Part shown: positions 1 through 64,000 of the stretch, in pieces
Position numbering within the stretch: position 1 is the stretch's first letter
Layout of the letters: each line of letters opens with the position of its first letter
Made by a program: the position numbers and the translations under genes
DNA from: Schwartzia succinivorans DSM 10502
GTDB lineage: Bacteria > Bacillota > Negativicutes > Selenomonadales > Selenomonadaceae
Reading direction: 5' to 3'
Assembly: GCF_900129225.1 (NCBI RefSeq)
Contig: NZ_FQUG01000002.1
Coordinates: forward strand, 310,001-374,000
DNA: 64,000 bases
Notes under the pieces: generated by a model
Databases searched by the model: none
What the model was told of the DNA's origin: nothing
Seen by the model: the letters and a program-made list of their open reading frames with translations, nothing else

Positions 1-280
1 GCTCATCGCAAAATATCCGTTCTATACAAAGACAAAAATTCCGGCAGGCACTTACGCAGGCTTCAATGAAGAGGTCGAGGCTGTCTCCGTTATGGCAATG
101 CTTGTTGCTACGGATAAGCTGAACGATTCGCTGGGATACGAGGTTACGAAGGCGCTCTTCACAACACTCGACCGCATTCAGTCGGCTCATTCGGTAGGCA
201 AGCTCATCACAAAGGAAGGCGCTATGAAGGGCATGCCGATTAAGATGAATGCAGGCGCTGAGAAATTCTTCAAGGAATAA
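1..280 (+). CDS. TAXI family TRAP transporter solute receptor, C-terminal part (5' truncated)
   Basis: The reading frame is open from base 2 and ends in TAA at 278-280, giving about 92 residues of a C-terminus. The sequence (YPFYTKTKIPAGTYAGFNE, then a helix-rich VTKALFTTLDRIQSAHS and an IKMNAGAEKFFKE tail) resembles the end of TAXI-type periplasmic receptors of TRAP transporters. Such proteins bind a small organic solute and deliver it to the membrane permease. The downstream DUF1850 protein and fused 4TM/12TM permease form the usual TAXI-TRAP operon and support the call. The N-terminus, with signal peptide and most of the ligand pocket, lies outside the window, so the substrate cannot be guessed. 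A hairpin follows the gene. Confidence 0.85.
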   Translation, partial: LIAKYPFYTKTKIPAGTYAGFNEEVEAVSVMAMLVATDKLNDSLGYEVTKALFTTLDRIQSAHSVGKLITKEGAMKGMPIKMNAGAEKFFKE

Positions 281-305
281 CTTGAAAAGATTCGGCTAAA
301 ATTTG

Positions 306-330
306 AACGGGCGCGGCTGCGCCCGTTTTC
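306..330 (+). terminator. Intercistronic hairpin with T-run after the TAXI receptor gene
   Basis: A perfect GC-rich stem (306-314 with 319-327, GGCT loop) is followed by TTTTC. It lies between the receptor gene and DUF1850, inside what looks like one operon. It may be a partial terminator or an mRNA-stabilising hairpin that lets the receptor be made in excess over the permease. Confidence 0.7.
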
Positions 331-352
331 TCTGTGAAAGGCGTACGGGATT

Positions 353-838
353 ATGAAACGAAGAATGACAGTATTGCTTTTGGCTTTGGTGTTTGTTGGA
401 GTCGGATGCTATATTTTTTGCCCGCGTCTTGTGGTGTCTTCGGATGAAAAGATTTTGTTTTCCGTTCCGGCGGAGAAGGGACTTGCCTTTTCAACGCGGT
501 TTATCCATTCCGTGCAAAAGACACCTGTAGAAGAGTACTTCACGGTAAACGAGAGAATAGACGGAGTTGTGCTTCACTCGACGAGATATCAGTCCTTTGG
601 CGTCGGTCTGCCGTTTCTTTCAACGGACGGTAATTTCAGGCGTGATGGAGACTGGTTCGTAATGGAGGGCATGGAGAGAAAGCTTTCTTCGGTTGTCCTT
701 CGTCCCGGTGTTGGTACAGAGCTTACACTGAGAATTAAAGATAAGATTTTCCCTTTATATGAAATGGTTCCCCTGGGGACACCGATTACTGTTCAGGTCG
801 TCCCAAGGTATAAAATATGGTCCGGGCTCGACGGCTGA
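353..838 (+). CDS. DUF1850 domain protein of the TRAP operon
   Basis: A 161-residue protein with one N-terminal hydrophobic segment (about residues 5-22), probably a membrane anchor or uncleaved signal. The rest is a predicted extracytoplasmic beta-rich domain. The motif FIHSVQKTPVEEYF around residue 50 is characteristic of DUF1850. Such proteins sit between the TAXI receptor and the fused TRAP permease in many bacteria, exactly as here; their role in transport is not established. The ATG at 353 follows an AAAGG at 337-341 with slightly long spacing. The gene ends 24 bases before the permease start, consistent with cotranscription. Confidence 0.85.
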   Translation: MKRRMTVLLLALVFVGVGCYIFCPRLVVSSDEKILFSVPAEKGLAFSTRFIHSVQKTPVEEYFTVNERIDGVVLHSTRYQSFGVGLPFLSTDGNFRRDGDWFVMEGMERKLSSVVLRPGVGTELTLRIKDKIFPLYEMVPLGTPITVQVVPRYKIWSGLDG

Positions 839-862
839 GCTCATGGAAAGGTTGATGGATTC

Positions 863-2788
863 ATGGCAGATGAAAAAAACGAAAAGCTTGCCAAGGATGT
901 GCTGAAAAAATATGATAAGGAATCGAACGCGGCAGCACATAAAGGTCTCCTGGCAAAGTTTGTGTCCGCGCTTGCTATAGCATTTTCAGTATTTCAGCTG
1001 TACACGGCTGTTTTCGGGGTTCTTGACGCGCAGCTGCAGCGTGCGGTACATCTGGGATTCGGTCTCGCACTGGTATTCCTTCTTTTTCCTACAAGGAGAA
1101 AGCATGGGCCTGAGCTTCATATTGAGGATTATATTCTTGCGTTTTTGGGAGCGGCTGCACCGGCGTATATTTTCATTGAATATCAGCAGCTTGTACTGCG
1201 CGCAGGCACAGTGACAACGATGGATTTTGCTGTCGGGGCTGTGGGACTTCTGCTTGTTATTGAGGCAACGCGCCGTGTGGTAGGAATCCCGATGCTTGTG
1301 GTGGTGACGGCGTTTCTTGCCTATGCCTTCGCAGGTCCTTATATGCCGGGCATGCTTGCGCACCGCGGACTTACTCCGCAGCAGCTCATAGGGCATCTGT
1401 TCTTCACGACAGAGGGTATTTTCGGTATTCCTCTTGGCGTATCGTCAACGTTTATTTTCCTGTTCATTCTGTTTGGCGCATATCTTGAATCAACAGGGCT
1501 TGGACGATTTTTCATTGATCTGGCAAACGCTATTGCGGGCTGGGCAAGCGGCGGTCCTGCAAAGGTGGCTGTTCTTTCCTCGGGACTCATGGGTACAGTA
1601 TCCGGAAGCTCCGTTGCAAACGTCGTTGGCACAGGAAGCTTTACTATACCTATGATGAAAAAGCTTGGCTATGATAAAGAATTTGCCGGTGCCGTAGAGG
1701 CGGCCGCATCTACAGGCGGACAGCTGATGCCGCCTGTTATGGGGGCCGCGGCGTTTCTTATGGCTGAGTTCGTGGGTGTTCCTTATATTGACGTCGTAAA
1801 GGCTGCCATCATTCCGGCTGTTTTGTATTTCGCAGGAGTATGGCTTGGCGTTCACTTTGAGGCAAAGCGCAAAAATCTTAAAGGCGTCCCCAGAGAGGAG
1901 CTGCCGAAGGCAAGCGTGATTTTGAAGGAGCGGGGTCATCTTGCAATTCCTCTCGTTGTAATAATTTATCTGCTTGTCAGTGGTTATACACCGATGCGTG
2001 CGGCGCTTTTTGCAATCGTCCTTTCCATTGCGGCATCGTCTCTCCGCGCATCAACGCGCATGAAGCCTATGGAGGTTGTTAAGGGGCTTGAAAACGGCGC
2101 GCGCAATATTTTGGGTGTTCTTGTTGCATGTGCTTCCGCAGGTATTATCATAGGTGTTGTTACAAAGACGGGTGTTGGACTGAAGCTTGCTTCCGCGCTT
2201 TTGGAGCTTTCAGGAGGTATGCTTCTTCCGACGATGTTCTTTACGATGATTACAGCACTTCTTCTTGGAATGGGCGTTCCGACAACCGCTAACTATGTCA
2301 TAACGTCCACTATCGCTGCACCGGCTCTTGTGCAGATGGGTATTCCTGTTTTGGCTGCCCACATGTTTGTGTTCTATTTCGGTATCATAGCGGATGTTAC
2401 TCCTCCTGTGGCGCTGGCTGCCTACGCAGGCTCTGCCATCAGCGGAGGCAATCCGCTTATGACGGGTGTCAATGCATCGAAGCTGGCGATTGCGGCCTTC
2501 ATTATTCCATACGTGTTTGTATTGAACCCTGTGGTTCTGATGGTGGACGCGACTCCTTTGGCACTTGTCCAGACGCTTGTTACAGCTGTAATCGGAATGA
2601 TTGCCGTAAGCTCATCGCTGATTGGATTCCTTGCGAACGATATGCGCATGGTTGAACGGCTGATTTTATTTGCCGCAGGAATTATGATGATTATTCCGGG
2701 CGGAGTAACGGATGCTGCCGGACTTGCCATCCTTGTGGCCTGCATAGTTTTTCAGAAGAGAAGAAAGAACGCTGAGGCTGCGGTTTAA
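863..2788 (+). CDS. TRAP transporter fused 4TM/12TM permease
   Basis: A 641-residue polytopic membrane protein in which the small (4TM, DctQ-like) and large (12TM, DctM-like) TRAP subunits are fused, as is usual for TAXI systems. After a charged, cytoplasmic first 30 residues come many hydrophobic segments. Conserved DctM-type stretches are visible, for example GTVSGSSVANVVGTGSFTIP, ASTGGQLMPPVMGAAAFLMAE and LLGMGVPTTANYVITSTI. It would import the receptor-bound solute using a cation gradient. It follows DUF1850 and is closed by a rho-independent terminator. Confidence 0.93.
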   Translation: MADEKNEKLAKDVLKKYDKESNAAAHKGLLAKFVSALAIAFSVFQLYTAVFGVLDAQLQRAVHLGFGLALVFLLFPTRRKHGPELHIEDYILAFLGAAAPAYIFIEYQQLVLRAGTVTTMDFAVGAVGLLLVIEATRRVVGIPMLVVVTAFLAYAFAGPYMPGMLAHRGLTPQQLIGHLFFTTEGIFGIPLGVSSTFIFLFILFGAYLESTGLGRFFIDLANAIAGWASGGPAKVAVLSSGLMGTVSGSSVANVVGTGSFTIPMMKKLGYDKEFAGAVEAAASTGGQLMPPVMGAAAFLMAEFVGVPYIDVVKAAIIPAVLYFAGVWLGVHFEAKRKNLKGVPREELPKASVILKERGHLAIPLVVIIYLLVSGYTPMRAALFAIVLSIAASSLRASTRMKPMEVVKGLENGARNILGVLVACASAGIIIGVVTKTGVGLKLASALLELSGGMLLPTMFFTMITALLLGMGVPTTANYVITSTIAAPALVQMGIPVLAAHMFVFYFGIIADVTPPVALAAYAGSAISGGNPLMTGVNASKLAIAAFIIPYVFVLNPVVLMVDATPLALVQTLVTAVIGMIAVSSSLIGFLANDMRMVERLILFAAGIMMIIPGGVTDAAGLAILVACIVFQKRRKNAEAAV

Positions 2789-2802
2789 CTTAATATGATG
2801 TT

Positions 2803-2833
2803 TAAAAAAGGCATTGGTTTCCAGTGCCTTTTT
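2803..2833 (+). terminator. Rho-independent terminator of the TRAP operon
   Basis: The stem AAAAAAGGCA / TGCCTTTTTT encloses an 11-base loop and ends in a T-run. It lies 15 bases after the permease stop. Confidence 0.85.
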
Positions 2834-2847
2834 TGTATATAGATTGC

Positions 2848-2876
2848 TTTGCAATTTGTCCGATTATGTCGTATTA
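2848..2876 (+). promoter_or_regulatory. Sigma-70-type promoter for the EAL-GGDEF gene
   Basis: TTGCAA at 2848-2853 and TATTAT at 2871-2876 are separated by exactly 17 bases. The pair lies just after the TRAP terminator and before the ribosome site of the next gene. Confidence 0.6.
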
Positions 2877-2930
2877 TTATGAATATAAAAAGTTCATCAA
2901 TGGATGAAAAAGAAAGTGGAGGCATATTGC

Positions 2931-4658
2931 ATGAAAAACAAGCCGAGATATACTATTCCGGCCTCTTTGATGCGTTTAAAGCCTTATTTTGATGTACTTT
3001 CACGTACGAGTGATGTGTATTACTATATTACCGATGTGGAAACCGGGCTGACGATGTTTTCCGAAAACTGGATGAGGGATTTCGGAATGGGAAGAAGCGT
3101 CATCAACGATATAGATGCTGTGTGGATGCCGCATCTGCATCCTGATGATGTGGATAACCTGAAAAAGAAGAAGGATGAGATTTTCCGTCACAAACAGGAA
3201 AAGAAGATCAATATTGACTACAGGGCAAAGGACCGTGATGGCAATTATGTATGGCTGCGCTGCCGCGGAGAGCTGCTGGAGAGCAACAGGGGATTTCCTC
3301 CGATTTTTGCAGGAGTGCTTACCCGGCTCGATCAGCTCAATGAGGCAGACAAGGTCACAGGCCTTTTAAACAAGGAGCAGTTCGGACAGGCAATTCGTGA
3401 GGCTCTTGAGGAATTTCGGCGAACGGGGATGGGCGGCGAAATCCTGCTCCTTGGACTTGATAATTTCAAAATTATCAATGAAACCTTTAACCGTGCCTTC
3501 GGCGATGAGGTGCTTAGGATAACGGCAGGACAGATTCAAAATATCCTGCCGGAGGATACGCATCTTTATAAGCTTGACGGCGACGTATTCGGTGTTATTA
3601 TGCCGGGTGCAGGGGAAGGACAGGTTACCAAGTTTTTCAAAGCCGTTCAAAAATGTATGAGCCGTCAGCAGTTTATCGACGGCAAGATGTATTTCTGTAC
3701 TGTCTCAGGGGGGACGGTAGCGTATCCACAGGGCGGAAAGGAATATCAGGCGCTCTATAAGCACGCCGAGGCGGCTCTTGACCTCGCAAAGCGCGACGGC
3801 AAGAATCAGAATGTGATTTTCACTCGTGAGCAGTATAACCGATGGATGCGTTCTCTGACCATGCGTGATACCATCAAGACAAGTGTCGAGAATGATTGTG
3901 AGGGATTTTCCCTCTTTTATCAGCCGCAGGTGGATGCCTCGACTAGAAGACTTATCGGCGCGGAGGCTCTGCTTCGCTGGAAAAATCCAAAGGGGCGCAT
4001 GGTAGCACCTATGGAGTTTGTGCCTATTCTTGAGGAGACGAAGATGATTCTTCCCCTTGGGAAATGGATTGTCCGCGAGGCGCTGAAAACCTGTGTGAAA
4101 TGGCGTAAGGTTGTGCCAGATTTCACCATGAGCATCAATGTTTCGTATGCTCAGATTAAGGATATTACTTTCTTCAGCTTTGTGAGAGACGTCATCAAGG
4201 AGTACAATCTGCCGCCTGAGGCTTTGACCTTGGAGCTTACAGAGAGCACCATCGTTGCTGACTGGTCATTCTTAAATGAGCAGTTTGACGAGTTCAGGCA
4301 GGAGGGCATCCATATAGCGATGGATGACTTCGGCACGGGCTATTCTTCCCTTGCTTATCTGAAGAATCTTTCCTGCGATATCGTCAAGGTTGACCGCGAA
4401 TTTGTGAAGCATATTACCGAAAGTGATTTTGACCGTGAGCTGGTACAGTATACTGTCACGCTCTGCCACGGACTGGGAATGCATGTCTGCATTGAAGGCG
4501 TGGAGGAAAAAGAGGTATATGATATTGTCACAAAGGACTGCGGCGCAGATTGTATTCAGGGATATCTGTTCGGACGGCCTTTCAGTGAATCAGACTTTGA
4601 AGAGCAGTATCTGACGAAGGAGATTTTGGAGTACCGCGATGTCAAGAATGAAAGATGA
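2931..4658 (+). CDS. PAS-GGDEF(degenerate)-EAL protein, probable c-di-GMP phosphodiesterase
   Basis: A 575-residue cytoplasmic protein without membrane segments: PAS-like sensor (about 20-140), GGDEF domain (about 145-300), EAL domain (about 320-560). The GGDEF signature is degenerate, D216-G-D-V-F, so cyclase activity is unlikely; such domains can bind GTP as regulators. The EAL domain keeps [29 protein letters not shown] and [10 protein letters not shown], the usual catalytic and metal-binding set, so it should hydrolyse c-di-GMP. ATG 2931 is preferred over an in-frame ATG at 2904 because AGTGGAGG ends 8 bases before it. QueF begins inside its 3' end, so the two are translationally linked although functionally unrelated. 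Confidence 0.88.
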
Positions 4659-5133
4659 AGAAAATTTGACGAAGCTCGGAAGCAACGGGACGAAGTATCC
4701 GCAGGATTATGCCCCGGAAATGCTTGAGACCTTCGTGAACAAGCATCAGGAAAATGATTACTGGGTAAAGTTCAACTGCCCGGAGTTTACAACTCTCTGC
4801 CCGATTACGGGACAGCCGGATTTTGCAACCCTTTATATATCTTATGTGCCTGATGTGAAAATGGTAGAAAGCAAGTCTTTGAAGCTGTATCTTTTCAGCT
4901 TCAGGAATCACGGGGATTTTCATGAGGATGTGGTGAACATAATCATGAAGGACCTTATAAAGCTGCTAGATCCTCGTTATATCGAGGTCTGGGGGAAGTT
5001 CCTGCCACGCGGCGGAATTTCGATAGATCCGTATGCAAATTACGGACGCCCGGGAACAAAGTATGAAAAACTTGCGGAAATGCGGTTCAGCCGCCATGAT
5101 ATTGAGTGTCTGGATAAAGTAGACAATCGTTGA
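4639..5133 (+). CDS. queF: NADPH-dependent preQ0 reductase QueF
   Basis: A 164-residue protein of the short, unimodular QueF family (tunnelling fold). It reduces 7-cyano-7-deazaguanine (preQ0) to preQ1 in queuosine tRNA modification. The motif [11 protein letters not shown] carries the nucleophilic Cys54 and the proton-donating Asp61. [20 protein letters not shown] is the family signature with substrate-binding Glu and His. The start at 4639 follows a GGAG at 4629-4632 and overlaps the EAL gene by 20 bases. An in-frame ATG at 4648 is possible. No other queuosine gene is in the window. Confidence 0.95.
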
Positions 5134-5149
5134 AGCAGGGGTGAGCAGG

Positions 5150-5686
5150 ATGAATAATATTTTGAGAAATGTTTTGATGCGCCGTAGTGTTTCGCAGTTT
5201 GAGGAACGGCCGATTCGGGATGAAGACCTTATGGAGATTCTTGAGGAAGGAAAGGCGCTTTCGAATGCTGTAAACAATCAGGAATGGCATTTTACCATCC
5301 TGCAGAACCGCAAGCTCATAAAGCAGCTTTACGATGTGCATACTGAGCAGTCCTCTGCGATTCCGGATATAAAGGATTTTCTGCCGATTGAAGCGCCGCT
5401 GCTTCTTATTATATCGGGACGCAAGGATAATAAGTTTGTCGAGGATGCGGCGAACATGGTGTTCGGGAGCATGATGCTGGTTGCCGATAAATATGGAATC
5501 GGTTCCTGCTGGCTCGCGGCAATGCCGAAGCTGTTTGAAACTGAGGCAGGAAAGAGTGTTTTGGACCAGATGAGTGTTCCGCGTGGATATTCGCCTCTCT
5601 GTGTCGGTGCTTTTGGTTATAAAAAGACTGTCGTAGCGACGAGTGTGCTTTCGATGGAGGATAATATCGTCAATATTATTAAATGA
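5150..5686 (+). CDS. Nitroreductase family flavoprotein
   Basis: A 178-residue protein beginning with the family hallmark RRSVSQFEERPI near residue 10. It continues with LMEILEEGKALSNAVNNQEWHF and a C-terminal half resembling the FMN-binding fold (MVADKYGIGSCWLAAMP). Family members are FMN- and NAD(P)H-dependent oxidoreductases acting on nitro compounds, quinones or flavins; the substrate here is unknown. GTG 5141 is also in frame, but AGGGG at about 5137 is correctly spaced for ATG 5150. The gene lies between queF and a corrinoid adenosyltransferase in a run of close, same-strand genes. Confidence 0.85.
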   Translation: MNNILRNVLMRRSVSQFEERPIRDEDLMEILEEGKALSNAVNNQEWHFTILQNRKLIKQLYDVHTEQSSAIPDIKDFLPIEAPLLLIISGRKDNKFVEDAANMVFGSMMLVADKYGIGSCWLAAMPKLFETEAGKSVLDQMSVPRGYSPLCVGAFGYKKTVVATSVLSMEDNIVNIIK

Positions 5687-5744
5687 TTTGAAAAATGATG
5701 CCCGCCTATTTTGCAGACAGGCGGAGCAGTCGGGGGAGAAAATT

Positions 5745-6317
5745 ATGCTGCAGGTGTACACGGGAACCGGTAAGGGAAAGACTACTGCGGCGATAGGAAT
5801 CTCCATGCGGGCGATAGGCGCAGGAATGCGCGTATATATAATGCAATTTATGAAAGGGCTTGCTTACAGTGAGCAGCATGTGCTTCGGGATTTTTTCCCG
5901 AGGCTCGTGCTGAAGACTACAGGCAAGCCTTTTTTTATTGCCGCTGAGGGGATGCTTACGCCGGAAGAACGAGAGGCATGGGGGAACGACGTTGTTGTTT
6001 TTCCTCCCGGGAAGCCGCCGGCTGATTATGTAAAAATGATTGAGGACGGCTTTGACGAGGCAGCGGAGGAAGCATGCTCCGGCAAGTACGGTCTTGTGGT
6101 TTTGGATGAAATCAATGTCGCGCTTTTTTTCGGCCTGATCGGAAGGGAAAGGGTAGAAAAATTTTTGGACAATGTTCCCGAGGGGACAGAGCTTATTTTC
6201 ACGGGAAGAAACGCACCGGACTGGCTAACGGAAAGGGCTGATCTCGTAACAGAAATGAAGGAAATAAAGCACTATTATCAAAAGGGTATTGAAGCACGAA
6301 AGGGAATTGAGAACTGA
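5745..6317 (+). CDS. cobA: Corrinoid adenosyltransferase, CobA/BtuR type
   Basis: A 190-residue protein starting MLQVYTGTGKGKTTAA, the unusual P-loop of CobA/CobO/BtuR enzymes. These transfer the adenosyl group of ATP to cob(I)yrinate diamide or cobalamin. The motifs YIMQFMKG, LVVLDEINVAL (Walker B) and ELIFTGRNAPDWLTERADLVTEMKE match the family in order, and length is typical. ATG 5745 follows a strong GGGGGAG at about 5732; the frame is open further upstream but that part overlaps the nitroreductase gene. No other cobalamin gene is present, so it may serve salvage or assimilation. Confidence 0.92.
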   Translation: MLQVYTGTGKGKTTAAIGISMRAIGAGMRVYIMQFMKGLAYSEQHVLRDFFPRLVLKTTGKPFFIAAEGMLTPEEREAWGNDVVVFPPGKPPADYVKMIEDGFDEAAEEACSGKYGLVVLDEINVALFFGLIGRERVEKFLDNVPEGTELIFTGRNAPDWLTERADLVTEMKEIKHYYQKGIEARKGIEN

Positions 6318-6328
6318 GCGTCGGCTGA

Positions 6329-6904
6329 ATGGGGGTGCAGCTTGTGCCGGTGTTTAAGAAAACGTTATTCATATTTTTGCTGATTGCGGCAGGGGCGCTG
6401 GGGTTTACAGGATGGCTTCTTTCAGCTGAGCCGCAGGAGGCTGTAAGGCTGGACAGGGCAGAGGCGCCTGAAAAGCCTGCCAGGGTGACTGTGTATGTGA
6501 CAGGGGCGGTAAAGCGCCCCGGTGTTGTCGAGCTTTCGGCGAATGACCGGATAGGACAGGCAATCGAAGCCTGTGGAGGGGCATTGCCGACAGCAGATAT
6601 GGAGGGAGTAAATCTCGCGAAGCAGCTGACCGACGGAATGCAGATTCGCGTTCCTGAGAATGTAAAATCCGGAGGAGCGCAGCCGGGGATGGCGAAGTCG
6701 GAAACGGCGGAGGGGAAGGTTAACATAAATACTGCAGATGCCGCAGGCCTTGATAAGCTGCCGGGGATAGGACCGGCGATGGCAAAGCGCATCGTTGATT
6801 ACCGCAATGAGCATGGCCCGTTTGAGGCGCCTGAGGACATTCAGAAGGTTAGGGGCATAGGCCCTTCAAAATACGAAAAGATGAAGGATCGGATAGCTAT
6901 ATGA
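6329..6904 (+). CDS. comEA: ComEA family helix-hairpin-helix DNA-binding protein
   Basis: A 191-residue protein: N-terminal membrane anchor (about residues 10-30), an SLBB-like domain (VTVYVTGAVKRPGVVEL, about 55-110), and C-terminal tandem helix-hairpin-helix motifs (GKVNINTADAAGLDKLPGIG, AKRIVDYRNEHGPF, IQKVRGIGPSKYEKMKDRI). ComEA binds transforming double-stranded DNA at the outer face of the membrane and passes it to ComEC. A GTG at 6344 is better spaced from the GGGGG at 6331 than the ATG at 6329, so the true start may be five codons later. Its stop overlaps the ComEC start (ATGA). Confidence 0.93.
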   Translation: MGVQLVPVFKKTLFIFLLIAAGALGFTGWLLSAEPQEAVRLDRAEAPEKPARVTVYVTGAVKRPGVVELSANDRIGQAIEACGGALPTADMEGVNLAKQLTDGMQIRVPENVKSGGAQPGMAKSETAEGKVNINTADAAGLDKLPGIGPAMAKRIVDYRNEHGPFEAPEDIQKVRGIGPSKYEKMKDRIAI

Positions 6905-9318
6905 GAGAGGGACAGGCACCACTCAGCTTTTTGAACCTTCTTCTGGCTTCATTTTGTGCCGGCATCCGGTTAATGTGGACGGCACTGGAGGGCGGCGGAA
7001 TTTCTTCGGAAGTTTTTATGCTTTTATTATGCGTGGGAGCAGTGCTGCTTCCGCTCATAATATTGTTCAGAAAAAAGAGCAGTGTAGGGACGGTTGCCCT
7101 TTGTGCACTGCTTTTTTGTGTGCTTGGTGCTGTGCGCTTCTGGACGGTGGCTGAGCTTTCGCGTGAGGATGTTTTTTACGCCGCAGGAAAAAATGCGGAA
7201 ATAACAGGGACAGTGCATGGAGATTTATCAATACAGCCGTCTTCGGACGGAAGGGGCTGGAGATTCCGCTGCCTTGTTGAGGCGCAGACAATTAAGACGG
7301 ATGTTGAAAGGAATAAAGCCGAAGGAAGGCTGTATGTGGCGGGAAACGCTATTCGAAAGGAAGATATCCCGAAGATACAGGAGGGAGATATTCTCCGTGC
7401 ACGGGGAAGAATAAAAAGAATCCGCGGCTATAAAAATCCCGGACAGTTGGATATTGAAAGACAGGCCCGGAGTCAGGGAATAACGGCAAGACTTTCGGCG
7501 GAAAAAGGTGCTGTAGAAGTTATTGGCAGAGATGCTTCGGCTTTGAGCGGATATTTGACAGAGGTCAGGAGACATTACCGCAGCGCACTTTCAGAGGCAA
7601 TGTCTGAGGAGGATGCTGCGGCGATTTTTGCCATGCTTTTCGGCGGATATGAGGGAATCAGGGCAGAGGTTCTGGAGTCCTTTACCGCAACAGGAATTGT
7701 GCATATTTTGTCAGTATCAGGCTCCCATATCACTTTGCTTGCGGCTGTGTTCGCATGGCTTGGAAGGGCACTGAGACTGCGCAGGGGTATAACGGCAGTT
7801 GTTATTGTGTCGGCAATTTCCGTTTATGTGCTTTTGGCGTCGGCAGTCGCTCCTGCTGTCAGGTCGGGAATAATGGGCATCGTCGCGGCGCTGGCACTTG
7901 TACTGGAACGGGAGAGGGATGCCCGTCAGATTTTGTCGGTTACAGGTCTTTTGATGCTGCTATGGTCGCCCTGGCTCTTGTTTGATATAAGCTTTGAGCT
8001 TTCGTTTGCGGCGACGGCAGGACTTCTTTATATTGCACCAAGGCTTCGTGAGTTGAGGGTGCTTGAAAACGCTCCTGAATGGATTTCGGGAAGCCTTTCG
8101 ATTACCATTGCGGCACAGGCAACGGTGCTTCCTCTTTTGGCATGGTATTTTCATGTAGTATCGTTAAGCTCTCTTTTGGCGAATATTCTCGTCGTACCTG
8201 TTTTGGAGCTCATAATGATTGCGGCACTCTTTTCAGGGATGGCAGCAGCATTTTTACCAATGGCGGCGAGATTTATACTCGCGGGAGACAGTCTGCTTTT
8301 TGGCGGAGCCTCGGAGCTGTCAAAGCTTTTGGCGGAGCTTCCCATGAGTCAGGTGTATCTGCCTCCTATGGGCGCGGGATTTGCTCTTTTATATTACAGT
8401 GTTATTGTATTCTGGCTTCAGGACAGGGAACGCAAGGAATATCTTGTTAATATTATTCGGGGAACAAGAGGACGGGCCGCAGCTCTTGCTGTATTTGCAG
8501 GAATTTTTTTCGTCGGATTGAGTTCTTTTTTTCGTGCACCGGAGATGAGCGTGCATTTTATTGATGTAGGACAGGGAGACTCCGCGCTTATCATAACGCC
8601 TCACGGACGGGCCTTTATGATGGATACGGGGGGAACGCGGGATGCCGGCTTTGATATAGGTACCCGTGTGGACGTTCCTTATCTTTTGCAGCATGGAGTG
8701 CGCGCTCTGGATGCGGTTTTCCTTACACACGCCCATGAGGATCACTCCGCAGGGGCAGGAGGAATATTACGGAAGCTGCCGGCAGGCACAGTTTTTACTG
8801 CCCACGAGGGTAAAGAGGTGTATCAGGCAGCCATGAGGCTTTCTTCCCGTGACATGGCAAAGACTGTTTTTACTGCACCTCCCGAGGGGACTGAGATTAT
8901 TATTGACGGTGTAAAAATAGAAGTGCTTTTTGCTCCGGAGGCTGCCGGCAGCAGGACATCGGAAAACGAGCTTTCAAATGTGTACCGGGTGACATATGGG
9001 AACGCGTCCTTCCTTTTTACGGGAGACCTTGTAAAGGAAAAGGAGAAGGAGCTGATTCGAAAGCATGATGTGAGAAGCAGCGTTCTTAAGGTCGGTCATC
9101 ACGGCTCAAAAACATCTTCTTCAGAGCCGTTTCTTTCTGCGGTTCAGCCTAAGTGGGCAGTCATATCCGTCGGGGACGGTAATAGTTTCGGACATCCGAA
9201 CCGGGAGACTTTGCAGGCATTGGAAAATCATGGAATAAAGGTGTACAGGACTGACCAAAACGGCGCGGTAACATTCAGAACAGACGGTGATGTAATGCGC
9301 GTGGATTCATGGCTTTAA
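6901..9318 (+). CDS. comEC: ComEC/Rec2 DNA uptake channel
   Basis: An 805-residue membrane protein. Several N-terminal hydrophobic helices surround an OB-like extracellular domain (about 80-220). The Competence domain with FTATGIVHILSVSGSHITLLAAVFAWL and further helices follows (about 230-530). A C-terminal metallo-beta-lactamase-like domain begins FIDVGQGDSALI and holds the metal motif THAHEDHSAG near residue 610 and VGHHGSKTSS. ComEC translocates one strand of incoming DNA across the cytoplasmic membrane. It overlaps comEA by 4 bases. ComEB, often found between the two in Bacillus, is absent, and no pilus gene is in the window. Confidence 0.95.
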   Translation: MREGQAPLSFLNLLLASFCAGIRLMWTALEGGGISSEVFMLLLCVGAVLLPLIILFRKKSSVGTVALCALLFCVLGAVRFWTVAELSREDVFYAAGKNAEITGTVHGDLSIQPSSDGRGWRFRCLVEAQTIKTDVERNKAEGRLYVAGNAIRKEDIPKIQEGDILRARGRIKRIRGYKNPGQLDIERQARSQGITARLSAEKGAVEVIGRDASALSGYLTEVRRHYRSALSEAMSEEDAAAIFAMLFGGYEGIRAEVLESFTATGIVHILSVSGSHITLLAAVFAWLGRALRLRRGITAVVIVSAISVYVLLASAVAPAVRSGIMGIVAALALVLERERDARQILSVTGLLMLLWSPWLLFDISFELSFAATAGLLYIAPRLRELRVLENAPEWISGSLSITIAAQATVLPLLAWYFHVVSLSSLLANILVVPVLELIMIAALFSGMAAAFLPMAARFILAGDSLLFGGASELSKLLAELPMSQVYLPPMGAGFALLYYSVIVFWLQDRERKEYLVNIIRGTRGRAAALAVFAGIFFVGLSSFFRAPEMSVHFIDVGQGDSALIITPHGRAFMMDTGGTRDAGFDIGTRVDVPYLLQHGVRALDAVFLTHAHEDHSAGAGGILRKLPAGTVFTAHEGKEVYQAAMRLSSRDMAKTVFTAPPEGTEIIIDGVKIEVLFAPEAAGSRTSENELSNVYRVTYGNASFLFTGDLVKEKEKELIRKHDVRSSVLKVGHHGSKTSSSEPFLSAVQPKWAVISVGDGNSFGHPNRETLQALENHGIKVYRTDQNGAVTFRTDGDVMRVDSWL

Positions 9319-9379
9319 TCATAACTGGATTAACGGCTGTCTATATGAAAATTTCATATGATATTTTGCTGTAAACTTC

Positions 9380-9408
9380 TAGACATATGTGTATCATTAA
9401 GATATGAT
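9380..9408 (+). promoter_or_regulatory. Probable promoter for the PAS-GGDEF gene
   Basis: TAGACA at 9380-9385 and TATGAT at 9403-9408 are separated by 17 bases. They lie in the AT-rich 136-base gap after comEC. Confidence 0.45.
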
Positions 9409-9454
9409 TTATATGAGCATGAATTTGCACAATTAGTCCCATAGGAGGCAGACT

Positions 9455-10714
9455 ATGTACCACGTTACATCCCGTTTTATATTGGCTGACCTTTCACCGG
9501 TTTGGGAAAAGGTTATGAAGGCAGTTGAGCCGTTGGAGCGGTTCACACATGAGATTCAGACGACGGACACTATTCCGATGAATCCGCCTAAGGATACGAC
9601 GGCGGTTATACTGCGGGCTGACGAAAACTGCAGACCGGAGAAAATATGCGAGGGCTTTGCTCCGACTACAAGGATTATTATATGTACCGATTCCCCTGAA
9701 AAGCTGTCAGAGGAATCTCTCGATGTGCTGGATGACATCTGGCCGCTTGAGCCGAATGAGGCATTGGCACAATATTATGTGGAGCGTCTATATCACGATA
9801 TTAAGGAAGATATGGATGCATGGCTCACAAAGCAGTATCTTGATACGACAATCAATACTTCTCCTGATATGATTTGGTTCAAGGACAAGAAGGGTGCGCA
9901 CCTCAAGGTCAATGACGCGTTCTGTCATGTTGTCGGGAAACCCCGTGAGGATATTGAGGGCCGCGGTCATTACTACATCTGGGGCCTTACAAAGGAGCAG
10001 TACGACAAGGGAGAGTTTGTCTGCCTTGAGACAGAGGAAGAGGTAATGAGAAAGGGTGTTACCTGCGTGTTCGACGAGCACGTAATGGATGCAGACAGTA
10101 TACGCCTTTTGCAGACATATAAGACTCCTCTTTGGGATATTGACGGTACGATTATGGGAACGGTAGGTATCGCCCGGGATGTTACTAAGCTTAGAAGCTA
10201 CGAAGCTGAGCTTTTGGCGGCAGCTCGCTCGGACGAGCTGACAGGTCTTGCAAACCGCCGTTATTTCTACGAGTACATAGAACAGAACCGTGCTGACCAG
10301 ACACTTACGATTGCGCGGATTGACCTTTCCTACTTCAAACAGCTCAATGATACCTATGGCGCTCAGTGCGGTGATAACGCCCTTATCGCCGTCGCGGGCT
10401 TCCTTCGTGAGGTTTTCTCGGAGGCTATGGTATGCCGCTTCGGTGGCGGTGAGTTCCTGCTGGCTTACATAGGAGCATGTCCTCTTGACGGGCTAAAACA
10501 GAAGTTCAAGAAAGTACTCGATAAAATCAGTGAATACTGCGAAAAGGATAAAAATCCGATTCTCTTGTCCGCCAATATGGGTATTACAACGACAGGAGAT
10601 GCTTCGCAGCCGATAGACGCCCTGATTCGTCAGTGCGACCTGGCGCTTTACTTTACACGCAGCCTCGGTGATGGACAGTGCTGCGTATTCTCGGAGATTG
10701 TAAACGCCGATTAA
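9455..10714 (+). CDS. PAS-GGDEF protein with altered GGGEF motif
   Basis: A 419-residue soluble protein. The first 120 residues match no domain I recognise. A PAS domain follows (about 125-240; SPDMIWFKDKKGAHLKVNDAF, DIDGTIMGTVGIARDVT), then a GGDEF domain (about 250-415; RSDELTGLANRRYFYEYI). The signature reads FGGGEF (residues 330-334 GGGEF). Its third position, normally Asp or Glu and a catalytic metal ligand, is Gly. The upstream metal motif is DLSYFKQLND instead of D-x-D-x-FK. Diguanylate cyclase activity is therefore doubtful and the protein may act as a GTP or effector sensor. The start is well supported by AGGAGG at 9445. It is monocistronic, closed by a strong hairpin. Confidence 0.85.
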   Translation: MYHVTSRFILADLSPVWEKVMKAVEPLERFTHEIQTTDTIPMNPPKDTTAVILRADENCRPEKICEGFAPTTRIIICTDSPEKLSEESLDVLDDIWPLEPNEALAQYYVERLYHDIKEDMDAWLTKQYLDTTINTSPDMIWFKDKKGAHLKVNDAFCHVVGKPREDIEGRGHYYIWGLTKEQYDKGEFVCLETEEEVMRKGVTCVFDEHVMDADSIRLLQTYKTPLWDIDGTIMGTVGIARDVTKLRSYEAELLAAARSDELTGLANRRYFYEYIEQNRADQTLTIARIDLSYFKQLNDTYGAQCGDNALIAVAGFLREVFSEAMVCRFGGGEFLLAYIGACPLDGLKQKFKKVLDKISEYCEKDKNPILLSANMGITTTGDASQPIDALIRQCDLALYFTRSLGDGQCCVFSEIVNAD

Positions 10715-10731
10715 AAAATAACAGAAAAATA

Positions 10732-10780
10732 AAAACGAGGCTGAGATAAAATGGAATTCATTTTGTCTCAGCCTCGTTTT
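10732..10780. terminator. Bidirectional terminator between the GGGEF gene and the C69 peptidase
   Basis: A near-perfect 22-base-pair stem (AAAACGAGGCTGAGA side, one T-G wobble) around GAATT has an A-run on the left and a T-run on the right. It can therefore end both converging transcripts. Confidence 0.85.
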
Positions 10781-10811
10781 GTATTTCATATCGGTAAATT
10801 ATGTGCAATTC

Positions 10812-12410
10812 TCAATATTTTTCCACATTGTCCGCTTTCGGGCGGTGGGATTTGTCGTAGTCGATATGGTGGTCGCCGTCATGGGTGGCGAGGAGATTGC
10901 CGTAGAGCGATTTCCAATCCGCGAGGGTGCGCTCCGCGTTTTTGCGAAGCGTTTCAGCGAAGTCTTCGGGCGATTGCCCGGCTGCATCCGATACCAGCGC
11001 CATCGAACGTTTTTCTGCCTGATGGGCAGCTTCTGCCACTTCGGGGTGGAGCGCGCTGTAATAACCGCGCGTCAGTATCGTCACCTGCTGGGAAATCCAC
11101 CATGCCTTTTCGGCGTCGTATTTCGTCCTGTCGGTCTGTGTGTAAGCGTCCGGAAGCGGTGCGACGGCCAGCGGGATATAGACACTTTCCGCCGGTGCGT
11201 TCATCGAAAGCCACATCAATGGTGCAGGATTTTTTTCATTCGTCTGCGTAATCCAGGTATATGCGATATGACGCGCCGTGATGGTACGCTCCCATTTGCT
11301 GTCTCCGTATCGGTACGGCGATGCGAAAAGCCCCGCGCCGTTGTCCTTCGTGCGGTCAAATTCCGTCCCCTCACAGGCATCGCGGTGAAGTTCCATGATT
11401 TCCGGCAGCGTCAGCAGATGGTCGGGACGAATCGAAAACGGATACGCGTCCGTGTCCCAGTTCCGCACCTTTGCAGGAAGCTTCGTCGAGGGCGCGACTA
11501 GACTCAGGGCACGCCATACGCGGCGCAGGGAATAATACGGATGGTAATCTTCTGCGGCTTTCATTGAAAGGACCCAGTCGAGATTGCCTTTCTTGTCATA
11601 GGAAGCCCAACCGATTTCGTTCAGCATTTTGGGCAGTTTCGGATTGAATATCTGATCCGGGCTGTTCTCTTTTATCGCCCGAATACGGAATTGATTCGCC
11701 GCGACGAAAAATTCTCCGTCGGGAACTCGCTGGGCAATCCAAAATCCGCCCTTTCCCGAAGGTGTCGGCTGCATTTCCAGCGCCCATCCTTCGTCCTTGT
11801 CAGCGATGAGAAGCGTCTCGCCCGTACCCCAAAGGCCATATTCGTCTATCAGGCCGCCAATCAGGCGAACTGCTTCCTGCGCGGTGCGGCAGCGCTCGAG
11901 CGCCACGCGCCCAAGTTCCGACGCGTAAAAAATGCCGTGGCCGGGTTTCGGCTCCAGATATTCCAGACGCTGGGAACCGTTCGTGCATTCGCCGAGCATC
12001 AGTCCGTGTTCGTTCATTACGCCATAGTCGCTGTCAATATAAGCGTAAGTGTGGGGCACTTCCGGGATTTCCCCGAGAGGTTTCGTCCTCTCCTTGCCGG
12101 GCCAGGCATAGGCGTCGGCGCGCTCCGGCGCGACGAGGCGCGGGTTCGAGAAGCATGCGTATTCCGGCAGGTCGTCCCATGCGATTGCGGAGGGATAGAC
12201 CTTCCGCATACTTCTGGGTGCATGGTCCTTCGCCGGGACATATACGATATTCGGATCGCTGGAAAAGGTGTCGTTGGAGTGTGTGACATAGGCGCTGCCG
12301 TCGGCAGAAGCTCCGCGCGTCACAATCGCCGTGGTGCAGGCCTCTGCGGAGGATGCAGCGAAACAAAGAACACTCACCGCAACGGAAGCAATCATTGACT
12401 TTGTTTTCAA
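10812..12410 (-). CDS. Exported C69 family dipeptidase
   Basis: A 532-residue protein with a signal peptide (basic MKTKS, then VAVSVLCFAASSAEA). The next residue is the Cys of ACTTAIVTRGAS, the N-terminal nucleophile of C69 (PepD/U34) dipeptidases, exposed by processing. Further family features are the THSNDTF stretch, GVMNEHGLMLGECTNGS and YGLWGTGETLLIADKDEGWALEM. It likely cleaves dipeptides or short peptides outside the cytoplasm. The start is TTG at 12410, preceded by AGGAAGGAG. It is the second gene of a two-gene minus-strand unit with the S66 peptidase. Base composition is clearly richer in G+C than most of the window, which hints at transfer. Confidence 0.9.
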   Translation of the reverse strand: MKTKSMIASVAVSVLCFAASSAEACTTAIVTRGASADGSAYVTHSNDTFSSDPNIVYVPAKDHAPRSMRKVYPSAIAWDDLPEYACFSNPRLVAPERADAYAWPGKERTKPLGEIPEVPHTYAYIDSDYGVMNEHGLMLGECTNGSQRLEYLEPKPGHGIFYASELGRVALERCRTAQEAVRLIGGLIDEYGLWGTGETLLIADKDEGWALEMQPTPSGKGGFWIAQRVPDGEFFVAANQFRIRAIKENSPDQIFNPKLPKMLNEIGWASYDKKGNLDWVLSMKAAEDYHPYYSLRRVWRALSLVAPSTKLPAKVRNWDTDAYPFSIRPDHLLTLPEIMELHRDACEGTEFDRTKDNGAGLFASPYRYGDSKWERTITARHIAYTWITQTNEKNPAPLMWLSMNAPAESVYIPLAVAPLPDAYTQTDRTKYDAEKAWWISQQVTILTRGYYSALHPEVAEAAHQAEKRSMALVSDAAGQSPEDFAETLRKNAERTLADWKSLYGNLLATHDGDHHIDYDKSHRPKADNVEKY

Positions 12411-12439
12411 AAGAGATTCTCCTTCCTGAATATGAATAA

Positions 12440-13522
12440 TTATTTTGCGTTTTTTGGCGGCAGTGCCGCAGCTTCGTCGAAGACAAGGCTTGCAGTGCCG
12501 TCATCGTTTGCCTTCATCGTCGCCCGGACGCCGAAGGGGAGGAACGCGTTGTTCGAAACATGGCCTGCGGGCACGTCTTTGATGACGGGTTTTCCCACGA
12601 GCCGCGCGTAATAGTCGATAACCTCCGCTGTCGTAGGATCACCGGGGTCCAGATCGTCGTCGCCCCCCGTGAACGCCCCGAACAAAATACCGTTCACCCG
12701 ATGGAGCAGTCCGTTCTGCCAAAGCTGATAAAGTGCCCGATCAATCTGGTAAGACGACACGCCCACGTCCTCCAAAAAGAGCAGCGCGCCGTCGCCCTTC
12801 AGTTCATACGGCGTCCCGACCAATGAAAGCACTATGCTGAGATTGCCCCCCATCAGGACACCCTCCGCCTCACCGGGGATGACGGCCTTCATCGGTGCGC
12901 CTTTCGGCGTCGGAAGCGCACCCAGCGGTTCGTAGGACTCAATACCCCGGAAAAATTCCTGCTCCGTATACGCTGTCAGATGGTCGCCGGCCAGTGAGCC
13001 GAGCATAGGCCCGTGCACGGTGACAATCCCACTTTTTTCACCCAGGGCGGTATGCAGCGCTGTGATATCGCTAAACCCAATCAAAAGCTTCGGATGGCGG
13101 GCAATCTCCGTGTAATTGAGCTTGTTCAGAACGCGCACTGAACCGTAACCGCCTCGCAGACAAATAATCGCCTTCACCTCGTCATCAGCGAAAAAGTGGT
13201 TGAGATCCGATGCCCTTGCCGAATCCGTTCCTGCGAAAAAGCCGTTGGCAGTCGTGCAGGACGGCGCGAGCTTCACACGGTAGCCGTGCTTTTTCAAAAG
13301 CCGTACGCCCTTTTCCCATTTTTCACGTTCCAGCCAGGAAGCGGGCGCGACGATGCCTATGCAGTCTCCGGGACGAAGCGCGCTGCCACGGGAGCGCGTC
13401 TCAGAATGCTGCACTGTTTGTCGGGCCTCCGCCCGCGCATCCATGACGCCCATTTCCGCCGTCACTCCGCCAAAAAAAGAAAACGCCGCCACAAAAGCAG
13501 CAAGTGTCGCCATTCTTTTCAT
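12440..13522 (-). CDS. Exported S66 family LD-carboxypeptidase
   Basis: A 360-residue protein with an N-terminal signal (about residues 1-31; hydrophobic ATLAAFVAAFSFFGGVTA). The S66 fold follows: LRPGDCIGIVAPAS, LRGGYGSVRVLN, IGFSDITALHTAL with the likely nucleophilic Ser, and KDVPAGHVSNN with the likely catalytic His. LdcA-type enzymes remove the terminal D-Ala from murein tetrapeptides; most are cytoplasmic, so an exported one suggests periplasmic murein trimming or peptide scavenging. It lies 29 bases upstream of the C69 dipeptidase gene and shares its high G+C. GGAG precedes the ATG. Confidence 0.9.
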   Translation of the reverse strand: MKRMATLAAFVAAFSFFGGVTAEMGVMDARAEARQTVQHSETRSRGSALRPGDCIGIVAPASWLEREKWEKGVRLLKKHGYRVKLAPSCTTANGFFAGTDSARASDLNHFFADDEVKAIICLRGGYGSVRVLNKLNYTEIARHPKLLIGFSDITALHTALGEKSGIVTVHGPMLGSLAGDHLTAYTEQEFFRGIESYEPLGALPTPKGAPMKAVIPGEAEGVLMGGNLSIVLSLVGTPYELKGDGALLFLEDVGVSSYQIDRALYQLWQNGLLHRVNGILFGAFTGGDDDLDPGDPTTAEVIDYYARLVGKPVIKDVPAGHVSNNAFLPFGVRATMKANDDGTASLVFDEAAALPPKNAK

Positions 13523-13653
13523 ATCTCATCGCTCCTGTCCTGTTTCAAAATGACGCAAATCCAATTTTCTCCAAAGGAGAAATCGCGCTAAATAACATTA
13601 TAACAAAATTGGAAGAGTTATATGTGCTGCAATGAACAGCATTTTAAGCATGG

Positions 13654-13687
13654 AAAAAGCACAGCCGCTGCAATGGCTGTGCTTTTT
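13654..13687. terminator. Hairpin terminator downstream of larA-like gene
   Basis: A perfect 13-base stem (13654-13666 with 13675-13687), A-rich on one side and T-rich on the other, has an 8-base loop. It lies just past the stop of the minus-strand LarA-family gene. Confidence 0.85.
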
Positions 13688-13708
13688 CTATGATGTTTGG
13701 AAGAGAAA

Positions 13709-14998
13709 TCAGCCTTTGTAAAGTGGGACGGTGAGACTTCCCGTCGGCATGAGAATGATGCTGTAGTCTTTGCCGACATATTCCTCGGCGAGCTTCAGGG
13801 CTTCATCAACTTCATTGACGGCGCCTGTAAAGAGCATATCCTTTGCCAGCTGGCGGTCAAGGCTTGTTACGAGAATGAAATGGGCTTTCGTCATCAGACG
13901 GCTGACAGCGTATGCCTTGTTTGCGCCGATGACAAAGTGTCCTGCAAGCTCTCCTTCGATTGCTTCAGGGGTTTTCAGACGGCGGAAGGTTTCTTCAAGA
14001 ACCTTGCTGCCGCTGCCTTCTTCGCAGTCTGCAAGAAGCACTACAACGCCGCCTTCGCGCACTGCAAGTACGGAGTTGTCCATTGTTTTCTGCATCTGAT
14101 ATACATTGATGTCTTTCGGATAGCCGCCGCAGCTGACGATAACGACATCGGCTTTCTTATCAATGGGAACGCCGTAAACCTCGTCAACGAATTTGCAGGC
14201 TTCAAGGTGAGCCGCAATATAATCACCTGCGAACATTTTGAGGAAGCGATGCTCAGCGTCGAGAATAGCATTAAAGAGGAAGACATTGGTGCCTCGTTTT
14301 TTCATGGCATCGGCCCAGAGCTTGACGCCCTCCATCTGATCCTCGTAAACAGGGTTTCCTGTCGTCGCGCCGAGACCTGCATGGGGGTCCATCATGAAGC
14401 TGTGGTTGTGGCGGATTGTCTCCATAGCGGCGCAGCCCGGAAGAACTGCCTTGCGCCCTCCGCCGTATCCGCTGAAATAATGGTGGACAATGGTACCCGT
14501 CAGGATTACATGGTCGCTGTGGCATATGTGTTTGTTGATGAGAACAGGCGTGAAGCGGCTCGTTGTTCCAAAGTATTCAAAGTCCTCGGGAATGTTGCAG
14601 TCGCTGTTGAACATTTTTACGCGGCCTGCCACCTCGGGGCTTACGCCCTCTGCCATTTCCTCCTCTGTCATGAGACGGTGGGAGCCGAGGGAAAATACAA
14701 TCTGGACGTTTGCATCGGGTACACCGAGCCGGTTCAGTTCGTTGAGAAGTACCGGCATGAAATCGAAGCTGTTTGCTACCCGCGTCGGGTCGTTGCAGAT
14801 GAATGTAACGGTGTCGCCGGGTTTTACTATTTCGTCAAGGGATGGGCAGCCAATCGGGTTGCGGATGGCTTCGAGAACGGCAGACGGGATATCCGTCAGC
14901 GGTGATTTCTCCGGCATGCGGATTTCTTTAAGCACACGGGATTCATCAATAGAGAATGTTTTTTCACCGCGGCCGTAGTGGAACGTATAGTCTTTCAT
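13709..14998 (-). CDS. LarA family nickel-pincer-type lactate racemase homologue
   Basis: A 429-residue protein of the LarA (DUF2088) family. N-terminal elements MKDYTFHYGRGEKTF and NDPTRVANSFDFMPVLL are followed by LGSHRLMTEEEM. HHYFSGYGGGRKAVLPG contains the Lys that in LarA carries the nickel-pincer cofactor, and IRHNH lies near the expected Ni-ligand His. Relatives racemise or epimerise lactate and other 2-hydroxy acids. LarB, LarC and LarE, which make the cofactor, are not neighbours, so the cofactor must come from elsewhere or the protein differs in function. The start follows a clear GGGGGAGG on the minus strand. Confidence 0.85.
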   Translation of the reverse strand: MKDYTFHYGRGEKTFSIDESRVLKEIRMPEKSPLTDIPSAVLEAIRNPIGCPSLDEIVKPGDTVTFICNDPTRVANSFDFMPVLLNELNRLGVPDANVQIVFSLGSHRLMTEEEMAEGVSPEVAGRVKMFNSDCNIPEDFEYFGTTSRFTPVLINKHICHSDHVILTGTIVHHYFSGYGGGRKAVLPGCAAMETIRHNHSFMMDPHAGLGATTGNPVYEDQMEGVKLWADAMKKRGTNVFLFNAILDAEHRFLKMFAGDYIAAHLEACKFVDEVYGVPIDKKADVVIVSCGGYPKDINVYQMQKTMDNSVLAVREGGVVVLLADCEEGSGSKVLEETFRRLKTPEAIEGELAGHFVIGANKAYAVSRLMTKAHFILVTSLDRQLAKDMLFTGAVNEVDEALKLAEEYVGKDYSIILMPTGSLTVPLYKG

Positions 14999-15136
14999 CG
15001 AGATACCTCCCCCAAAAATTATAAATTATAAATATTGTACCTGACTATATTATACTGAATTTTGATTTATGATGGAAGATGGATAAAAAATAATTTATAT
15101 ATTATTATATATTTAAGAGTTGAAGGGAGTGGCGGC

Positions 15137-16198
15137 ATGAAGTACGGACAATTTCTGGCGGCACTGCGCAGGAACGGTGCAAAGCATGTGTACCTTCTCG
15201 CAGGAGAGGAGACATATTATATAGGAAAAGCGGAGCAGGCAGTTTTGAAGGCGCTTGTTCCGGAGGAAGCTGCCCGCTCCGAGTGTGTTCAGAGCTTCGA
15301 CGGAGATGTTTCCGCGGATGAGCTTACCGGTTTGATTGATACAGTTCCTTTTTTTGCTGAAAAAACTGTTCTTCTTGTACGAAATTCAAATTTGTTCAGG
15401 GAAAAGAAGGGCGACAAGGATGGAGACAAGGAAGAAAAGAAAGCAAAGAGCCGTAAGAAGGGAGACCCGATGGAACGGCTCATGGACCGTCTTTCAGATA
15501 TGCCTGACACAAGCTATGTGATATTTGAGACATCCGCAAAGGCGGATAAAAGACGGAAAATATATAAGCTTGTGGAATCCGTGGGAGCGGTCCTTGAAGC
15601 GGAGCGCGAGCGCCCGTGGACTATTGACGAGTGGCTTCGGGGAAAGCTTTCTGAGCTTAACCGCGAGCTTGACCGTGAGGCGATGGCTTATTTCATGAAC
15701 GCGGTATCAATGATGCAGTCCATCGAGCTTGAGTTTCTGGATGAGGAGCTTAATAAGCTTGCTCTTTCGACAGAGAACAGAAGATTTACAAAAAAAGATA
15801 TATCAAGGGTATTTGCAAGTGTACCTGAGGTTTCGGGGTTTGCAATGCTGGATGCCGTAAGTGCAAGGGATGTGAAAAAGGCGATAGTGATTCTTGAGCG
15901 GCAGCTTTCTGAGGGAACGTATCTGCCGCTTATTCTTGCCGGCCTTTCACGCCATGTACGTCAGCTTTGGCAGGCAAAGGAGCTTATGGCACGCGGTGTC
16001 AGGGGAAGGGCTCTGGGGCAGCCTCTGAACCTTAATCCTGTTATTGCGGAAAAAATAGGAAGGGCGGCACAGGGCTTTGATGCGAAGCTGCTCAGAAGGG
16101 TGTTCCTTTTCCTGTGTGACGCGGATTATAAACTAAAAACAGGGCAGGGCGGAGAAGAGCTTTTGGAAGAAGCAGTAATAGCATTGTGCAGAAAATGA
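15137..16198 (+). CDS. holA: DNA polymerase III subunit delta
   Basis: A 353-residue clamp-loader delta subunit (AAA+ fold without a functional P-loop, then an all-alpha collar). Family landmarks are VYLLAGEETYYIGKAEQAV, TVPFFAEKTVLLVRN, TSYVIFETSAKADKRRKIYKLV, and a C-terminal LPLILAGLSRHVRQLWQAKEL. Delta opens the beta clamp during loading. An 18-residue Lys/Glu/Asp-rich insertion (about residues 86-110) is longer than I would expect. ATG 15137 follows GAAGGGAGTGG; the frame opens upstream at 15062 but without a ribosome site. dnaX, another clamp-loader gene, is 8 kb away. Confidence 0.92.
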   Translation: MKYGQFLAALRRNGAKHVYLLAGEETYYIGKAEQAVLKALVPEEAARSECVQSFDGDVSADELTGLIDTVPFFAEKTVLLVRNSNLFREKKGDKDGDKEEKKAKSRKKGDPMERLMDRLSDMPDTSYVIFETSAKADKRRKIYKLVESVGAVLEAERERPWTIDEWLRGKLSELNRELDREAMAYFMNAVSMMQSIELEFLDEELNKLALSTENRRFTKKDISRVFASVPEVSGFAMLDAVSARDVKKAIVILERQLSEGTYLPLILAGLSRHVRQLWQAKELMARGVRGRALGQPLNLNPVIAEKIGRAAQGFDAKLLRRVFLFLCDADYKLKTGQGGEELLEEAVIALCRK

Positions 16199-16263
16199 GG
16201 GTTCATTGCTTTTTCAGATGAATCGTGCAAAATACAGGTAACTTATTCAGAAGGGATGATACT

Positions 16264-16938
16264 ATGCGTGTATTGCTGGCAGAGGACGATCCGAAGCTTG
16301 GAAAGCTGATACAGTATATGCTGGAGCAGAATGAAATTTCCGTGGAGTGGGTAAAACGCGGAGATGAAATTTTTGATTATGCTACCTATGAGGAATACGA
16401 TGTTCTTGTGCTTGACTGGATGATGCCTGGAGAAAGCGGTGTTGCGGCCTGCAAGAGACTCCGCGAGCACGGATATGAGAGAGCAATTCTTATACTGACG
16501 GCGCGGGATACTCTTGAGGACCGTGTTTCGGGACTTGATGCGGGGGCAGATGACTATCTGGTAAAGCCATTTGAGTTTGCGGAGCTTCTTGCACGCCTTC
16601 GCGCTCTCGGGCGCCGCAGCAGCCAGAAGATTCAGCAGGATGTGGTGCAGATTGGTGAGTTTACGCTGAACCGTACGGCAAAGGTGCTTAAGAAGGGTGA
16701 GGCTGTAATCCAGCTTTCACCGAGGGAATTTCAGATTTTTGACCTTTTGGCGCAGAACATCGGCATAGTTGTTCCACGTGAGATTATTTTGGACCGTATC
16801 TGGGGGCTTGAATCAGAGGTCAGCTCGAATAATATTGATTCGTATGTAAAGCTTATCCGCAAAAAGCTCGACCTTGGGGATGGAAAGATGATGATTCATA
16901 CGATTCGCGGCGTGGGGTACAAGTTGGAAGCGGAGTGA
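16264..16938 (+). CDS. OmpR/PhoB family response regulator
   Basis: A 224-residue protein: receiver domain (1-115) with acidic pocket AEDD, phosphoacceptor Asp51 in VLVLDWMMPG, conserved Thr in ILTARD, and Lys in DDYLVKPFEF. A C-terminal winged helix (about 130-222) has LSPREFQIFDLLAQN and SSNNIDSYVKLIRKKL. It is a DNA-binding activator or repressor controlled by the adjacent kinase. ATG 16264 follows GAAGGGATGAT; GTG 16225 in the same frame has no ribosome site. The kinase gene starts 6 bases after its stop. The stimulus is unknown. Confidence 0.94.
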   Translation: MRVLLAEDDPKLGKLIQYMLEQNEISVEWVKRGDEIFDYATYEEYDVLVLDWMMPGESGVAACKRLREHGYERAILILTARDTLEDRVSGLDAGADDYLVKPFEFAELLARLRALGRRSSQKIQQDVVQIGEFTLNRTAKVLKKGEAVIQLSPREFQIFDLLAQNIGIVVPREIILDRIWGLESEVSSNNIDSYVKLIRKKLDLGDGKMMIHTIRGVGYKLEAE

Positions 16939-16944
16939 AGCTGA

Positions 16945-18255
16945 ATGGCAGTGTCTGATAATGTTTTTCGGCAGAGCCGAAAGCAGCTGACATTTTATTA
17001 TTCTGTCATCATGGCGGTATTTTTGATTGTGCTTGTTTTTCTCATGCACTTTTGCATGAAATGGGCTGTTACCTCGGAGCAGGCGCGTGAGCTTACGGAG
17101 ACGGCGCAGAATATTGCTTACGGACAGAAGCTTCTTCTGGAGCATCCGGAGCTTGTTCTTGATGACCGCTCGGAGCTGAAGGGCAGTCAGGACAGGCTTT
17201 TTTTCTATGTGTTTGACAATAACGGCAGGATGCTTAATTTTTCCCGTTCGTCAATCCTCATCGAGCCTTTTGTTCTTGATATCATCGAGGACTGGAAGGA
17301 TGATGAGCTGATAATCGGGGAGGTTATGGTATTCACACGGGAAATCAAGAAGAGACAGGTCCGCGTGATGATGACATCTCACCCGGTAGAACTGAACGGG
17401 GAGATTCTCGGCGTTGTTTTCGTAGGAAAAGAAATTTCAGCTGTGTATCTGGGACTTCGTAAGGCTACGTGGACACTGGCAGGCATCGCTGTTCTGGCTC
17501 TCATAATAACGACGGGCGTAGGCTACAACATGGCAGGAAGGGCAATTATTCCTTTGAAGGAGGCTTATGAGAAGCAGCGGCAGTTCGCGGCTGACGCGTC
17601 CCATGAGCTCAGAACACCCCTTTCCGTAGTGCTGGCTTCTGCAGAGCTTCTTGACAATGACCCTTCAATTAAATCACCCTTTCTTAAGCAGGTCATAGGC
17701 GATGTACGGGATGAGGTCAAAAAGATGACAAAGCTTGTCAGTGACCTTCTTGTAGTTGCGAGAAGTGATAATCAGGCACTGAAGCTCAAGCTTACGAGAT
17801 TTGACCTGGGTGAAGTCATTGACCAGACAATGCGCAAGATGCAGCCTCTGGCGGAAAAGAAAAATATAACCCTGAAGCGGGAGGGTGAAAAGGAAGTATT
17901 CATCCGCGCCGATGAACAGAAGCTGAAGCAGCTTGTGCTGATTTTCGTTGATAACGCGCTGAAATACACGCCTGACGGCGGCTCGGTGTCAGTGAGACTC
18001 AGTACTCCGTCGCCTACACGGGTATCATTTGACGTGCAGGACACGGGTATCGGTATTTCACCTGAGGACCAGCAGAAGGTTTTTGACAGATTTTATCGTG
18101 TTGATAAGGCACGCTCCCGTGAAATGGGCGGCAACGGATTGGGGCTTGCCATAGCACAGGAGATAGTACGCCTTCATAACGGTATTATTGATTTGAAGAG
18201 CGAGCAGGGAAAAGGTACGACGTTTACTGTTACCCTTCGCCGGGGAAAGGAATGA
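16945..18255 (+). CDS. Two-component sensor histidine kinase
   Basis: A 436-residue membrane kinase: transmembrane helix at about 17-40, an extracytoplasmic sensor of about 130 residues, second helix at about 173-195, then HisKA (SHELRTPLSV, phosphoacceptor His near 217) and HATPase (N box DNALKYT, G1 DTGIGI, F FDRFYRVD, G2 GNGLGLAIA). I see no clear HAMP. It is encoded directly after its response regulator. Whether the following glycosyltransferase gene, which begins within 10 bases of the kinase stop, belongs to the same transcript is unproven but likely. Confidence 0.94.
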   Translation: MAVSDNVFRQSRKQLTFYYSVIMAVFLIVLVFLMHFCMKWAVTSEQARELTETAQNIAYGQKLLLEHPELVLDDRSELKGSQDRLFFYVFDNNGRMLNFSRSSILIEPFVLDIIEDWKDDELIIGEVMVFTREIKKRQVRVMMTSHPVELNGEILGVVFVGKEISAVYLGLRKATWTLAGIAVLALIITTGVGYNMAGRAIIPLKEAYEKQRQFAADASHELRTPLSVVLASAELLDNDPSIKSPFLKQVIGDVRDEVKKMTKLVSDLLVVARSDNQALKLKLTRFDLGEVIDQTMRKMQPLAEKKNITLKREGEKEVFIRADEQKLKQLVLIFVDNALKYTPDGGSVSVRLSTPSPTRVSFDVQDTGIGISPEDQQKVFDRFYRVDKARSREMGGNGLGLAIAQEIVRLHNGIIDLKSEQGKGTTFTVTLRRGKE

Positions 18256-18261
18256 TGCCCT

Positions 18262-19155
18262 ATTAAGCTGGTATATATTAACGGCGGTCTTGGCAATCAG
18301 ATGTTTCAGTATATGTTTTTTTACTGGTTGCAGCATCAGGTGAAGGATGAATGTGTGCTGGATGATCTGGCTTTTTTCGGTAGTAAGGTTCCGCATAACG
18401 GATACGAGCTGGAGCGTATATTCGGCATTCATGCACCCCGCATGAGTGAGCGTTTCGACAGGGAAACCTGGGATATGATGGTAAGGGCAAGAGATGAGGA
18501 AGGAAAAAGTCTGCCACAGATGATGAAGGATGTAGGGCTCTCTCTTACTGTTGTCCGCGAGCGCATGGTAAAAAATCTTAATTATGACGGGGAAGTGTTG
18601 GAGACAAAGTCAGAAAGCGAAATCCCTATTCCATCACGTGATGCTTACTTTCATGGCTACTGGCTCAGTGACGGCTTCTTCAGATTCTACGAAAGAGAGC
18701 TTCGTGAGGTTTTTGAGTTTCCACCCCTGGAATCGGAGGACAGGGAGCTTGCTGAAATAATAAAGCTCAGCAGGCAGTCTACTGCTATCCACGTCCGCCG
18801 TGGAGATATGGCGCAGTTCGGCTGGTCAGCTCCTGCGGAGAAATTCGCGGAGCGTATAAAATGGATGGAGGAGCACAGAGCGCCACAGCGGTATTTTCTT
18901 TTTTCCGATGATATACCGTGGTGCAGGGAAAATGCAGATGCGCTTGGATTAAGCGGATTGAAGGACAGACTGGTTATCGTCGAGGGGCACAAAAAGGAAA
19001 AAGCATATATAGATATGCAGCTGATGTCTATGTGCGTGAACCGTGTTTCAGACCGCAGCTCCTTCAGCCTTCTGGCAGGTTTTTTGTGCCGTGCTCCAAA
19101 CGCCTGCAATATTTCAAGCTGGAAAATATCCAATGCGGAATTTGTTCCGCAATAA
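18262..19155 (+). CDS. GT11 family (alpha-1,2-fucosyltransferase-like) glycosyltransferase with non-standard start
   Basis: The first ATG in this frame is at 18301. The frame runs back to the kinase stop, and the residues before 18301 (KLVYINGGLGNQ) are the conserved N-terminal GDP-sugar motif of GT11 enzymes, so translation must begin earlier. The only upstream candidates are ATT 18262 (AAAGGA at 18246-18251) and CTG 18268. The alternative is a one-base frameshift joining ATG ATG CCC at 18252 to this frame. From 18262 the protein has about 297 residues, normal for GT11. The motif AIHVRRGDM is the GDP-fucose site. It probably decorates a surface glycan and sits directly behind a two-component system. 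Confidence 0.75.
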   Translation: MKLVYINGGLGNQMFQYMFFYWLQHQVKDECVLDDLAFFGSKVPHNGYELERIFGIHAPRMSERFDRETWDMMVRARDEEGKSLPQMMKDVGLSLTVVRERMVKNLNYDGEVLETKSESEIPIPSRDAYFHGYWLSDGFFRFYERELREVFEFPPLESEDRELAEIIKLSRQSTAIHVRRGDMAQFGWSAPAEKFAERIKWMEEHRAPQRYFLFSDDIPWCRENADALGLSGLKDRLVIVEGHKKEKAYIDMQLMSMCVNRVSDRSSFSLLAGFLCRAPNACNISSWKISNAEFVPQ

Positions 19156-19167
19156 CTCGGAAAAAAT

Positions 19168-19209
19168 AAAAGACAAAAAGTCAAAAATATATTTGACTTT
19201 TTGTCTTTT
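19168..19209. promoter_or_regulatory. 18-bp perfect palindrome overlapping the clpB promoter
   Basis: Arms at 19168-19185 and 19192-19209 are perfectly complementary around a 6-base loop, and both are AT-rich (each carries GTCAAA or its complement). The right arm contains the clpB -35 box. It may terminate the glycosyltransferase transcript, act as an operator for a heat-shock repressor, or both. It is not the direct-repeat CtsR heptad arrangement and not CIRCE. Confidence 0.7.
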
Positions 19210-19220
19210 TGCTTTATAAT
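19193..19220 (+). promoter_or_regulatory. clpB promoter
   Basis: TTGACT at 19193-19198 and a perfect TATAAT at 19215-19220 have a 16-base spacer. The transcript would start near 19227, about 68 bases before the clpB ATG. Confidence 0.75.
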
Positions 19221-19294
19221 AAAATCAGAAACCGGGATGACGTCGCCCGGTTTGATTAGAATATTTGCGTTCTTGCATTTGGGAGGGAACGATT

Positions 19295-21868
19295 ATGGGA
19301 GAAGAAAAATACACACAGAAAACATTGACGGCACTCCAGTCTGCCCAGCAGACTGCTGCGCTTCATTATCATCAGGAAATAACGAGCGCACATCTTTTGC
19401 TGGCATTGGCAAAGGAGCCTGAGGGGCTTTTGCAGACAATTTTTGATGAAGCCAATACGGACCTTCCGATGCTTAAGGCACGTCTTGAGCAGGAGCTGTC
19501 AAAAATTCCAAGCGTAAAGGGTCAGGACAGGCTCACAATGGGAATTGACCTTTCCCGGGTGCTTGCAAAGGCGGAGGCAACAGCTTCCAATATGAAGGAT
19601 GAGTTCATAAGCACGGAGCATCTGCTTCTTGCGATTGTGACAGACGGAAGCGAGGATATACAGAGAATCTGTAAGGATTTTGGACTGACAAAATCAAAGA
19701 TTGAGGCATCAATCAAGAAAAACCGCAAGCAGAATGTCACCAGCGACCATCCTGAGGATGGCTACAAGTCTCTTGAGAAGTACGGCCGTGACCTTACCGC
19801 GGCGGCACGTGCAGGAAAGCTTGATCCTGTAATAGGCCGGGACGAAGAAATCCGACGCACGATTGAAATACTTTCACGCCGCACGAAGAACAATCCTGTA
19901 CTCATAGGTGAGCCTGGTGTAGGCAAGACCGCGATTGTCGAGGGACTTGCACGCCGTATAATCGCCGGAGATGTGCCGGAATCGCTCAAGAACAAGACAC
20001 TTTATTCGCTGGATATGGGTTCTCTTGTTGCAGGAGCAAAATTCCGCGGTGAATTTGAGGAACGTCTGAAGGCGGTGCTCAATGAGATTGTGAAATCTGA
20101 CGGGCAGATTCTTCTTTTCATCGATGAGGTACATACTGTCGTTGGCGCGGGAGCTGCCGAAGGCGCGATGGATGCAGGAAACCTTCTGAAACCGATGCTG
20201 GCACGCGGCGAGCTTCGCTGCATAGGCGCAACAACGCTCAATGAATATCGCAAATATATAGAAAAGGATACGGCGCTCGAGAGAAGATTCCAGCCTGTCA
20301 TGGTGGGACAGCCGACACTTGAGGATACAATATCAATTCTGCGCGGGCTGAAGGAACGCTACGAGGTACATCACGGTGTCCGCATACGCGACGCGGCACT
20401 TGTAGCGGCGGCGACTCTCTCTGACAGATATATTTCCGACCGATTCCTTCCGGATAAGGCAATTGACCTTGTGGATGAAGCTGCAGCAAAGCTGAGAACA
20501 GAAATTGAGTCTGTACCCGCGCCTATTGACGAGGTACAGCGTAAAATAATGCAGCTTGAGATAGAGGAACAGGCACTTAACAAGGAAACCGATGAAGGCT
20601 CAAAGGCACGCCTCAATTCCATTCAGAATGAAAAAGAGGAGCTTAAAAAGAAGGAAGCCGAGCTTCGTGCACGCTGGGAGGCTGAAAAACAAGGCATTCT
20701 GCGTGTCCGTGCTATCAAAAAGGAAATGGATGATGCCAGAAACAGCATGGAGCAGGCAGAGCGCAGCGGAGACCTTATGAAGGCCTCTGAGATTAAGTAC
20801 AGCAGACTGCCTGAGCTGGAGCGTCAGCTTAAAGAGGAAGAAAAGCGGGCAGGAGAAAAGACCGACAGCCGCCTTTTGAAGGAGGAGGTCAGTGAAGAGG
20901 ATATTGCTCAGGTCGTCAGCCGCTGGACAGGAATTCCTGTTACTAAGATGCTCACCGGAGAGCGTGAAAAGCTCATTCACCTTGAGGATGTTCTCCACGA
21001 GCGTGTTGTGGGACAGGATGAAGCTGTTAAGGTCGTAAGCCAGGCAATACTCAGAGCCCGTGCCGGTATCAAGGATCCAAACCGTCCTATCGGTTCGTTT
21101 ATATTCCTTGGACCCACAGGTGTAGGAAAGACCGAGCTTGGAAAAACTCTTGCGGAGGCATTGTTTGACGACGAACGCAGCATGATCCGCATTGATATGT
21201 CAGAGTACATGGAGAAGCATTCTGTTGCGCGTCTCATCGGGGCGCCTCCGGGATATGTTGGCTATGATGAAGGAGGTCAGCTTACGGAAGCGGTCCGCCG
21301 CCGTCCTTACAGTGTTATTCTGCTGGACGAAATTGAAAAGGCCCACCGTGATGTATTCAATGTCCTTTTGCAGATTCTTGACGACGGACGTCTTACGGAC
21401 GGAAAGGGACGTGTTGTGAATTTCAAAAACACTGTCATCATCATGACATCTAACCTCGGCTCACACGAAATCCTGAACAAGGATTTTGAAGAAGCAAAGA
21501 GTGCCGTAAAGGACCTTCTGAAGGAGTATTTCAGACCGGAGTTCCTGAACCGTGTGGACGATATCATCGTCTTTAAGGCACTTGAAAAGGCTCAGGTAAG
21601 AGAGATTGCCGCGCATCTTATGGCAAGCCTCGGAAAACGTCTTGAAAAGCAGGTCAAGCTGCATCTTGAATGGACGGATAAGGCCATAGATGAGCTTGCA
21701 AATCAGGGATTTGATCCGAACTTCGGCGCACGTCCTCTCCGCAGACTTTTGAGCCACGCAATTGAAACGCTTCTTTCGGAGAAGATAATAAGGGGCGATG
21801 TACAGGAAGGCGATACTGTTATTGTGGATGTCGAAGACGGCAGCTTCACGGCGAAAAAAGCGGAGTGA
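19295..21868 (+). CDS. clpB: ATP-dependent disaggregase ClpB
   Basis: An 857-residue AAA+ chaperone: N-terminal Clp domain (about 1-145), first ATPase module with [10 protein letters not shown] and [18 protein letters not shown], a coiled-coil middle domain (about 395-520, rich in E, K and R), and second module with [22 protein letters not shown] and Walker [12 protein letters not shown]. The middle domain marks ClpB rather than ClpA/ClpC. It threads aggregated proteins with DnaK and DnaJ after stress. ATG 19295 follows GGGAGG; an in-frame codon at 19265 has no ribosome site. It has its own promoter with an embedded palindrome. Confidence 0.96.
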
Positions 21869-21947
21869 TGTTCGGAGTTTTTACACTGCGACAGGTGATT
21901 AAGCAGATATCCGTCAGACACTTCGAAAGGAATTTAACAATTAACGA

Positions 21948-21984
21948 AGCCCGGAATGATTTCATTGAGATTTCATTCTGGGCT
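21948..21984 (+). terminator. clpB terminator
   Basis: A 12-base-pair stem (AGCCCGGAATGA with TCATTCTGGGCT, one G-T pair) is followed by a T-rich run. It lies 80 bases past the clpB stop. Confidence 0.7.
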
Positions 21985-22027
21985 GTTATTTTGTTTACAG
22001 ATAGATGGCAGGACAGGTGGTTTAATT

Positions 22028-22972
22028 TTGAAAAAGATTATTCTGACAGCCTCTGTAACCTTTGTGCTTACGATGGCTTTTTTTATTACCGCAGCAGTTT
22101 ATATTGCGGGAAGCCTTTTTATAGATATGGCGCTGAAGAGAGGAACACTCGGAGACCCCAAGGCACCTCCGGCTGTTTTCAGAAGTGCTATTGAAGGCAA
22201 CGGAAAAGCAATAAAGAAAGCTGAACGGCCGGATTTTAAAGGGGCAAAATGGACAATGCAGTCCTTCGACGGACTGGCACTGAAGGCGACACATTTCAGC
22301 CCGGCAGCGGAATCCCACCGCTGGGTTATAATTGTTCACGGCTACGGTCTGGGACAGGAATATATATGGGACTACGCGGAAGAGTATCTGAAAGCGGGAT
22401 ATCACGCGGTAACGCCTGATATGCGTTCCTCCGGCAGCAGCGAGGGAATGTATCTTACAATGGGAGCTCTTGAGAGCCGTGATGTGAACGACTGGGCAAG
22501 GGAAATACGAAAACGTGATTCGAAGGCGGAAATTCTGCTGCATGGTGTTTCAATGGGTGCGGCAACGGTAATGCTTTCTGCCGCACAGCCCGCGCCAGGT
22601 GTTGATGCCGTTGTGGAGGACAGTGGTTATTCGGGATTAAAACAGCTTTTTGCTGAGGAAATTGATAAAATTCTGGGTATTCCTGCATTTCCGCTTTTGG
22701 ATATTGCGGATTTGTGCTGTGAGAACCGTGCCGGCTTCAGCTTTGCCGAGGCATCTCCCGAGCATGTCGTTGCCGATGTAAAGATTCCTGTGCTTTTTAT
22801 ACACGGTGATGAGGATAAGCTTGTGCCCTATAATATGATGCAGGAGCTTTATACGGCATGCAAGGCGCCGGGAAAGCAGCAGTACACCGCAAAGGGATAT
22901 CCTCATGCGGCCGCTTATCAGGATAAGGAATATTTTCCGACAGTTTTCCGTTTTGCTGACCGCAACATGTAA
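22028..22972 (+). CDS. Membrane-anchored alpha/beta hydrolase
   Basis: A 314-residue protein with an N-terminal hydrophobic anchor (about residues 5-30) followed by an alpha/beta-hydrolase domain. VIIVHGYGLGQEYIWDY is the oxyanion region, LLHGVSMGAATVML holds the nucleophilic Ser, VLFIHGDEDKLVPY carries the Asp, and YPHAAAY the His. It resembles the BAAT/YqkD-type extended hydrolases; substrate unknown. Start TTG 22028 is chosen because AGGTGG at 22015-22020 is 7 bases upstream; the frame opens earlier at 21956 but that region is the clpB terminator. An intergenic repeat follows the gene. Confidence 0.88.
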   Translation: MKKIILTASVTFVLTMAFFITAAVYIAGSLFIDMALKRGTLGDPKAPPAVFRSAIEGNGKAIKKAERPDFKGAKWTMQSFDGLALKATHFSPAAESHRWVIIVHGYGLGQEYIWDYAEEYLKAGYHAVTPDMRSSGSSEGMYLTMGALESRDVNDWAREIRKRDSKAEILLHGVSMGAATVMLSAAQPAPGVDAVVEDSGYSGLKQLFAEEIDKILGIPAFPLLDIADLCCENRAGFSFAEASPEHVVADVKIPVLFIHGDEDKLVPYNMMQELYTACKAPGKQQYTAKGYPHAAAYQDKEYFPTVFRFADRNM

Positions 22973-22985
22973 AAATAAACGCAAA

Positions 22986-23174
22986 GGGGCTGTGAAAAAG
23001 GCATTTCTTGCCTTCCCCATTGGGGAAGGGGGACCACGTAGTGGTGGATGAGGTACACCAAGGAGAGCCGCTATTTATGTACATAGTAGGCACTTTGGGG
23101 AGCACCTCATCCGAGCCCTGCGGGCCCACCTTCTCCTAAAGGAGAAGGCATTATTGTTGCTTTTTTCACAGCCC
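22986..23174. repeat. Palindromic MITE-like intergenic element
   Basis: A 189-base element has imperfect terminal inverted repeats (GGGCTGTGAAAAAGGC at 22987, GCTTTTTTCACAGCCC ending 23174). Inside are nested palindromes: CCTTCCCC-ATT-GGGGAAGG, CCTTCTCC-TAAA-GGAGAAGG, and inverted GGATGAGGT / ACCTCATCC. No coding potential is seen. The form resembles non-autonomous palindromic repeats common in anaerobic Firmicutes. Copy number cannot be judged here. Confidence 0.75.
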
Positions 23175-23325
23175 ATTTAAGTTAGAACTCGGTAAAAACC
23201 TCGTTGAAACGCTGACATAGGAAGTTTTGCTTTTGGCAAAACTTGAACTAATGCATTATGTCGAGGCAAGCTCGACGAAACTTAAAAGATAATTTTTTGG
23301 CAAACATTATCCTTTAAGTTATAAT
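23175..23325. repeat. Second hairpin-rich intergenic repeat abutting dnaX
   Basis: Three successive hairpins lie here: 23222-23244 (AAGTTTTGC / GCAAAACTT), 23260-23276 (GTCGAG / CTCGAC), and 23280-23319 (ACTTAAAAGATAAT / ATTATCCTTTAAGT, one mismatch). The last surrounds the dnaX -35 box. The block looks like a separate repeat unit rather than a terminator. No coding potential is seen. Confidence 0.6.
23297..23325 (+). promoter_or_regulatory. dnaX promoter embedded in a hairpin repeat
   Basis: TTGGCA at 23297-23302 and a perfect TATAAT at 23320-23325 are separated by 17 bases. The -35 box lies in the loop of the 23280-23319 hairpin. Transcription would begin close to 23332, giving a leader of about 25 bases. 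Confidence 0.7.
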
Positions 23326-23355
23326 ATCTTTATGATGCGGAAAGGAGCGGAGAAT

Positions 23356-25233
23356 ATGGCGTATGTTGCGCTGTACAGAAAATGGAGACCGAAAACTTTT
23401 CCTGACCTCGTGGGACAGGAGCATGTGAGCCGTACTCTTTCACAGGCAGTTGAGACAGGACGCGTAGGTCACGCATATCTCTTTTCCGGGCCGCGGGGCA
23501 CAGGTAAAACAAGTACCGCGAAGATTCTGGCGAAGGCACTTAACTGTGAAAAAGGTCCGTCTACTGAGCCGTGCAACGAATGTGAGAGCTGCCGCCGCGT
23601 AAATGACGGAACCTCAATGGACGTTTTTGAAATTGATGCCGCATCAAACCGCGGTATTGATGAAATTCGCGACCTTCGTGAGACGGTAAAGTTTGCTCCG
23701 GCGAACGGGAAATATAAGGTATATATAATTGACGAGGTGCATATGCTGACCTCGGAGGCTTTCAACGCGCTTTTGAAAACCCTTGAAGAACCGCCTGAAC
23801 GTGTCGTTTTCATTCTTGCCACGACAGAGGTGCATAAGGTACCTGCTACGATACAGTCGAGGTGTCAGCGGTATGATTTCAAGCGTATTTCAGTGAAGAA
23901 TATCGCTGAGCGCCTACGCTACGTTGCCGACCATTCTGAAATATCAGCGGATGATGAGGCACTTTCGCTTATCGCCCGTGAATCGGCTGGCGGTATGCGA
24001 GATGCTCTTTCTACGCTTGATCAGTGTGCTTCTCTTGCGGAGGAAAAGGTCAGCGTGAAGGTTGTTCAGGAGGTTCTGGGCCTTGTGGGACACGACTGGG
24101 TTGTGCGGATACTAAAGGCTGTTTCACGAAAGGATGCGGCAGAAGCTCTAAAGGCGCTGGGTGAGCTTATGCAGGAGGGAAAGGATCTCAGACAGCTGGT
24201 GGGTGAGATGATAGCGGAGCTTCGTTCCCTTATGGTGTTTCAGGCAGTCGGAAGTACGGAGGGAGTAGAGCTTTATGAGACCTCTGAAGAGACTTTGAAG
24301 GAGGGAGCGTCATTTTTCTCCCCCGATGACTTTGCGCCTATGCTGGACCGTTTGCATGAGGCCCTTACGGAGCTCAGGTGGACATCAGAGCCGCGTATTG
24401 CAGTGGAAACTGCACTGCTGGCACTTTGCAGACCACGGGCTGCCATGATGACTGCTTCTCCTGCGGGAACTGTACCTGTGCAGCAGGGGACGGATTCTGT
24501 AAGGATTGCGCAGCTTGAGGCAAAGCTGCAGGCACTTTCATCCGCTCTTGCCACACGTTCGCAGCAGGTGCCTGTCATTACTCCGGTCATTCCTGCAGGT
24601 AATATGCCTGCTGCCGGAACGGGGGCGGCTGCCGCTCAGCCGTCGGCCCCTGTCCCGGGTGGAGCCTTTAAGATGACGGATGACGGGAAAACCTTGTGGC
24701 AGGCATTGCTTGCTAATCTTATGGCAGAAGAAAAATACAAGCTTATAGGCGATTTCCTGGCACGTGGACAATTTGGGGGAATTACTCAGGGAGCGTTCAG
24801 GGTGTTTATGCGAAGTCCGTTTCTGGTCAGACGTCTTGAAAGTGATGACTATAAGCAGCTTGTGGAATCAAGACTCGCGCTTCTTGCAGGGCGGCCTATG
24901 CGCCTCGTATGTGAAACAGCGGCGGATCTGACACCGCAGGCACCGCGTCCTATGCCCAAAAAGAAGAAGGAAGAAAAATCTCCTATTCAGGTAAAGGTGC
25001 AGAAGGATATGGAGGCCATGACTCCTGACGAGCGAAAGCAGATGGATACTGCCATGGCTGTTTTCGGGAGTAATTTTGTGCCTCTGCCGGAGGGGGAAAA
25101 TGGAGGAACGGGGACGGTTGAACCTGAAAAAGAAGCTCCTTTGCCTCCTGATGACGATATTCCTCTTCCGACAGATGATGACGCGCCTCTTCCTAATGAG
25201 GACGAGCTTCCGCCGCTTCCTCCGGAGGAATGA
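23356..25233 (+). CDS. dnaX: DNA polymerase III subunits gamma/tau
   Basis: A 625-residue clamp-loader ATPase: MAYVALYRKWRPKTFPDLVGQEHV start, Walker A SGPRGTGKTSTAKILA, four-Cys zinc site in CEKGPSTEPCNECESC, Walker B IDEVHMLTSEAFNALLKTLEEPP, and sensor LATTEVHKVPATIQSRCQRYDF. A Pro/Ala linker, a tau-like C-terminal domain and an unusual acidic, proline-rich tail (last 35 residues) follow. ATG 23356 is favoured by AAAGGAG 8 bases upstream over ATG 23332. It is followed by ybaB, recR and bofA, a classic Firmicutes order. I see no convincing frameshift signal for a separate gamma form. Confidence 0.95.
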   Translation: MAYVALYRKWRPKTFPDLVGQEHVSRTLSQAVETGRVGHAYLFSGPRGTGKTSTAKILAKALNCEKGPSTEPCNECESCRRVNDGTSMDVFEIDAASNRGIDEIRDLRETVKFAPANGKYKVYIIDEVHMLTSEAFNALLKTLEEPPERVVFILATTEVHKVPATIQSRCQRYDFKRISVKNIAERLRYVADHSEISADDEALSLIARESAGGMRDALSTLDQCASLAEEKVSVKVVQEVLGLVGHDWVVRILKAVSRKDAAEALKALGELMQEGKDLRQLVGEMIAELRSLMVFQAVGSTEGVELYETSEETLKEGASFFSPDDFAPMLDRLHEALTELRWTSEPRIAVETALLALCRPRAAMMTASPAGTVPVQQGTDSVRIAQLEAKLQALSSALATRSQQVPVITPVIPAGNMPAAGTGAAAAQPSAPVPGGAFKMTDDGKTLWQALLANLMAEEKYKLIGDFLARGQFGGITQGAFRVFMRSPFLVRRLESDDYKQLVESRLALLAGRPMRLVCETAADLTPQAPRPMPKKKKEEKSPIQVKVQKDMEAMTPDERKQMDTAMAVFGSNFVPLPEGENGGTGTVEPEKEAPLPPDDDIPLPTDDDAPLPNEDELPPLPPEE

Positions 25234-25241
25234 GTGTGGGA

Positions 25242-25270
25242 TTGACTGAGAAAGCAGACTTTGATATTCT
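25242..25270 (+). promoter_or_regulatory. Promoter for ybaB-recR-bofA
   Basis: TTGACT at 25242-25247 and TATTCT at 25265-25270 have a 17-base spacer. They lie in the 91-base gap after dnaX. Confidence 0.6.
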
Positions 25271-25324
25271 AAGATATGTATGTTTACTATCCGAAAGGGT
25301 ATGCAGGAAGGGAGAATACGATAT

Positions 25325-25663
25325 ATGTACGGTGGAATGGGCGGCGGCATGGGCAACATGGGCGCCATGATGAAAAAAGTACAGAAGCTCCAGTCTCAGA
25401 TGAAACTGATGCAGGAGGAACTTAAAAAAAGGACGGTTGAGGTTTCCGCAGGCGGCGGAGTTGTAAAGGTTGTAATGAACGGTGACAAGGTCGTGCAGTC
25501 TCTTACAATCGCAAAGGAGGCAGTTGATCCGGAGGATGTAGAGATGCTTCAGGATCTTATTTCTGCGGCAGTTAACGAGTGCATGAAGAAGGTCGATGAA
25601 ATGATGACCTCTGAAATGAGCAAACTCACCAGCGGCCTTGGACTTCCGCCGGGAATAATCTGA
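25325..25663 (+). CDS. ybaB: YbaB/EbfC family nucleoid-associated protein
   Basis: A 112-residue protein with a Met/Gly-rich N-terminus ([18 protein letters not shown]), then the YbaB core: [36 protein letters not shown], ending with an amphipathic helix. YbaB dimers bind DNA and are conserved between dnaX and recR. ATG 25325 follows GGAAGGGAG; the frame opens at 25280 without a ribosome site. Its stop overlaps the recR start (TGATG). Confidence 0.93.
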
Positions 25664-26259
25664 TGCAGTACATAGCGCCTCTGGCGAAGCTTATTGAGCA
25701 TTTTCGGGCGCTTCCGGGTATTGGTCCAAAGTCAGCAGTGCGGCTGGCGTATCATGTACTTGATATGGATGCCGAAAAGGCAAAGGCACTTGCCGGAGCC
25801 ATTATGGAGGCAAAGGAAAAGATAGGCTTTTGCACCACGTGCTTTAATTTAAGTGACCGAAACCCCTGCGAAATATGTGCAAGTGAAAAGAGAGACCACA
25901 CTACTATATGTGTGGTTGAGCAGCCCCAGGATGTGGCTGCTATGGAGCGCATGCATGACTATCACGGAGTGTATCATGTGCTGCACGGCGCTCTGTCGCC
26001 CCTTGAGGGAATAGGTCCTGAAAAGCTCAGAATCCGCGAGCTTTTAGTTCGCCTTCAGTCGAGTGACGTGAAGGAAATTATCATGGCTACGAATCCCAAT
26101 GTGGAGGGAGAGGCAACGGCAATGTATATTGCACGCCTCTTAAAGCCAATGGGGCTTCGGGTGACACGTATCGCGCACGGTCTGCCGGTCGGCGGGGACC
26201 TTGAGTACGCGGACGAGGTAACTCTCGCCAAAGCCATGGAAAACCGCGTGGAGCTCTGA
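25663..26259 (+). CDS. recR: Recombination mediator RecR
   Basis: A 198-residue protein: N-terminal helix-hairpin-helix ([20 protein letters not shown]), four-Cys zinc site ([16 protein letters not shown]), and Toprim domain ([15 protein letters not shown] to [18 protein letters not shown]), ending with [20 protein letters not shown]. RecR with RecO loads RecA at gaps. Length and order of domains are typical. It is translationally coupled to ybaB and followed by bofA. Confidence 0.96.
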
Positions 26260-26283
26260 CTCCGCGTTTAAGGAGGAATATTT

Positions 26284-26565
26284 ATGGATGCAGCTGCTGT
26301 TATGGGCGGGCCGGATTCATCACTTGTCGTCGCCTGTGCGGTCGGCATTCTGGCCATTTGCGTCATAACGAAGCTGATTAAGCTTCCTATCGAGCTGATG
26401 ATGAAGCTTGTTTCGAACAGTGTTGTGGGTGCGTTTATGCTGTTCGTTGCTGACTTCTTCGGTCTTGGTATTGAGATAACGATTTTAAAGGCTCTCTTTG
26501 CCGGTATATGCGGTATACCGGGAGTCCTTATTATCATTATCTGGGAAAAATTTTTGGCTGGCTGA
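26284..26565 (+). CDS. bofA: BofA family (pro-sigma-K processing inhibitor-like) membrane protein
   Basis: A 93-residue protein of three hydrophobic segments with ITKLIKLPIELMMKLVSNSVVGAFML and the conserved C-terminal GICGIPGVLIIII. This is the BofA signature. In Bacillus, BofA restrains the sigma-K-processing protease in the outer forespore membrane. No other sporulation gene is in the window, and most Selenomonadaceae do not sporulate, so it may be a relic or have another role. AAGGAGGAAT precedes the ATG. It closes the ybaB-recR-bofA unit before a strong terminator. Confidence 0.88.
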   Translation: MDAAAVMGGPDSSLVVACAVGILAICVITKLIKLPIELMMKLVSNSVVGAFMLFVADFFGLGIEITILKALFAGICGIPGVLIIIIWEKFLAG

Positions 26566-26569
26566 TGAA

Positions 26570-26608
26570 AAAAACGCTGGCGAAGGCGGATGCCTTGCCA
26601 GCGTTTTT
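26570..26608. terminator. Terminator after bofA (bidirectional)
   Basis: The stem AAAAACGCTGGC / GCCAGCGTTTTT has an inner AAGGC / GCCTT hairpin. A-run and T-run flanks suit both bofA and the converging minus-strand gene. Confidence 0.85.
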
Positions 26609-26628
26609 GTTTTGCCGAAGATGCTCTG

Positions 26629-26985
26629 TTATGCGGAAAAGTGCTGTAGATAGATAACAATGCCAAAAAGACAGAGCGACAGGGATATGAAAAGGAAAAT
26701 ACCGCGGTTGATCCAGGGGGCGACAGAAGCGGAAATTTTTGCCGCATGCTTGCGCTGCACATACATTAAAATGAGTGCTGCAGCGAGGGAGGCGTACATT
26801 CCGCGGTTCCAGGCGTCCATCAAATCCCATCCTGATGCAAGAAGAAACAGCGTGAGACAGATGACGACAACGAGTATGATGTTCTCCCAAGGACGCGGCT
26901 TCGGCGCCTCTGGGAGCTTTTCTTCTTCTGCGAGCTCCTGTGCCGCATGAATATTTTTGAGGATACGTTTTGATTGTTTTGCCAT
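26629..26985 (-). CDS. Hypothetical three-TM membrane protein
   Basis: A 118-residue protein I do not recognise. A charged N-terminus of about 32 residues (KRILKNIHAAQELAEEEKLPE) precedes three hydrophobic segments at about 34-52, 62-78 and 92-114. The ATG is preceded by GGTGAT on the minus strand. It converges on bofA and is divergent from the large AAA+ regulator, with which it shares a 305-base upstream region. Confidence 0.7.
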   Translation of the reverse strand: MAKQSKRILKNIHAAQELAEEEKLPEAPKPRPWENIILVVVICLTLFLLASGWDLMDAWNRGMYASLAAALILMYVQRKHAAKISASVAPWINRGIFLFISLSLCLFGIVIYLQHFSA

Positions 26986-27169
26986 GAATTAGATCACCAA
27001 TCTTTCGTTTGTTATCAACTAGTGTAACATTATATCATACTTTCGATTTTCATGGGAGTGGGAACCTGTGATAGGTGAGCAGTAATTGCATGTCAAAGGA
27101 AATTTTACAATATCAGCTGAAAAAACAGAAAAAATTCCCATTTTTGTAAATCTTTTTACTTTTACAGAA

Positions 27170-27198
27170 TTGCAGTTAGCCGTATAGACTGGTACAAT
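27170..27198 (+). promoter_or_regulatory. Promoter of the AAA+ regulator gene
   Basis: TTGCAG at 27170-27175 and TACAAT at 27193-27198 have a 17-base spacer. This is the only clear signal in the 305-base gap 26986-27290, which is AT-rich and has no gene. No -24/-12 sigma-54 promoter is seen. Confidence 0.6.
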
Positions 27199-27290
27199 AA
27201 AAGGAAATATAGATTTTAATAAGTATGAGACATCATACCTCTAAATAAGAGAAATGACAGAAAATATCACATGGAAAGTGAGGAACAAAT

Positions 27291-29201
27291 ATGATACGAG
27301 AACACAGAAGCCGTGAGAAATTGCTGACGTACTATGATAAGTACATAAACGAAGGTGTCATTGATCCGAATGTCCATCCATGGGTTGCGGAGTCATGGAT
27401 GAAGAGCAAAAAGCTCAATGTTCAGTCGGATACCATGTTCACCGGACGTAAGCTCAGCACGGAGGATTTTCGGCTTTTGCAGGCACAGCATAAGGAGGCT
27501 GTGGATTATCTGGAGATCATGGTTGATAATATCCGTGAATTCTTCCAGAAGTATAATCTTTGTCTTCTTCTTTTGGACTCTGACTGTGTTGTTCTGAAGA
27601 GTTACGCGCTTCCGTATTTTCAGATGACCGCGGGAGAAATTGAGGGCGTTCGTGTAGGCATCGAGGAGGTCGGCACCTCCAGCATCTCCATTGCACGTGA
27701 GCATGAAACTCCCTTCTGGCTTTTCGGACCTGAGATGTGGGTGAAGGATTGCCAGGGTGGAGATGCCTGCTCGGCACCTGTCTATATGAACGGAGAGCTC
27801 AGCTATATGCTGACGCTTGTTGCAGTAAAGCAGTCCGAAATGCCGCAGGATGCTGTCATCGCGATGCTGCTGACTTTGGGGAAATCCCTTGAATTCTATC
27901 TTTCCCAGATGCAGCGGCTTCAGGCACAGGAAACTATACTCGACGCGACGCCTTTCGCTGTGTATCATGTCATGCCCGGAGGAGACGTCGCATATGCAAA
28001 CAAGCTCGGTCTCACAAGACTGGCAGGGATTGGCGCGCAGAAGAATGAAAGAGAGATGCCGAATCTCAGCGATGTCGTAATGAATTATCGTCATACGCCG
28101 ATTTACAACGGCTTCCGAGGTGTGCCGTCCCATAATAAAGAGGTTACATGGATAACTCAGGCAAAAACCTACGAGGACATCACAACGGTAGTTCCTTTGG
28201 GCCGGGATATTGACCAGGCAGTGTCCAGCGTTGTCGTTGTTTCCATGCCTATTGAAGATCTCCGCACCCTTGTGGCTCATGCGGCAGGCTATACCGCAAA
28301 ATACAGCCTTAGCTCTATGGTGGGAGAGGGAACAACCTTTGCTGCTATGAAGGATAAGGCAGCACGAGTAGCAAAGAATAAGCATCATGTGCTGATTCAG
28401 GGCGAGTCAGGGACAGGAAAACAGCGTCTTGCTCACGGTATTCATCAGGCCAGCCCGAGGGCAGCCGGCCCACTTATCACACTCCGCTGCGGGGATGCTA
28501 CTCCGGAGCTTTTGGAGCAGGAGCTTTTCGGAATTGTACTTGATTCCGAAGGAAGCCATCCGGGAAGACTTGAGCTTGCATCGGGAGGCACTCTGTTCCT
28601 TGATGAGGTAGAAAAAATGCCGAAAAATATTGCGGCGCAGCTTGCAAAAAATCTTCAGAGCGGTACTTCCTGCCGCATAGGTGAACGCGTAGAGCGTTCA
28701 ATTGATGTGCGCATTGTCGCCGCGTGCGACAGTGACTTGAAGCGTCTCACGGAGCGCGGTCTTTTTGATAAAACTCTCTATGAGATTGTATCGAAGAGCG
28801 TTATCCGTGTGCCGTCTCTCAGAAGCCGCCGCGAGGATATTCCAACTCTGGTCGGACATATTGTAAAAGAGCTTGCAGCCCAGCATCAGATGCAGCCGAA
28901 AAAAATTCTGCCGGAGACGGTCAAGGTTCTGCACGACTACGATTGGCCGGGTAACATCAAGCAGCTGCAGAGCGTTCTGGAATACGCGTTTTTCAACACG
29001 AAGGGCGATACTATCGGGCCTGATGATATCAGCCTGATGGGTGATATAAAACCTGATAATAAATGGAAGGAAGACCGTGAGGTCTTCGTTAAGGCTTGGA
29101 AGGCTGCGGGAGGAAATGTAAGCCGCCTCGCAAATCTTTTGAGCGTCAGCCGCGTTACATTGTACAGATATCTTAAGAAATATGGACTTGAAAAGTCATA
29201 A
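27291..29201 (+). CDS. DhaR/AcoR-like GAF-PAS-AAA+-Fis transcriptional regulator lacking GAFTGA
   Basis: A 636-residue regulator: N-terminal helical/GAF sensor (about 1-205; WVAESWMKSKKLNV), PAS-like segment (about 215-330), AAA+ domain (Walker A GESGTGKQRLAHGIHQAS near 371, Walker B GGTLFLDEVEKMP, RREDIPTLVGHI), and a Fis-type helix-turn-helix at the end (VSRLANLLSVSRVTLYRYLKKYG). Where sigma-54 activators have the GAFTGA loop after ELFG, this protein reads IVLDSEGSHPGRLE. It therefore probably does not remodel sigma-54 holoenzyme; DhaR and TyrR are precedents for such proteins acting with sigma-70. It has no evident target operon beside it; trmB follows after 17 bases. Confidence 0.87.
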   Translation: MIREHRSREKLLTYYDKYINEGVIDPNVHPWVAESWMKSKKLNVQSDTMFTGRKLSTEDFRLLQAQHKEAVDYLEIMVDNIREFFQKYNLCLLLLDSDCVVLKSYALPYFQMTAGEIEGVRVGIEEVGTSSISIAREHETPFWLFGPEMWVKDCQGGDACSAPVYMNGELSYMLTLVAVKQSEMPQDAVIAMLLTLGKSLEFYLSQMQRLQAQETILDATPFAVYHVMPGGDVAYANKLGLTRLAGIGAQKNEREMPNLSDVVMNYRHTPIYNGFRGVPSHNKEVTWITQAKTYEDITTVVPLGRDIDQAVSSVVVVSMPIEDLRTLVAHAAGYTAKYSLSSMVGEGTTFAAMKDKAARVAKNKHHVLIQGESGTGKQRLAHGIHQASPRAAGPLITLRCGDATPELLEQELFGIVLDSEGSHPGRLELASGGTLFLDEVEKMPKNIAAQLAKNLQSGTSCRIGERVERSIDVRIVAACDSDLKRLTERGLFDKTLYEIVSKSVIRVPSLRSRREDIPTLVGHIVKELAAQHQMQPKKILPETVKVLHDYDWPGNIKQLQSVLEYAFFNTKGDTIGPDDISLMGDIKPDNKWKEDREVFVKAWKAAGGNVSRLANLLSVSRVTLYRYLKKYGLEKS

Positions 29202-29218
29202 GAGAAGGAGAGTTTCAT

Positions 29219-29869
29219 TTGCGTTTGAGGAGAAAGCCTTGGATTGACCAGGCTATCCACGATTTTGACGATTTTGTATTCCCGAAGGACCGCCCGGCTT
29301 CAGAGGCGCAGAAGGGAGAATGGCATTCCCTGTTTGGCAGCGAAAAGCCTCTTTATGTTGAGCTTGGAACGGGCAAGGGTGATTTTATAAGTCAGCTTGC
29401 GGAACGTGAGCAGGAGAATAATTTTATCGGTATTGAGGCACAGCAGGATGTGCTTTATCAGGCTGCGGTAAAGGTTCGCGATAAGGGACTGTCAAATGTA
29501 CGCCTGCTGGTTTTTGATATAAATGAAATCGAGACAATTTTTGCTCCCGGCGAGGTTGCGGGATTTTATATCAATTTCTGCGACCCGTGGCCTAAGGCGC
29601 GTCATGCAAAGCGCAGGCTGACCTGCCGGACGTTTCTTGAAAAATACCGCAGACTTCTGGTGCCGGGAGGCCGTATCTGTTTCAAAACAGATAATCGGCC
29701 GTTGTTTGATTATTCCCTTGAGGAGTTTGCCGCGGTCGGGCTTGAGGTACAGGATGTTACCTATGACCTGCATGCCGAAAACAGACCTGATAACATCGAA
29801 ACGGAATATGAGCATAAGTTCAGCCTTCTTGGACAGAAAATCAACCGTTGTGAGGTGATCTTCCCATGA
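29219..29869 (+). CDS. trmB: tRNA (guanine-46-N7)-methyltransferase
   Basis: A 216-residue class I methyltransferase starting MRLRRKPWIDQAI, with SAM motif VELGTGKGDFISQLA, FIGIEAQQDVLYQAA, and the TrmB signature NFCDPWPKARHAKRRL. It methylates G46 of tRNA using S-adenosylmethionine. The start is TTG 29219 behind AAGGAG at 29205-29210. Its stop overlaps the following rodA/ftsW-type start (ATGA). Confidence 0.95.
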   Translation: MRLRRKPWIDQAIHDFDDFVFPKDRPASEAQKGEWHSLFGSEKPLYVELGTGKGDFISQLAEREQENNFIGIEAQQDVLYQAAVKVRDKGLSNVRLLVFDINEIETIFAPGEVAGFYINFCDPWPKARHAKRRLTCRTFLEKYRRLLVPGGRICFKTDNRPLFDYSLEEFAAVGLEVQDVTYDLHAENRPDNIETEYEHKFSLLGQKINRCEVIFP

Positions 29870-31068
29870 ATGGGGAGAAGCTCCGGGATTTTAAGGAGAA
29901 ACACTCCTGGAAATTCTGGATGAATGACAGGGAGGCAATCCTTGGTATTGTCGTCCTGCTTCTTATTATCGGAACAATAAATGTATTCAGCTCCAGCTTT
30001 GTGCTTTCGGAGACCTATTACGATACTCCGTACTTCTTTTTGTCAAGGCACGGTATCAATGTATTTGTGGGGTGTGTCTGCTTTTTTGTGGGCGCACTTG
30101 TTGACTATCATAGATGGCGCTCATGGATTGTCGGTATTTTTGCGATTGTTGTCATCATGCTGATAGCTGTGCTCGTTGTAGGAGTAGAGGTTAACGGAGC
30201 AAAGCGGTGGCTTCAGCTCGGTATTACTGTGCAGCCTGCTGAATTTGCCAAGATGCTGGCTATATTCATCGAGGCAGCCTATATTTCCTCGCGCGTGTCA
30301 ATCGGAGGAAAATGCCAGATGTTGCATGCCCAGCTTGGCGTCCTGCTGCTGCTTTTTATACTGATTGAGCGTGAGCCTGACGGCGCGACAGCAGCACTGG
30401 TGCTGGGTGTTCCTATGTGTATGCTGCTCATGTCAAACATGGCGAGGCAGATGAAGCTTACTCTTATTGGCATGATTGTACTGGCAGGCGGTGTAATCTG
30501 TATTCTTCAGCCCTATCGTCTTAATCGTGTGCTTACGATGCTGAATCCCTGGCAGGATGCAACGGACAGCGGCTATCAGATTGTCCAGTCGCTGCAGGCT
30601 ATCGGCTCCGGAGGCTTCTGGGGAATGGGACTCGGACAGGGGATAAGCAAATATCACTATCTGCCGGAGGCTCACACTGATTTTGCTTTCGCAATCCTTT
30701 GTCAGGAAAACGGTTTTTTGGGTGCCTTCGCGGTTATTCTGCTTTTTGGGGCATTTACGTATTATGGAGCGCGTATTGCAGCTACGGCGAAGGATGCCTA
30801 CGGACAGATTCTGGCGGCAGGAATTGTCTGTCTGATTGTCGGACAGGCTGTAGCAAACATGCTTATGGTAGGAGGATGGTTCCCTGTTGTTGGTGTTCCG
30901 CTTCCGTTTATAAGCTACGGAGGCTCATCGCTTGCGGTCAGCCTGGGTGCAGTTGGCATTCTGTTTAACATCGGGCATAAGAGTGCGCCGCCTAAAACAC
31001 TTGTTACTTCGGCACCGCCGAAAAATGTTGATGTTTTTGGAAGACCAAGACTGAAACGAATCAAATAA
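29866..31068 (+). CDS. RodA/FtsW/SpoVE family peptidoglycan glycosyltransferase
   Basis: A 400-residue polytopic SEDS protein with about ten membrane segments. Family stretches are NGAKRWLQLGITVQPAEFAK, EREPDGATAALVLGVPM, PWQDATDSGYQIVQSLQAIGSGG and the C-terminal PVVGVPLPFISYGGSS. SEDS proteins polymerise glycan strands from lipid II together with a class B PBP. Its cytoplasmic N-terminus and context do not separate FtsW (division) from RodA (elongation). It overlaps trmB by 4 bases. Confidence 0.92.
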   Translation: MNGEKLRDFKEKHSWKFWMNDREAILGIVVLLLIIGTINVFSSSFVLSETYYDTPYFFLSRHGINVFVGCVCFFVGALVDYHRWRSWIVGIFAIVVIMLIAVLVVGVEVNGAKRWLQLGITVQPAEFAKMLAIFIEAAYISSRVSIGGKCQMLHAQLGVLLLLFILIEREPDGATAALVLGVPMCMLLMSNMARQMKLTLIGMIVLAGGVICILQPYRLNRVLTMLNPWQDATDSGYQIVQSLQAIGSGGFWGMGLGQGISKYHYLPEAHTDFAFAILCQENGFLGAFAVILLFGAFTYYGARIAATAKDAYGQILAAGIVCLIVGQAVANMLMVGGWFPVVGVPLPFISYGGSSLAVSLGAVGILFNIGHKSAPPKTLVTSAPPKNVDVFGRPRLKRIK

Positions 31069-31093
31069 GTTTATTCGGAAAGAAGAATGAGAT

Positions 31094-31756
31094 ATGATTG
31101 TCTATGCCGTTGACAAAGGCGGAGAATATATTACCGTTGAGGAGAGCTTGCGGCGTCATCCCGAAGGGAAACGCAGCATTTATGTAAATCTTACAAACAG
31201 ATGCACCTGTGCATGCACATTCTGCCTCCGTACAATGAAAAAAATGGCAGAGGAGCATTCACTCTGGCTTAAAGAGGAGCCGTCGGCAGAGCTTGTTAAG
31301 AGTGAGCTTGGCAGAGTACCATGGGAATACGTGGAAGAGGTTGTTTTCTGCGGCTTCGGTGAACCTACGATGAGACTGGAAGTCCTCAAGGAGCTTCTTC
31401 GTTATATCAAAAGTGTGCAGCCGCAGGTAAAGACACGGGTGAACACGAACGGCCTTTCAGATTTGTATTTCAAAAGGGACACAGCGCCGGATTTTGGCGG
31501 AGGCATTTTGGACACTGTTTCCATAAGTCTCAACGCGTCCAATGCGGAGCGTTATCTTGAGCTTACGCGGAGCGAGTTCGGAATAGATTCCTTTGATGCG
31601 ATGCTTTCATTTGCGCAGCATGTCAAGGAGTATGTCCCGGAGGTTGTTTTGACGGTTGTGGATCATGTGGAGGATGACGGTGAAATCGCTCTCTGCAAAA
31701 AAATATGTGATGAACGCGGGCTAAGGCTTCGTGTGCGCCCGTATGAGGATAGTTAA
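31094..31756 (+). CDS. TatD-associated type radical SAM protein
   Basis: A 220-residue protein: after YVNLTNRCTCACTFC, the radical SAM CX3CX2C cluster motif, come VEEVVFCGFGEPTMRLEVL and TRVNTNGLSD, and a shortened TIM-barrel half. This matches the small radical SAM family often encoded beside or fused to TatD nucleases; its substrate is not established. Here no tatD gene is adjacent. It follows the SEDS gene by 25 bases and ends at a terminator, so it is probably the last gene of the trmB unit. Confidence 0.85.
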   Translation: MIVYAVDKGGEYITVEESLRRHPEGKRSIYVNLTNRCTCACTFCLRTMKKMAEEHSLWLKEEPSAELVKSELGRVPWEYVEEVVFCGFGEPTMRLEVLKELLRYIKSVQPQVKTRVNTNGLSDLYFKRDTAPDFGGGILDTVSISLNASNAERYLELTRSEFGIDSFDAMLSFAQHVKEYVPEVVLTVVDHVEDDGEIALCKKICDERGLRLRVRPYEDS

Positions 31757-31764
31757 ATAAATGA

Positions 31765-31801
31765 GAAGTCTCCGTATGCGTTATTCGGAGGCTTCTTTTT
31801 T
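31765..31801 (+). terminator. Terminator after the radical SAM gene
   Basis: The stem GAAGTCTCCG / CGGAGGCTTC (one T-G pair) is followed by a run of eight T. Confidence 0.85.
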
Positions 31802-31864
31802 TATGGGATATATGGCGAAACGAGAACAGTATGTGTTATGTTCGAAAGAATATGTGTCATTTGC

Positions 31865-31893
31865 TTGCAGGAATGAAGTCTTCTTTGTAGAAT
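31865..31893 (+). promoter_or_regulatory. Promoter of the yqeB-HAD unit
   Basis: TTGCAG at 31865-31870 and TAGAAT at 31888-31893 have a 17-base spacer. The leader then holds an eight-codon ORF (ATG 31900 to TAG 31926) and an inverted repeat GCGTTGTT / AACAACGC (31906-31913, 31942-31949) followed by CTTTT. Confidence 0.55.
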
Positions 31894-31991
31894 AATATTA
31901 TGAAAGCGTTGTTGATCGTCCGATAGAAATAATAAATAAAAAACAACGCCTTTTAGAGTTGGAATTGGATATGAAGGGAAAGACGCAGCTT

Positions 31992-32825
31992 ATGAAGCAT
32001 TTGATTATTATTCGCGGAGGCGGAGAGATTGCTACGGCGATTGCCTGCCGTATGCATAATGCGGGATATGATGTACTGCTTCTTGAAAAAGCAAGACCAT
32101 CAGCAATCCGCCGCGAGGTTTCGTTCGCAGATGCCGTCTATGACGGAGAAAAGACTGTAGAGCGTCTGACGTGCTACTGCGCGGAAAATGTGAAGGCAGC
32201 AGAAGCTCTTCTCAGGAGCAAAAAAATAACAATGCTTGTGGACGCTTACGGTAGATATATAAAAAAGTTTCGTCCACATATTCTGGTAAATACTCTGAAC
32301 GGAGATATTGAAGGAAACAGAATTCAGTACCCTGCCGACTATGTAATCGGACTCGGCTCAGGCTTCTGTGCTCATCGTGATGTTGACTGTGTCATTGAGA
32401 CACGGCGCGGGCACAATTTGGGCCGTCTGATATATGAAGGACATGCTTTGAAGACACGCAATATAAAGGATCTTGAGAGCGAGACGGGTGCTCTTTTTAC
32501 CGCAGGCGCGGTTGGAGTAATCAGGAGTCCGCGTACTATTTCAAATGTGCTTCGGACAGGTGATGTCATCGCAGAGCTGTATGATGAGGAAAACGGCAGA
32601 AATGTGGAGATTTCTGCTCCTTATCCGGGGATACTGCGTGGACTGATTCATGACGGGTATCGCTGCCTGTCTAAGGATATTATAGTGGCAGAGGTCGATT
32701 CGAGAAATGACCCCGGAATATGCTTTTCTATTTCGGAGAAGGCGAGATGCATCTCAGGCGCAGTGCTTGAAGCTGTTCTTGCGTTTGAATCAGGGAATCG
32801 TTCTGCCGCCAGAACGGAGATTTAA
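31992..32825 (+). CDS. yqeB: YqeB family selenium-dependent molybdenum hydroxylase system protein
   Basis: A 277-residue protein with an N-terminal nucleotide-binding-like stretch (HLIIIRGGGEIATAIACRMHNAGYDVLLLE). YVIGLGSGFCAHRDVDCVIETRRGHNLGR and GAVGVIRSPRTISNVLRTGDVIAE follow. This matches the EF2563/YqeB family linked to labile-selenium molybdenum hydroxylases; its molecular role is not defined. No hydroxylase, YqeC or selenium gene accompanies it here. ATG 31992 is preferred for its GAAGGGAAAG upstream; ATG 31971 and TTG 31959 are in frame. The HAD gene follows after 2 bases. Confidence 0.85.
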   Translation: MKHLIIIRGGGEIATAIACRMHNAGYDVLLLEKARPSAIRREVSFADAVYDGEKTVERLTCYCAENVKAAEALLRSKKITMLVDAYGRYIKKFRPHILVNTLNGDIEGNRIQYPADYVIGLGSGFCAHRDVDCVIETRRGHNLGRLIYEGHALKTRNIKDLESETGALFTAGAVGVIRSPRTISNVLRTGDVIAELYDEENGRNVEISAPYPGILRGLIHDGYRCLSKDIIVAEVDSRNDPGICFSISEKARCISGAVLEAVLAFESGNRSAARTEI

Positions 32826-32827
32826 CA

Positions 32828-33472
32828 GTGAAGGCTTTTTTGTTTGATATGGACGGAGTGTTGGTTGATACCCAGCAAATCCATACACTTGCGTTGAAAA
32901 AAATATTTGAAGAATACGGCATTGAGATTTCCATGGAGGAACTGGCGTCCTTTGCCGGAACAAAACGGGGGACGGCTTTTCTAAAGGCTGCTGAGGAACG
33001 AGGGGTATCTCTGCCAATTGAGGAAATGTGCGATGCAAAGGACAGATTGTTCGATGCGATGATAGAAAAAACAGACCTCAAGCCGATTCAGGGGATACCT
33101 GAGCTCCTGGAGCAGCTGAAAAGGGATGGCGTGCTTACCGCAATCGCCTCATCCAGCAGCAGGGATTTTATTTCTCTCGTTGTTGACCGTACAGGAATAC
33201 GGCAGTATTTTGATGCTTTCATAAGCGGACAGGAGCTTCCGGAATCAAAGCCAAATCCTGCAATATATCTTTTGGCGGCACAGACACTAGGGGTTGAACC
33301 GTCTGAGTGCATAGTTTTGGAGGATGCGCATCTGGGTGTTGAGGCTGCGAAGCGTGCGGGTATGCGTTGTATCGGATACCGCAATCCAAATTCCGGAGCC
33401 CAGGATTTATCGAAGGCAGATGTTGTTGTAGACCGTATGGAAAAAATAATACGAATGATTGGAACCCTTTAA
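32828..33472 (+). CDS. HAD superfamily IA phosphatase / beta-phosphoglucomutase-like
   Basis: A 214-residue HAD hydrolase: motif I FLFDMDGVLVDT (nucleophile DxD), alpha-helical cap (about 15-80), motif II TAIASSSSRD, motif III Lys in ESKPNPAIYLLAA, and motif IV VLEDAHLGVEAAKRAGM. The motif order and size match subfamily IA phosphatases and beta-phosphoglucomutase relatives; the substrate is unknown. The start is GTG 32828 with GGAG upstream. It is almost contiguous with yqeB. Confidence 0.9.
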   Translation: MKAFLFDMDGVLVDTQQIHTLALKKIFEEYGIEISMEELASFAGTKRGTAFLKAAEERGVSLPIEEMCDAKDRLFDAMIEKTDLKPIQGIPELLEQLKRDGVLTAIASSSSRDFISLVVDRTGIRQYFDAFISGQELPESKPNPAIYLLAAQTLGVEPSECIVLEDAHLGVEAAKRAGMRCIGYRNPNSGAQDLSKADVVVDRMEKIIRMIGTL

Positions 33473-33514
33473 GTATTACAGTGGAGACGGCAGGACAAGG
33501 AGCTGTTTGCGCCT

Positions 33515-36500
33515 ATGAAATCTTTTGAATTCTCTGAGACAGAACGGAAGCTGTTAGAAGAACTCCCGGTAGCTATGTGCGTGTTCCAGCGCGTGGGATG
33601 GAAATATCATGTACTTTTGGTGAGTGACGGATATTGCCAGCTGCTTAAGCTGCCGCGAAAGAGCATGCGTGTCACGGAGTCTGGCATGGATCTTATGGTC
33701 TACGAAGAGGACATGGCGACACTTGAAAACATGCTTTCATATGTGGAACTTCACCCGGATGCAGTGTATCCGGTTCGTTTGCGTGTCCGCGGAGCAGACA
33801 ATAGATGTCTGCATCTGCGTTTTACAGGAAAGCCGCGTGAACCGCAAAATGGGGTCCGTCTTGTGTATGTGTCCTGTGTGGACGTGTCGGCTGAGGAGGA
33901 CATGCACCGCGCTCAAAGCCGTGCAAGGGAGCGTTCGGATCTGCTTCTCGAAAAGGTACTGAGCACGACGGAGGCCGCAATATTCTGGAAGGATGCAGAC
34001 AGGCGTTTCATTGGCGCAAACAGAGCTTTTCTTGATTACTATGGATTTCCGTCTGTACAGTCGATTCTCGGGAAAACTGATGAGGATCTGGGCTGGAATA
34101 TTGAAGTTGATAAATTCCGCGATGATGAGAAAAAGGTTTTGGAGGGTGTTTCTACATACAGAGAGTTCGGGCATTGTATACGCAAGGGAGAGGTGCGCGA
34201 TATTGTAGCCAGCAAGGCACCTCTTTACGAGGACGGAAAAATCGTAGGTCTTGTTGGCTCCTTTGAGGATGTTACACAGGAGCGGCGGCAGCAGAATGAA
34301 AACGGAAGACTTACGCATATTTTGGAAAATGTGCCCGCAGGTCTGTGTATGTATCAGCTTTTTTCGGGCGAGTTCGTATGCGTTTTTGTAAACCGCTATT
34401 TTACGACAATGACAGGAATACCGATGGAAGCACTGGGCGGAGAGCCTGTAGATGCAATACATCTTTTTCTTGAGCCGGAGGACAGGGAGTGGCTCAGAAA
34501 AACTCTTGTTGAGATGGATAAGAGCAAGCGTGATGAAACTGATGGAATCCTGCATATCCGCAAAAAATCAGGGACAGGCTTTGGCTCCTTTTATGTTATC
34601 GTCCGCCGCGTGATTTATGCGGCAGGAGTGCGCTATTATGTAAGCTACACTGATGTTACGGAAGAAAAGGAAATGGAGCGCAAGCAGAAGGCTGAGCGGA
34701 GGGTTTTGGAAAGGGTTCTGGAAAAGGCTCATATTCTTGTGTGGGAATACAATCCGGAAACACATAAGGCGAACTTTATCAAGACAGCCCATTTTGATTC
34801 CGCAATGAAGATACACGGACTGGACGGAGATTCCGTGAATGTTCCTGAATCACTGATAAACAGCATTGCTCCCAACGATCGAAAAAGGTATATTGAGTTT
34901 TACCGTGCTGTGCAGAATGGCACATCAGGCTCCATTGACGTTGAGCTGCGCATTCCGGATGAAACAGAGAAAAGGTATGAGCGAATCACATATCTGGTAT
35001 CCCATGATGCGGACGGTAAGCCGGTTCAGTGGTATGGAATGTCCCAGAATATTACTGCAGAGCTCAGACTGATTGAAAATTATAATCGTGAAAAGATGAT
35101 GCTGAGGAAGACCAGTCCGGAAAATCTTTTCGCGAAGTCCAGATATAATCTTACCGATAACCGTATGCTGGTTTTCTGGGTGAAGGATAATGCCAAGGGC
35201 GTAGAAATAACGCCCGATATGAATTATGATACTGTTCTTGAGGCCATGATGGAGTCGGCTATGGATGAGGCTGAGCGTCAAAAAATAAAGGAGACGCTCG
35301 GCAGGGAAAATGTCATACGCAGGCATCGTGACGGAGAACAGACACTTTCTGTGGAGTTTAAGAGGAAGACTCTTTCGAACCGTCTCAGCTGGGCACTGGC
35401 AACGGTCAATACCTTTACGCTTTCGGACGGCTCTATTGAGGCATTTACCTACGGTTACGATATTACGGAATCTGTACTAAGCCAAAAGATAATGACGCTT
35501 TTGGAGGAGCTTGATTTTGACCTGATAGGCGTTATTGATACAGAAAGCGGCAGATATTTCATGCATGATACCGTTGCACATCCTGATGAAAGTGTCAGAA
35601 TGTGGGGCGGTGACCTTAATGAACATATAGCTGAGCTTGTACGAGGTCATGTACCGGAAGCAGAGATAAATGAGGCTCTTGAAGCGATGTCGCCGGAGCA
35701 CGTGCGTTCTGAGCTGAGGCAAAACGGAAGCTACGAGTATGCGATGAACTTCGAAGAAGATGGACAGATTCACAGGAAGCTTGTAAGATTCTGCTATCTT
35801 GATTCAAAGCATAATTACGTATTCCTGTGCCGACAGGATATCACAAAAGAATACCGCAGAGAGCTTGAGCGGGTACAAAAACTCAACGCTGCCCTGCAGT
35901 CGGCACATCAGGCAGACGAAGCAAAGACGATGTTCCTGGCAGGAATCAGCCATGATATGCGTACGCCGTTGAACGGAATTATTGGTTTTACACGGTTGGC
36001 ACTGAAAACCGAAAACATGGAGCACAGGCTGGATTATTTGAAGAAAATTGATTCCTCGGGAAAACTCCTGCTTTCATTTGTAAATGACGTTCTTGAGCTT
36101 TCACGTCTGGACAGCGGAAAGAATACGATGCATCCGGAGGAAATCCTGCTTAACTCGCTCATTGATGAAGTAGTTGTCCCCGTTCGTGTTTCGGCAGAGC
36201 AGAAGTCTGTTCATTTTGTCACGGATATTCCGCAGGGAATGAATGTTTCGGCTTTTGTAGATAAGCTGAAAATGCAGGAGGTTATGCTGAACCTTTTGTC
36301 AAATGCGGTGAAGTTTACTCCTGAGCAGGGAACGGTCATGTTCCTGTTTGAGATTTTGGAAGAGCCTATACAGGGCTGCAATACCAGAATTGTTGTGCAG
36401 GATACAGGTATCGGTGTCGGACATGAATTTATTTCTAAGATGTTTGAACCGTTCATGCAGGAGCATAATGCGCTGACTAAGAATATTTCAGGCGGAACGG

Positions 36501-37048
36501 GACTGGGACTTTCCATTGTGAAGCGCATTGTTGACCACATGAAGGGCTTTATAGAGGTTGAGAGCGAACAGGGACTTGGCACTAAGTTTACTGTGCTTCT
36601 GCCGATTGAGTACAGGGAAGCAGATGTTCAGGACAATGTAATCCGTATAGAGGATGTTGAGTTCGAAGGTCAGAGGCTGCTTCTCTGTGAGGACAATATG
36701 CTGAATATGGAAATAGCAAAAACCCTTCTGGAGGATAAGGGCTTCATCGTAGACTGTGCAGAGGACGGAGTCGAAGGACTGCAGAAATATAAGGAAGCCG
36801 GGCCGGATTCGTATGCCGGAATCTTGATGGATATCAGGATGCCGCGTATGAATGGATATGAAGCAGTAGAATGTATCAGAGCACTGGACCGGGAGGATGC
36901 GAAGAAGGTGCCGATTATTGCCATGACAGCAGATGCATATCCGGAGGACATTCAGCACTGCCATGATGCGGGAATGAATGCACATATCGCAAAGCCGATA
37001 GATCCGGAGGACATGTTCAGGGTACTTGCAAAATGGTGCGCGAAATAG
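33515..37048 (+). CDS. Multi-PAS hybrid sensor histidine kinase with C-terminal receiver
   Basis: A 1177-residue cytoplasmic protein without membrane segments. About five PAS-type repeats occupy residues 1-770 (for example AAIFWKDADRRFIGANRAFLDYYG and FEDVTQERR endings). HisKA follows with GISHDMRTPLNGIIGF (His813), then HATPase (LLSNAVKFTPE, DTGIGVG, GGTGLGLSIVKRI), then a receiver domain with Asp1106 in ILMDIRMPRMNGYEA and Lys in HIAKPIDPE. No HPt or DNA-binding output is attached, so phosphate must leave through partners encoded elsewhere. The start at 33515 has AAGGAG at about 33497. It is not obviously cotranscribed with neighbours. Confidence 0.92.
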   Translation: MKSFEFSETERKLLEELPVAMCVFQRVGWKYHVLLVSDGYCQLLKLPRKSMRVTESGMDLMVYEEDMATLENMLSYVELHPDAVYPVRLRVRGADNRCLHLRFTGKPREPQNGVRLVYVSCVDVSAEEDMHRAQSRARERSDLLLEKVLSTTEAAIFWKDADRRFIGANRAFLDYYGFPSVQSILGKTDEDLGWNIEVDKFRDDEKKVLEGVSTYREFGHCIRKGEVRDIVASKAPLYEDGKIVGLVGSFEDVTQERRQQNENGRLTHILENVPAGLCMYQLFSGEFVCVFVNRYFTTMTGIPMEALGGEPVDAIHLFLEPEDREWLRKTLVEMDKSKRDETDGILHIRKKSGTGFGSFYVIVRRVIYAAGVRYYVSYTDVTEEKEMERKQKAERRVLERVLEKAHILVWEYNPETHKANFIKTAHFDSAMKIHGLDGDSVNVPESLINSIAPNDRKRYIEFYRAVQNGTSGSIDVELRIPDETEKRYERITYLVSHDADGKPVQWYGMSQNITAELRLIENYNREKMMLRKTSPENLFAKSRYNLTDNRMLVFWVKDNAKGVEITPDMNYDTVLEAMMESAMDEAERQKIKETLGRENVIRRHRDGEQTLSVEFKRKTLSNRLSWALATVNTFTLSDGSIEAFTYGYDITESVLSQKIMTLLEELDFDLIGVIDTESGRYFMHDTVAHPDESVRMWGGDLNEHIAELVRGHVPEAEINEALEAMSPEHVRSELRQNGSYEYAMNFEEDGQIHRKLVRFCYLDSKHNYVFLCRQDITKEYRRELERVQKLNAALQSAHQADEAKTMFLAGISHDMRTPLNGIIGFTRLALKTENMEHRLDYLKKIDSSGKLLLSFVNDVLELSRLDSGKNTMHPEEILLNSLIDEVVVPVRVSAEQKSVHFVTDIPQGMNVSAFVDKLKMQEVMLNLLSNAVKFTPEQGTVMFLFEILEEPIQGCNTRIVVQDTGIGVGHEFISKMFEPFMQEHNALTKNISGGTGLGLSIVKRIVDHMKGFIEVESEQGLGTKFTVLLPIEYREADVQDNVIRIEDVEFEGQRLLLCEDNMLNMEIAKTLLEDKGFIVDCAEDGVEGLQKYKEAGPDSYAGILMDIRMPRMNGYEAVECIRALDREDAKKVPIIAMTADAYPEDIQHCHDAGMNAHIAKPIDPEDMFRVLAKWCAK

Positions 37049-37149
37049 TGTAATTTGGCAGAAGCTGCCTCAGCGCTGTATTAAGTGGAAGGGGTGAGCA
37101 GATTGTAATTTAGAGCCAAAGATTTTTTTGAAAAAATAATTTAAAAGTA

Positions 37150-37178
37150 TTGACAGATGCGGAGGTCGGTGTTAATAT
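37150..37178 (+). promoter_or_regulatory. tRNA-Arg promoter
   Basis: A consensus TTGACA at 37150-37155 and TAATAT at 37173-37178 have a 17-base spacer. The pair lies about 30 bases before the tRNA. Confidence 0.65.
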
Positions 37179-37209
37179 AATATACGTTGATTGCGAGAGC
37201 ATGAGACAT

Positions 37210-37287
37210 GGCCTGGTAGCTCAGTTGGATTAGAGTATTTGACTACGAATCAAAGGGTCGGGGGTTCGAGTCCCTCCCAGGTCACCA
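37210..37287 (+). tRNA. tRNA-Arg (anticodon ACG)
   Basis: The acceptor stem GGCCTGG pairs with CCAGGTC (one G-T). The D arm contains AGTTGGAT. The anticodon arm is TTTGA-CTACGAA-TCAAA with anticodon ACG, and the T arm contains TTCGAGT. CCA is encoded at 37285-37287. It reads CGN arginine codons, with A34 normally deaminated to inosine. Confidence 0.95.
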
Positions 37288-37298
37288 TTTGAATACGC

Positions 37299-37326
37299 AC
37301 CCTGTCGATGAGACAGGGTTTTTTGT
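37299..37326 (+). terminator. tRNA-Arg terminator
   Basis: The perfect stem ACCCTGTC / GACAGGGT with a 5-base loop and T-run starts 11 bases after the tRNA. Confidence 0.9.
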
Positions 37327-37378
37327 TGCTTATTTTTGCTGTTTTGGTCCCTTCCTGTTGAATGAGTGAGGTTAAATT

Positions 37379-37420
37379 AAAAACGCTTCGTATGGAGATT
37401 ATCCATGCGAAGCGTTTTTT
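37379..37420. terminator. Terminator of the minus-strand FliD-C-like gene
   Basis: The long stem AAACGCTTCG-T-ATGGA / TCCAT-G-CGAAGCGTTT has A and T flanks. It can stop transcription from both sides. Confidence 0.85.
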
Positions 37421-37426
37421 GATGTC

Positions 37427-38209
37427 TCAGAAGTACATGTTCAAAAGATTACCTACCATGTTGTAGCCGAACTGTGCGGTTGTAGCGCGAACAGAATAGG
37501 TTACGTTGGTCTCTGATGTTCCCATCATCTGTGCAGCGCTTGGGAACAATTTGTCCTGCTGCATTTTTGCCGATTTCACTTTGTTATCCATACGCCCTGC
37601 GAGACCATCCTTGCCGAGAATGCTTTCGACGGAGGAAGGGCTTTCCTTCAGTGCTGCTTTGAGCTGATCTTCATTGAGCTTGAGTGTGCCGTCGGATTTT
37701 ACGGATATACCGACCTTCTCAAGGTTGCGGGAGAAATATTTCGCATCGCTGAAGCTGTTTGTGAGATTCGAAATTTTTGTGCTTGTGTCTTTCACTCCGT
37801 TAAGGAAAGACATCGCTGTGTTGAACTTGCCGACGAACTTCGATACTGTGTCTGCAACGGCAGCTGTGTTCTTCTCGGTTTCTTCATCCGTTGAGCCTGC
37901 GACATTAAAGTTTGTCGTCTTGAGCTTCGCGGCAGCTGTACCCAGGTCATTCATATTGGAGCTGAACTGCTTGTTAAACTGTGCCTTCGTGTTGTCGTAT
38001 TCCTTCAGAAGTCCTGCAAGCTCAGAGCGGTTCGTGAGGGTTGAGTATGCGGAATTTGTGTTGTACGACGAATTGGTTCTTGAAGTATCGGAGCCGCCCC
38101 AAAGAGCGGTGAGGGAGCTGTTTTTTGTGCTTTCACCATATGACAGTCCTTTGGAGGCAATTGAATACATGGTGGCTGTCTGTCTCGCCATCGCACTGAT
38201 TGTTGCCAT
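37427..38209 (-). CDS. Orphan protein with FliD C-terminal-like segment
   Basis: A 260-residue protein rich in Ser, Asn, Thr and Ala, without a signal peptide. The stretch EKVGISVKSDGTLKLNEDQLKAALKESPSSVESILG (about residues 165-200) resembles the C-terminal domain of flagellar cap protein FliD. The FliD N-terminal domain is absent and the protein is about half the usual length. Helix-forming segments lie at about 65-100 and 115-150. It stands alone, away from any flagellar gene, with AAAGGGG before its ATG and a terminator after it. It may be a secreted filament-associated protein or a FliD derivative; certainty about function is low. Confidence 0.6.
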   Translation of the reverse strand: MATISAMARQTATMYSIASKGLSYGESTKNSSLTALWGGSDTSRTNSSYNTNSAYSTLTNRSELAGLLKEYDNTKAQFNKQFSSNMNDLGTAAAKLKTTNFNVAGSTDEETEKNTAAVADTVSKFVGKFNTAMSFLNGVKDTSTKISNLTNSFSDAKYFSRNLEKVGISVKSDGTLKLNEDQLKAALKESPSSVESILGKDGLAGRMDNKVKSAKMQQDKLFPSAAQMMGTSETNVTYSVRATTAQFGYNMVGNLLNMYF

Positions 38210-38378
38210 ATTTAAAATCCCCTTTCCATGGAAAAATGCAGCATATCCTTATCTCTAATTATATTATACTACGACAGGTGATAAATGAAAACTTCTTTAT
38301 TATTTGTATAATGGCTGTACAGAAATGTTTTGCACTTCCGGCAGTTTTTTTTTATACTATAAAAAAGGAGGCGGTTTT

Positions 38379-38651
38379 ATGAATCTTGATGATACTTTTT
38401 GCTTTAAGCTCGGCTTCGATAAAAAGAAGGATGAGAAGGGAAGAGTTTATTATAAGAAAACCTATGGCGCTGGGGCTTATGCTCTTGTTACGGCGCTGGA
38501 AGGCCAGGACGATATCGCGGATGACGCTTTTCATGTCGCATATCATAATGAACCGCTGAATGTGCTCATGGAGAACGACTGCGAGAGCCCGATGGGTGGA
38601 GAGTTTTTCCTGAGCAATGCGCTGGAAATGACAAAGAATATGAAGAAGTAA
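38379..38651 (+). CDS. Small hypothetical protein (90 aa)
   Basis: A 90-residue soluble protein I do not recognise, with acidic and aromatic composition (MNLDDTFCFKLGFDKKKDEKG, then YYKKTYGAGAYALVTALEGQDD). No membrane segment or known motif is seen. AAAAAAGGAGG 8 bases before ATG 38379 is a strong ribosome site; the frame also opens at 38304 without one. It is followed by a hairpin and stands alone before the CCA transferase gene. Confidence 0.7.
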   Translation: MNLDDTFCFKLGFDKKKDEKGRVYYKKTYGAGAYALVTALEGQDDIADDAFHVAYHNEPLNVLMENDCESPMGGEFFLSNALEMTKNMKK

Positions 38652-38661
38652 TGATATACGC

Positions 38662-38697
38662 AGGCTGCGCAGAGGCATCTTTGCGCGGCTTTTTTAT
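38662..38697 (+). terminator. Imperfect terminator after the 90-aa gene
   Basis: A stem of AGGCTGCGCAGA with TCTTTGCGCGGCT (bulged G, G-T pairs) is followed by TTTTTTATTTT. Confidence 0.6.
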
Positions 38698-38732
38698 TTT
38701 GAGAGAAAGCTGTTGAAGGGAGGGAGAGTGCC

Positions 38733-39983
38733 ATGAAGGAGGAAGCTTTTGCTGAGGTGTGCCGAGAGGCAGGCGGCAAGGCTTATGTTGTCGGAGGATG
38801 GGTTCGCGATACAATTCGCGGCGCTCGTCCCAAGGATAAGGATTATGTTGTATGCGGACTCAGTGAGGAAAAGTTTCAGGAGCTTTATCCCACTGCAGAG
38901 CGTGTCGGGAAATCCTTTCCTGTGTATCTTGTAAGTATTGACGGGAAAAAATGTGAGGTGGCATTTGCACGCAGGGAGCGAAAAACAGGAAGCGGCTACC
39001 GCGGCTTTGACATAGTGAGCTCGCCTGAGCTTACCATTGAAGAGGATTTGTATCGACGGGATACGACTATAAATGCCGCAGCAATAGAGCTTCTGTCAAA
39101 TAAAATCATAGATCCCTATGGCGCCCGTGGGGACATTGAGGCGCGTATAATACGTCCTGTATCAGAGCACTTTGGGGAGGATCCGGTGCGTGCGCTGCGT
39201 GCGGCACGCCAGTCAGCAGAGCTTGGTTTTTCCATCGCTCCCGAGACATATGAGGCAATGCGTGCCTGCGGTGAGGAAATCGGAGACGAGCCGGCAGAGA
39301 GAATCTTTAATGAGATGGTAAGGGCTCTTCGCGCTCAGCACCCTTCGGTATTTTTCCGCGCGCTTCAAAAAGCGGGGCTTCTTGCCAAAATTTTTCCTGA
39401 GCTTCATGCACTCATAGGAAAAACTCAGCCCATTGAGTTTCATCCCGAGGGTGACGCCTTTGAGCATATAATGGATGTCGTGGACAAGGTGGCAGCGAAA
39501 ATACCATCGGAAATGGTGCGTTTTGCGGGACTTGTGCATGATCTTGGCAAGGGTGTGACGCCCGAAGAAATGCTTCCGCACCACTACGGGCATGAGCTGA
39601 AGGGGCTGGACGTGCTTGAAGCGTGGAACAGCCGCATGACGCTTCCAAAGACGTGGTATCAGGCAGCCGCTTTCGTGATACGTGAACACATGCGCGCGCC
39701 TCGTCTCGGGAAGCCCGGAAAGATTGTCAGCCTTTTGCTGGCTGTAGACCGTTCACCGCTTTCGGCATCGGAGTTTAAGGAGATTATACGTGCCGACCAT
39801 AATACACTGCCTGATTATCTTGAGCGCAGCGAGGAAATCATAGCTATTTTGAAGAAGGTTTCAGGTGCTGATGCCCCGTCCGGCTGCCGGGGGAAGTCTG
39901 TTGGAGCGTGGATTCTCGCGGAGCAGATCCGGCAGTACCGAAATTGGCGCAGAACCGGGAAAAATACAGGAGAAGCAGAATGA
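38733..39983 (+). CDS. cca: CCA-adding tRNA nucleotidyltransferase with HD domain
   Basis: A 416-residue class II enzyme: head motif YVVGGWVRD, metal-binding DxD in DKDYVV, RRDTTINAAAIEL, nucleotide-recognition EDPVRALRAARQSAELGF, then an HD phosphohydrolase domain (FEHIMDVVDK, VHDLGKG, HHYGHE). It builds or repairs the 3' CCA of tRNAs; the HD domain of multifunctional Cca adds phosphatase and phosphodiesterase activity. GGGAGGGAGAG precedes the ATG. A terminator hairpin begins inside its last codons. Confidence 0.92.
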   Translation: MKEEAFAEVCREAGGKAYVVGGWVRDTIRGARPKDKDYVVCGLSEEKFQELYPTAERVGKSFPVYLVSIDGKKCEVAFARRERKTGSGYRGFDIVSSPELTIEEDLYRRDTTINAAAIELLSNKIIDPYGARGDIEARIIRPVSEHFGEDPVRALRAARQSAELGFSIAPETYEAMRACGEEIGDEPAERIFNEMVRALRAQHPSVFFRALQKAGLLAKIFPELHALIGKTQPIEFHPEGDAFEHIMDVVDKVAAKIPSEMVRFAGLVHDLGKGVTPEEMLPHHYGHELKGLDVLEAWNSRMTLPKTWYQAAAFVIREHMRAPRLGKPGKIVSLLLAVDRSPLSASEFKEIIRADHNTLPDYLERSEEIIAILKKVSGADAPSGCRGKSVGAWILAEQIRQYRNWRRTGKNTGEAE

Positions 39984-40008
39984 CGCAGATGGCGTTGTTC
40001 TGCTTTTT
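39973..40008 (+). terminator. cca terminator overlapping its 3' end
   Basis: The stem AAGCAGAA (before the TGA) pairs with TTCTGCTT, followed by TTTT. The remaining 200 bases to the next gene are AT-rich, with a TATAAT-like box near 40,135 but no clear -35. Confidence 0.7.
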
Positions 40009-40226
40009 TATGCAGAGACTAAAGTTTCAAAATATTTTTACGGATAAGAGCTCTTTTCAGTGTTCAACGGTATTGCACGACATGCGGTTAAAATTGATGT
40101 GAAAATACGACATGGAAAGTTCATAAATAAAGTTATATAATATATACAGCAGTATAATTATCAATGTAAGCTCTGTAATTCTTGCGAGGGAAGAAGCAGA
40201 GCGAAGCAAAGAAAGGAAGTCTTTTC

Positions 40227-40553
40227 ATGCCAAAAAAATCCAAAATCAATCTTTCGGATCGTGCTCTGCTCAAATTGGCAGAATTCACGATTTCCGTAAT
40301 TGCCAGCGCGGAGGCTGTCAAAGAGGCAAAGGATCTCCCGGAGAAACAGAGGAAGGCAGTTGAGGATATGCATTCGACATATCTTTATACCTTCGAACAG
40401 ATTCAGGATGTTGTTTTCCCACTCGACTGCACACAGGCAGATGTGGACACTGCGATGAATAATCTTGCTGCTACCATTGATAAGAGTGATGTAGCGAAAG
40501 AGGCCGTTGAAAAGGTCAAGAAGGAGATTCTTGAGACTGCGGCGGCTATGTAA
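40227..40553 (+). CDS. Small helical hypothetical protein (108 aa)
   Basis: A 108-residue, highly helical soluble protein with a basic N-terminus (MPKKSKINLSDRALLKLAEF). A central YTFEQIQDVVFPLDCTQADVD and an Ala/Glu/Lys-rich C-terminal helix follow. I recognise no family. AAAGGAAG precedes ATG 40227; the frame opens at 40182 without a ribosome site. It is monocistronic with its own terminator. Confidence 0.7.
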   Translation: MPKKSKINLSDRALLKLAEFTISVIASAEAVKEAKDLPEKQRKAVEDMHSTYLYTFEQIQDVVFPLDCTQADVDTAMNNLAATIDKSDVAKEAVEKVKKEILETAAAM

Positions 40554-40565
40554 AGGGATCAATTC

Positions 40566-40602
40566 AAATACAGGGGCTGCTTAGGCGGTCCCTGTATTTT
40601 TG
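40566..40602 (+). terminator. Terminator after the 108-aa gene
   Basis: The perfect stem AAATACAGGG / CCCTGTATTT ends in a T-run. Confidence 0.85.
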
Positions 40603-40675
40603 GTTTGAAGAATTTTGAAAATGACAAGCATATTTGTGGTATGATTATTTCATAGATAATAAGGAGGAATAGCTT

Positions 40676-41146
40676 ATGAGCAAAACATTGGTGGCGTATT
40701 ATTCGGCAAGCGGTGTTACGGCCAAGGTTGCCAAAAATCTCGCTGAAGCAGTGAACGCGGATTTGAAGGAAATCAAGCCGGCTGCAGTCTACAGCAAGGA
40801 AGACCTTGACTGGACGAAAAAGACATCACGCTCGTATGTTGAAATGCATGATGCTGCTTCGCGGCCTGAGCTTGCCGAGAAGGCTGACGCATCAGCTTAT
40901 GATACGGTTTATCTCGGATTCCCGATCTGGTGGGGCGTTGCTCCGCATATTGTCAATTCGTATCTTGAAAGCGGAGACTTTTCCGGCAAAAAGATTATCG
41001 TTTTCGCAACGTCAGGCGGCAGCGGTCTGGGAAAATCTTCCGCAGAGCTTCAGCCAAGCGCAAAGGACGCTGAATTTGTCGATGGTGCTGTGCTGAAGGC
41101 AGGCATGTCGGTTGAAGAATTAAAGAAATGGGCAGCAGCTTTCTGA
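40676..41146 (+). CDS. Flavodoxin
   Basis: A 156-residue flavodoxin-fold protein. TLVAYYSASGVTAKVAKNLAE is the FMN-phosphate loop in a slightly divergent form (SASGVT). YDTVYLGFPIWWGVAPHIVNSYLE supplies an aromatic FMN-stacking Trp, and KKIIVFATSGGSGLGKS is the third FMN loop. It carries low-potential electrons. AAGGAGG precedes the ATG. The nitrogenase-like operon starts 126 bases after it on the same strand, which makes it a candidate electron donor, although a hairpin separates the two. Confidence 0.9.
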   Translation: MSKTLVAYYSASGVTAKVAKNLAEAVNADLKEIKPAAVYSKEDLDWTKKTSRSYVEMHDAASRPELAEKADASAYDTVYLGFPIWWGVAPHIVNSYLESGDFSGKKIIVFATSGGSGLGKSSAELQPSAKDAEFVDGAVLKAGMSVEELKKWAAAF

Positions 41147-41166
41147 GCCTTGCCTGTGTAATTAAA

Positions 41167-41198
41167 AGAGTGCTTCGCTATGCGGGGTGCTCTTTTTC
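41167..41198 (+). terminator. Hairpin between flavodoxin and the nitrogenase-like operon
   Basis: The 12-base stem AGAGTGCTTCGC / GCGGGGTGCTCT has several G-T pairs and is followed by TTTTCTTT. Termination may be incomplete, so some read-through into the nitrogenase-like genes is possible. Confidence 0.65.
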
Positions 41199-41211
41199 TT
41201 TGCAAAATCAT

Positions 41212-41244
41212 TTAGGAGTTTTAATCAGGATAAGGTATACTGAT
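41212..41244 (+). promoter_or_regulatory. Putative promoter of the nitrogenase-like operon
   Basis: TATACT at 41236-41241 is a good -10 box, with only a weak TTAGGA 18 bases upstream. A short inverted repeat ATCAG / CTGAT (41224-41228, 41240-41244) straddles it, possibly an operator. No -24/-12 sigma-54 promoter is seen. Confidence 0.4.
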
Positions 41245-41272
41245 ACATATACGACCGACAGGAGGTCATTGT

Positions 41273-42103
41273 ATGTTCAGAATTGCTATTTACGGAAAAG
41301 GCGGTATCGGAAAGTCAACAACGGCAGCGGCACTCTCCTGCGCATTTGCGGAAAAGGGACTGCGCGTGCTTCAGGTAGGCTGTGACCCGAAGGCCGATTC
41401 CACGTTATATCTTCACGGAGGTAAGCGTATTCCTACGATTTTGGAGACGCTTCGGAAAAAAAGAACGCAGGCGGAGCTTGAGGATTTGGTTTTTGAAGGC
41501 TGCAAGGGTATCATGTGCGCCGAGTCAGGCGGCCCTATACCTGGACTGGGCTGTGCAGGGCGTGGAATAGCGGCGGCATTTGAGGCACTTGATGAGAGAA
41601 ATGCCTTCGATATCCTGAAGCCCGATGTCGTTCTCTATGATGTTCTGGGGGATGTTGTCTGCGGCGGCTTTGCCATGCCGATACGGGAGGGATATGCGGA
41701 GCAGGTGTATATTGTTACCTCCGGGGAAAATATGGCAATATACGCGGCTGCAAACATCGCGATGGCGGTAGCGAACTTTAAGGAGCGCGGCTATGCTTCT
41801 CTCGGCGGAGTGATACTGAACCGCCGCGATGTTCCCGATGAAAGGGAAAAGGTTGAAACACTCTGCCGTGACATCGAGTCAGAAATTGTGGCAGATCTTC
41901 CGAGAGATAACATGATAGCGGAGGCTGAGAAGACCGGACAGCCGCTTATGGAGGCGTTTCCTGATTCTGCTTTTGCAAAGGAGATTCGCCGCCTTGCTGA
42001 TTATATCCTGGAGCATGCGCCTCAAAGCTCCGATGAAAGAGGTATTCTATACGCCAGCGCGGATATGGAAGGAAAACGGGCTGCAGACAGGTGTGATTTG
42101 TGA
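41273..42103 (+). CDS. NifH-like iron protein of a nitrogenase-like system
   Basis: A 276-residue dinitrogenase-reductase-type ATPase. P-loop [11 protein letters not shown] (residues 7-17), switch [10 protein letters not shown] (36-44), [4Fe-4S] ligands Cys94 in GLGCAGRG and Cys130 in [10 protein letters not shown], with Arg97 matching the NifH arginine that can be ADP-ribosylated. The later stretch [17 protein letters not shown] is also NifH-like. It should form a dimer with one bridging cluster and pass electrons to the two component-1 subunits encoded downstream. ATG 41273 follows GGAGGT. Its stop overlaps the next start (TGATG). It could serve an Nfl, Cfb or Mar-like reductase; sequence alone does not say which. 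Confidence 0.92.
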
Positions 42104-43422
42104 TGGAAGCTTCAAAGGATTTTCAATACATAAAAGACCTTGACTATGTCTACAGAGCGGACATCGGACTTTCGTATTCAAGTCCCTGCAGGGGCGCATG
42201 GAATATTGTGCACTACGGCACTCTGGTACCGGAGGGACATCAGATATATGTATGTCCCGTGAGCTGCCTGAGAGGTGTTGTGCTGACAACGGCAGAGCTG
42301 GGCTTCGAAGCCATGAAAAAGCTTTCGACGATTGCCGTGGGTGAGGATAATATCCTGAATGGCGACCTTGAGGAGCAGGTTCTGCACGGAGCAGAGCGTA
42401 TCATTGAAACCCTTGAAAAGCGTCCCCGCATGGTTATGATTTTCACCAGCTGCATACACCATTTTCTTGCGGTGAATTATCAGCGCGTGTATAAAATTCT
42501 CAGGGAGGAATATCCTGATATTGATTTTATCGACTGCTACATGAATCCCATCATGAGAAGAAAGACACCGCCCATGCCGTCCCTCAGGAGGCAGATTCTC
42601 CGTGTTCTGAAGCCCGCGGAAAAGGATAAGGGACAGGTTTCATTTATAGGAAACTGCTTTCCCATGAAGGAGCACTGTGATTTAACAAATTTCCTGAGTA
42701 GAAACAATATAAGAGTTTCAGACCTTACGACTATGAAGAAATATGATGAGTTTAAGGCAATGGAGCATTCCTGTATAAATTTTACGTTTCATAACGCGGC
42801 AGCCTGGGCAGGAAAGGACCTTGAGCTTCGGCTCAATCAGCGGTGGCTCGTTATGCGTGAATCCTATGATTACGATACAATTGATGAAGATATGCGAAAA
42901 GCAGCGGAAGCATTGGAGCTTGAACCGTTGAGTGAAGCTGAAATCAAAAAAGAGCGGGAAATGACTGAGGCTGCAGTCGAAAAACTGAAAAAAACACTGG
43001 GGGATGTACCTGTCTCAGTGGATGACAGTGCGGTAGACCGTCCCCTTGAGCTTGCTCTGTATCTTCTGCGGCACGGATTTCGTGTTGAATCTGTCATAAT
43101 GGACGTAAATTCAGAGCCTGAGGAAATCTTCACCGCTCTGCAGAAGGCGAAGCCAGAGCTTAAAATTTATGCGGCTCATGGGTGGAATATGCGGCGCGCC
43201 CGTACAAAATTCGATGGTAAGATAATCGGAATCGGGCAGAAGAGCGCGTACCTTAATGATACTTCGTATTTTGTGAACATGACGGAGAATGCCGGACTCT
43301 ATGGATATGCAGGGATAAGACATCTTATGGAGCTTATCGGTGAGGCTGCCGCTGAGCCGAAGGATATGCGGACATTGATTCAGCAAAAGGGCTGGAACTG
43401 TCATATAGAGGAGGGCTGCTGA
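42103..43422 (+). CDS. Nitrogenase component 1-like subunit (NifD/BchN-type)
   Basis: A 439-residue protein of the nitrogenase component-1 family, shorter than NifD. Three candidate cluster cysteines, Cys29 (SSPCRGAW), Cys55 (CPVSCLRG; Cys51 is also near) and Cys117 (FTSCIHHF), have spacings of 26 and 62, close to the P-cluster or [4Fe-4S] ligands of NifD and BchN. GNCFPMKEHCDL and the C-terminal TENAGLYGYAGIRHLMEL occupy places where NifD has FeMo-cofactor contacts, but I see no equivalent of its Cys and His ligands. ATG 42103 overlaps the nifH-like stop; GTG 42100 is one codon earlier. It is probably the catalytic-site subunit, paired with the next gene product. Confidence 0.88.
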   Translation: MEASKDFQYIKDLDYVYRADIGLSYSSPCRGAWNIVHYGTLVPEGHQIYVCPVSCLRGVVLTTAELGFEAMKKLSTIAVGEDNILNGDLEEQVLHGAERIIETLEKRPRMVMIFTSCIHHFLAVNYQRVYKILREEYPDIDFIDCYMNPIMRRKTPPMPSLRRQILRVLKPAEKDKGQVSFIGNCFPMKEHCDLTNFLSRNNIRVSDLTTMKKYDEFKAMEHSCINFTFHNAAAWAGKDLELRLNQRWLVMRESYDYDTIDEDMRKAAEALELEPLSEAEIKKEREMTEAAVEKLKKTLGDVPVSVDDSAVDRPLELALYLLRHGFRVESVIMDVNSEPEEIFTALQKAKPELKIYAAHGWNMRRARTKFDGKIIGIGQKSAYLNDTSYFVNMTENAGLYGYAGIRHLMELIGEAAAEPKDMRTLIQQKGWNCHIEEGC

Positions 43423-44595
43423 GTGCGTGACTGGCATGTGCATGTTTTTACATCGACATATACTGCAGATGTTTCGGGCGTTTGCTCCGCAATGTACGAG
43501 CTTGGTGGCATGACGATTCTTCATGACCCCGACGGCTGCAACTCCACGTATACCACCCATGATGAGCCGCGATGGTACGGCTCAAAGGCGCTGATGTTTG
43601 TTTCGGGACTTGATGAGCTTACGGCTGTTCTCGGAGATGATGACGTGCTCATAAATGATGTCTGTGCCGCGGCGGAGGACTACAAACCGCGGTTTATCAC
43701 GCTGTGCGGCTCTTCTATTCCGCATATCATAGCCTTTGATTTCAAGGGCGTTGCTCATCTTATCGAGAAAAAAACGGGTATTCCTGTTCTGCCTGTTCCC
43801 ACTAACGGACTCAGGATGTATACCGTCGGGGTGGGTATGGCACTTCGGGAATGGATAAGGCGGTTTGCCGATTTTTCATTAAAGCCTGAGCCTAAGACAA
43901 TAAATCTTCTTGGGGTTACACCAATTGATTTTTCCCGGCAGGAGCTTGTGGATGCGATGAAAACGGCGTTTGAAAAACGCGGCCTTGCCGTAAACGCCGT
44001 CGGCGCTATGGGCGAAAGCTTTGAACAGCTTCAAAAGGTCTGCCGTGCTTCTGTCAATGTTGTGGTTTCATCGGCAGGACTTCTTCCAGCAAAATTTCTT
44101 TCAGATAAAGCAGGAATTCCCTTCGTAGAAGGTACCCCCATAGGAAGCTTTATGACTGATAAAATAGCAGAAGCCGTGCTTCAATCGGAGAAGGACGGCC
44201 AAAACTGCAGTGTCTTTGACAGAGGAAAATATTTGGCAAAGGCAGGAAACGACGAATATGCGGGAGCGGAAAAAACTAATCTCATTATTATCGGTGAGGA
44301 AGTCTGCTCACTTTCATTGGCCGGTGCAGCAGAAAAGGTGCTTGGAAAGGACGCTGTAATCCGCGCACTTTTTCCTGACGCTGATGAGGGAATAGATGAG
44401 GAGGCACTGGTGGACTACATAAACGCCGCCGATGCAGTAATCTGCGACCCGCTTTACCGCAACGCGTTCGGCAGGAGTCATGCAAAACTAATCCCGCTTC
44501 CTCATGAAGGATATTCAGGGAGAATTTTTCGTGATGATATTCCTGTATTCCTGGGAGACGGCTTTGACATCAAAGCATTCATTATGGGTATGTGA
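43423..44595 (+). CDS. Nitrogenase component 1-like subunit (NifK/BchB-type)
   Basis: A 390-residue component-1 family protein. Candidate cluster ligands are Cys21 (VSGVCSAMYEL), Cys39 (LHDPDGCNSTYTTHDEPRW) and Cys95 (FITLCGSSIPHIIAFD). Cys81 is additional. The His-Asp-Pro-Asp-Gly-Cys stretch is the most recognisable element. Much shorter than NifK, it lacks the long NifK N-terminal extension. GTG 43423 follows the previous stop directly, with GAGGAGGG upstream, implying coupled synthesis and a heteromeric D-K-type complex. No maturation genes follow: the next gene is an unrelated sensor. Confidence 0.88.
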   Translation: MRDWHVHVFTSTYTADVSGVCSAMYELGGMTILHDPDGCNSTYTTHDEPRWYGSKALMFVSGLDELTAVLGDDDVLINDVCAAAEDYKPRFITLCGSSIPHIIAFDFKGVAHLIEKKTGIPVLPVPTNGLRMYTVGVGMALREWIRRFADFSLKPEPKTINLLGVTPIDFSRQELVDAMKTAFEKRGLAVNAVGAMGESFEQLQKVCRASVNVVVSSAGLLPAKFLSDKAGIPFVEGTPIGSFMTDKIAEAVLQSEKDGQNCSVFDRGKYLAKAGNDEYAGAEKTNLIIIGEEVCSLSLAGAAEKVLGKDAVIRALFPDADEGIDEEALVDYINAADAVICDPLYRNAFGRSHAKLIPLPHEGYSGRIFRDDIPVFLGDGFDIKAFIMGM

Positions 44596-44704
44596 TTGAA
44601 GAAAAATTGTTTTCATGATTTTTGAAAAATTTTAATTTTGTTCGTAAATATGTGATATACTGAAAACGATAGAAATTATTATATACGCAGAATGGAAGTG
44701 CGCT

Positions 44705-46888
44705 ATGAAAATTCAGGTTGCAGGAAAGGCGAAAATTTTTTCTTCTTTGGCAAGCAAATCTGTATTTTGGATTAGCGCGCTTATTTTTGTTTTGAGCATA
44801 TTTTATTTCATTCCACAAAATGCAGTTGAGGCGGCTCCCGCGAACAGTGCTTCGAATTCCAATGGCTTGATAAAAGGAAAAAAGGTTCGCGTAGGATACA
44901 TTTACAGTCCGAATTTTTCCGAAGGAGCTGCCGATAACGCAGTCAAATCAGGCTTTGCCTACGATTATCTGCAAAAAATCTCTTACTATGCCAACTGGAA
45001 TTATGAGTATGTGTACGGCGCCTGGGCGGATCTTCTCCAGATGCTTTATGACGGTGAAATTGATATTATGGCCGGTGTCTCGAAAACGCCTGAGCGTCTG
45101 GACTCCCTGCTGTTTCCTGATTATGCCATGGGCAGTGAAAATTACTATATTTACACTATCGAAGGTAATCCTTTGGGAGCAAAGGGAATTAACGGAATCT
45201 CCGGATGCACTGTTAGCGTTAACAGAAACAGCATCATGGAAAGTATATTGAGAGATTGGAATGACAAGGGAAACCGTCAGATAAACATTAAAACCTACAG
45301 CGGCAGTGATGAGCGGTACAGTGATTTTGAAGCCGGCAAGGCAGAGGCAACCGTTGATACAGACAATGCGATTTCCGCAGAAAGCCGCCTTGTCCCGCTT
45401 ACCAAAATCGGACAGTCTGAATATTTTTTGGCGGTAAGTAAAAATAAACCCGATATATTGAGTGAACTGAATGCTGCACTTGACCGGCTGAACTCAACAA
45501 ATCCGTATTTCGCAAAAAAACTATCCGATCTGTATTTTTCGGAGCTGTCAGTCAGTACAACTCTTCAGAATGATGAAATTGAATGGCTCAGCAGCCATCC
45601 CGATATTGTAGTTGGTTATCTTGATGATTATCTTCCGCTTTGTGACATGGATGAAAATGGAAATCCTACCGGAAGCATGATGGACATCATTAACGAAATG
45701 CTGACAGATCTTAAGCTCAAGGATAAGGTGAACATGTCCTTCGTGGCTTACAACTCATACGAATCAATGCTTTCCGACCTTCAGACGGGTGTCGTCGATG
45801 TGGCATTTCCTGTTAATAATGATGTTGCTCTCGCTGAGAAAAGCAATATTTTTTTGAGCGATGAGGTATTTGCAACACCTATGTACATGATATATAAAGG
45901 GGATTTTGCGGATGTAAGGAAAAACCGCATTGCGGCAAAAAGAGGAACCTCCATTGCTGACATGTACATAAAAAGATTTATCCCCGGTGCAGAAGTAGTC
46001 TACTTTGATAACATACCTGATATGCTTGATGCGGTTTTGGATGGTTCCGTGGACGGCGCGGTTCTGAATGCTTTCAGAAAGGACGCATATCTCCATAAGG
46101 TCTCATACAGTGGTTTGAATTCAGTTCTTCTGAAGGTTCGTGCACGCCGCTGCTTTGCCGTAAAGCGGGGCAACAGAGAACTCTTGTCTGTCCTGAACCG
46201 TGGGGTTACAGTTGTACCGCAGGAAATTGTTTTGACTTCCGTAAATTCCTATGCAAGCCGGATGAATGAGCCCACATTTAAGGATTATTTGATGCAGAAT
46301 ATAACTTCTGTCATGTTGATATCCGGGATAGTGATTGCTGTTGTCAGCGTACTTACTGCATATTCCTTCATAATGAGGAGGACGCGGAAAAAGCTTGATT
46401 ACATCGCGCATCACGACAGCCTGACAGGTCTCTTTAACAGGCTGAGCTTTAATGAAGATTTGAAAAAATGGGATAAGAAGCTGTCTAAGGGAAATGTAGT
46501 AGTCGCTGTTATGGATTTGAATGATTTAAAGCGTATCAACGACGGGCTTGGACATGAGGCCGGAGATGAAATTATAGTAGGCGCCGCGGAGTGCATGGAA
46601 AAAATACTTTCACCTTTTGGAAGGATATACAGAATCGGCGGCGATGAATTTACGGCGATACTGGATAAGGGCGCAGATGACTGGCCGGGCATTTTGCGGA
46701 GACTGAAAGAGAGATTTGACGGCTGGAGTGGAAAATACGTTAATAAGCTGGCGGTTGCCATCGGCACAGCCAAAAGCAGTGACGGCCCGTTTGAAAACAT
46801 AAATGAAATGTTTGCTCACGCGGATCAGGAAATGTACAAGGATAAGGCTGAGTACTACAAAACGGCAGGGGTTGACAGGCGAAGGTAA
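44705..46888 (+). CDS. Two-SBP periplasmic sensor diguanylate cyclase
   Basis: A 727-residue protein: N-terminal signal-anchor (about 17-40), two solute-binding-protein family 3 domains in tandem (about 55-280, starting GKKVRVGYIYSPNFSEG, and 290-525, starting HPDIVVGYLDDYLPLCD), one transmembrane helix (about 537-560), and a GGDEF domain (DSLTGLFNRLSFNED, MDLNDLKRINDGLGHEAGD, RIGGDEF at about 643-649). The cyclase motif is intact. It probably makes c-di-GMP in response to an amino acid or similar ligand in the periplasm. GGAAGTG precedes ATG 44705. It follows the nitrogenase-like operon by 109 bases on the same strand. Confidence 0.92.
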   Translation: MKIQVAGKAKIFSSLASKSVFWISALIFVLSIFYFIPQNAVEAAPANSASNSNGLIKGKKVRVGYIYSPNFSEGAADNAVKSGFAYDYLQKISYYANWNYEYVYGAWADLLQMLYDGEIDIMAGVSKTPERLDSLLFPDYAMGSENYYIYTIEGNPLGAKGINGISGCTVSVNRNSIMESILRDWNDKGNRQINIKTYSGSDERYSDFEAGKAEATVDTDNAISAESRLVPLTKIGQSEYFLAVSKNKPDILSELNAALDRLNSTNPYFAKKLSDLYFSELSVSTTLQNDEIEWLSSHPDIVVGYLDDYLPLCDMDENGNPTGSMMDIINEMLTDLKLKDKVNMSFVAYNSYESMLSDLQTGVVDVAFPVNNDVALAEKSNIFLSDEVFATPMYMIYKGDFADVRKNRIAAKRGTSIADMYIKRFIPGAEVVYFDNIPDMLDAVLDGSVDGAVLNAFRKDAYLHKVSYSGLNSVLLKVRARRCFAVKRGNRELLSVLNRGVTVVPQEIVLTSVNSYASRMNEPTFKDYLMQNITSVMLISGIVIAVVSVLTAYSFIMRRTRKKLDYIAHHDSLTGLFNRLSFNEDLKKWDKKLSKGNVVVAVMDLNDLKRINDGLGHEAGDEIIVGAAECMEKILSPFGRIYRIGGDEFTAILDKGADDWPGILRRLKERFDGWSGKYVNKLAVAIGTAKSSDGPFENINEMFAHADQEMYKDKAEYYKTAGVDRRR

Positions 46889-46920
46889 GTGACGCTCTGC
46901 ATTTGAGTTCATGAGGAATA

Positions 46921-46968
46921 AAAAGAGATTCATCGGCACAATTTATATGTACCGGTGAATCTCTTTTT
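46921..46968. terminator. Bidirectional terminator between the GGDEF gene and the AGCS gene
   Basis: The stem AGAGATTCATCGG / CCGGTGAATCTCT (one T-G pair) has an A-rich left flank and T-run right flank. It lies between converging genes. Confidence 0.85.
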
Positions 46969-46979
46969 GTGTGCTTATT

Positions 46980-48392
46980 TTATTTTGAATTCCAGGCGTG
47001 AATGCCGTCGCTATCTCCAAGTGTGTTGGATGAGAAGTCGGGTTCTGTGATACCTGATTTCTTTTTCGTGATGTAATCATCAAGAGCCGCGCAGGCATAT
47101 TTTGCAAGGCGTGCAATGGCGTAAAGATTGGTAAGGGCGAGGAAGCCCATAAAAAGGTCGGCGAGGTTCCACACGAGAGGAAGCTCGGCAACGCATCCAA
47201 AGGCTGCCATGACAACGACGAATACGCGGTAAAGTGTGAGCGGAAGTCTGCTCTTTGTTTCAAAGAAAGCGATGTTGATTTCACCATAATAGTAGTTGCC
47301 GATGACAGAGCTGAAAGCAAAGAGAAGAATCATCAGGGCAACTGCTCCCGGGGCAAGCCCGCCGAAAATGCTTTCAAGAGACTTTTGCGTAAGGGCAATG
47401 CCTGTCAGCTCACCACCGATGGTGTACTGCCCCGAAAGGAGAACAATAAAGGCTGTGGCGGTGCAGACAATCCAGGTATCAACATAAACACCGAATGCCT
47501 GGACAAGTCCCTGCTTTACAGGGTGGGAAACATTGGCGGTAGCGGCAGCGTTAGGCACTGAACCCTCACCTGCCTCGTTGGAAAAGAGACCGCGGCGGAT
47601 GCCTGTGAGAATCGTGGTTCCGATTCCTCCTCCTACGGCTGCCTGCGGAGTGAACGCGTCATGAATAATGAGGGCGAACATTCCGGGAACCTTGTCGAGA
47701 TTCATGAGGATGACGGCAAAGGCAGTAAGCAGATAAAGACCTGCCATTATCGGAACGAAATACGCTGTAATACGCGCGATGCGGACCATGCCGCCTGAAA
47801 TAGAAACTGCCGTTAATATCGCGATAACAGCCGCTGTCAAAAGCGGCGGAACGGTAAATGCCGTCTCAAGGGAAAGCGCGATTGTGTTTGCCTGTACTGA
47901 AACATAAATCAGACCGAAGGTAATCGAGATAAGCACCGCGAAGAGCTTTGCTACGGCTGGCTGATGAAGACGGTTTTGAATGTAGTAGGCAGGGCCGCCA
48001 TGAAATCTGTTTTTACCGCGGGGAAGCTTATAAATCTGTGCCAGCGTGCTTTCGATAAAGCCTGTGGCGCTTCCGATAAATGCAATCAGCCACATCCAGA
48101 AAATTGCGCCGGGCCCTCCTGTAACGATAGCGATGGCAACGCCGGCGATATTACCGACACCGACTCTCGAAGCGGTGCTTACGCAGAATGCCTGAAAGGA
48201 GCTGACCGTCCCGTGAACCCGTTTGCTTCGGCCGTCCTTCACAAGAAGCCGCAGCATTTCAGGAAGCATTGTAAGCTGCACGAACCTCGTGCGAAGAGTG
48301 AAGCCGATACCGCAGGCAATCAGGACAACAATGATAACGTATGTCCATAAAAAATTATTGATATCGGAAACAATAGAATTAAAGAGAACCAT
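46980..48392 (-). CDS. AGCS family sodium:alanine/glycine symporter
   Basis: A 470-residue transporter with about eleven hydrophobic segments and clear alanine-glycine:cation symporter stretches: VSTASRVGVGNIAGVAIAI, GGPGAIFWMWLIAFIGSATGF, RGLFSNEAGEGSVPNAAATA and the C-terminal NLYAIARLAKY. It imports alanine or glycine with sodium. AAAGGATTTCTTT precedes the ATG on the minus strand. It is monocistronic. The 248-base gap to the next gene (48393-48640) holds the divergent upstream regions; a TACAAT box near 48,569 is the only promoter-like signal I see for the plus strand. Confidence 0.93.
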   Translation of the reverse strand: MVLFNSIVSDINNFLWTYVIIVVLIACGIGFTLRTRFVQLTMLPEMLRLLVKDGRSKRVHGTVSSFQAFCVSTASRVGVGNIAGVAIAIVTGGPGAIFWMWLIAFIGSATGFIESTLAQIYKLPRGKNRFHGGPAYYIQNRLHQPAVAKLFAVLISITFGLIYVSVQANTIALSLETAFTVPPLLTAAVIAILTAVSISGGMVRIARITAYFVPIMAGLYLLTAFAVILMNLDKVPGMFALIIHDAFTPQAAVGGGIGTTILTGIRRGLFSNEAGEGSVPNAAATANVSHPVKQGLVQAFGVYVDTWIVCTATAFIVLLSGQYTIGGELTGIALTQKSLESIFGGLAPGAVALMILLFAFSSVIGNYYYGEINIAFFETKSRLPLTLYRVFVVVMAAFGCVAELPLVWNLADLFMGFLALTNLYAIARLAKYACAALDDYITKKKSGITEPDFSSNTLGDSDGIHAWNSK

Positions 48393-48640
48393 AAAGAAAT
48401 CCTTTCTATATGAAGGTAAAAATTAAACAATGCTTAAACAGCATACTTATCATACCGATTTTTTCTAACTTTTGTCAAGGCTGGAGAACAACGTGAACTT
48501 TGTGAGGTGTCCATTGAAATTTTCAAAAACGATAGATTTTTCATTTTCTTTGCAGTGTGGTTGATGTACAATACATATAGATGCTATTTATTGCTTGTTG
48601 CGGAAATAAGATTTTTGATACGGAAAGGATGGTTGGAATA

Positions 48641-50056
48641 ATGCTGAAAAAGACGAAGATTGTTTGCACTATGGGACCGTCAACAGAGAAAAAGGGCGTT
48701 CTTGACGCGCTTTTGGCAAACGGAATGAACTGCGCACGGTTTAATTTTTCACATGGAAGCCATGAAGAGCACAAGGCACGTATTAATCAGGTGCGCGCGG
48801 CGGCTAAGAAGGCAGATAAGGTCGTTTCTTTAATTCTTGATACTAAGGGGCCGGAGATGCGTCTCGGAGAATTTAAGGACGGCAAGGTACAGCTGGAAAA
48901 GGGAAAACGTTTTGTTCTGACATATAAGGATACACCAGGTGATGAGACACACGTATCCGTCAACCATAAGAAGCTTTGGCAGGAGGTAAAGCCGGGAGAT
49001 ACGCTGCTGCTTTCGGACGGTCTTGTTGGGCTCAAGGTTGAAAAGATAGAGGGCAAGGATATTGTCACGAAAATATTGAACAGCGGGCAGATGAGCACGA
49101 GAAAGCGTGTCGCAGCCCCGGGAGTTGCTCTCGGACTTCCGCCGATTTCCGAGCAGGATGAAAAGGATATAATTTTCGGAATCAAAAATGATATGGATTT
49201 TGTGGCAGCATCGTTCATTCAGCGCGTCGAGGATGTAAATGCAATCCGCGAGCTTATCCAAAAGCACGGCGGTCACATGGAGATAATCCCGAAGATTGAA
49301 AATCTTGCAGGCGTTAAAAATTTTGATGAAATTCTTGAGGCAGCCGACGGCATTATGGTTGCCCGCGGAGACCTCGGGGTAGAGGTGCCTGCCGAGGATG
49401 TTCCTCTGATTCAGAAGGAAATTATCGAAAAATGCAACAAGGCAGGAAAGCCTGTTATTGTCGCAACACAGATGCTGGAGTCCATGACATCCAATCCCCG
49501 TCCGACGCGTGCCGAGGTGGCTGATGTCGCCAATGCGATTCTTGACGGGACTGATGCCATAATGCTGAGCGGCGAGACTGCAGGCGGAGATTATCCTGTA
49601 GAGGCTGTGCAGACTATGAACCGTATTGCTCTTCGCATTGAAAAATCCCTGAAGTACAAGAGCCTGTTCGAGGAACGGGGCATAATGCGCCGCGCGACAA
49701 CGGAGGCAATTGCCCATGCAACCGTGCAGGTCGGTTATGAAATAAACGCCAAGGCAATTATTACACCGACCGAGAGCGGCTATACAACCCGTATGGTTTC
49801 AAAGTATCGCCCTAAGGCAGTTATTGCAGCAATGACGTACGATGCGAATGTTGCACGTCATCTTAATCTCCACTGGGGGGTATTCCCGATGCTGACCAAA
49901 AAACGCTGGAAGAATACCACGGAAATTCTTGAAACAGCGGCTGACATTGCAAAGGGATATGGTCTTGTAAAACCCGGTGACATTGCCGTGATTACATCCG
50001 GTATAAAAAATGTAGCCGGAAAAACAAGTACAATGCGTGTTTATACAATTGACTAA
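48641..50056 (+). CDS. pyk: Pyruvate kinase
   Basis: A 471-residue enzyme starting MLKKTKIVCTMGPSTEKKG. ARFNFSHGSHEEH, LDTKGPEMRLG, the active-site GIMVARGDLGVEVP, VATQMLESMTSNPRPTRAEVADVANAI and MLSGETAGGDYPVEAV follow, with a C-terminal allosteric domain. It has no extra PEP-utiliser domain, unlike Bacillus Pyk. It makes pyruvate and ATP from PEP and ADP. ATG 48641 lies 11 bases past AAAGGA; in-frame ATG 48629 directly abuts that site and is unlikely. A small YbjN-like gene follows. Confidence 0.96.
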   Translation: MLKKTKIVCTMGPSTEKKGVLDALLANGMNCARFNFSHGSHEEHKARINQVRAAAKKADKVVSLILDTKGPEMRLGEFKDGKVQLEKGKRFVLTYKDTPGDETHVSVNHKKLWQEVKPGDTLLLSDGLVGLKVEKIEGKDIVTKILNSGQMSTRKRVAAPGVALGLPPISEQDEKDIIFGIKNDMDFVAASFIQRVEDVNAIRELIQKHGGHMEIIPKIENLAGVKNFDEILEAADGIMVARGDLGVEVPAEDVPLIQKEIIEKCNKAGKPVIVATQMLESMTSNPRPTRAEVADVANAILDGTDAIMLSGETAGGDYPVEAVQTMNRIALRIEKSLKYKSLFEERGIMRRATTEAIAHATVQVGYEINAKAIITPTESGYTTRMVSKYRPKAVIAAMTYDANVARHLNLHWGVFPMLTKKRWKNTTEILETAADIAKGYGLVKPGDIAVITSGIKNVAGKTSTMRVYTID

Positions 50057-50075
50057 ATGATGAGGAGAGATTTTT

Positions 50076-50537
50076 TTGAACAAGAAGGCAGAACTTTTTA
50101 ACGAATATGTTTCCACATTGGGAAATGACATTTTCAGTATTCAGGAGACACAGGACGATTTTGATACGGTGCTGTTTCGTTCCAGCCTCGAGGTGAAGGA
50201 CGGATATCAGGTGCCTATGATAGTTGTGCTTGACAACACGGTGTATTCCATCGTTCGTATCTGGGCTGCGCTTCGTTCTGTGACAGCTGAAAACAGCACG
50301 AAGATTGCTGACTACATCAATCAGATGAACCGTCAGTTCAAATCCTTTAAGTACTACGTTAACGAGGATGGAGATCTTGTTCTCGATGCCGTTGTTCCGT
50401 GTGACGCAGAACATTTCGATGCGAAGCTCATGACAGAGATTATTGACTCTGCGTACGCACATCTGCAGGAGGTATATGTTCTCATTGAAAGTGCTGTAGG
50501 CTATGAGATGGAGGCACCTGCTCCTGAGGAAGAATAA
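50076..50537 (+). CDS. YbjN-like small protein
   Basis: A 153-residue soluble acidic protein with pattern VPMIVVLDNTVYSIVRIWAA, then IADYINQMNRQFKSFKYYVNEDGDLVLDAVVPC. It resembles the YbjN/type III secretion chaperone-like fold, a family without a firm biochemical role. Start TTG 50076 has GAGGAGAG at 50060. It follows pyruvate kinase by 19 bases and precedes a promoter for secG. Confidence 0.65.
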   Translation: MNKKAELFNEYVSTLGNDIFSIQETQDDFDTVLFRSSLEVKDGYQVPMIVVLDNTVYSIVRIWAALRSVTAENSTKIADYINQMNRQFKSFKYYVNEDGDLVLDAVVPCDAEHFDAKLMTEIIDSAYAHLQEVYVLIESAVGYEMEAPAPEEE

Positions 50538-50538
50538 G

Positions 50539-50567
50539 TTGCCAACTTTCATAAGATGTGTTAATAT
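50539..50567 (+). promoter_or_regulatory. Promoter for the secG-rnr-smpB unit
   Basis: TTGCCA at 50539-50544 and TAATAT at 50562-50567 have a 17-base spacer, starting right at the stop of the preceding gene. Confidence 0.55.
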
Positions 50568-50605
50568 GAAGCGATAGGTTTACATAGTATGGAGGAGGCA
50601 GCACA

Positions 50606-50833
50606 TTGCTTACGGTTTTAATGGTACTCGACGCACTGGTTGCAATCGTCCTCATTGCTGCAGTCCTGGGACAGGAGCCGAAGTCAGCCGGCATGGGCGG
50701 ACTCGATGGCGGAGGAGATACCGTTTTCAGCGGGAAGGCAAGAGGAATAGATGCACTTTTAGCTCGTATTACAGTAGTGTTTGCGGTACTTTTCGCAGCC
50801 ATTACGCTGGTCATTGCAAAAATGACAATGTAA
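50606..50833 (+). CDS. secG: Protein translocase subunit SecG
   Basis: A 75-residue protein with two hydrophobic helices (about 3-22 and 52-72) joined by a Gly-rich loop (SAGMGGLDGGGDTVFSGKARG), the SecG pattern. It assists SecYE translocation. Start TTG 50606 follows GGAGGAGG. Its place ahead of an esterase, rnr and smpB is conserved in Firmicutes. Confidence 0.92.
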   Translation: MLTVLMVLDALVAIVLIAAVLGQEPKSAGMGGLDGGGDTVFSGKARGIDALLARITVVFAVLFAAITLVIAKMTM

Positions 50834-50847
50834 GAAGACGATTGAAG

Positions 50848-50877
50848 CGTTCCCGACGTAAAGCCGGGAACGTTTTT
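50848..50877 (+). terminator. Hairpin after secG
   Basis: The stem CGTTCCCG / CGGGAACG is followed by TTTTTG. It lies between secG and the esterase gene and may act as a partial terminator or attenuator within the operon. Confidence 0.75.
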
Positions 50878-50915
50878 GTTCTATGAAGGAGTAGTTTTGA
50901 GAGAGGAGTTTGCAG

Positions 50916-51665
50916 GTGATACAAGAGGGTGCAGAGTCGTTTTTTATGCCGGGAGGCTCTGACGGGGTTCTGCTGATTCATGGATTTACGGGTTCACCGT
51001 CAGAGATGCGTCTTTTCGGTGAGGCACTTAACAGAGCAGGGTTTACCGTGCTTGCGGTGCGCCTTCCGGGACACGGAACGACACCTGAGGATATGGAACG
51101 CATGACGGCTGAGGATTGGAGAAATGCTGTCATTGACGGGTGGAATGTTTTATCCTCGGTTTGTGAACGCACTGCTGCAGTCGGCGTTTCCATGGGAGCG
51201 CTGCTGGCGCTATGGCTCTCTTCGATAAAACCTGTTTGGCAGACTGTATCTCTGGCCGCTCCTATTTATATAAGACAGGCGCGGCAGCTGCATCTTTTGC
51301 CGCCAATGGAAGACTGCTGGGGTAAATTTTTGCCGAAGGTAAAAAAGACAATGCACGGAGTACCGCCTGAATACTGCATCTGCTACAGGGTGACTCCGCT
51401 TCGTTCAATACATGAGCTTTTGGCGGTTATGGAGGATACGAAGGAACGGCTTTACAAGGTCAAAAACCGCCTTTTGGTTGTGCAGAGCGAGCGGGATCAT
51501 ACGGTAGACGCGGAAAGCGCGCGCTTTATAATGGAGCATGTCAGCTCGTCAGACAAGGAGCTTTTATGGCTCAAGCAGTCGGGACACCGCCTTATGCTTG
51601 ACTGCGAACGCGAGACCGTTTTTGAAAAAACGGTAATGTTTTTGAAGACAGGGGCAATGTTTTGA
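50916..51665 (+). CDS. Carboxylesterase, Est30/YvaK type
   Basis: A 249-residue alpha/beta hydrolase: oxyanion region LLIHGFTGSPSEMR, nucleophile elbow VGVSMGALLALW, Asp in QSERDHTVD, and His in SGHRLMLD. The size and position downstream of secG match the monoacylglycerol lipase/carboxylesterase Est30 group. GTG 50916 is preferred since GAGAGGAG is 7 bases upstream; TTG 50910 would be too close. The thioesterase gene begins one base after its stop. Confidence 0.9.
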   Translation: MIQEGAESFFMPGGSDGVLLIHGFTGSPSEMRLFGEALNRAGFTVLAVRLPGHGTTPEDMERMTAEDWRNAVIDGWNVLSSVCERTAAVGVSMGALLALWLSSIKPVWQTVSLAAPIYIRQARQLHLLPPMEDCWGKFLPKVKKTMHGVPPEYCICYRVTPLRSIHELLAVMEDTKERLYKVKNRLLVVQSERDHTVDAESARFIMEHVSSSDKELLWLKQSGHRLMLDCERETVFEKTVMFLKTGAMF

Positions 51666-51666
51666 T

Positions 51667-52086
51667 ATGGAAGAAAAAGTACTGAACCGTAATCAGGCGG
51701 AGGGAGACGGATATTGCTTCGGCTGCGGGCCGAATAATCCCTACGGACTTCATCTCGATTTTCGGGAAGAAGGGGAGCGTTTCGTGACGAAAAAGACGCT
51801 GACACGTGAATATCAGAGCTATGGCGGAACTGTTCACGGCGGTATCGTGTCTACAATGCTTGATGAAGCTATGGGCGGATATTTGTACGAAATAAGCGGC
51901 AAAAGGTCGGTTACGGCACGCATGGATGTGCGTTACAGGCATCCGACGCCTGTTGGCGAAGAACTGACAATTGCAGGATGGATTGATTCGAAAAAAGGAA
52001 AATTCGTCAAGATGAAGGCAGAAATAGCTCTGCCTGATGGGACGATAACAGCAGAAGGAACGGCTACCATAGCCGTAATGGAGTGA
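51667..52086 (+). CDS. PaaI family hotdog thioesterase
   Basis: A 139-residue single hotdog-fold protein. GYCFGCGPNNPYGLHLDF is an N-terminal motif with two Cys, and YGGTVHGGIVSTMLDEAMGG is the catalytic-helix signature. It is likely an acyl-CoA thioesterase; the substrate is unknown. It is inserted between the esterase and rnr genes with gaps of 1 and 3 bases, so all three are probably cotranscribed. Confidence 0.87.
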   Translation: MEEKVLNRNQAEGDGYCFGCGPNNPYGLHLDFREEGERFVTKKTLTREYQSYGGTVHGGIVSTMLDEAMGGYLYEISGKRSVTARMDVRYRHPTPVGEELTIAGWIDSKKGKFVKMKAEIALPDGTITAEGTATIAVME

Positions 52087-52089
52087 AAT

Positions 52090-54615
52090 ATGAAAAACGA
52101 ATTTGAAGAAAAAATACTGAGTTATATGAGGGAGACGGTACACCGTCCGATGCCCGCGGAGGAGCTGGCAGCCGGGATGGATTTTTCGGGCGCGGAGCTT
52201 GATATGTTTTGGGAAGCTCTTGCAGCGCTTGAAAAACGTGCCGCTGTGATAAAAAACAGAAGCGGTCTTTACGGACTGCCTGAGCATATGAACCTTGTTG
52301 TGGGAAAGCTGAGCATGTCCGGGAAGGGATATGGCTTTATAATACCTGACGTGAAGCTTACGGAAGCTGAAACAGATGTATTCGTGCCGGGGGCAATGCT
52401 TGGAAGCGCCATGCACGGAGACCGTGTTGTTGCACGTGTTTCGCCGTCGCCTATCCCGGGACGTTCCCGTGAGGGCGAGATTATCCGCATTGTTGAGCGG
52501 GCGAACACGAAAATTGTCGGTACATTTGCATCGACGCGCTCCTTTGCTTTTGTAACACCTGACGACCAGAAGCTGGGGCAGGATATTTTTATTCCGAAAA
52601 AGGCCTTTGGCGGTGCGAAGAACGGAATGAAGGTCGTCGTCGAAATAACGAAATGGCCTGAGGGACGTCACAGTGCAGAGGGACAGATTACAGAGGTTCT
52701 CGGAAAAACGGGAGATCCGGGCGTTGACGTTCTTTCCGTCATGCGTCAGTATGACCTCTCACAGGAATTTCCCCCGGAGGTGCAGGAAGAGGCAAATCAT
52801 ATTCAGCAGACGGTGATGCCGCAGGAATATGAAGGACGCCGCGACCGCCGCGATTTTACAACAGTTACGATTGACGGCGATGATTCTAAGGACTTTGATG
52901 ATGCTGTCTATGCCGAGCGCAGAAAAGACGGCGGCTGGTTTTTGGGCGTATATATTGCCGATGTGAGCTGGTATGTTCGGGAGGGAAAACCTCTTGACAA
53001 GGAAGCTTATGCACGCGGAACAAGTGTGTACCTTGTTGACCGCGTTATACCTATGCTTCCCTTTGAGCTTTCCAACGGTATCTGCAGCCTTAATCAGGGA
53101 GAGGACCGTCTCTCCATGGCATGCGAGATGCAGATTTCCCCGAATGGAAATGTGGAAAGCTACGAGATAATTCCTGCGGTTATCCGTGTATATCGGCGCC
53201 TGACGTACAATATCGTCAACAAAGTGCTTGTGGACGGAGAGCCTGAGGTAGTCGAGAAAAACAGAGACCTTCTCCCAATGCTGGAAACTCTCAGAGACCT
53301 CCGCAATGCGCGCAAAAAGGTGCGCCATGCCCGCGGTTCTATTGATTTTGACCTTCCGGAGATTAAGGTTAAGCTCGACGGAGAAGGTCATCCCATTGAA
53401 CTTATAAAGCGTGAAGGCTCTCTTTCTGAATCAATTGTTGAGGAATGTATGCTTCTGGCGAATGAAACAGTTGCCGAGCATATGGAAAAGAAGGAGCTTC
53501 CTTTCCTGTATCGCGTTCATGAGCAGCCAAGCAGTGAAAAAATCGAGAGACTTAATAATCTTCTCGCAATGTTCGGTCTTCATGTACAGGCAAATGAGGA
53601 CGGAGAAATCCGGCCAAGAGATGTGGAAAAGGTGCTGGAGCGTGTTGAAGGCAGACCTGAGGAGCGCATAGTAAGTGCTGTTTCTCTGCGTTCCATGCAG
53701 CAGGCACGTTATGCAGACGCGAATCTCGGTCATTTTGGACTTGCGGCTACGTACTACACCCACTTTACTTCGCCAATCCGCCGCTATCCTGACCTCATTG
53801 TTCACAGGCTTTTGCGTGAGACCTTTGCAAGCGGCACGATGTCGGCAAAAATGCAGGATCATGCCCGAGGCATTCTTCCCGATATAGCGGATCATACCTC
53901 ACAGCGTGAGCGTGTTGCTGTTGAGGCGGAGCGCGAGACAACGGAAATGAAGGAAATTGAGTACATGACGCAGTTCGTGGGGGAAACCTTTACCGGCGTT
54001 ATCAGCGGTGTTACGGCATTCGGTCTCTTCGTCGAGCTTGAAAACGGAGTTGAGGGACTCGTTCATGTATCTCGCATGGTCAATGACTACTACGAATACG
54101 TTGAGGAACAGTACGCCCTTATTGGAGAACGTACACGCAAAGCCTACCAGCTTGGCGACGAGGTAGAGGTTGTTCTTGTACGTGCAAGCGTTGAAGAAAG
54201 AAACATTGATTTCATTCTTAAGGACAACGGTGTCTATGTTCAGGGTGAGTCCGACAAGCCGCAAAAAGGAAAATCATCGGCGAAAAAAGTAAAATCAGAG
54301 GCTGCTCCGAAGAAAACAGCATCTAAGAGTAAGGCAAAGACGGCAGCATCGAAAAAGAAGGAAGAAAAAAAAGAAACGGCAAAAAAATCTTCGAAGAAAG
54401 CTGTGAAAGCTGAGACAAAATCAAAAAAGACAGCTTCCCAAAAGACTGCCGACAAAAAGACCGCAGAAAAAAAGACCGCCGGAAAGGAAACGGCAAAGCG
54501 TTCGTCCTCACGGAAGGTCAATCCGATTCTTGAAGGTCTCCCCAGCAAGGCAGTATGGCCGGATCCGAAGCCGCAGGCCTCCTCTGAGAAGACTAAAGCA
54601 GGACGCCGCAAGTAA
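52090..54615 (+). CDS. rnr: Ribonuclease R with long lysine-rich tail
   Basis: An 841-residue 3'-5' exoribonuclease: N-terminal winged helix, cold-shock domains ([18 protein letters not shown]), RNB catalytic domain with acidic motif [16 protein letters not shown] and [18 protein letters not shown], and S1 domain ([25 protein letters not shown]). The last roughly 125 residues are an Ala/Lys/Ser/Thr-rich tail of repeated KTA and AKK units, longer than in typical homologues. It degrades structured RNA and, with SmpB-tmRNA, acts in trans-translation quality control. smpB follows after 23 bases. Confidence 0.96.
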
Positions 54616-54638
54616 AAAAATTACCTGGAGGTAGCAGT

Positions 54639-55112
54639 ATGGGAAAGAAAAATCTGGCTGAGCATACGGTCTGTGAAAACCGTAAGGCACGCCATGACTA
54701 TTTCATACATGAAGCATACGAGGCAGGAATAGAGCTTTTCGGCACGGAGGTCAAATCGCTTCGTGCAGGCCAGGCGAACCTGAAGGACAGCTATGGAACG
54801 ATAAAAAACGGAGAGCTTTACCTTGAAAATTTTCATATAAGCCCGTATGATCATGGAAATGTTTTCAATCGCGATCCTCTCCGCCCCAAGCGTCTTTTGA
54901 TGCACAAGGCAGAAATTCTCAAGCTGTTCGGAAAAACGAGGGAAAAGGGCTTCACACTTGTTCCGTTGAAGGTGTACTTCAAACGTGGACGGGCAAAGGT
55001 AGAGCTTGCGCTTGTAAGCGGCAAGCACACCTATGACAAGCGCCGCGACCTTGCTGAAAAGGCTGCAAAGCGCGATATGGAACGTGACCTCAGGGAACGT
55101 CAGAAATATTGA
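54639..55112 (+). CDS. smpB: SsrA-binding protein SmpB
   Basis: A 157-residue protein with the OB-fold signature [34 protein letters not shown] and a basic C-terminal tail (KRDLRER-like, ending ERQKY). It escorts tmRNA to stalled ribosomes. GGAGG precedes the ATG. The tmRNA gene, often next to smpB, is not found within the window. Confidence 0.96.
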
Positions 55113-55144
55113 CATGTTTGCGGAAGAAACAGGAGAGAACAGCT

Positions 55145-56467
55145 ATGGAAAAGAGCTTTCAGATTGAGAAGCATTTAATAAGAGCGTTTGCGGTTGTGTG
55201 TTTTCTGTTTTTTGGACTGTTTTCCCATGTGCAGGCGGCATCGACAATTGAGCAGGACTACATGTGTGCATGGCTGTCTCTGGCAAGCTACAATGACAGA
55301 CTCGGACAGATTGCAAGGAGCGAGCTTGATGCCAATGGCTGGAACATGAAGCCCTTCCGCGAAAAAACGGATAAAGCGGATGCCAAATATTTTCTTGTCC
55401 GACGGGACGTCCCGGGAGACAGGGCACAGTACATGCTTTCGGTTATGGGGACGACAAGCTGGAAGGATATAGAGAACGACCTGTCCCTTACAAAGATTCC
55501 TTTCGGCGGAACTACACCTGAGGAATTTGAAGCCGAAGCGTCAAGGAAAACAATGAGCTCAAAGGAGCCGTTGGTGCACAGCGGCTTCAACGCATATACC
55601 CAGACGGCTTTTTTTACGAATAAGGTAAACGGGTGGACGGTAGGAGAGCTGCTTCGTGATGAGCTTCTTGCGCAGCCTGAAAGCCGTATTTGTATAACGG
55701 GACACAGCCTTGGCGGCGCGGTTTCTGTTTTGCTTGCGGCAAGGCTTGTTGACATGGGGGTTCCCCCCGAGCAGATTGACGTTGTAACCTTTGGAGCACC
55801 TGCTGTGGGTAATGACGCTTTCGCAAAAAAATATGAAAAACTCAATATCCGCAGGGTGACCATGTCAGGAGACCCGGTGAAAGCAGTACTGCAGTCTCTT
55901 CGTTCAGGGTACACACAGCTTGGTGAGCAGATGAAAATTGCTCCGCCCAGAGGTTCGGTGAGAGGGGCGCATGAGATGGTTGGATATCTTGACGGTATTC
56001 TTCGGGAATATTACGATACGATACCACCGGATTACAGTCTTGCCCCCGGAGTTAAGCCTCGTGTATATTTTGTGGCCGGTGCGGGACTGGATGAGCCCGT
56101 AGCAGGAGATGCGCCGTATATTTTCCGTGCCGCGGCAGACCTTTTGCATCGGCAGATTCCGGGGCTCGTTGTAGCAAGGGACAGTGAAATGCCTGACACA
56201 TTATTCGGTGTCGCTTCTGCTGCACGGGCAAATGGCTGCAAATATGCTGTTGTTCATAACTATGAAACTCAGCGTCAAAAAAATACGCGCGGTTATTATG
56301 ATTATGAGGTAACACTGACAGAAACCGTGATAGATGCTAAAGGAAATGTGCTTTCTGTTCAGCAGATGACAACAAGCACAAACAGGATGTCTGTGGTGCT
56401 TGCAGGCTTATACAACGCAGTAGCCGGAAAAGAAATGCGGGAGACTGTGCTTTCGGCTGATAAATAA
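55145..56467 (+). CDS. Exported class 3 lipase family protein
   Basis: A 440-residue protein with a signal peptide (FAVVCFLFFGLFSHVQA). A lipase class 3 domain follows: YMLSVMGTTSWKDIENDL, VHSGFNAY, RICITGHSLGGAVSVLLAARL with the nucleophilic Ser, and VTFGAPAVGNDAF. A C-terminal domain of about 150 residues (after about 300) is unassigned. It likely acts on lipids or esters outside the cytoplasm. ATG 55145 follows AGGAGAG; the frame opens at 55109, overlapping smpB, without a ribosome site. A terminator follows. Confidence 0.88.
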   Translation: MEKSFQIEKHLIRAFAVVCFLFFGLFSHVQAASTIEQDYMCAWLSLASYNDRLGQIARSELDANGWNMKPFREKTDKADAKYFLVRRDVPGDRAQYMLSVMGTTSWKDIENDLSLTKIPFGGTTPEEFEAEASRKTMSSKEPLVHSGFNAYTQTAFFTNKVNGWTVGELLRDELLAQPESRICITGHSLGGAVSVLLAARLVDMGVPPEQIDVVTFGAPAVGNDAFAKKYEKLNIRRVTMSGDPVKAVLQSLRSGYTQLGEQMKIAPPRGSVRGAHEMVGYLDGILREYYDTIPPDYSLAPGVKPRVYFVAGAGLDEPVAGDAPYIFRAAADLLHRQIPGLVVARDSEMPDTLFGVASAARANGCKYAVVHNYETQRQKNTRGYYDYEVTLTETVIDAKGNVLSVQQMTTSTNRMSVVLAGLYNAVAGKEMRETVLSADK

Positions 56468-56474
56468 AAAATAA

Positions 56475-56502
56475 GACCCCGCCGGGGAGCGGGGCCTTTT
56501 TG
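56475..56502 (+). terminator. Terminator of the lipase gene
   Basis: The GC-rich stem CCCCGC / GCGGGG with a 6-base loop is followed by CCTTTTT. It is the first part of the 311-base gap 56468-56778. Confidence 0.85.
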
Positions 56503-56628
56503 TGTGCCTGTGCTGAAGAGTGTGTTCAGTGTTTTAGGAGTGGGGTATCAACTAATGCCTCAGGACCGGAAAACAGGGGTGGGTCCGAGACTACTGTTCG
56601 GTGGTTTGTGTACAGCAAGCACAGACAC
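56502..56628. ncRNA. Candidate structured RNA of unknown family
   Basis: A closing stem pairs 56502-56514 with 56618-56628 (7 + 4 pairs, 2-base bulge). It encloses three short hairpins: GGTAT / ATGCC (56544-56559), GGACC / GGTCC (56563-56586) and ACTAC / GTGGT (56590-56605). No ORF fits. It lacks tmRNA and SRP RNA signatures. It may instead be a leader of the following gene or chance pairing. Confidence 0.3.
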
Positions 56629-56778
56629 GGGGAATGCAATTTTGTAATGTAAACCAATTTTCTCTATTTATATAATAACATTATTATCGAAAATAATCCA
56701 TAGTTTTTTTTCATGATAAAGATAAATAAAAATTAATTTTGTATTATGGAGAAATCGAAGGAGATAACGTGAGGGTTT

Positions 56779-57447
56779 ATGATTTATGCAGATACAGCAG
56801 AAGCACGGTTTATTGACAGACCTAACAGATTTATCGCCCATGTGGAGCTTGACGGGCGGACGGAGACAGTGCATGTAAAGAATACGGGACGCTGCAGGGA
56901 GCTTTTGCTTCCCAACATACCTGTGGTACTGGAGAAATCTGATAATCCAAACCGAAAGACGAAATATGATCTGATTGCAGTGAGAAAAAAGAAACTTGGC
57001 TGGATTAACATAGACAGTCAGGCTCCCAATAAGGTAGTAAAGGAATGGCTGACCAAGCAGGATTTTGACGTTGTCATACCGGAATATTCCTACGGTGACT
57101 CCAGGATTGATTTTTATATGGAAAAGGGAAACAGAAAATATCTGCTGGAGGTAAAGGGCTGCACTCTTGAAATTGGCGGGACAGGATATTTTCCCGATGC
57201 ACCGACTGTCAGAGGAGTCAAGCACATAAGAGAGCTTATGAAGGCACAGAAGCAGGGATTTTGGTGCGGTATTGCCTTTGTAATTCAGATGAATGGAATC
57301 GATGAGGTTCTTCCCAACACGGAAACTCATCCCGAATTCGGAGAAGCGCTTTCACAAGCAAAGCAGGCAGGTGTCCACGTGCTGAATCTTACGTGCAGTG
57401 TCGATAAAAATTCCCTTGAGATAACAAGCCCCATCAGAATAACCTGA
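56779..57447 (+). CDS. sfsA: SfsA family protein
   Basis: A 222-residue protein with N-terminal RFIDRPNRFIAHVELDG, then VHVKNTGRCRELLLPNIPV and the endonuclease-like RIDFYMEKGNRKYLLEVKGCTLE. FPDAPTVRGVKHIRELM and GFWCGIAFVIQM complete the SfsA pattern. SfsA was named for stimulating sugar fermentation; the fold carries a PD-(D/E)xK-like core (here D, then E-V-K), but its biochemical role is unsettled. The upstream GAGGG is close and AAGGAG is distant, so initiation strength is unclear. Confidence 0.9.
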   Translation: MIYADTAEARFIDRPNRFIAHVELDGRTETVHVKNTGRCRELLLPNIPVVLEKSDNPNRKTKYDLIAVRKKKLGWINIDSQAPNKVVKEWLTKQDFDVVIPEYSYGDSRIDFYMEKGNRKYLLEVKGCTLEIGGTGYFPDAPTVRGVKHIRELMKAQKQGFWCGIAFVIQMNGIDEVLPNTETHPEFGEALSQAKQAGVHVLNLTCSVDKNSLEITSPIRIT

Positions 57448-57480
57448 AAATGCACAAATATATATGCCGTGATATACGAA

Positions 57481-57516
57481 AAGAAGGCACTCCTTAAGTG
57501 GAATGCCTTCTTTTTT
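57481..57516. terminator. Bidirectional terminator between sfsA and the lysA-like gene
   Basis: The stem AAGAAGGCA / TGCCTTCTT has a 14-base loop and TTTTTT tail. It lies between converging genes. Confidence 0.8.
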
Positions 57517-57527
57517 CGTGTCCTGTT

Positions 57528-58796
57528 TTACTTTTTCATTTGATACCTGCAGCCTGGGAAATTCAGGGTTGCGAAGTAATCGTCCAGAGTTTCGGCGCGG
57601 CGGATGAGTTCTACCGTTCCGTCCTCCTTCAGAAGAAGCTCAGCGCTTCTGAGCTTTCCGTTGTAGTTGAAGCCCATAGCGTGACCGTGCGCACCTGCAT
57701 CGTGGATTATTATACGGTCTCCTATGGAGATTTCAGGAAGCCAGCGGTCTATGGCGAATTTATCATTGTTTTCGCAGAGCGAGCCTGTTATATCATATAC
57801 ATGGTCACAGATAGCATCCTCTTTTCCGACGACGGTGATGTGATGATATGCACCGTAGAGTGCAGGGCGCATGAGGTTTGCCATGCAGGAGTCGAGACCG
57901 ATGTAGTCCTTGTAGGTTTTCTTTTCGTGAAGCACGGTGGACACCAGCCATCCGTAAGGGCCTGTGATAGCACGGCCTGATTCCATTGCGATAGCAAGAC
58001 CGCCGAGGCCTGCAGGTTCTATGATTTCCTTGTAGACCTTATGAATGCCTTCTCCTACATATTCAAGGTCTACAGCGTTGTCCTCAGGATGATATGGAAT
58101 TCCGATACCACCGCCAAGATTTACGAATTCAAGCTTAATTCCTGTTTCTTTGTAGATTTCAACCGCCGTATTGAACATAAGACGGGCGGTATTGATGAAG
58201 GCATCGGAATGAAGCTCATTGGATATTACCATGCAGTGGAGTCCGAATCGCTTTACACCGCGGTCCTTGGCAATTTTATATGCCTGAAGGAGCTGGTCGT
58301 GCATAAGTCCGTATTTTGCTTCCTCAGGACGTCCGATGATGTCGTTGCCTGCAATGCACGCTCCCGGGTTGTAGCGGAAGGAAAGAACCTCAGGGAAGCC
58401 CGCGTTCTTTTCAAGATAGTCGATATGAGAGATGTCATCGAGATTTATGATGGCACCAAGCTCGATTGCACGCTGAAATTCATCCGCGGGTGTGTCGTTG
58501 GAGGTGAGCATGATTTTTTCTCCGCCTATGTTTGCCATGTGGGAGAGCTCAAGCTCTGCGATGGAGCTGCAGTCTGCTCCGGCGCCTTCCTCCTTCATGA
58601 TTTTAAGGAGTGCCGGGTTTGGTGCTGCCTTTACCGCGAAATATTCGCGAAAGGACGGAGCCCAGGAAAAAGCCTTAAAAAGGCGGCGGAGATTTTCGCG
58701 GATAGCTTTTTCATCGTAAATGTGAAATGGTGTAGGATATTTTTTTATAACTTCCTCAAGCTGTGCCTGATTCAGAGGGAATGTTTTCTTCGTCAT
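57528..58796 (-). CDS. lysA: Diaminopimelate decarboxylase-like fold III PLP enzyme
   Basis: A 422-residue fold-type III decarboxylase. PLP-lysine lies in REYFAVKAAPNPALLKIM, LGGGIGIPY binds phosphate, and ESGRAITGPYGWLV is a variant of the canonical EPGR substrate motif. ITGSLCENNDKF replaces the usual CESxD of LysA. LysA makes lysine from meso-DAP. The deviations place it in a divergent clade; an alternative is a related L-amino-acid or carboxyspermidine-type decarboxylase. AGGAGG precedes the ATG. The DUF4337 gene upstream starts a same-strand pair with an 18-base gap. Confidence 0.8.
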   Translation of the reverse strand: MTKKTFPLNQAQLEEVIKKYPTPFHIYDEKAIRENLRRLFKAFSWAPSFREYFAVKAAPNPALLKIMKEEGAGADCSSIAELELSHMANIGGEKIMLTSNDTPADEFQRAIELGAIINLDDISHIDYLEKNAGFPEVLSFRYNPGACIAGNDIIGRPEEAKYGLMHDQLLQAYKIAKDRGVKRFGLHCMVISNELHSDAFINTARLMFNTAVEIYKETGIKLEFVNLGGGIGIPYHPEDNAVDLEYVGEGIHKVYKEIIEPAGLGGLAIAMESGRAITGPYGWLVSTVLHEKKTYKDYIGLDSCMANLMRPALYGAYHHITVVGKEDAICDHVYDITGSLCENNDKFAIDRWLPEISIGDRIIIHDAGAHGHAMGFNYNGKLRSAELLLKEDGTVELIRRAETLDDYFATLNFPGCRYQMKK

Positions 58797-58814
58797 GTTG
58801 TCTGCCTCCTGTGG

Positions 58815-59357
58815 TTAGAGTGTGTCGATTAAAGTTGAGATAAACAGGTATGCACCGACTGAACCTATTCCAAGGCCGATGTACCAGAAGTATATGTGTT
58901 TTACAAGAGCCGCGAGAGAAACCAGCAGAATGGCAATCTGCAGATAGGTCAGTGCTTCGGCGAAGCGCCCCTGAAATGCAAGGGATTTATCACGCAGGCT
59001 TTCGGCAGCCTTTGCTTTTTCGCTGATTTCTTTTTCCTCTGCTTTGTAACGCTCTATTGTCGACTTATATTTCTCCGTAGTTTTTGCTTTCGCTTCGGCA
59101 TCAAGGGAGGGATTCATTTTCATCTGGTCCAGCTGCACCTTGTAGGTGTTTTCCTTGAGGCTTTTTGCCTGATAATAAGACCAGCCGTCCGAGGCCTGAT
59201 TCTGCGCAAGAATTGCCTTGTTGCCGTAGGCTCCTGCCTTCAGTGATGCAAAGGTGGCGCATATTGCAAGGAAAAGCGCAGAAAGCGCGATAAGCTGTGT
59301 TACGCGCTCAGAGAATTCTTTCTTTTTTGGTTCTTCTTTTGTCTGTTCGTCTGCCAT
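58815..59357 (-). CDS. DUF4337 domain membrane protein
   Basis: A 180-residue protein: charged N-terminus, transmembrane helix at about 21-40 (LIALSALFLAICATFASLKAG), a highly charged helical segment (about 75-130, rich in Lys and Glu, likely coiled coil), then two helices at about 138-158 and 160-178. This is the DUF4337 layout; the function is not known. AAGGAG precedes the ATG. It is followed closely by the lysA-like gene. Confidence 0.85.
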   Translation of the reverse strand: MADEQTKEEPKKKEFSERVTQLIALSALFLAICATFASLKAGAYGNKAILAQNQASDGWSYYQAKSLKENTYKVQLDQMKMNPSLDAEAKAKTTEKYKSTIERYKAEEKEISEKAKAAESLRDKSLAFQGRFAEALTYLQIAILLVSLAALVKHIYFWYIGLGIGSVGAYLFISTLIDTL

Positions 59358-59543
59358 AATAAGTCTCCTTTTATCTATTTAATGTTATACTTTACAAGTG
59401 TACATATACAAAAATATTATACCTGAGAGATTTGAAAATGCAAGAGAGAACCATGAAAATATGGTAAAATACTGTATGTATTTGGAAAGAAAAGCGATGT
59501 ACAGACGTGAGTGAGTCGCTTTCCCATAGATGAGGTGTAAATA

Positions 59544-61916
59544 ATGCGATTATATATAGCGGAAAAGCCAAGCATGGGCAGGGAGATTGCAAAAATTCTC
59601 GGTGCGCCCGTGCGTAAGGGCGACGGTTTTTTGGAAACACCAAATGGTGTTGTGACATGGGGCTTCGGCCACATTCTGAGGCAGGCAGAGCCTGAGGAGT
59701 ACGATGAAAAATATAAAAAATGGCGTACTGAGGACCTTCCTATAGTTCCGAGGGAGTGGAAGCTGATGGTGGCAGAGTCCTGCCGTAAGCAGTTCGGAAT
59801 TGTCAAGGGACTCATTGAGCGCGCGGACGAGATCGTCCATGCAGGAGACCCTGACCGTGAGGGACAGCTTCTCATTGATGAGGTGCTTGAGTACGTCGGA
59901 AATAAAAAGCCTGTGCTGCGTATCCTTTTGAATGCGCTTGATGAAAAAAGCATCCGTGAGGCAAACGCGGATTTACGTGACAACAGGGATTTTGCGCACC
60001 TTAAAGAGTCAGCTCTCGCGCGTGCCCGGGCGGACTGGCTTATCGGAATGAATCTTTCGAGAGCGTATACGCTTGCTGCAAGACGGGCGGGACATGATAT
60101 GACGCTTCCCATCGGACGCGTAAAAACACCGACGCTTGCGCTTGTTGTGCGCAGGGAGAGGGAAATTAAAGATTTTCATCCCGTGGCGTACTATACAATC
60201 AAGGCGAATTTCAATCATGAGAACGGTTCCTTTGATGCGGTGTGGAAACCGAAGGAGAGTCAGAAGGGCCTTGACAGCGAGGGACGTCTCGTTGATAAGG
60301 CAGAGGCTGAGTCAATGCTTCAGGCATTTGCGTTGGCAAACACGGATGGTGTTATTTCGTCCTATCAGACGACAGCCAAGAAGGAACCGCAGCGTCTGCC
60401 CTTCTCACTTTCGTCGCTGCAGGTGCTTGCAGGCAAGAGGTTCGGCTATGACCCGCAGCAGGTTCTTGATACAGCGCAGGAGCTGTATGAAAAGAAGCTG
60501 ACCAGCTATCCCCGCTCGGATTGTGAATATCTGCCGAAAAATCAGATACCTGCCTCAAAGGCTATTTTGAAAAATCTTACCGGAATTGACGATGAACAGC
60601 TGAAAGTGTGGGCAGCGGGCGCTGATGGGAGTATCCGGAGCCGCGCATGGAATGATAAAAAAATTACGGCCCACCATGCAATAATTCCTACAACTGTCCG
60701 TGTGCAGCTTTCTTCACTGACACCGATGCAGAGGGATATTTACTTTTTGATAGCGCAGGCATATCTGGCACAGTTTTACCCGGAGCACACCTACGACCAG
60801 ACTAAAATCAATGTGCGCTATGCAGGGGAGCTTTTTGCCGCAAGCGGACGAGTGGTAAAGGAGCCGGGCTGGAAGGCTCTTTACAGCGGAAAGCAGGCGG
60901 AGAAGGATGATGAGAAGGACGAGGACAGCACCCAGCTTCCGCAGATGAAGAAACAGGATGCCGTGCAGTACAAAAATGGAAAAATGGATGAGAAGGAAAC
61001 AAAACCTCCTCAGCGTTTTACTCCTTCAACTCTTCTTGCCGCTATGAAGGACATTCATAAGTATGTCAAGGATGCAGAAGCAAAAAAACAGCTGAAGGAT
61101 GTAAGCGGAATCGGAACCGAAGCAACGCGCGCATCTATTATAGATGACCTTATTAAAAGAAAATTTTTGAAGCAGCAGGGGAAAAAGAAATATCTGATTC
61201 CACAGCCGTCTGCGGAGCTTCTTGTGGATGCTCTTCCTGATGACATGACATACCCTGACAAAACAGCCGTGTGGGAGGATGAGCTCCATTCCATGGCAGC
61301 AGGCAACGGAACCATTGATGCTTTTTTGAAGGAGCAGGAGGACTTTGCGCGCCGTCTTTGTGAAAAAGCATTTGGAGTGAAGATGGAGGTAAAGGGAGAG
61401 TATCCCTGCCCGCGCTGTCATCAGGGAATAATGACAAAGAGACACGGTAAAAACGGTGATTTTTGGGGATGTACTAATTTCCCGCGCTGCCGTATGACCT
61501 GCGATGATGTGGATGGAAAGCCGGACCTTGAAGGTGCATCCAGGCGCAGTGCTTCCCGTGCAGGGCAGACTGCCGCACCTGTTTACAATGCACCGCCTTC
61601 CGATTCCTTTATGATGAGTGATGAGGAAATGGCGGCATTCACGGCGCAGTATCAGCCTGAGTTTTCGGCGCAGGCTTTTCTGTCGACGACAGCGGCGCCT
61701 AAGGTACGAAAATGGGGAACAGAGCCCAAACCCTCCGCGGCGCCTATGGAACACATGGAAAAAGCGAAGGAAAAGAGCCCCTGGCTTTGCCCGCATTGCA
61801 GGGAGGGGAGCCTTCAGCTCGTACATGGCAGAAACGGTGATTTCTGGGGCTGCACGAATTACCCGAACTGTACGGCTACATACGATGATGCCAAGGGACG
61901 TCCGGTCTTGCCGTGA
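59544..61916 (+). CDS. topB: DNA topoisomerase III
   Basis: A 790-residue type IA topoisomerase: Toprim start RLYIAEKPSMGREIAKIL and acidic motif HAGDPDREGQLLIDE (near residue 102). The catalytic Tyr is in KLTSYPRSDCEYLP (near 321), then HHAIIPT and GIGTEATRASIIDDLIKR. Two C-terminal zinc ribbons follow (CPRCHQGIMTKRHGKNGDFW and CPHCREGSLQLVHGRNGDFW, each with a later CTN(F/Y)P pair). It decatenates DNA by single-strand passage. The start follows GAGGTG. A CNNM/CorC gene follows after 57 bases. Confidence 0.96.
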   Translation: MRLYIAEKPSMGREIAKILGAPVRKGDGFLETPNGVVTWGFGHILRQAEPEEYDEKYKKWRTEDLPIVPREWKLMVAESCRKQFGIVKGLIERADEIVHAGDPDREGQLLIDEVLEYVGNKKPVLRILLNALDEKSIREANADLRDNRDFAHLKESALARARADWLIGMNLSRAYTLAARRAGHDMTLPIGRVKTPTLALVVRREREIKDFHPVAYYTIKANFNHENGSFDAVWKPKESQKGLDSEGRLVDKAEAESMLQAFALANTDGVISSYQTTAKKEPQRLPFSLSSLQVLAGKRFGYDPQQVLDTAQELYEKKLTSYPRSDCEYLPKNQIPASKAILKNLTGIDDEQLKVWAAGADGSIRSRAWNDKKITAHHAIIPTTVRVQLSSLTPMQRDIYFLIAQAYLAQFYPEHTYDQTKINVRYAGELFAASGRVVKEPGWKALYSGKQAEKDDEKDEDSTQLPQMKKQDAVQYKNGKMDEKETKPPQRFTPSTLLAAMKDIHKYVKDAEAKKQLKDVSGIGTEATRASIIDDLIKRKFLKQQGKKKYLIPQPSAELLVDALPDDMTYPDKTAVWEDELHSMAAGNGTIDAFLKEQEDFARRLCEKAFGVKMEVKGEYPCPRCHQGIMTKRHGKNGDFWGCTNFPRCRMTCDDVDGKPDLEGASRRSASRAGQTAAPVYNAPPSDSFMMSDEEMAAFTAQYQPEFSAQAFLSTTAAPKVRKWGTEPKPSAAPMEHMEKAKEKSPWLCPHCREGSLQLVHGRNGDFWGCTNYPNCTATYDDAKGRPVLP

Positions 61917-61973
61917 CACGGGACATAATGTTACAATAGAAGTGATTTTTTAAAATTTCTGGGGGTTGTTTGT

Positions 61974-63332
61974 TTGGATTTTGCGTTTGTTTCGGGCAAT
62001 TTACTTTTGATTGCTGTGCTGATTCTTCTCAACGGTTTTTTCGTTGCAGCAGAGTTTACAATTGTCAAGGTTCGCCCGTCACAGCTTGAAGAGCTCATCA
62101 AGGCAGGAAAGACACGGGCCAGGTATGCCAAGATGCTTGTAGACAGTATGGATGTTTCACTGTCTGTCACACAGCTGGGAATTACTCTTGTATCCCTTGC
62201 TCTTGGCTGGATTGGTGAGCCATTTTTGAGCCGTCTCATGCAGCCCTTTTTTGAGCTGGTCGGCCTTGAGGGGGCGGCTGCGGAGACTGTTTCCTTCACT
62301 GTCGCGTTTTCCCTCATCACAGCAGGCCATATTATATTGGGAGAGCTTGCCCCGAAAAACATAGCGATACAAAAAGCTCTGGACGCGCTTTTGTTTCTCG
62401 CTGTTCCGCTGCTGCTCTTCAAGAAAATTACATATCCGTTTGTATGGCTTCTGAATCATGTCGCGAATTTCGTAACACGTCTTTTTGGCTTTGAGCCGAC
62501 TTCTGAAAAGGAGGATGTGCATTCTGAGGAAGAGCTCCGCATTTTGATGGCGGAGAGCAGGAAGCACGGCGCAATCAATAAGACTGAATACGATTTCGTG
62601 GACAATGTTTTTGACTTCTCGGATAAGGCGGTGCGTGACATCATGGTGCCCCGTACCGATATGGTGTGTCTTTTTCTGGAAAATACAGTGGAAGAAAATA
62701 TACAGGTTGCGCTCAAAAACCGTATGACACGCTATCCGATTTGCCGCGAAGGCAAGGATGATATTATAGGCTTTCTGCACATAAAGGACCTTCTGGATCC
62801 GCTGTGTCACGGGCGTAGGCCGAATCTTCGCCGTCTGGCAAGGAGGACGCTCTTTGTACCTGAGCCGATGTCTGTACCGCGTCTTTTGAAGACAATGCAG
62901 GATAAGAAGGTACAGCTGGCCATTGTCGTTGATGAATACGGCGGGACAGCAGGTATGGTTACAATCGAGGATGTCGTAGAGGAAATTGTCGGGGATATTC
63001 AGGATGAATTTGACCAGGAAAGACCGACAGTCGAGCGCAAGGGAAAACGTCTCTTCTCTGTTGACGCCAAGCTGATGCTTGAGGAGGTCAACGAGATTCT
63101 TGAGATAAATATTCAGGAGGATAATGTAGATACGCTTGGAGGATGGCTCTATGCAAGGGTGGAAACTCCGCCGCGTATCGGACAGAAGGCTTCATTCGGA
63201 GGCAGTTCGTTCTTTGTCGAGGAGGTCGAGCATCTCCGCATCACACGCGTGCTTGTGAAGCTTGGACATGACCTGAAGGAGGAGCATGACGAAATTCACG
63301 AGCTCGGAAAACAGGAGGAAGATGCGGAATGA
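61974..63332 (+). CDS. CNNM/CorC (hemolysin-C-like) transporter-associated protein
   Basis: A 452-residue protein: N-terminal DUF21 membrane domain with about four helices (FFVAAEFTIVKVRPSQLEEL, GHIILGELAPKNIA), a cytosolic CBS pair (about 205-330; VRDIMVPRTDMVCL, IGFLHIKDLLDPL, VDEYGGTAGMVTIEDVVEEIVGDI), and a C-terminal CorC_HlyC domain. Family members act in magnesium or cobalt homeostasis. The start TTG 61974 follows GGGGGTTG. Its last codon overlaps the ABC-F start (ATGA). Confidence 0.92.
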   Translation: MDFAFVSGNLLLIAVLILLNGFFVAAEFTIVKVRPSQLEELIKAGKTRARYAKMLVDSMDVSLSVTQLGITLVSLALGWIGEPFLSRLMQPFFELVGLEGAAAETVSFTVAFSLITAGHIILGELAPKNIAIQKALDALLFLAVPLLLFKKITYPFVWLLNHVANFVTRLFGFEPTSEKEDVHSEEELRILMAESRKHGAINKTEYDFVDNVFDFSDKAVRDIMVPRTDMVCLFLENTVEENIQVALKNRMTRYPICREGKDDIIGFLHIKDLLDPLCHGRRPNLRRLARRTLFVPEPMSVPRLLKTMQDKKVQLAIVVDEYGGTAGMVTIEDVVEEIVGDIQDEFDQERPTVERKGKRLFSVDAKLMLEEVNEILEINIQEDNVDTLGGWLYARVETPPRIGQKASFGGSSFFVEEVEHLRITRVLVKLGHDLKEEHDEIHELGKQEEDAE

Positions 63333-64000
63333 TTTTGTCTTTGGAAGGATGGACAAAGAGTTACGGTGAGAAAAGACTTTTTACCGATGTGAATCTTGCT
63401 GTTTCCGAAGGTGACAAGATTGGTATAGTCGGTGTTAACGGTACAGGAAAATCTACATTTTTGAAAACCATCGCCGGAGTACTTCCTGCAGATGAAGGTA
63501 CGATTCACCGCATGCGCGGGCTTGAAGTAGAGTATCTTGAACAGGAAAAGGAGCTTTCTCCGGAAAATACAGTTCTTATGGAAGCGCTCAGGGGAACAAG
63601 CCCTCTGATGGAGGCGCTGAGGTCTTATGAGATGGCAATGGCGGAAGGAAACGAAGAAAATATTGTCCGCTTTTCCTCGCGCATTGACGCTCTCGACGGC
63701 TGGCAGCTCGAAAGCAGAGCGAAGATGATTCTGACGCGTCTCGGCTTTCAGGATTTTCGTAAGCAGGTCGGCACGCTGTCCGGCGGAGAAAGAAAAAGAC
63801 TTGCGCTTGCGGCGGCCCTGATACGTCCGGTGGATTTACTGCTGCTTGATGAGCCCACAAACCACCTGGACAGTGATACAATAGTATGGCTGGAGGAATA
63901 CCTCAGACAGCAGAAATGCGCCCTCCTTATGGTTACGCATGACCGCTATTTTCTTGACCATACGGCAGACCGCATATTGGAGCTTGATAAAGGCAAAACC
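63329..64000 (+). CDS. ABC-F family ATPase, N-terminal part (3' truncated)
   Basis: 224 residues of an ABC-F protein run to the window edge. Walker A is IVGVNGTGKSTFLKTIAG, signature LSGGERKRLALAAALI, Walker B LLLLDEPTNHLDSDT, and switch His in MVTHDRYFLDH; the second ABC domain lies beyond the window. The arm and linker region suggests an Uup-like subgroup but cannot be fixed from half the protein. ABC-F proteins act on ribosomes rather than in transport. ATG 63329 overlaps the CNNM/CorC stop. Confidence 0.92.
   Translation, partial: MILSLEGWTKSYGEKRLFTDVNLAVSEGDKIGIVGVNGTGKSTFLKTIAGVLPADEGTIHRMRGLEVEYLEQEKELSPENTVLMEALRGTSPLMEALRSYEMAMAEGNEENIVRFSSRIDALDGWQLESRAKMILTRLGFQDFRKQVGTLSGGERKRLALAAALIRPVDLLLLDEPTNHLDSDTIVWLEEYLRQQKCALLMVTHDRYFLDHTADRILELDKGKT

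Follow-up and report, generated by a model that had tools for sequence, protein, structure and literature searches.

What does a nitrogenase-like enzyme do when its three genes stand by themselves and fall outside every named family? The window analysed here, that is, the whole 64,000-nt stretch of Schwartzia succinivorans DSM 10502 DNA, raises this question with a compact trio of genes, here called nflH, nflD and nflK (Table 1), which the first-pass annotation had left as an uncharacterised fermentative reductase whose role could not be placed. The distribution of HydA, HydE and HydG and the Hyd- and Hyp-containing operons of relatives point instead to maturation of the H-cluster. Given that the trio is nearly confined to genomes that lack HydG, we suggest that it probably supplies the CO/CN ligands of the H-cluster by an undescribed route.

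The trio itself is as originally described: open reading frames, Pfam matches (all three over cut-off) and folds agree on an Fe protein and two component-1 subunits. The ATG of nflD, at 42103, overlaps the nflH stop codon (TGATG), and nflK starts with GTG immediately 3′ of the nflD stop. A scan of the operon for promoters and terminators gave matches no more numerous than in shuffled sequences.

Table 1 Features of the nflHDK trio in the window
Feature	Position	Strand	Basis
Ribosome-binding site AGGAGGT	41260..41266	+	6 bases 5′ of nflH start; read from sequence
nflH, NifH-type Fe protein, 276 aa	41273..42103	+	Pfam Fer4_NifH, 298.8 bits
nflD, component-1 subunit, 439 aa	42103..43422	+	Pfam Oxidored_nitro, 63.6 bits; AlphaFold model
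nflK, component-1 subunit, 390 aa	43423..44595	+	Pfam Oxidored_nitro, 105.7 bits; AlphaFold model

With Fe protein motifs and component-1 folds both present, the trio is a member of the nitrogenase-like (NFL) superfamily. The P-loop (GKGGIGKS) and cluster cysteines (Cys94 and Cys130) reported for NflH are indeed there, and are invariant in the conserved columns of an ortholog alignment. NflD has four conserved cysteines (Cys51, Cys55, Cys117 and Cys145); Cys55 and Cys117 are invariant among orthologs, as is Cys39 of NflK, with NflK Cys21 nearly so. By motif, we take NflD Cys55/Cys117 to be equivalent to alpha88/alpha154 and NflK Cys39 to beta95. Beyond position 145, the 46 NflD orthologs share no invariant cysteine, and their C-terminal part has no strongly conserved histidine. 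The AlphaFold model of NflD (pLDDT 88) matches the nitrogenase component-1 fold (Z of about 23.7), and that of NflK (pLDDT 86) has BchB of DPOR as its best fold match (Z of 31.2). In quick trees, NflH of the window falls in the H2 clade beside L067, outside H1, and NflD in the D2 clade (support of 100).

The reading of the trio as an uncharacterised three-subunit nitrogenase-like enzyme was supported: it scores below the NCBIfam equivalog cut-off of all curated nitrogenase, DPOR, COR and CfbCD families, and NflD matched no family in this curated model search. NifHDK and NifEN were rejected on their scores (nifH, 310 versus a cut-off of 394; nifE, 42.5 versus 505; nifD, 23.4 versus 654); nor are the FeMo-co ligands that mark the NifHDK alpha subunit (Cys275 and His442) conserved in NflD. 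Scores likewise rejected DPOR and COR (bchL, 202 versus 345; BchX, 184 versus 331; BchB, 64.6 versus 490) and CfbCD (CfbC, 312 versus 402; CfbD, 19.3 versus 268), the last of which has one component-1 subunit where the trio has two. The best solved match of NflH is MarH (E of 1e-70), whereas the NflD profile meets Mar only at an E of 0.0085, and no radical-SAM gene adjoins the window trio, where members of the Mar or Isr clade would have a MarB/IsrB neighbour. Methylthio-alkane reductase MarHDK, isethionate reductase IsrHDK, CfbCD, DPOR and COR are likewise Group IV/V reductases with an ATP-dependent Fe protein, but differ from the trio in partners and substrates, and NflD and NflK match their solved subunits at the level of fold alone (approximately 10–18% identity).

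Judging by its published description, the ‘red clade’ of NifHEN-like proteins in Dos Santos et al. (2012), which includes Coprococcus catus, Dorea longicatena, Dhaf_1539/1540 and Mlab_1039/1040 (PMC3464626), is probably the same family as the trio: two linked H-D-K copies occur in gut Firmicutes, with two conserved P-cluster-type cysteines in D (alpha88 and alpha154) and one in K (beta95) (PMC3464626). That survey noted adjacency to hydrogenase maturation genes in a single sentence, gave one sentence to a possible role in metallocluster assembly, and is silent on the absence of HydG, on operons shared with HydE/HydF, on HypFCDE and on any pathway (PMC3464626). In the literature we found no proposal that the trio replaces HydG, nor any that links it to the H-cluster, and the main text of a transposon paper on C. 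autoethanogenum (PMC9004356) does not speak of these genes.

The gene order of the trio is kept in approximately 73 further loci, spread over many anaerobic gut bacteria and acetogens, which bears out its conservation across relatives, and maturation or importer genes adjoin it in most of these. The descriptions of an operon with nothing else in it, and of a trio with no maturation or biosynthetic genes nearby, are correct locally: the window yielded no HydE, HydF, HydG, Hyp, HydA or trio-type ABC genes (for the importer described below, just one generic ABC ATPase from 63329 onward, at 29% identity). They do not extend to the system, as a partner locus encoding NflH1, a fused NflD1K1 and HypF-C-D-E lies on another contig (C14) of the same genome, and in relatives the trio is operonic with HydE, HydF, HypFCDE and an importer. 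In the window genome, HydE and HydA also lie away from the trio. HydE is found at 38 of the 73 stand-alone loci, 35 times on the same strand and no more than 64 bp from nflH, and HydF at 25 of 73; both lie well over their NCBIfam cut-offs (HydE, 557.7 versus 254.6; HydF, 566 versus 325.6).

Two contexts alternate around the trio. In the first (type A), a FecBCE-type importer of the BtuC/heme/Fec superfamily stands beside the trio, as it does at 67 of the 73 stand-alone loci. Together with the resemblance of NflK to BchB and the lack of conserved FeMo-co ligands, such an importer would suit an enzyme that reduces an imported small molecule in the way of DPOR, CfbCD and MarHDK (the molecule could be a tetrapyrrole or a metal chelate, for example), with the link to hydrogenase reflecting a shared anaerobic lifestyle. 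We regard this as improbable: the importer scores far under every named-substrate cut-off, lifestyle leaves the tight HydE–nflH operons unexplained, and it cannot explain why HydG is excluded within single genera in which HydA is kept. No cyanide source is apparent in type A loci. The tidiest cassette is that of Loigolactobacillus rennini, yet its nflH is broken at IS-like contig ends.

In the second context (type B), seen in acetogens and the window's family, the trio operon includes a second nitrogenase-like set (H1-D1-K1) and HypF-C-D-E. HypFCDE assembles the Fe(CN)2CO unit of [NiFe] hydrogenase. The type B set is complete, with the PRIC tail of HypE and the MCVGLP start of HypC intact, and is a second copy separate from that which accompanies the NiFe hydrogenase; HypA and HypB are unseen at the locus. 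In the window's family, a second HypD occurs in 21 of 22 genomes with the trio versus 2 of 79 without it (2e-18), counts drawn from genomes of one family that are non-independent samples and, in many cases, incomplete MAGs. HydE and HydF are usually not next door in type B loci; in Megamonas, HydF (577.7 bits) follows nflK2 and closes the Hyp-type operon. The window trio seems to have been gained by horizontal transfer in place of the D2-K2 pair with which the Hyp-type operon of relatives ends. Type B operons resemble NifHDK plus NifEN in combining an Fe protein and two pairs of component-1 subunits, of which one may be a scaffold for the other as NifEN is for NifHDK; unlike that system, they lack the FeMo-co ligands, nifB is unseen in trio operons, and the scores are far under nif cut-offs. 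A role in [NiFe]-hydrogenase maturation was rejected: the linked HypFCDE is a second copy, HypD is absent from all eight stand-alone trio genomes in which it was sought, and a NiFe enzyme is present in nearly all family genomes, trio or not.

Across genomes, the trio and HydG scarcely meet. Within the window's family, HydG occurs in 0 of 22 trio-positive versus 43 of 79 trio-negative genomes (Fisher, 8e-7; again related genomes, many incomplete), and three genera hold trio and HydG states with no overlap (G002 versus G032, G052, G074 and G082 in g3; G092 versus seven genomes in g17; G027 and G049 versus G064 in g27). In an even draw of the class Clostridia, HydG was found in none of 6 strong trio genomes versus 99 of 140 others (9e-4), and accompanied 3 of 4 more distant D-type matches. 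Outside the window's family, HydG accompanies the trio in 4 of 41 genomes (I. bartlettii, C. drakei and two Synergistaceae). Of 63 trio genomes, 62 encode HydA, the [FeFe] hydrogenase, and HydE is over cut-off in all searched trio genomes except G106. In the window genome itself, HydA carries H-cluster motifs and HydE scores 371.5 bits, and a profile search found no HydG. The pattern that would mark a HydG-replacing maturase (that is, HydA and HydE present, HydG absent) is thus that of trio genomes, with exceptions; in five family genomes (G009, G013, G025, G065 and G073), HydA is present while HydG and a detected trio are both absent. On the basis of this pattern, we favour a role in [FeFe]-hydrogenase cofactor maturation over a stand-alone fermentative reductase, and the latter, with its substrate unassigned, was demoted from first choice by the HydE/HydF operons and the exclusion of HydG.

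A gap of this kind is on record: C. ljungdahlii, C. ragsdalei and others have HydE and HydF but no HydG, which was left unexplained, and have HypCDEF without HypAB (PMC9431212). The same study proposed a divergent HydG or other radical-SAM enzyme, pointing to an acetogen radical-SAM protein whose C-terminal motif is atypical (PMC9431212), and ThiH-like matches do occur in some genomes. That such an enzyme matures HydA and the trio is unrelated seems to us very improbable, given that the sole match to the HydG profile is HydE in L. rennini and many other genomes with a stand-alone trio, and that the acetogen matches, C. drakei excepted, are far under the HydG cut-off.

We therefore consider it likely that the trio is an ATP-dependent, nitrogenase-like [FeFe]-hydrogenase maturase that replaces HydG, with its reaction, substrate and hand-over to HydE inferred. 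NflH would deliver low-potential electrons, driven by MgATP, to an Fe–S cluster held by NflD (Cys55 and Cys117) and NflK (Cys39). The cavity of NflDK could then yield CO and/or CN ligands, or a whole mononuclear Fe(CO)x(CN) synthon, which HydE and HydF would incorporate into the [2Fe] subcluster destined for HydA. The precursor would apparently be imported by the FecBCE-type ABC transporter in type A, and apparently be made by H1-D1-K1 and the Fe-cyanide/CO builders HypF-C-D-E in type B. The trio is predicted to share the role of HydG, as the Fe–CO/CN source for HydE and HydF, and fills its place in genomes that encode HydA and HydE. The proteins themselves are unrelated: HydG cleaves tyrosine by radical SAM chemistry, whereas NflHDK is a nitrogenase-like reductase driven by ATP. 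Whether this amounts to a second, radical-SAM-independent Fe–CO/CN route, in which a nitrogenase-like enzyme acts on an imported precursor, or on one made through HypFCDE and the second nitrogenase-like set, and passes its product to HydE/HydF, is in our estimation evenly balanced.

The trio could also act at another step of H-cluster assembly (for example, the dithiolate bridge, iron delivery or reduction of the HydF cluster), with CO and CN coming from an unrecognised source, as linkage to HydE/HydF and the importer suits any maturation step, and HydF loaded by HydE alone, with no HydG, gives approximately 1% activation (cited in PMC9431212). We think this unlikely, as what trio genomes miss is exactly HydG, the CO/CN enzyme, and type B loci bring in HypFCDE, the known makers of Fe–CN/CO. 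Diatomic ligands are thus what the missing enzyme and the added HypFCDE both point to.

Should the trio prove to be the missing activity, the absence of hydG from C. ljungdahlii and its kin, for which the 2022 survey (PMC9431212) could not account, would be explained. The nitrogenase family would gain a new job, with its first member that builds the active site of a hydrogenase, and Fe–CO/CN chemistry would gain a new biosynthetic path. Hydrogenase engineering would have an alternative maturation kit at its disposal, and genome-based predictions of hydrogen capacity would need correction.

We propose that nflH-nflD-nflK is probably a nitrogenase-like stand-in for HydG, the radical-SAM maturase of [FeFe] hydrogenase (HydA), in H-cluster biosynthesis. 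Among the 101 genomes of the window's family, HydG scores above its cut-off in 43 and the trio is present in 22, with no genome holding both (Fisher 8e-7). As related genomes are not independent, the within-genus contrasts weigh more: trio and HydG are partitioned in genera g3 (trio in G002; HydG in G032, G052, G074 and G082), g17 (trio in G092; HydG in G016, G043, G059, G071, G079, G086 and G098) and g27 (trio in G027 and G049; HydG in G064). HydA (PF02906) is retained in 22/22 trio-positive family genomes and in 62/63 trio-positive genomes overall, the sole exception being a 1.2-Mb MAG, and the maturase HydE exceeds its cut-off in 47 of the 49 genomes searched (exceptions, G106 and the trio-negative G001). 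A second HypD accompanies the trio in 21/22 trio-positive versus 2/79 trio-negative family genomes (2e-18). From class Clostridia, 147 genomes were sampled evenly, regardless of the trio except for the centre genome, and searched with a chimeric HydG and NflD2 profile that scored both in one pass. HydG was found in 100 of them; with the centre excluded, it is in 0/6 genomes with a strong match to the trio-type subunit D2 versus 99/140 others (9e-4). Outside the family, HydG was detected in 4 of 41 trio-positive genomes, and the four genomes holding both are counter-cases; many genomes in these counts are MAGs. Three of four distant D-type matches in Clostridia also coexist with HydG, and such matches may represent another subfamily. 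Five family genomes (G009, G013, G025, G065 and G073; loci L161–L165) carry HydA without HydG and without a detected trio; HydA adjoins HypD and HypE in G013 and lies near HypF in G009.

The trio-type genes occur in two genomic contexts. Scanning 84,980 species genomes yielded 491 relatives. The best 80 of these were examined, and 73 of the 80 are H-D-K trios standing alone (type A), from gut/rumen Clostridia, Synergistaceae and one Loigolactobacillus. Type A trios (n = 73) neighbour a FecBCE-type importer (binding protein in 67/73), HydE (38/73) and the maturase HydF (25/73), with HydE ending ≤64 bases from nflH on the same strand in 35 of the 38 HydE-linked loci; HydE and HydF near trios score >200 bits above curated cut-offs. 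Within the family, 22/101 genomes hold an ortholog of the window D-K pair (31–42% identity), and the trio-positive genomes other than the window's have a type B operon, H1-D1-K1-hypF-(hypC)-hypD-hypE-D2-K2, in which D2-K2 stand at the end and the second H is missing; the Megamonas operon closes with HydF, placed after K2. The acetogens C. carboxidivorans, C. ljungdahlii, C. ragsdalei, C. luticellarii, C. drakei and C. muellerianum combine the type B operon with their own H2. Importer genes are absent from type B (0/7, plus 0/20 family loci), HypFCDE (the Fe-cyanide/CO builder) being present instead, and we therefore read the importer and the H1-D1-K1-HypFCDE block as what look like alternatives feeding one D2-K2 enzyme.

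The Loigolactobacillus rennini cassette spans two contigs that meet within nflH, in the order NuoF/GltD-like gene, HydA (group A, 470 bits versus 406), flavodoxin, FecC, FecE, HydE, nflH, nflD, nflK, binding protein and HydF; neither HydG nor HypD was found in this genome. As its nflH is interrupted at the contig ends, which have matching IS-like inverted termini, the cassette is informative by gene content and not as evidence of a working system in the strain. A ModE-like regulator and a DUF364-like protein were also seen there by eye.

Coordinates of the nitrogenase-like sets and associated features
Feature	Description	Location	Length
nflH-nflD-nflK	three touching ORFs, same direction	window 41273-44595	
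NflH	Fe protein		276 aa
NflD	component-1 subunit		439 aa
NflK	component-1 subunit		390 aa
Flavodoxin gene	PF12682	window 40676-41146	
C14 set	NflH1 and fused NflD1K1, then HypF, HypC, HypD, HypE	G000 contig C14, locus L017	
Fused NflD1-NflK1	within the C14 set	L017:7536-9911	~800 aa
C15 set	third H-D-K set	L018:8781-15840 (G000 C15:192781-199840)	
HydE	window genome	L149:9498-10535 (G000:C13:257497-258534)	
nflH, L. rennini	interrupted at contig ends	L151:11319-11366; L121:1-56	
ModE-like regulator	L. rennini	L121:6851-7234	
DUF364-like protein	L. rennini; heavy-metal chelation	L121:9026-9763	

The trio ORFs are preceded by AGGAGGT, and their products match Fer4_NifH (NflH) and Oxidored_nitro (NflD and NflK) above the Pfam cut-offs. 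None reaches an NCBIfam equivalog cut-off (score/cut-off for NflH: CfbC 312/402, nifH 310/394, bchL 202/345; for NflK: BchB 65/490), and NflD has no equivalog match. The closest solved structure is MarH for NflH (E 1e-70) and BchB (single-sequence search) or NifE (profile search) for NflK, whereas NflD matches solved structures by profile only (top, NifE, E 1e-9). Confident AlphaFold models (pLDDT 88 for NflD, 86 for NflK) match component-1 folds (Z 23.7 and 31.2, respectively). Across 46 NflD and 44 NflK orthologs, NflD Cys55, Cys117 and Cys145 and NflK Cys39 are invariant, NflD Cys51 and NflK Cys21 are nearly so, and the FeMo-co ligands are not conserved. By motif, we take the conserved cysteines to correspond to nitrogenase alpha88, alpha154 and beta95. 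Cysteines of this type have been reported for one nitrogenase-like protein clade (PMC3464626). The flavodoxin gene lies 126 bp 5′ of nflH on the same strand, with an apparent hairpin and T-run (by eye) between them, and is a possible electron donor; a flavodoxin-like ORF also occurs in the L. rennini cassette.

The 2.66-Mb window genome (G000; window at C13:310001-374000) encodes three nitrogenase-like sets: the trio, the C14 set and the C15 set. The C14 set retains H1-D1K1-HypFCDE without D2-K2 at that locus; similar D1-K1 fusions occur in some other Selenomonadaceae (L047, L049 and L055). In quick trees, window NflH and NflD cluster with those of Lachnospiraceae RUG12573 (L067; support 99 and 96; identity 78% and ~51–56%), in which an importer and HydF adjoin the trio, and the family's own type B D2 proteins form a separate single clade (support 93) that excludes window NflD. 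The simplest reading, moderately supported given that the trees are quick ones, is that a trio gained by horizontal transfer took the place of native D2-K2; this reading also speaks for cooperation between the two halves (H1-D1K1-HypFCDE and the trio). HydE proteins of the window genome and type B score only ~355–396 bits on the HydE model (type A, ~500–590) and form a divergent group, perhaps adapted to a different partner. The H of the C15 set scores 389.5 on nifH (cut-off 394.35), and the set has the look of a nitrogenase-like enzyme related to tetrapyrroles or metals; by eye, its neighbours are two flanking CbiK-like chelatase ORFs, an MFS transporter, a TonB receptor and a FecCD-type ABC transporter.

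HydE and HydF without HydG have been described, and called unexplained, in C. carboxidivorans, C. ljungdahlii, C. sp. AWRP, C. coskatii and C. ragsdalei, several of these species having HypCDEF without HypAB (PMC9431212); from gene order, we infer that these are the Hyp genes of the type B operon. Hyt of C. autoethanogenum is a characterised bifurcating [FeFe] hydrogenase, according to work cited in PMC9004356. In the literature searched, no study ties nitrogenase-like genes to either HydG or the H-cluster. Canonically, HydG makes Fe(Cys)(CO)2(CN), which passes to HydE and then HydF (PMC11736057). In trio-bearing organisms, NflH would transfer electrons, ATP-dependently and as is general to the superfamily, to a cluster lying between NflD and NflK. 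The NflDK cavity could then make CO and/or CN, or remodel an Fe-CN/CO precursor, and its output, be it CO, CN or a complete synthon, would be handed to HydE, a scheme made plausible by what nitrogenases are known to do with CO2, CO and cyanide.
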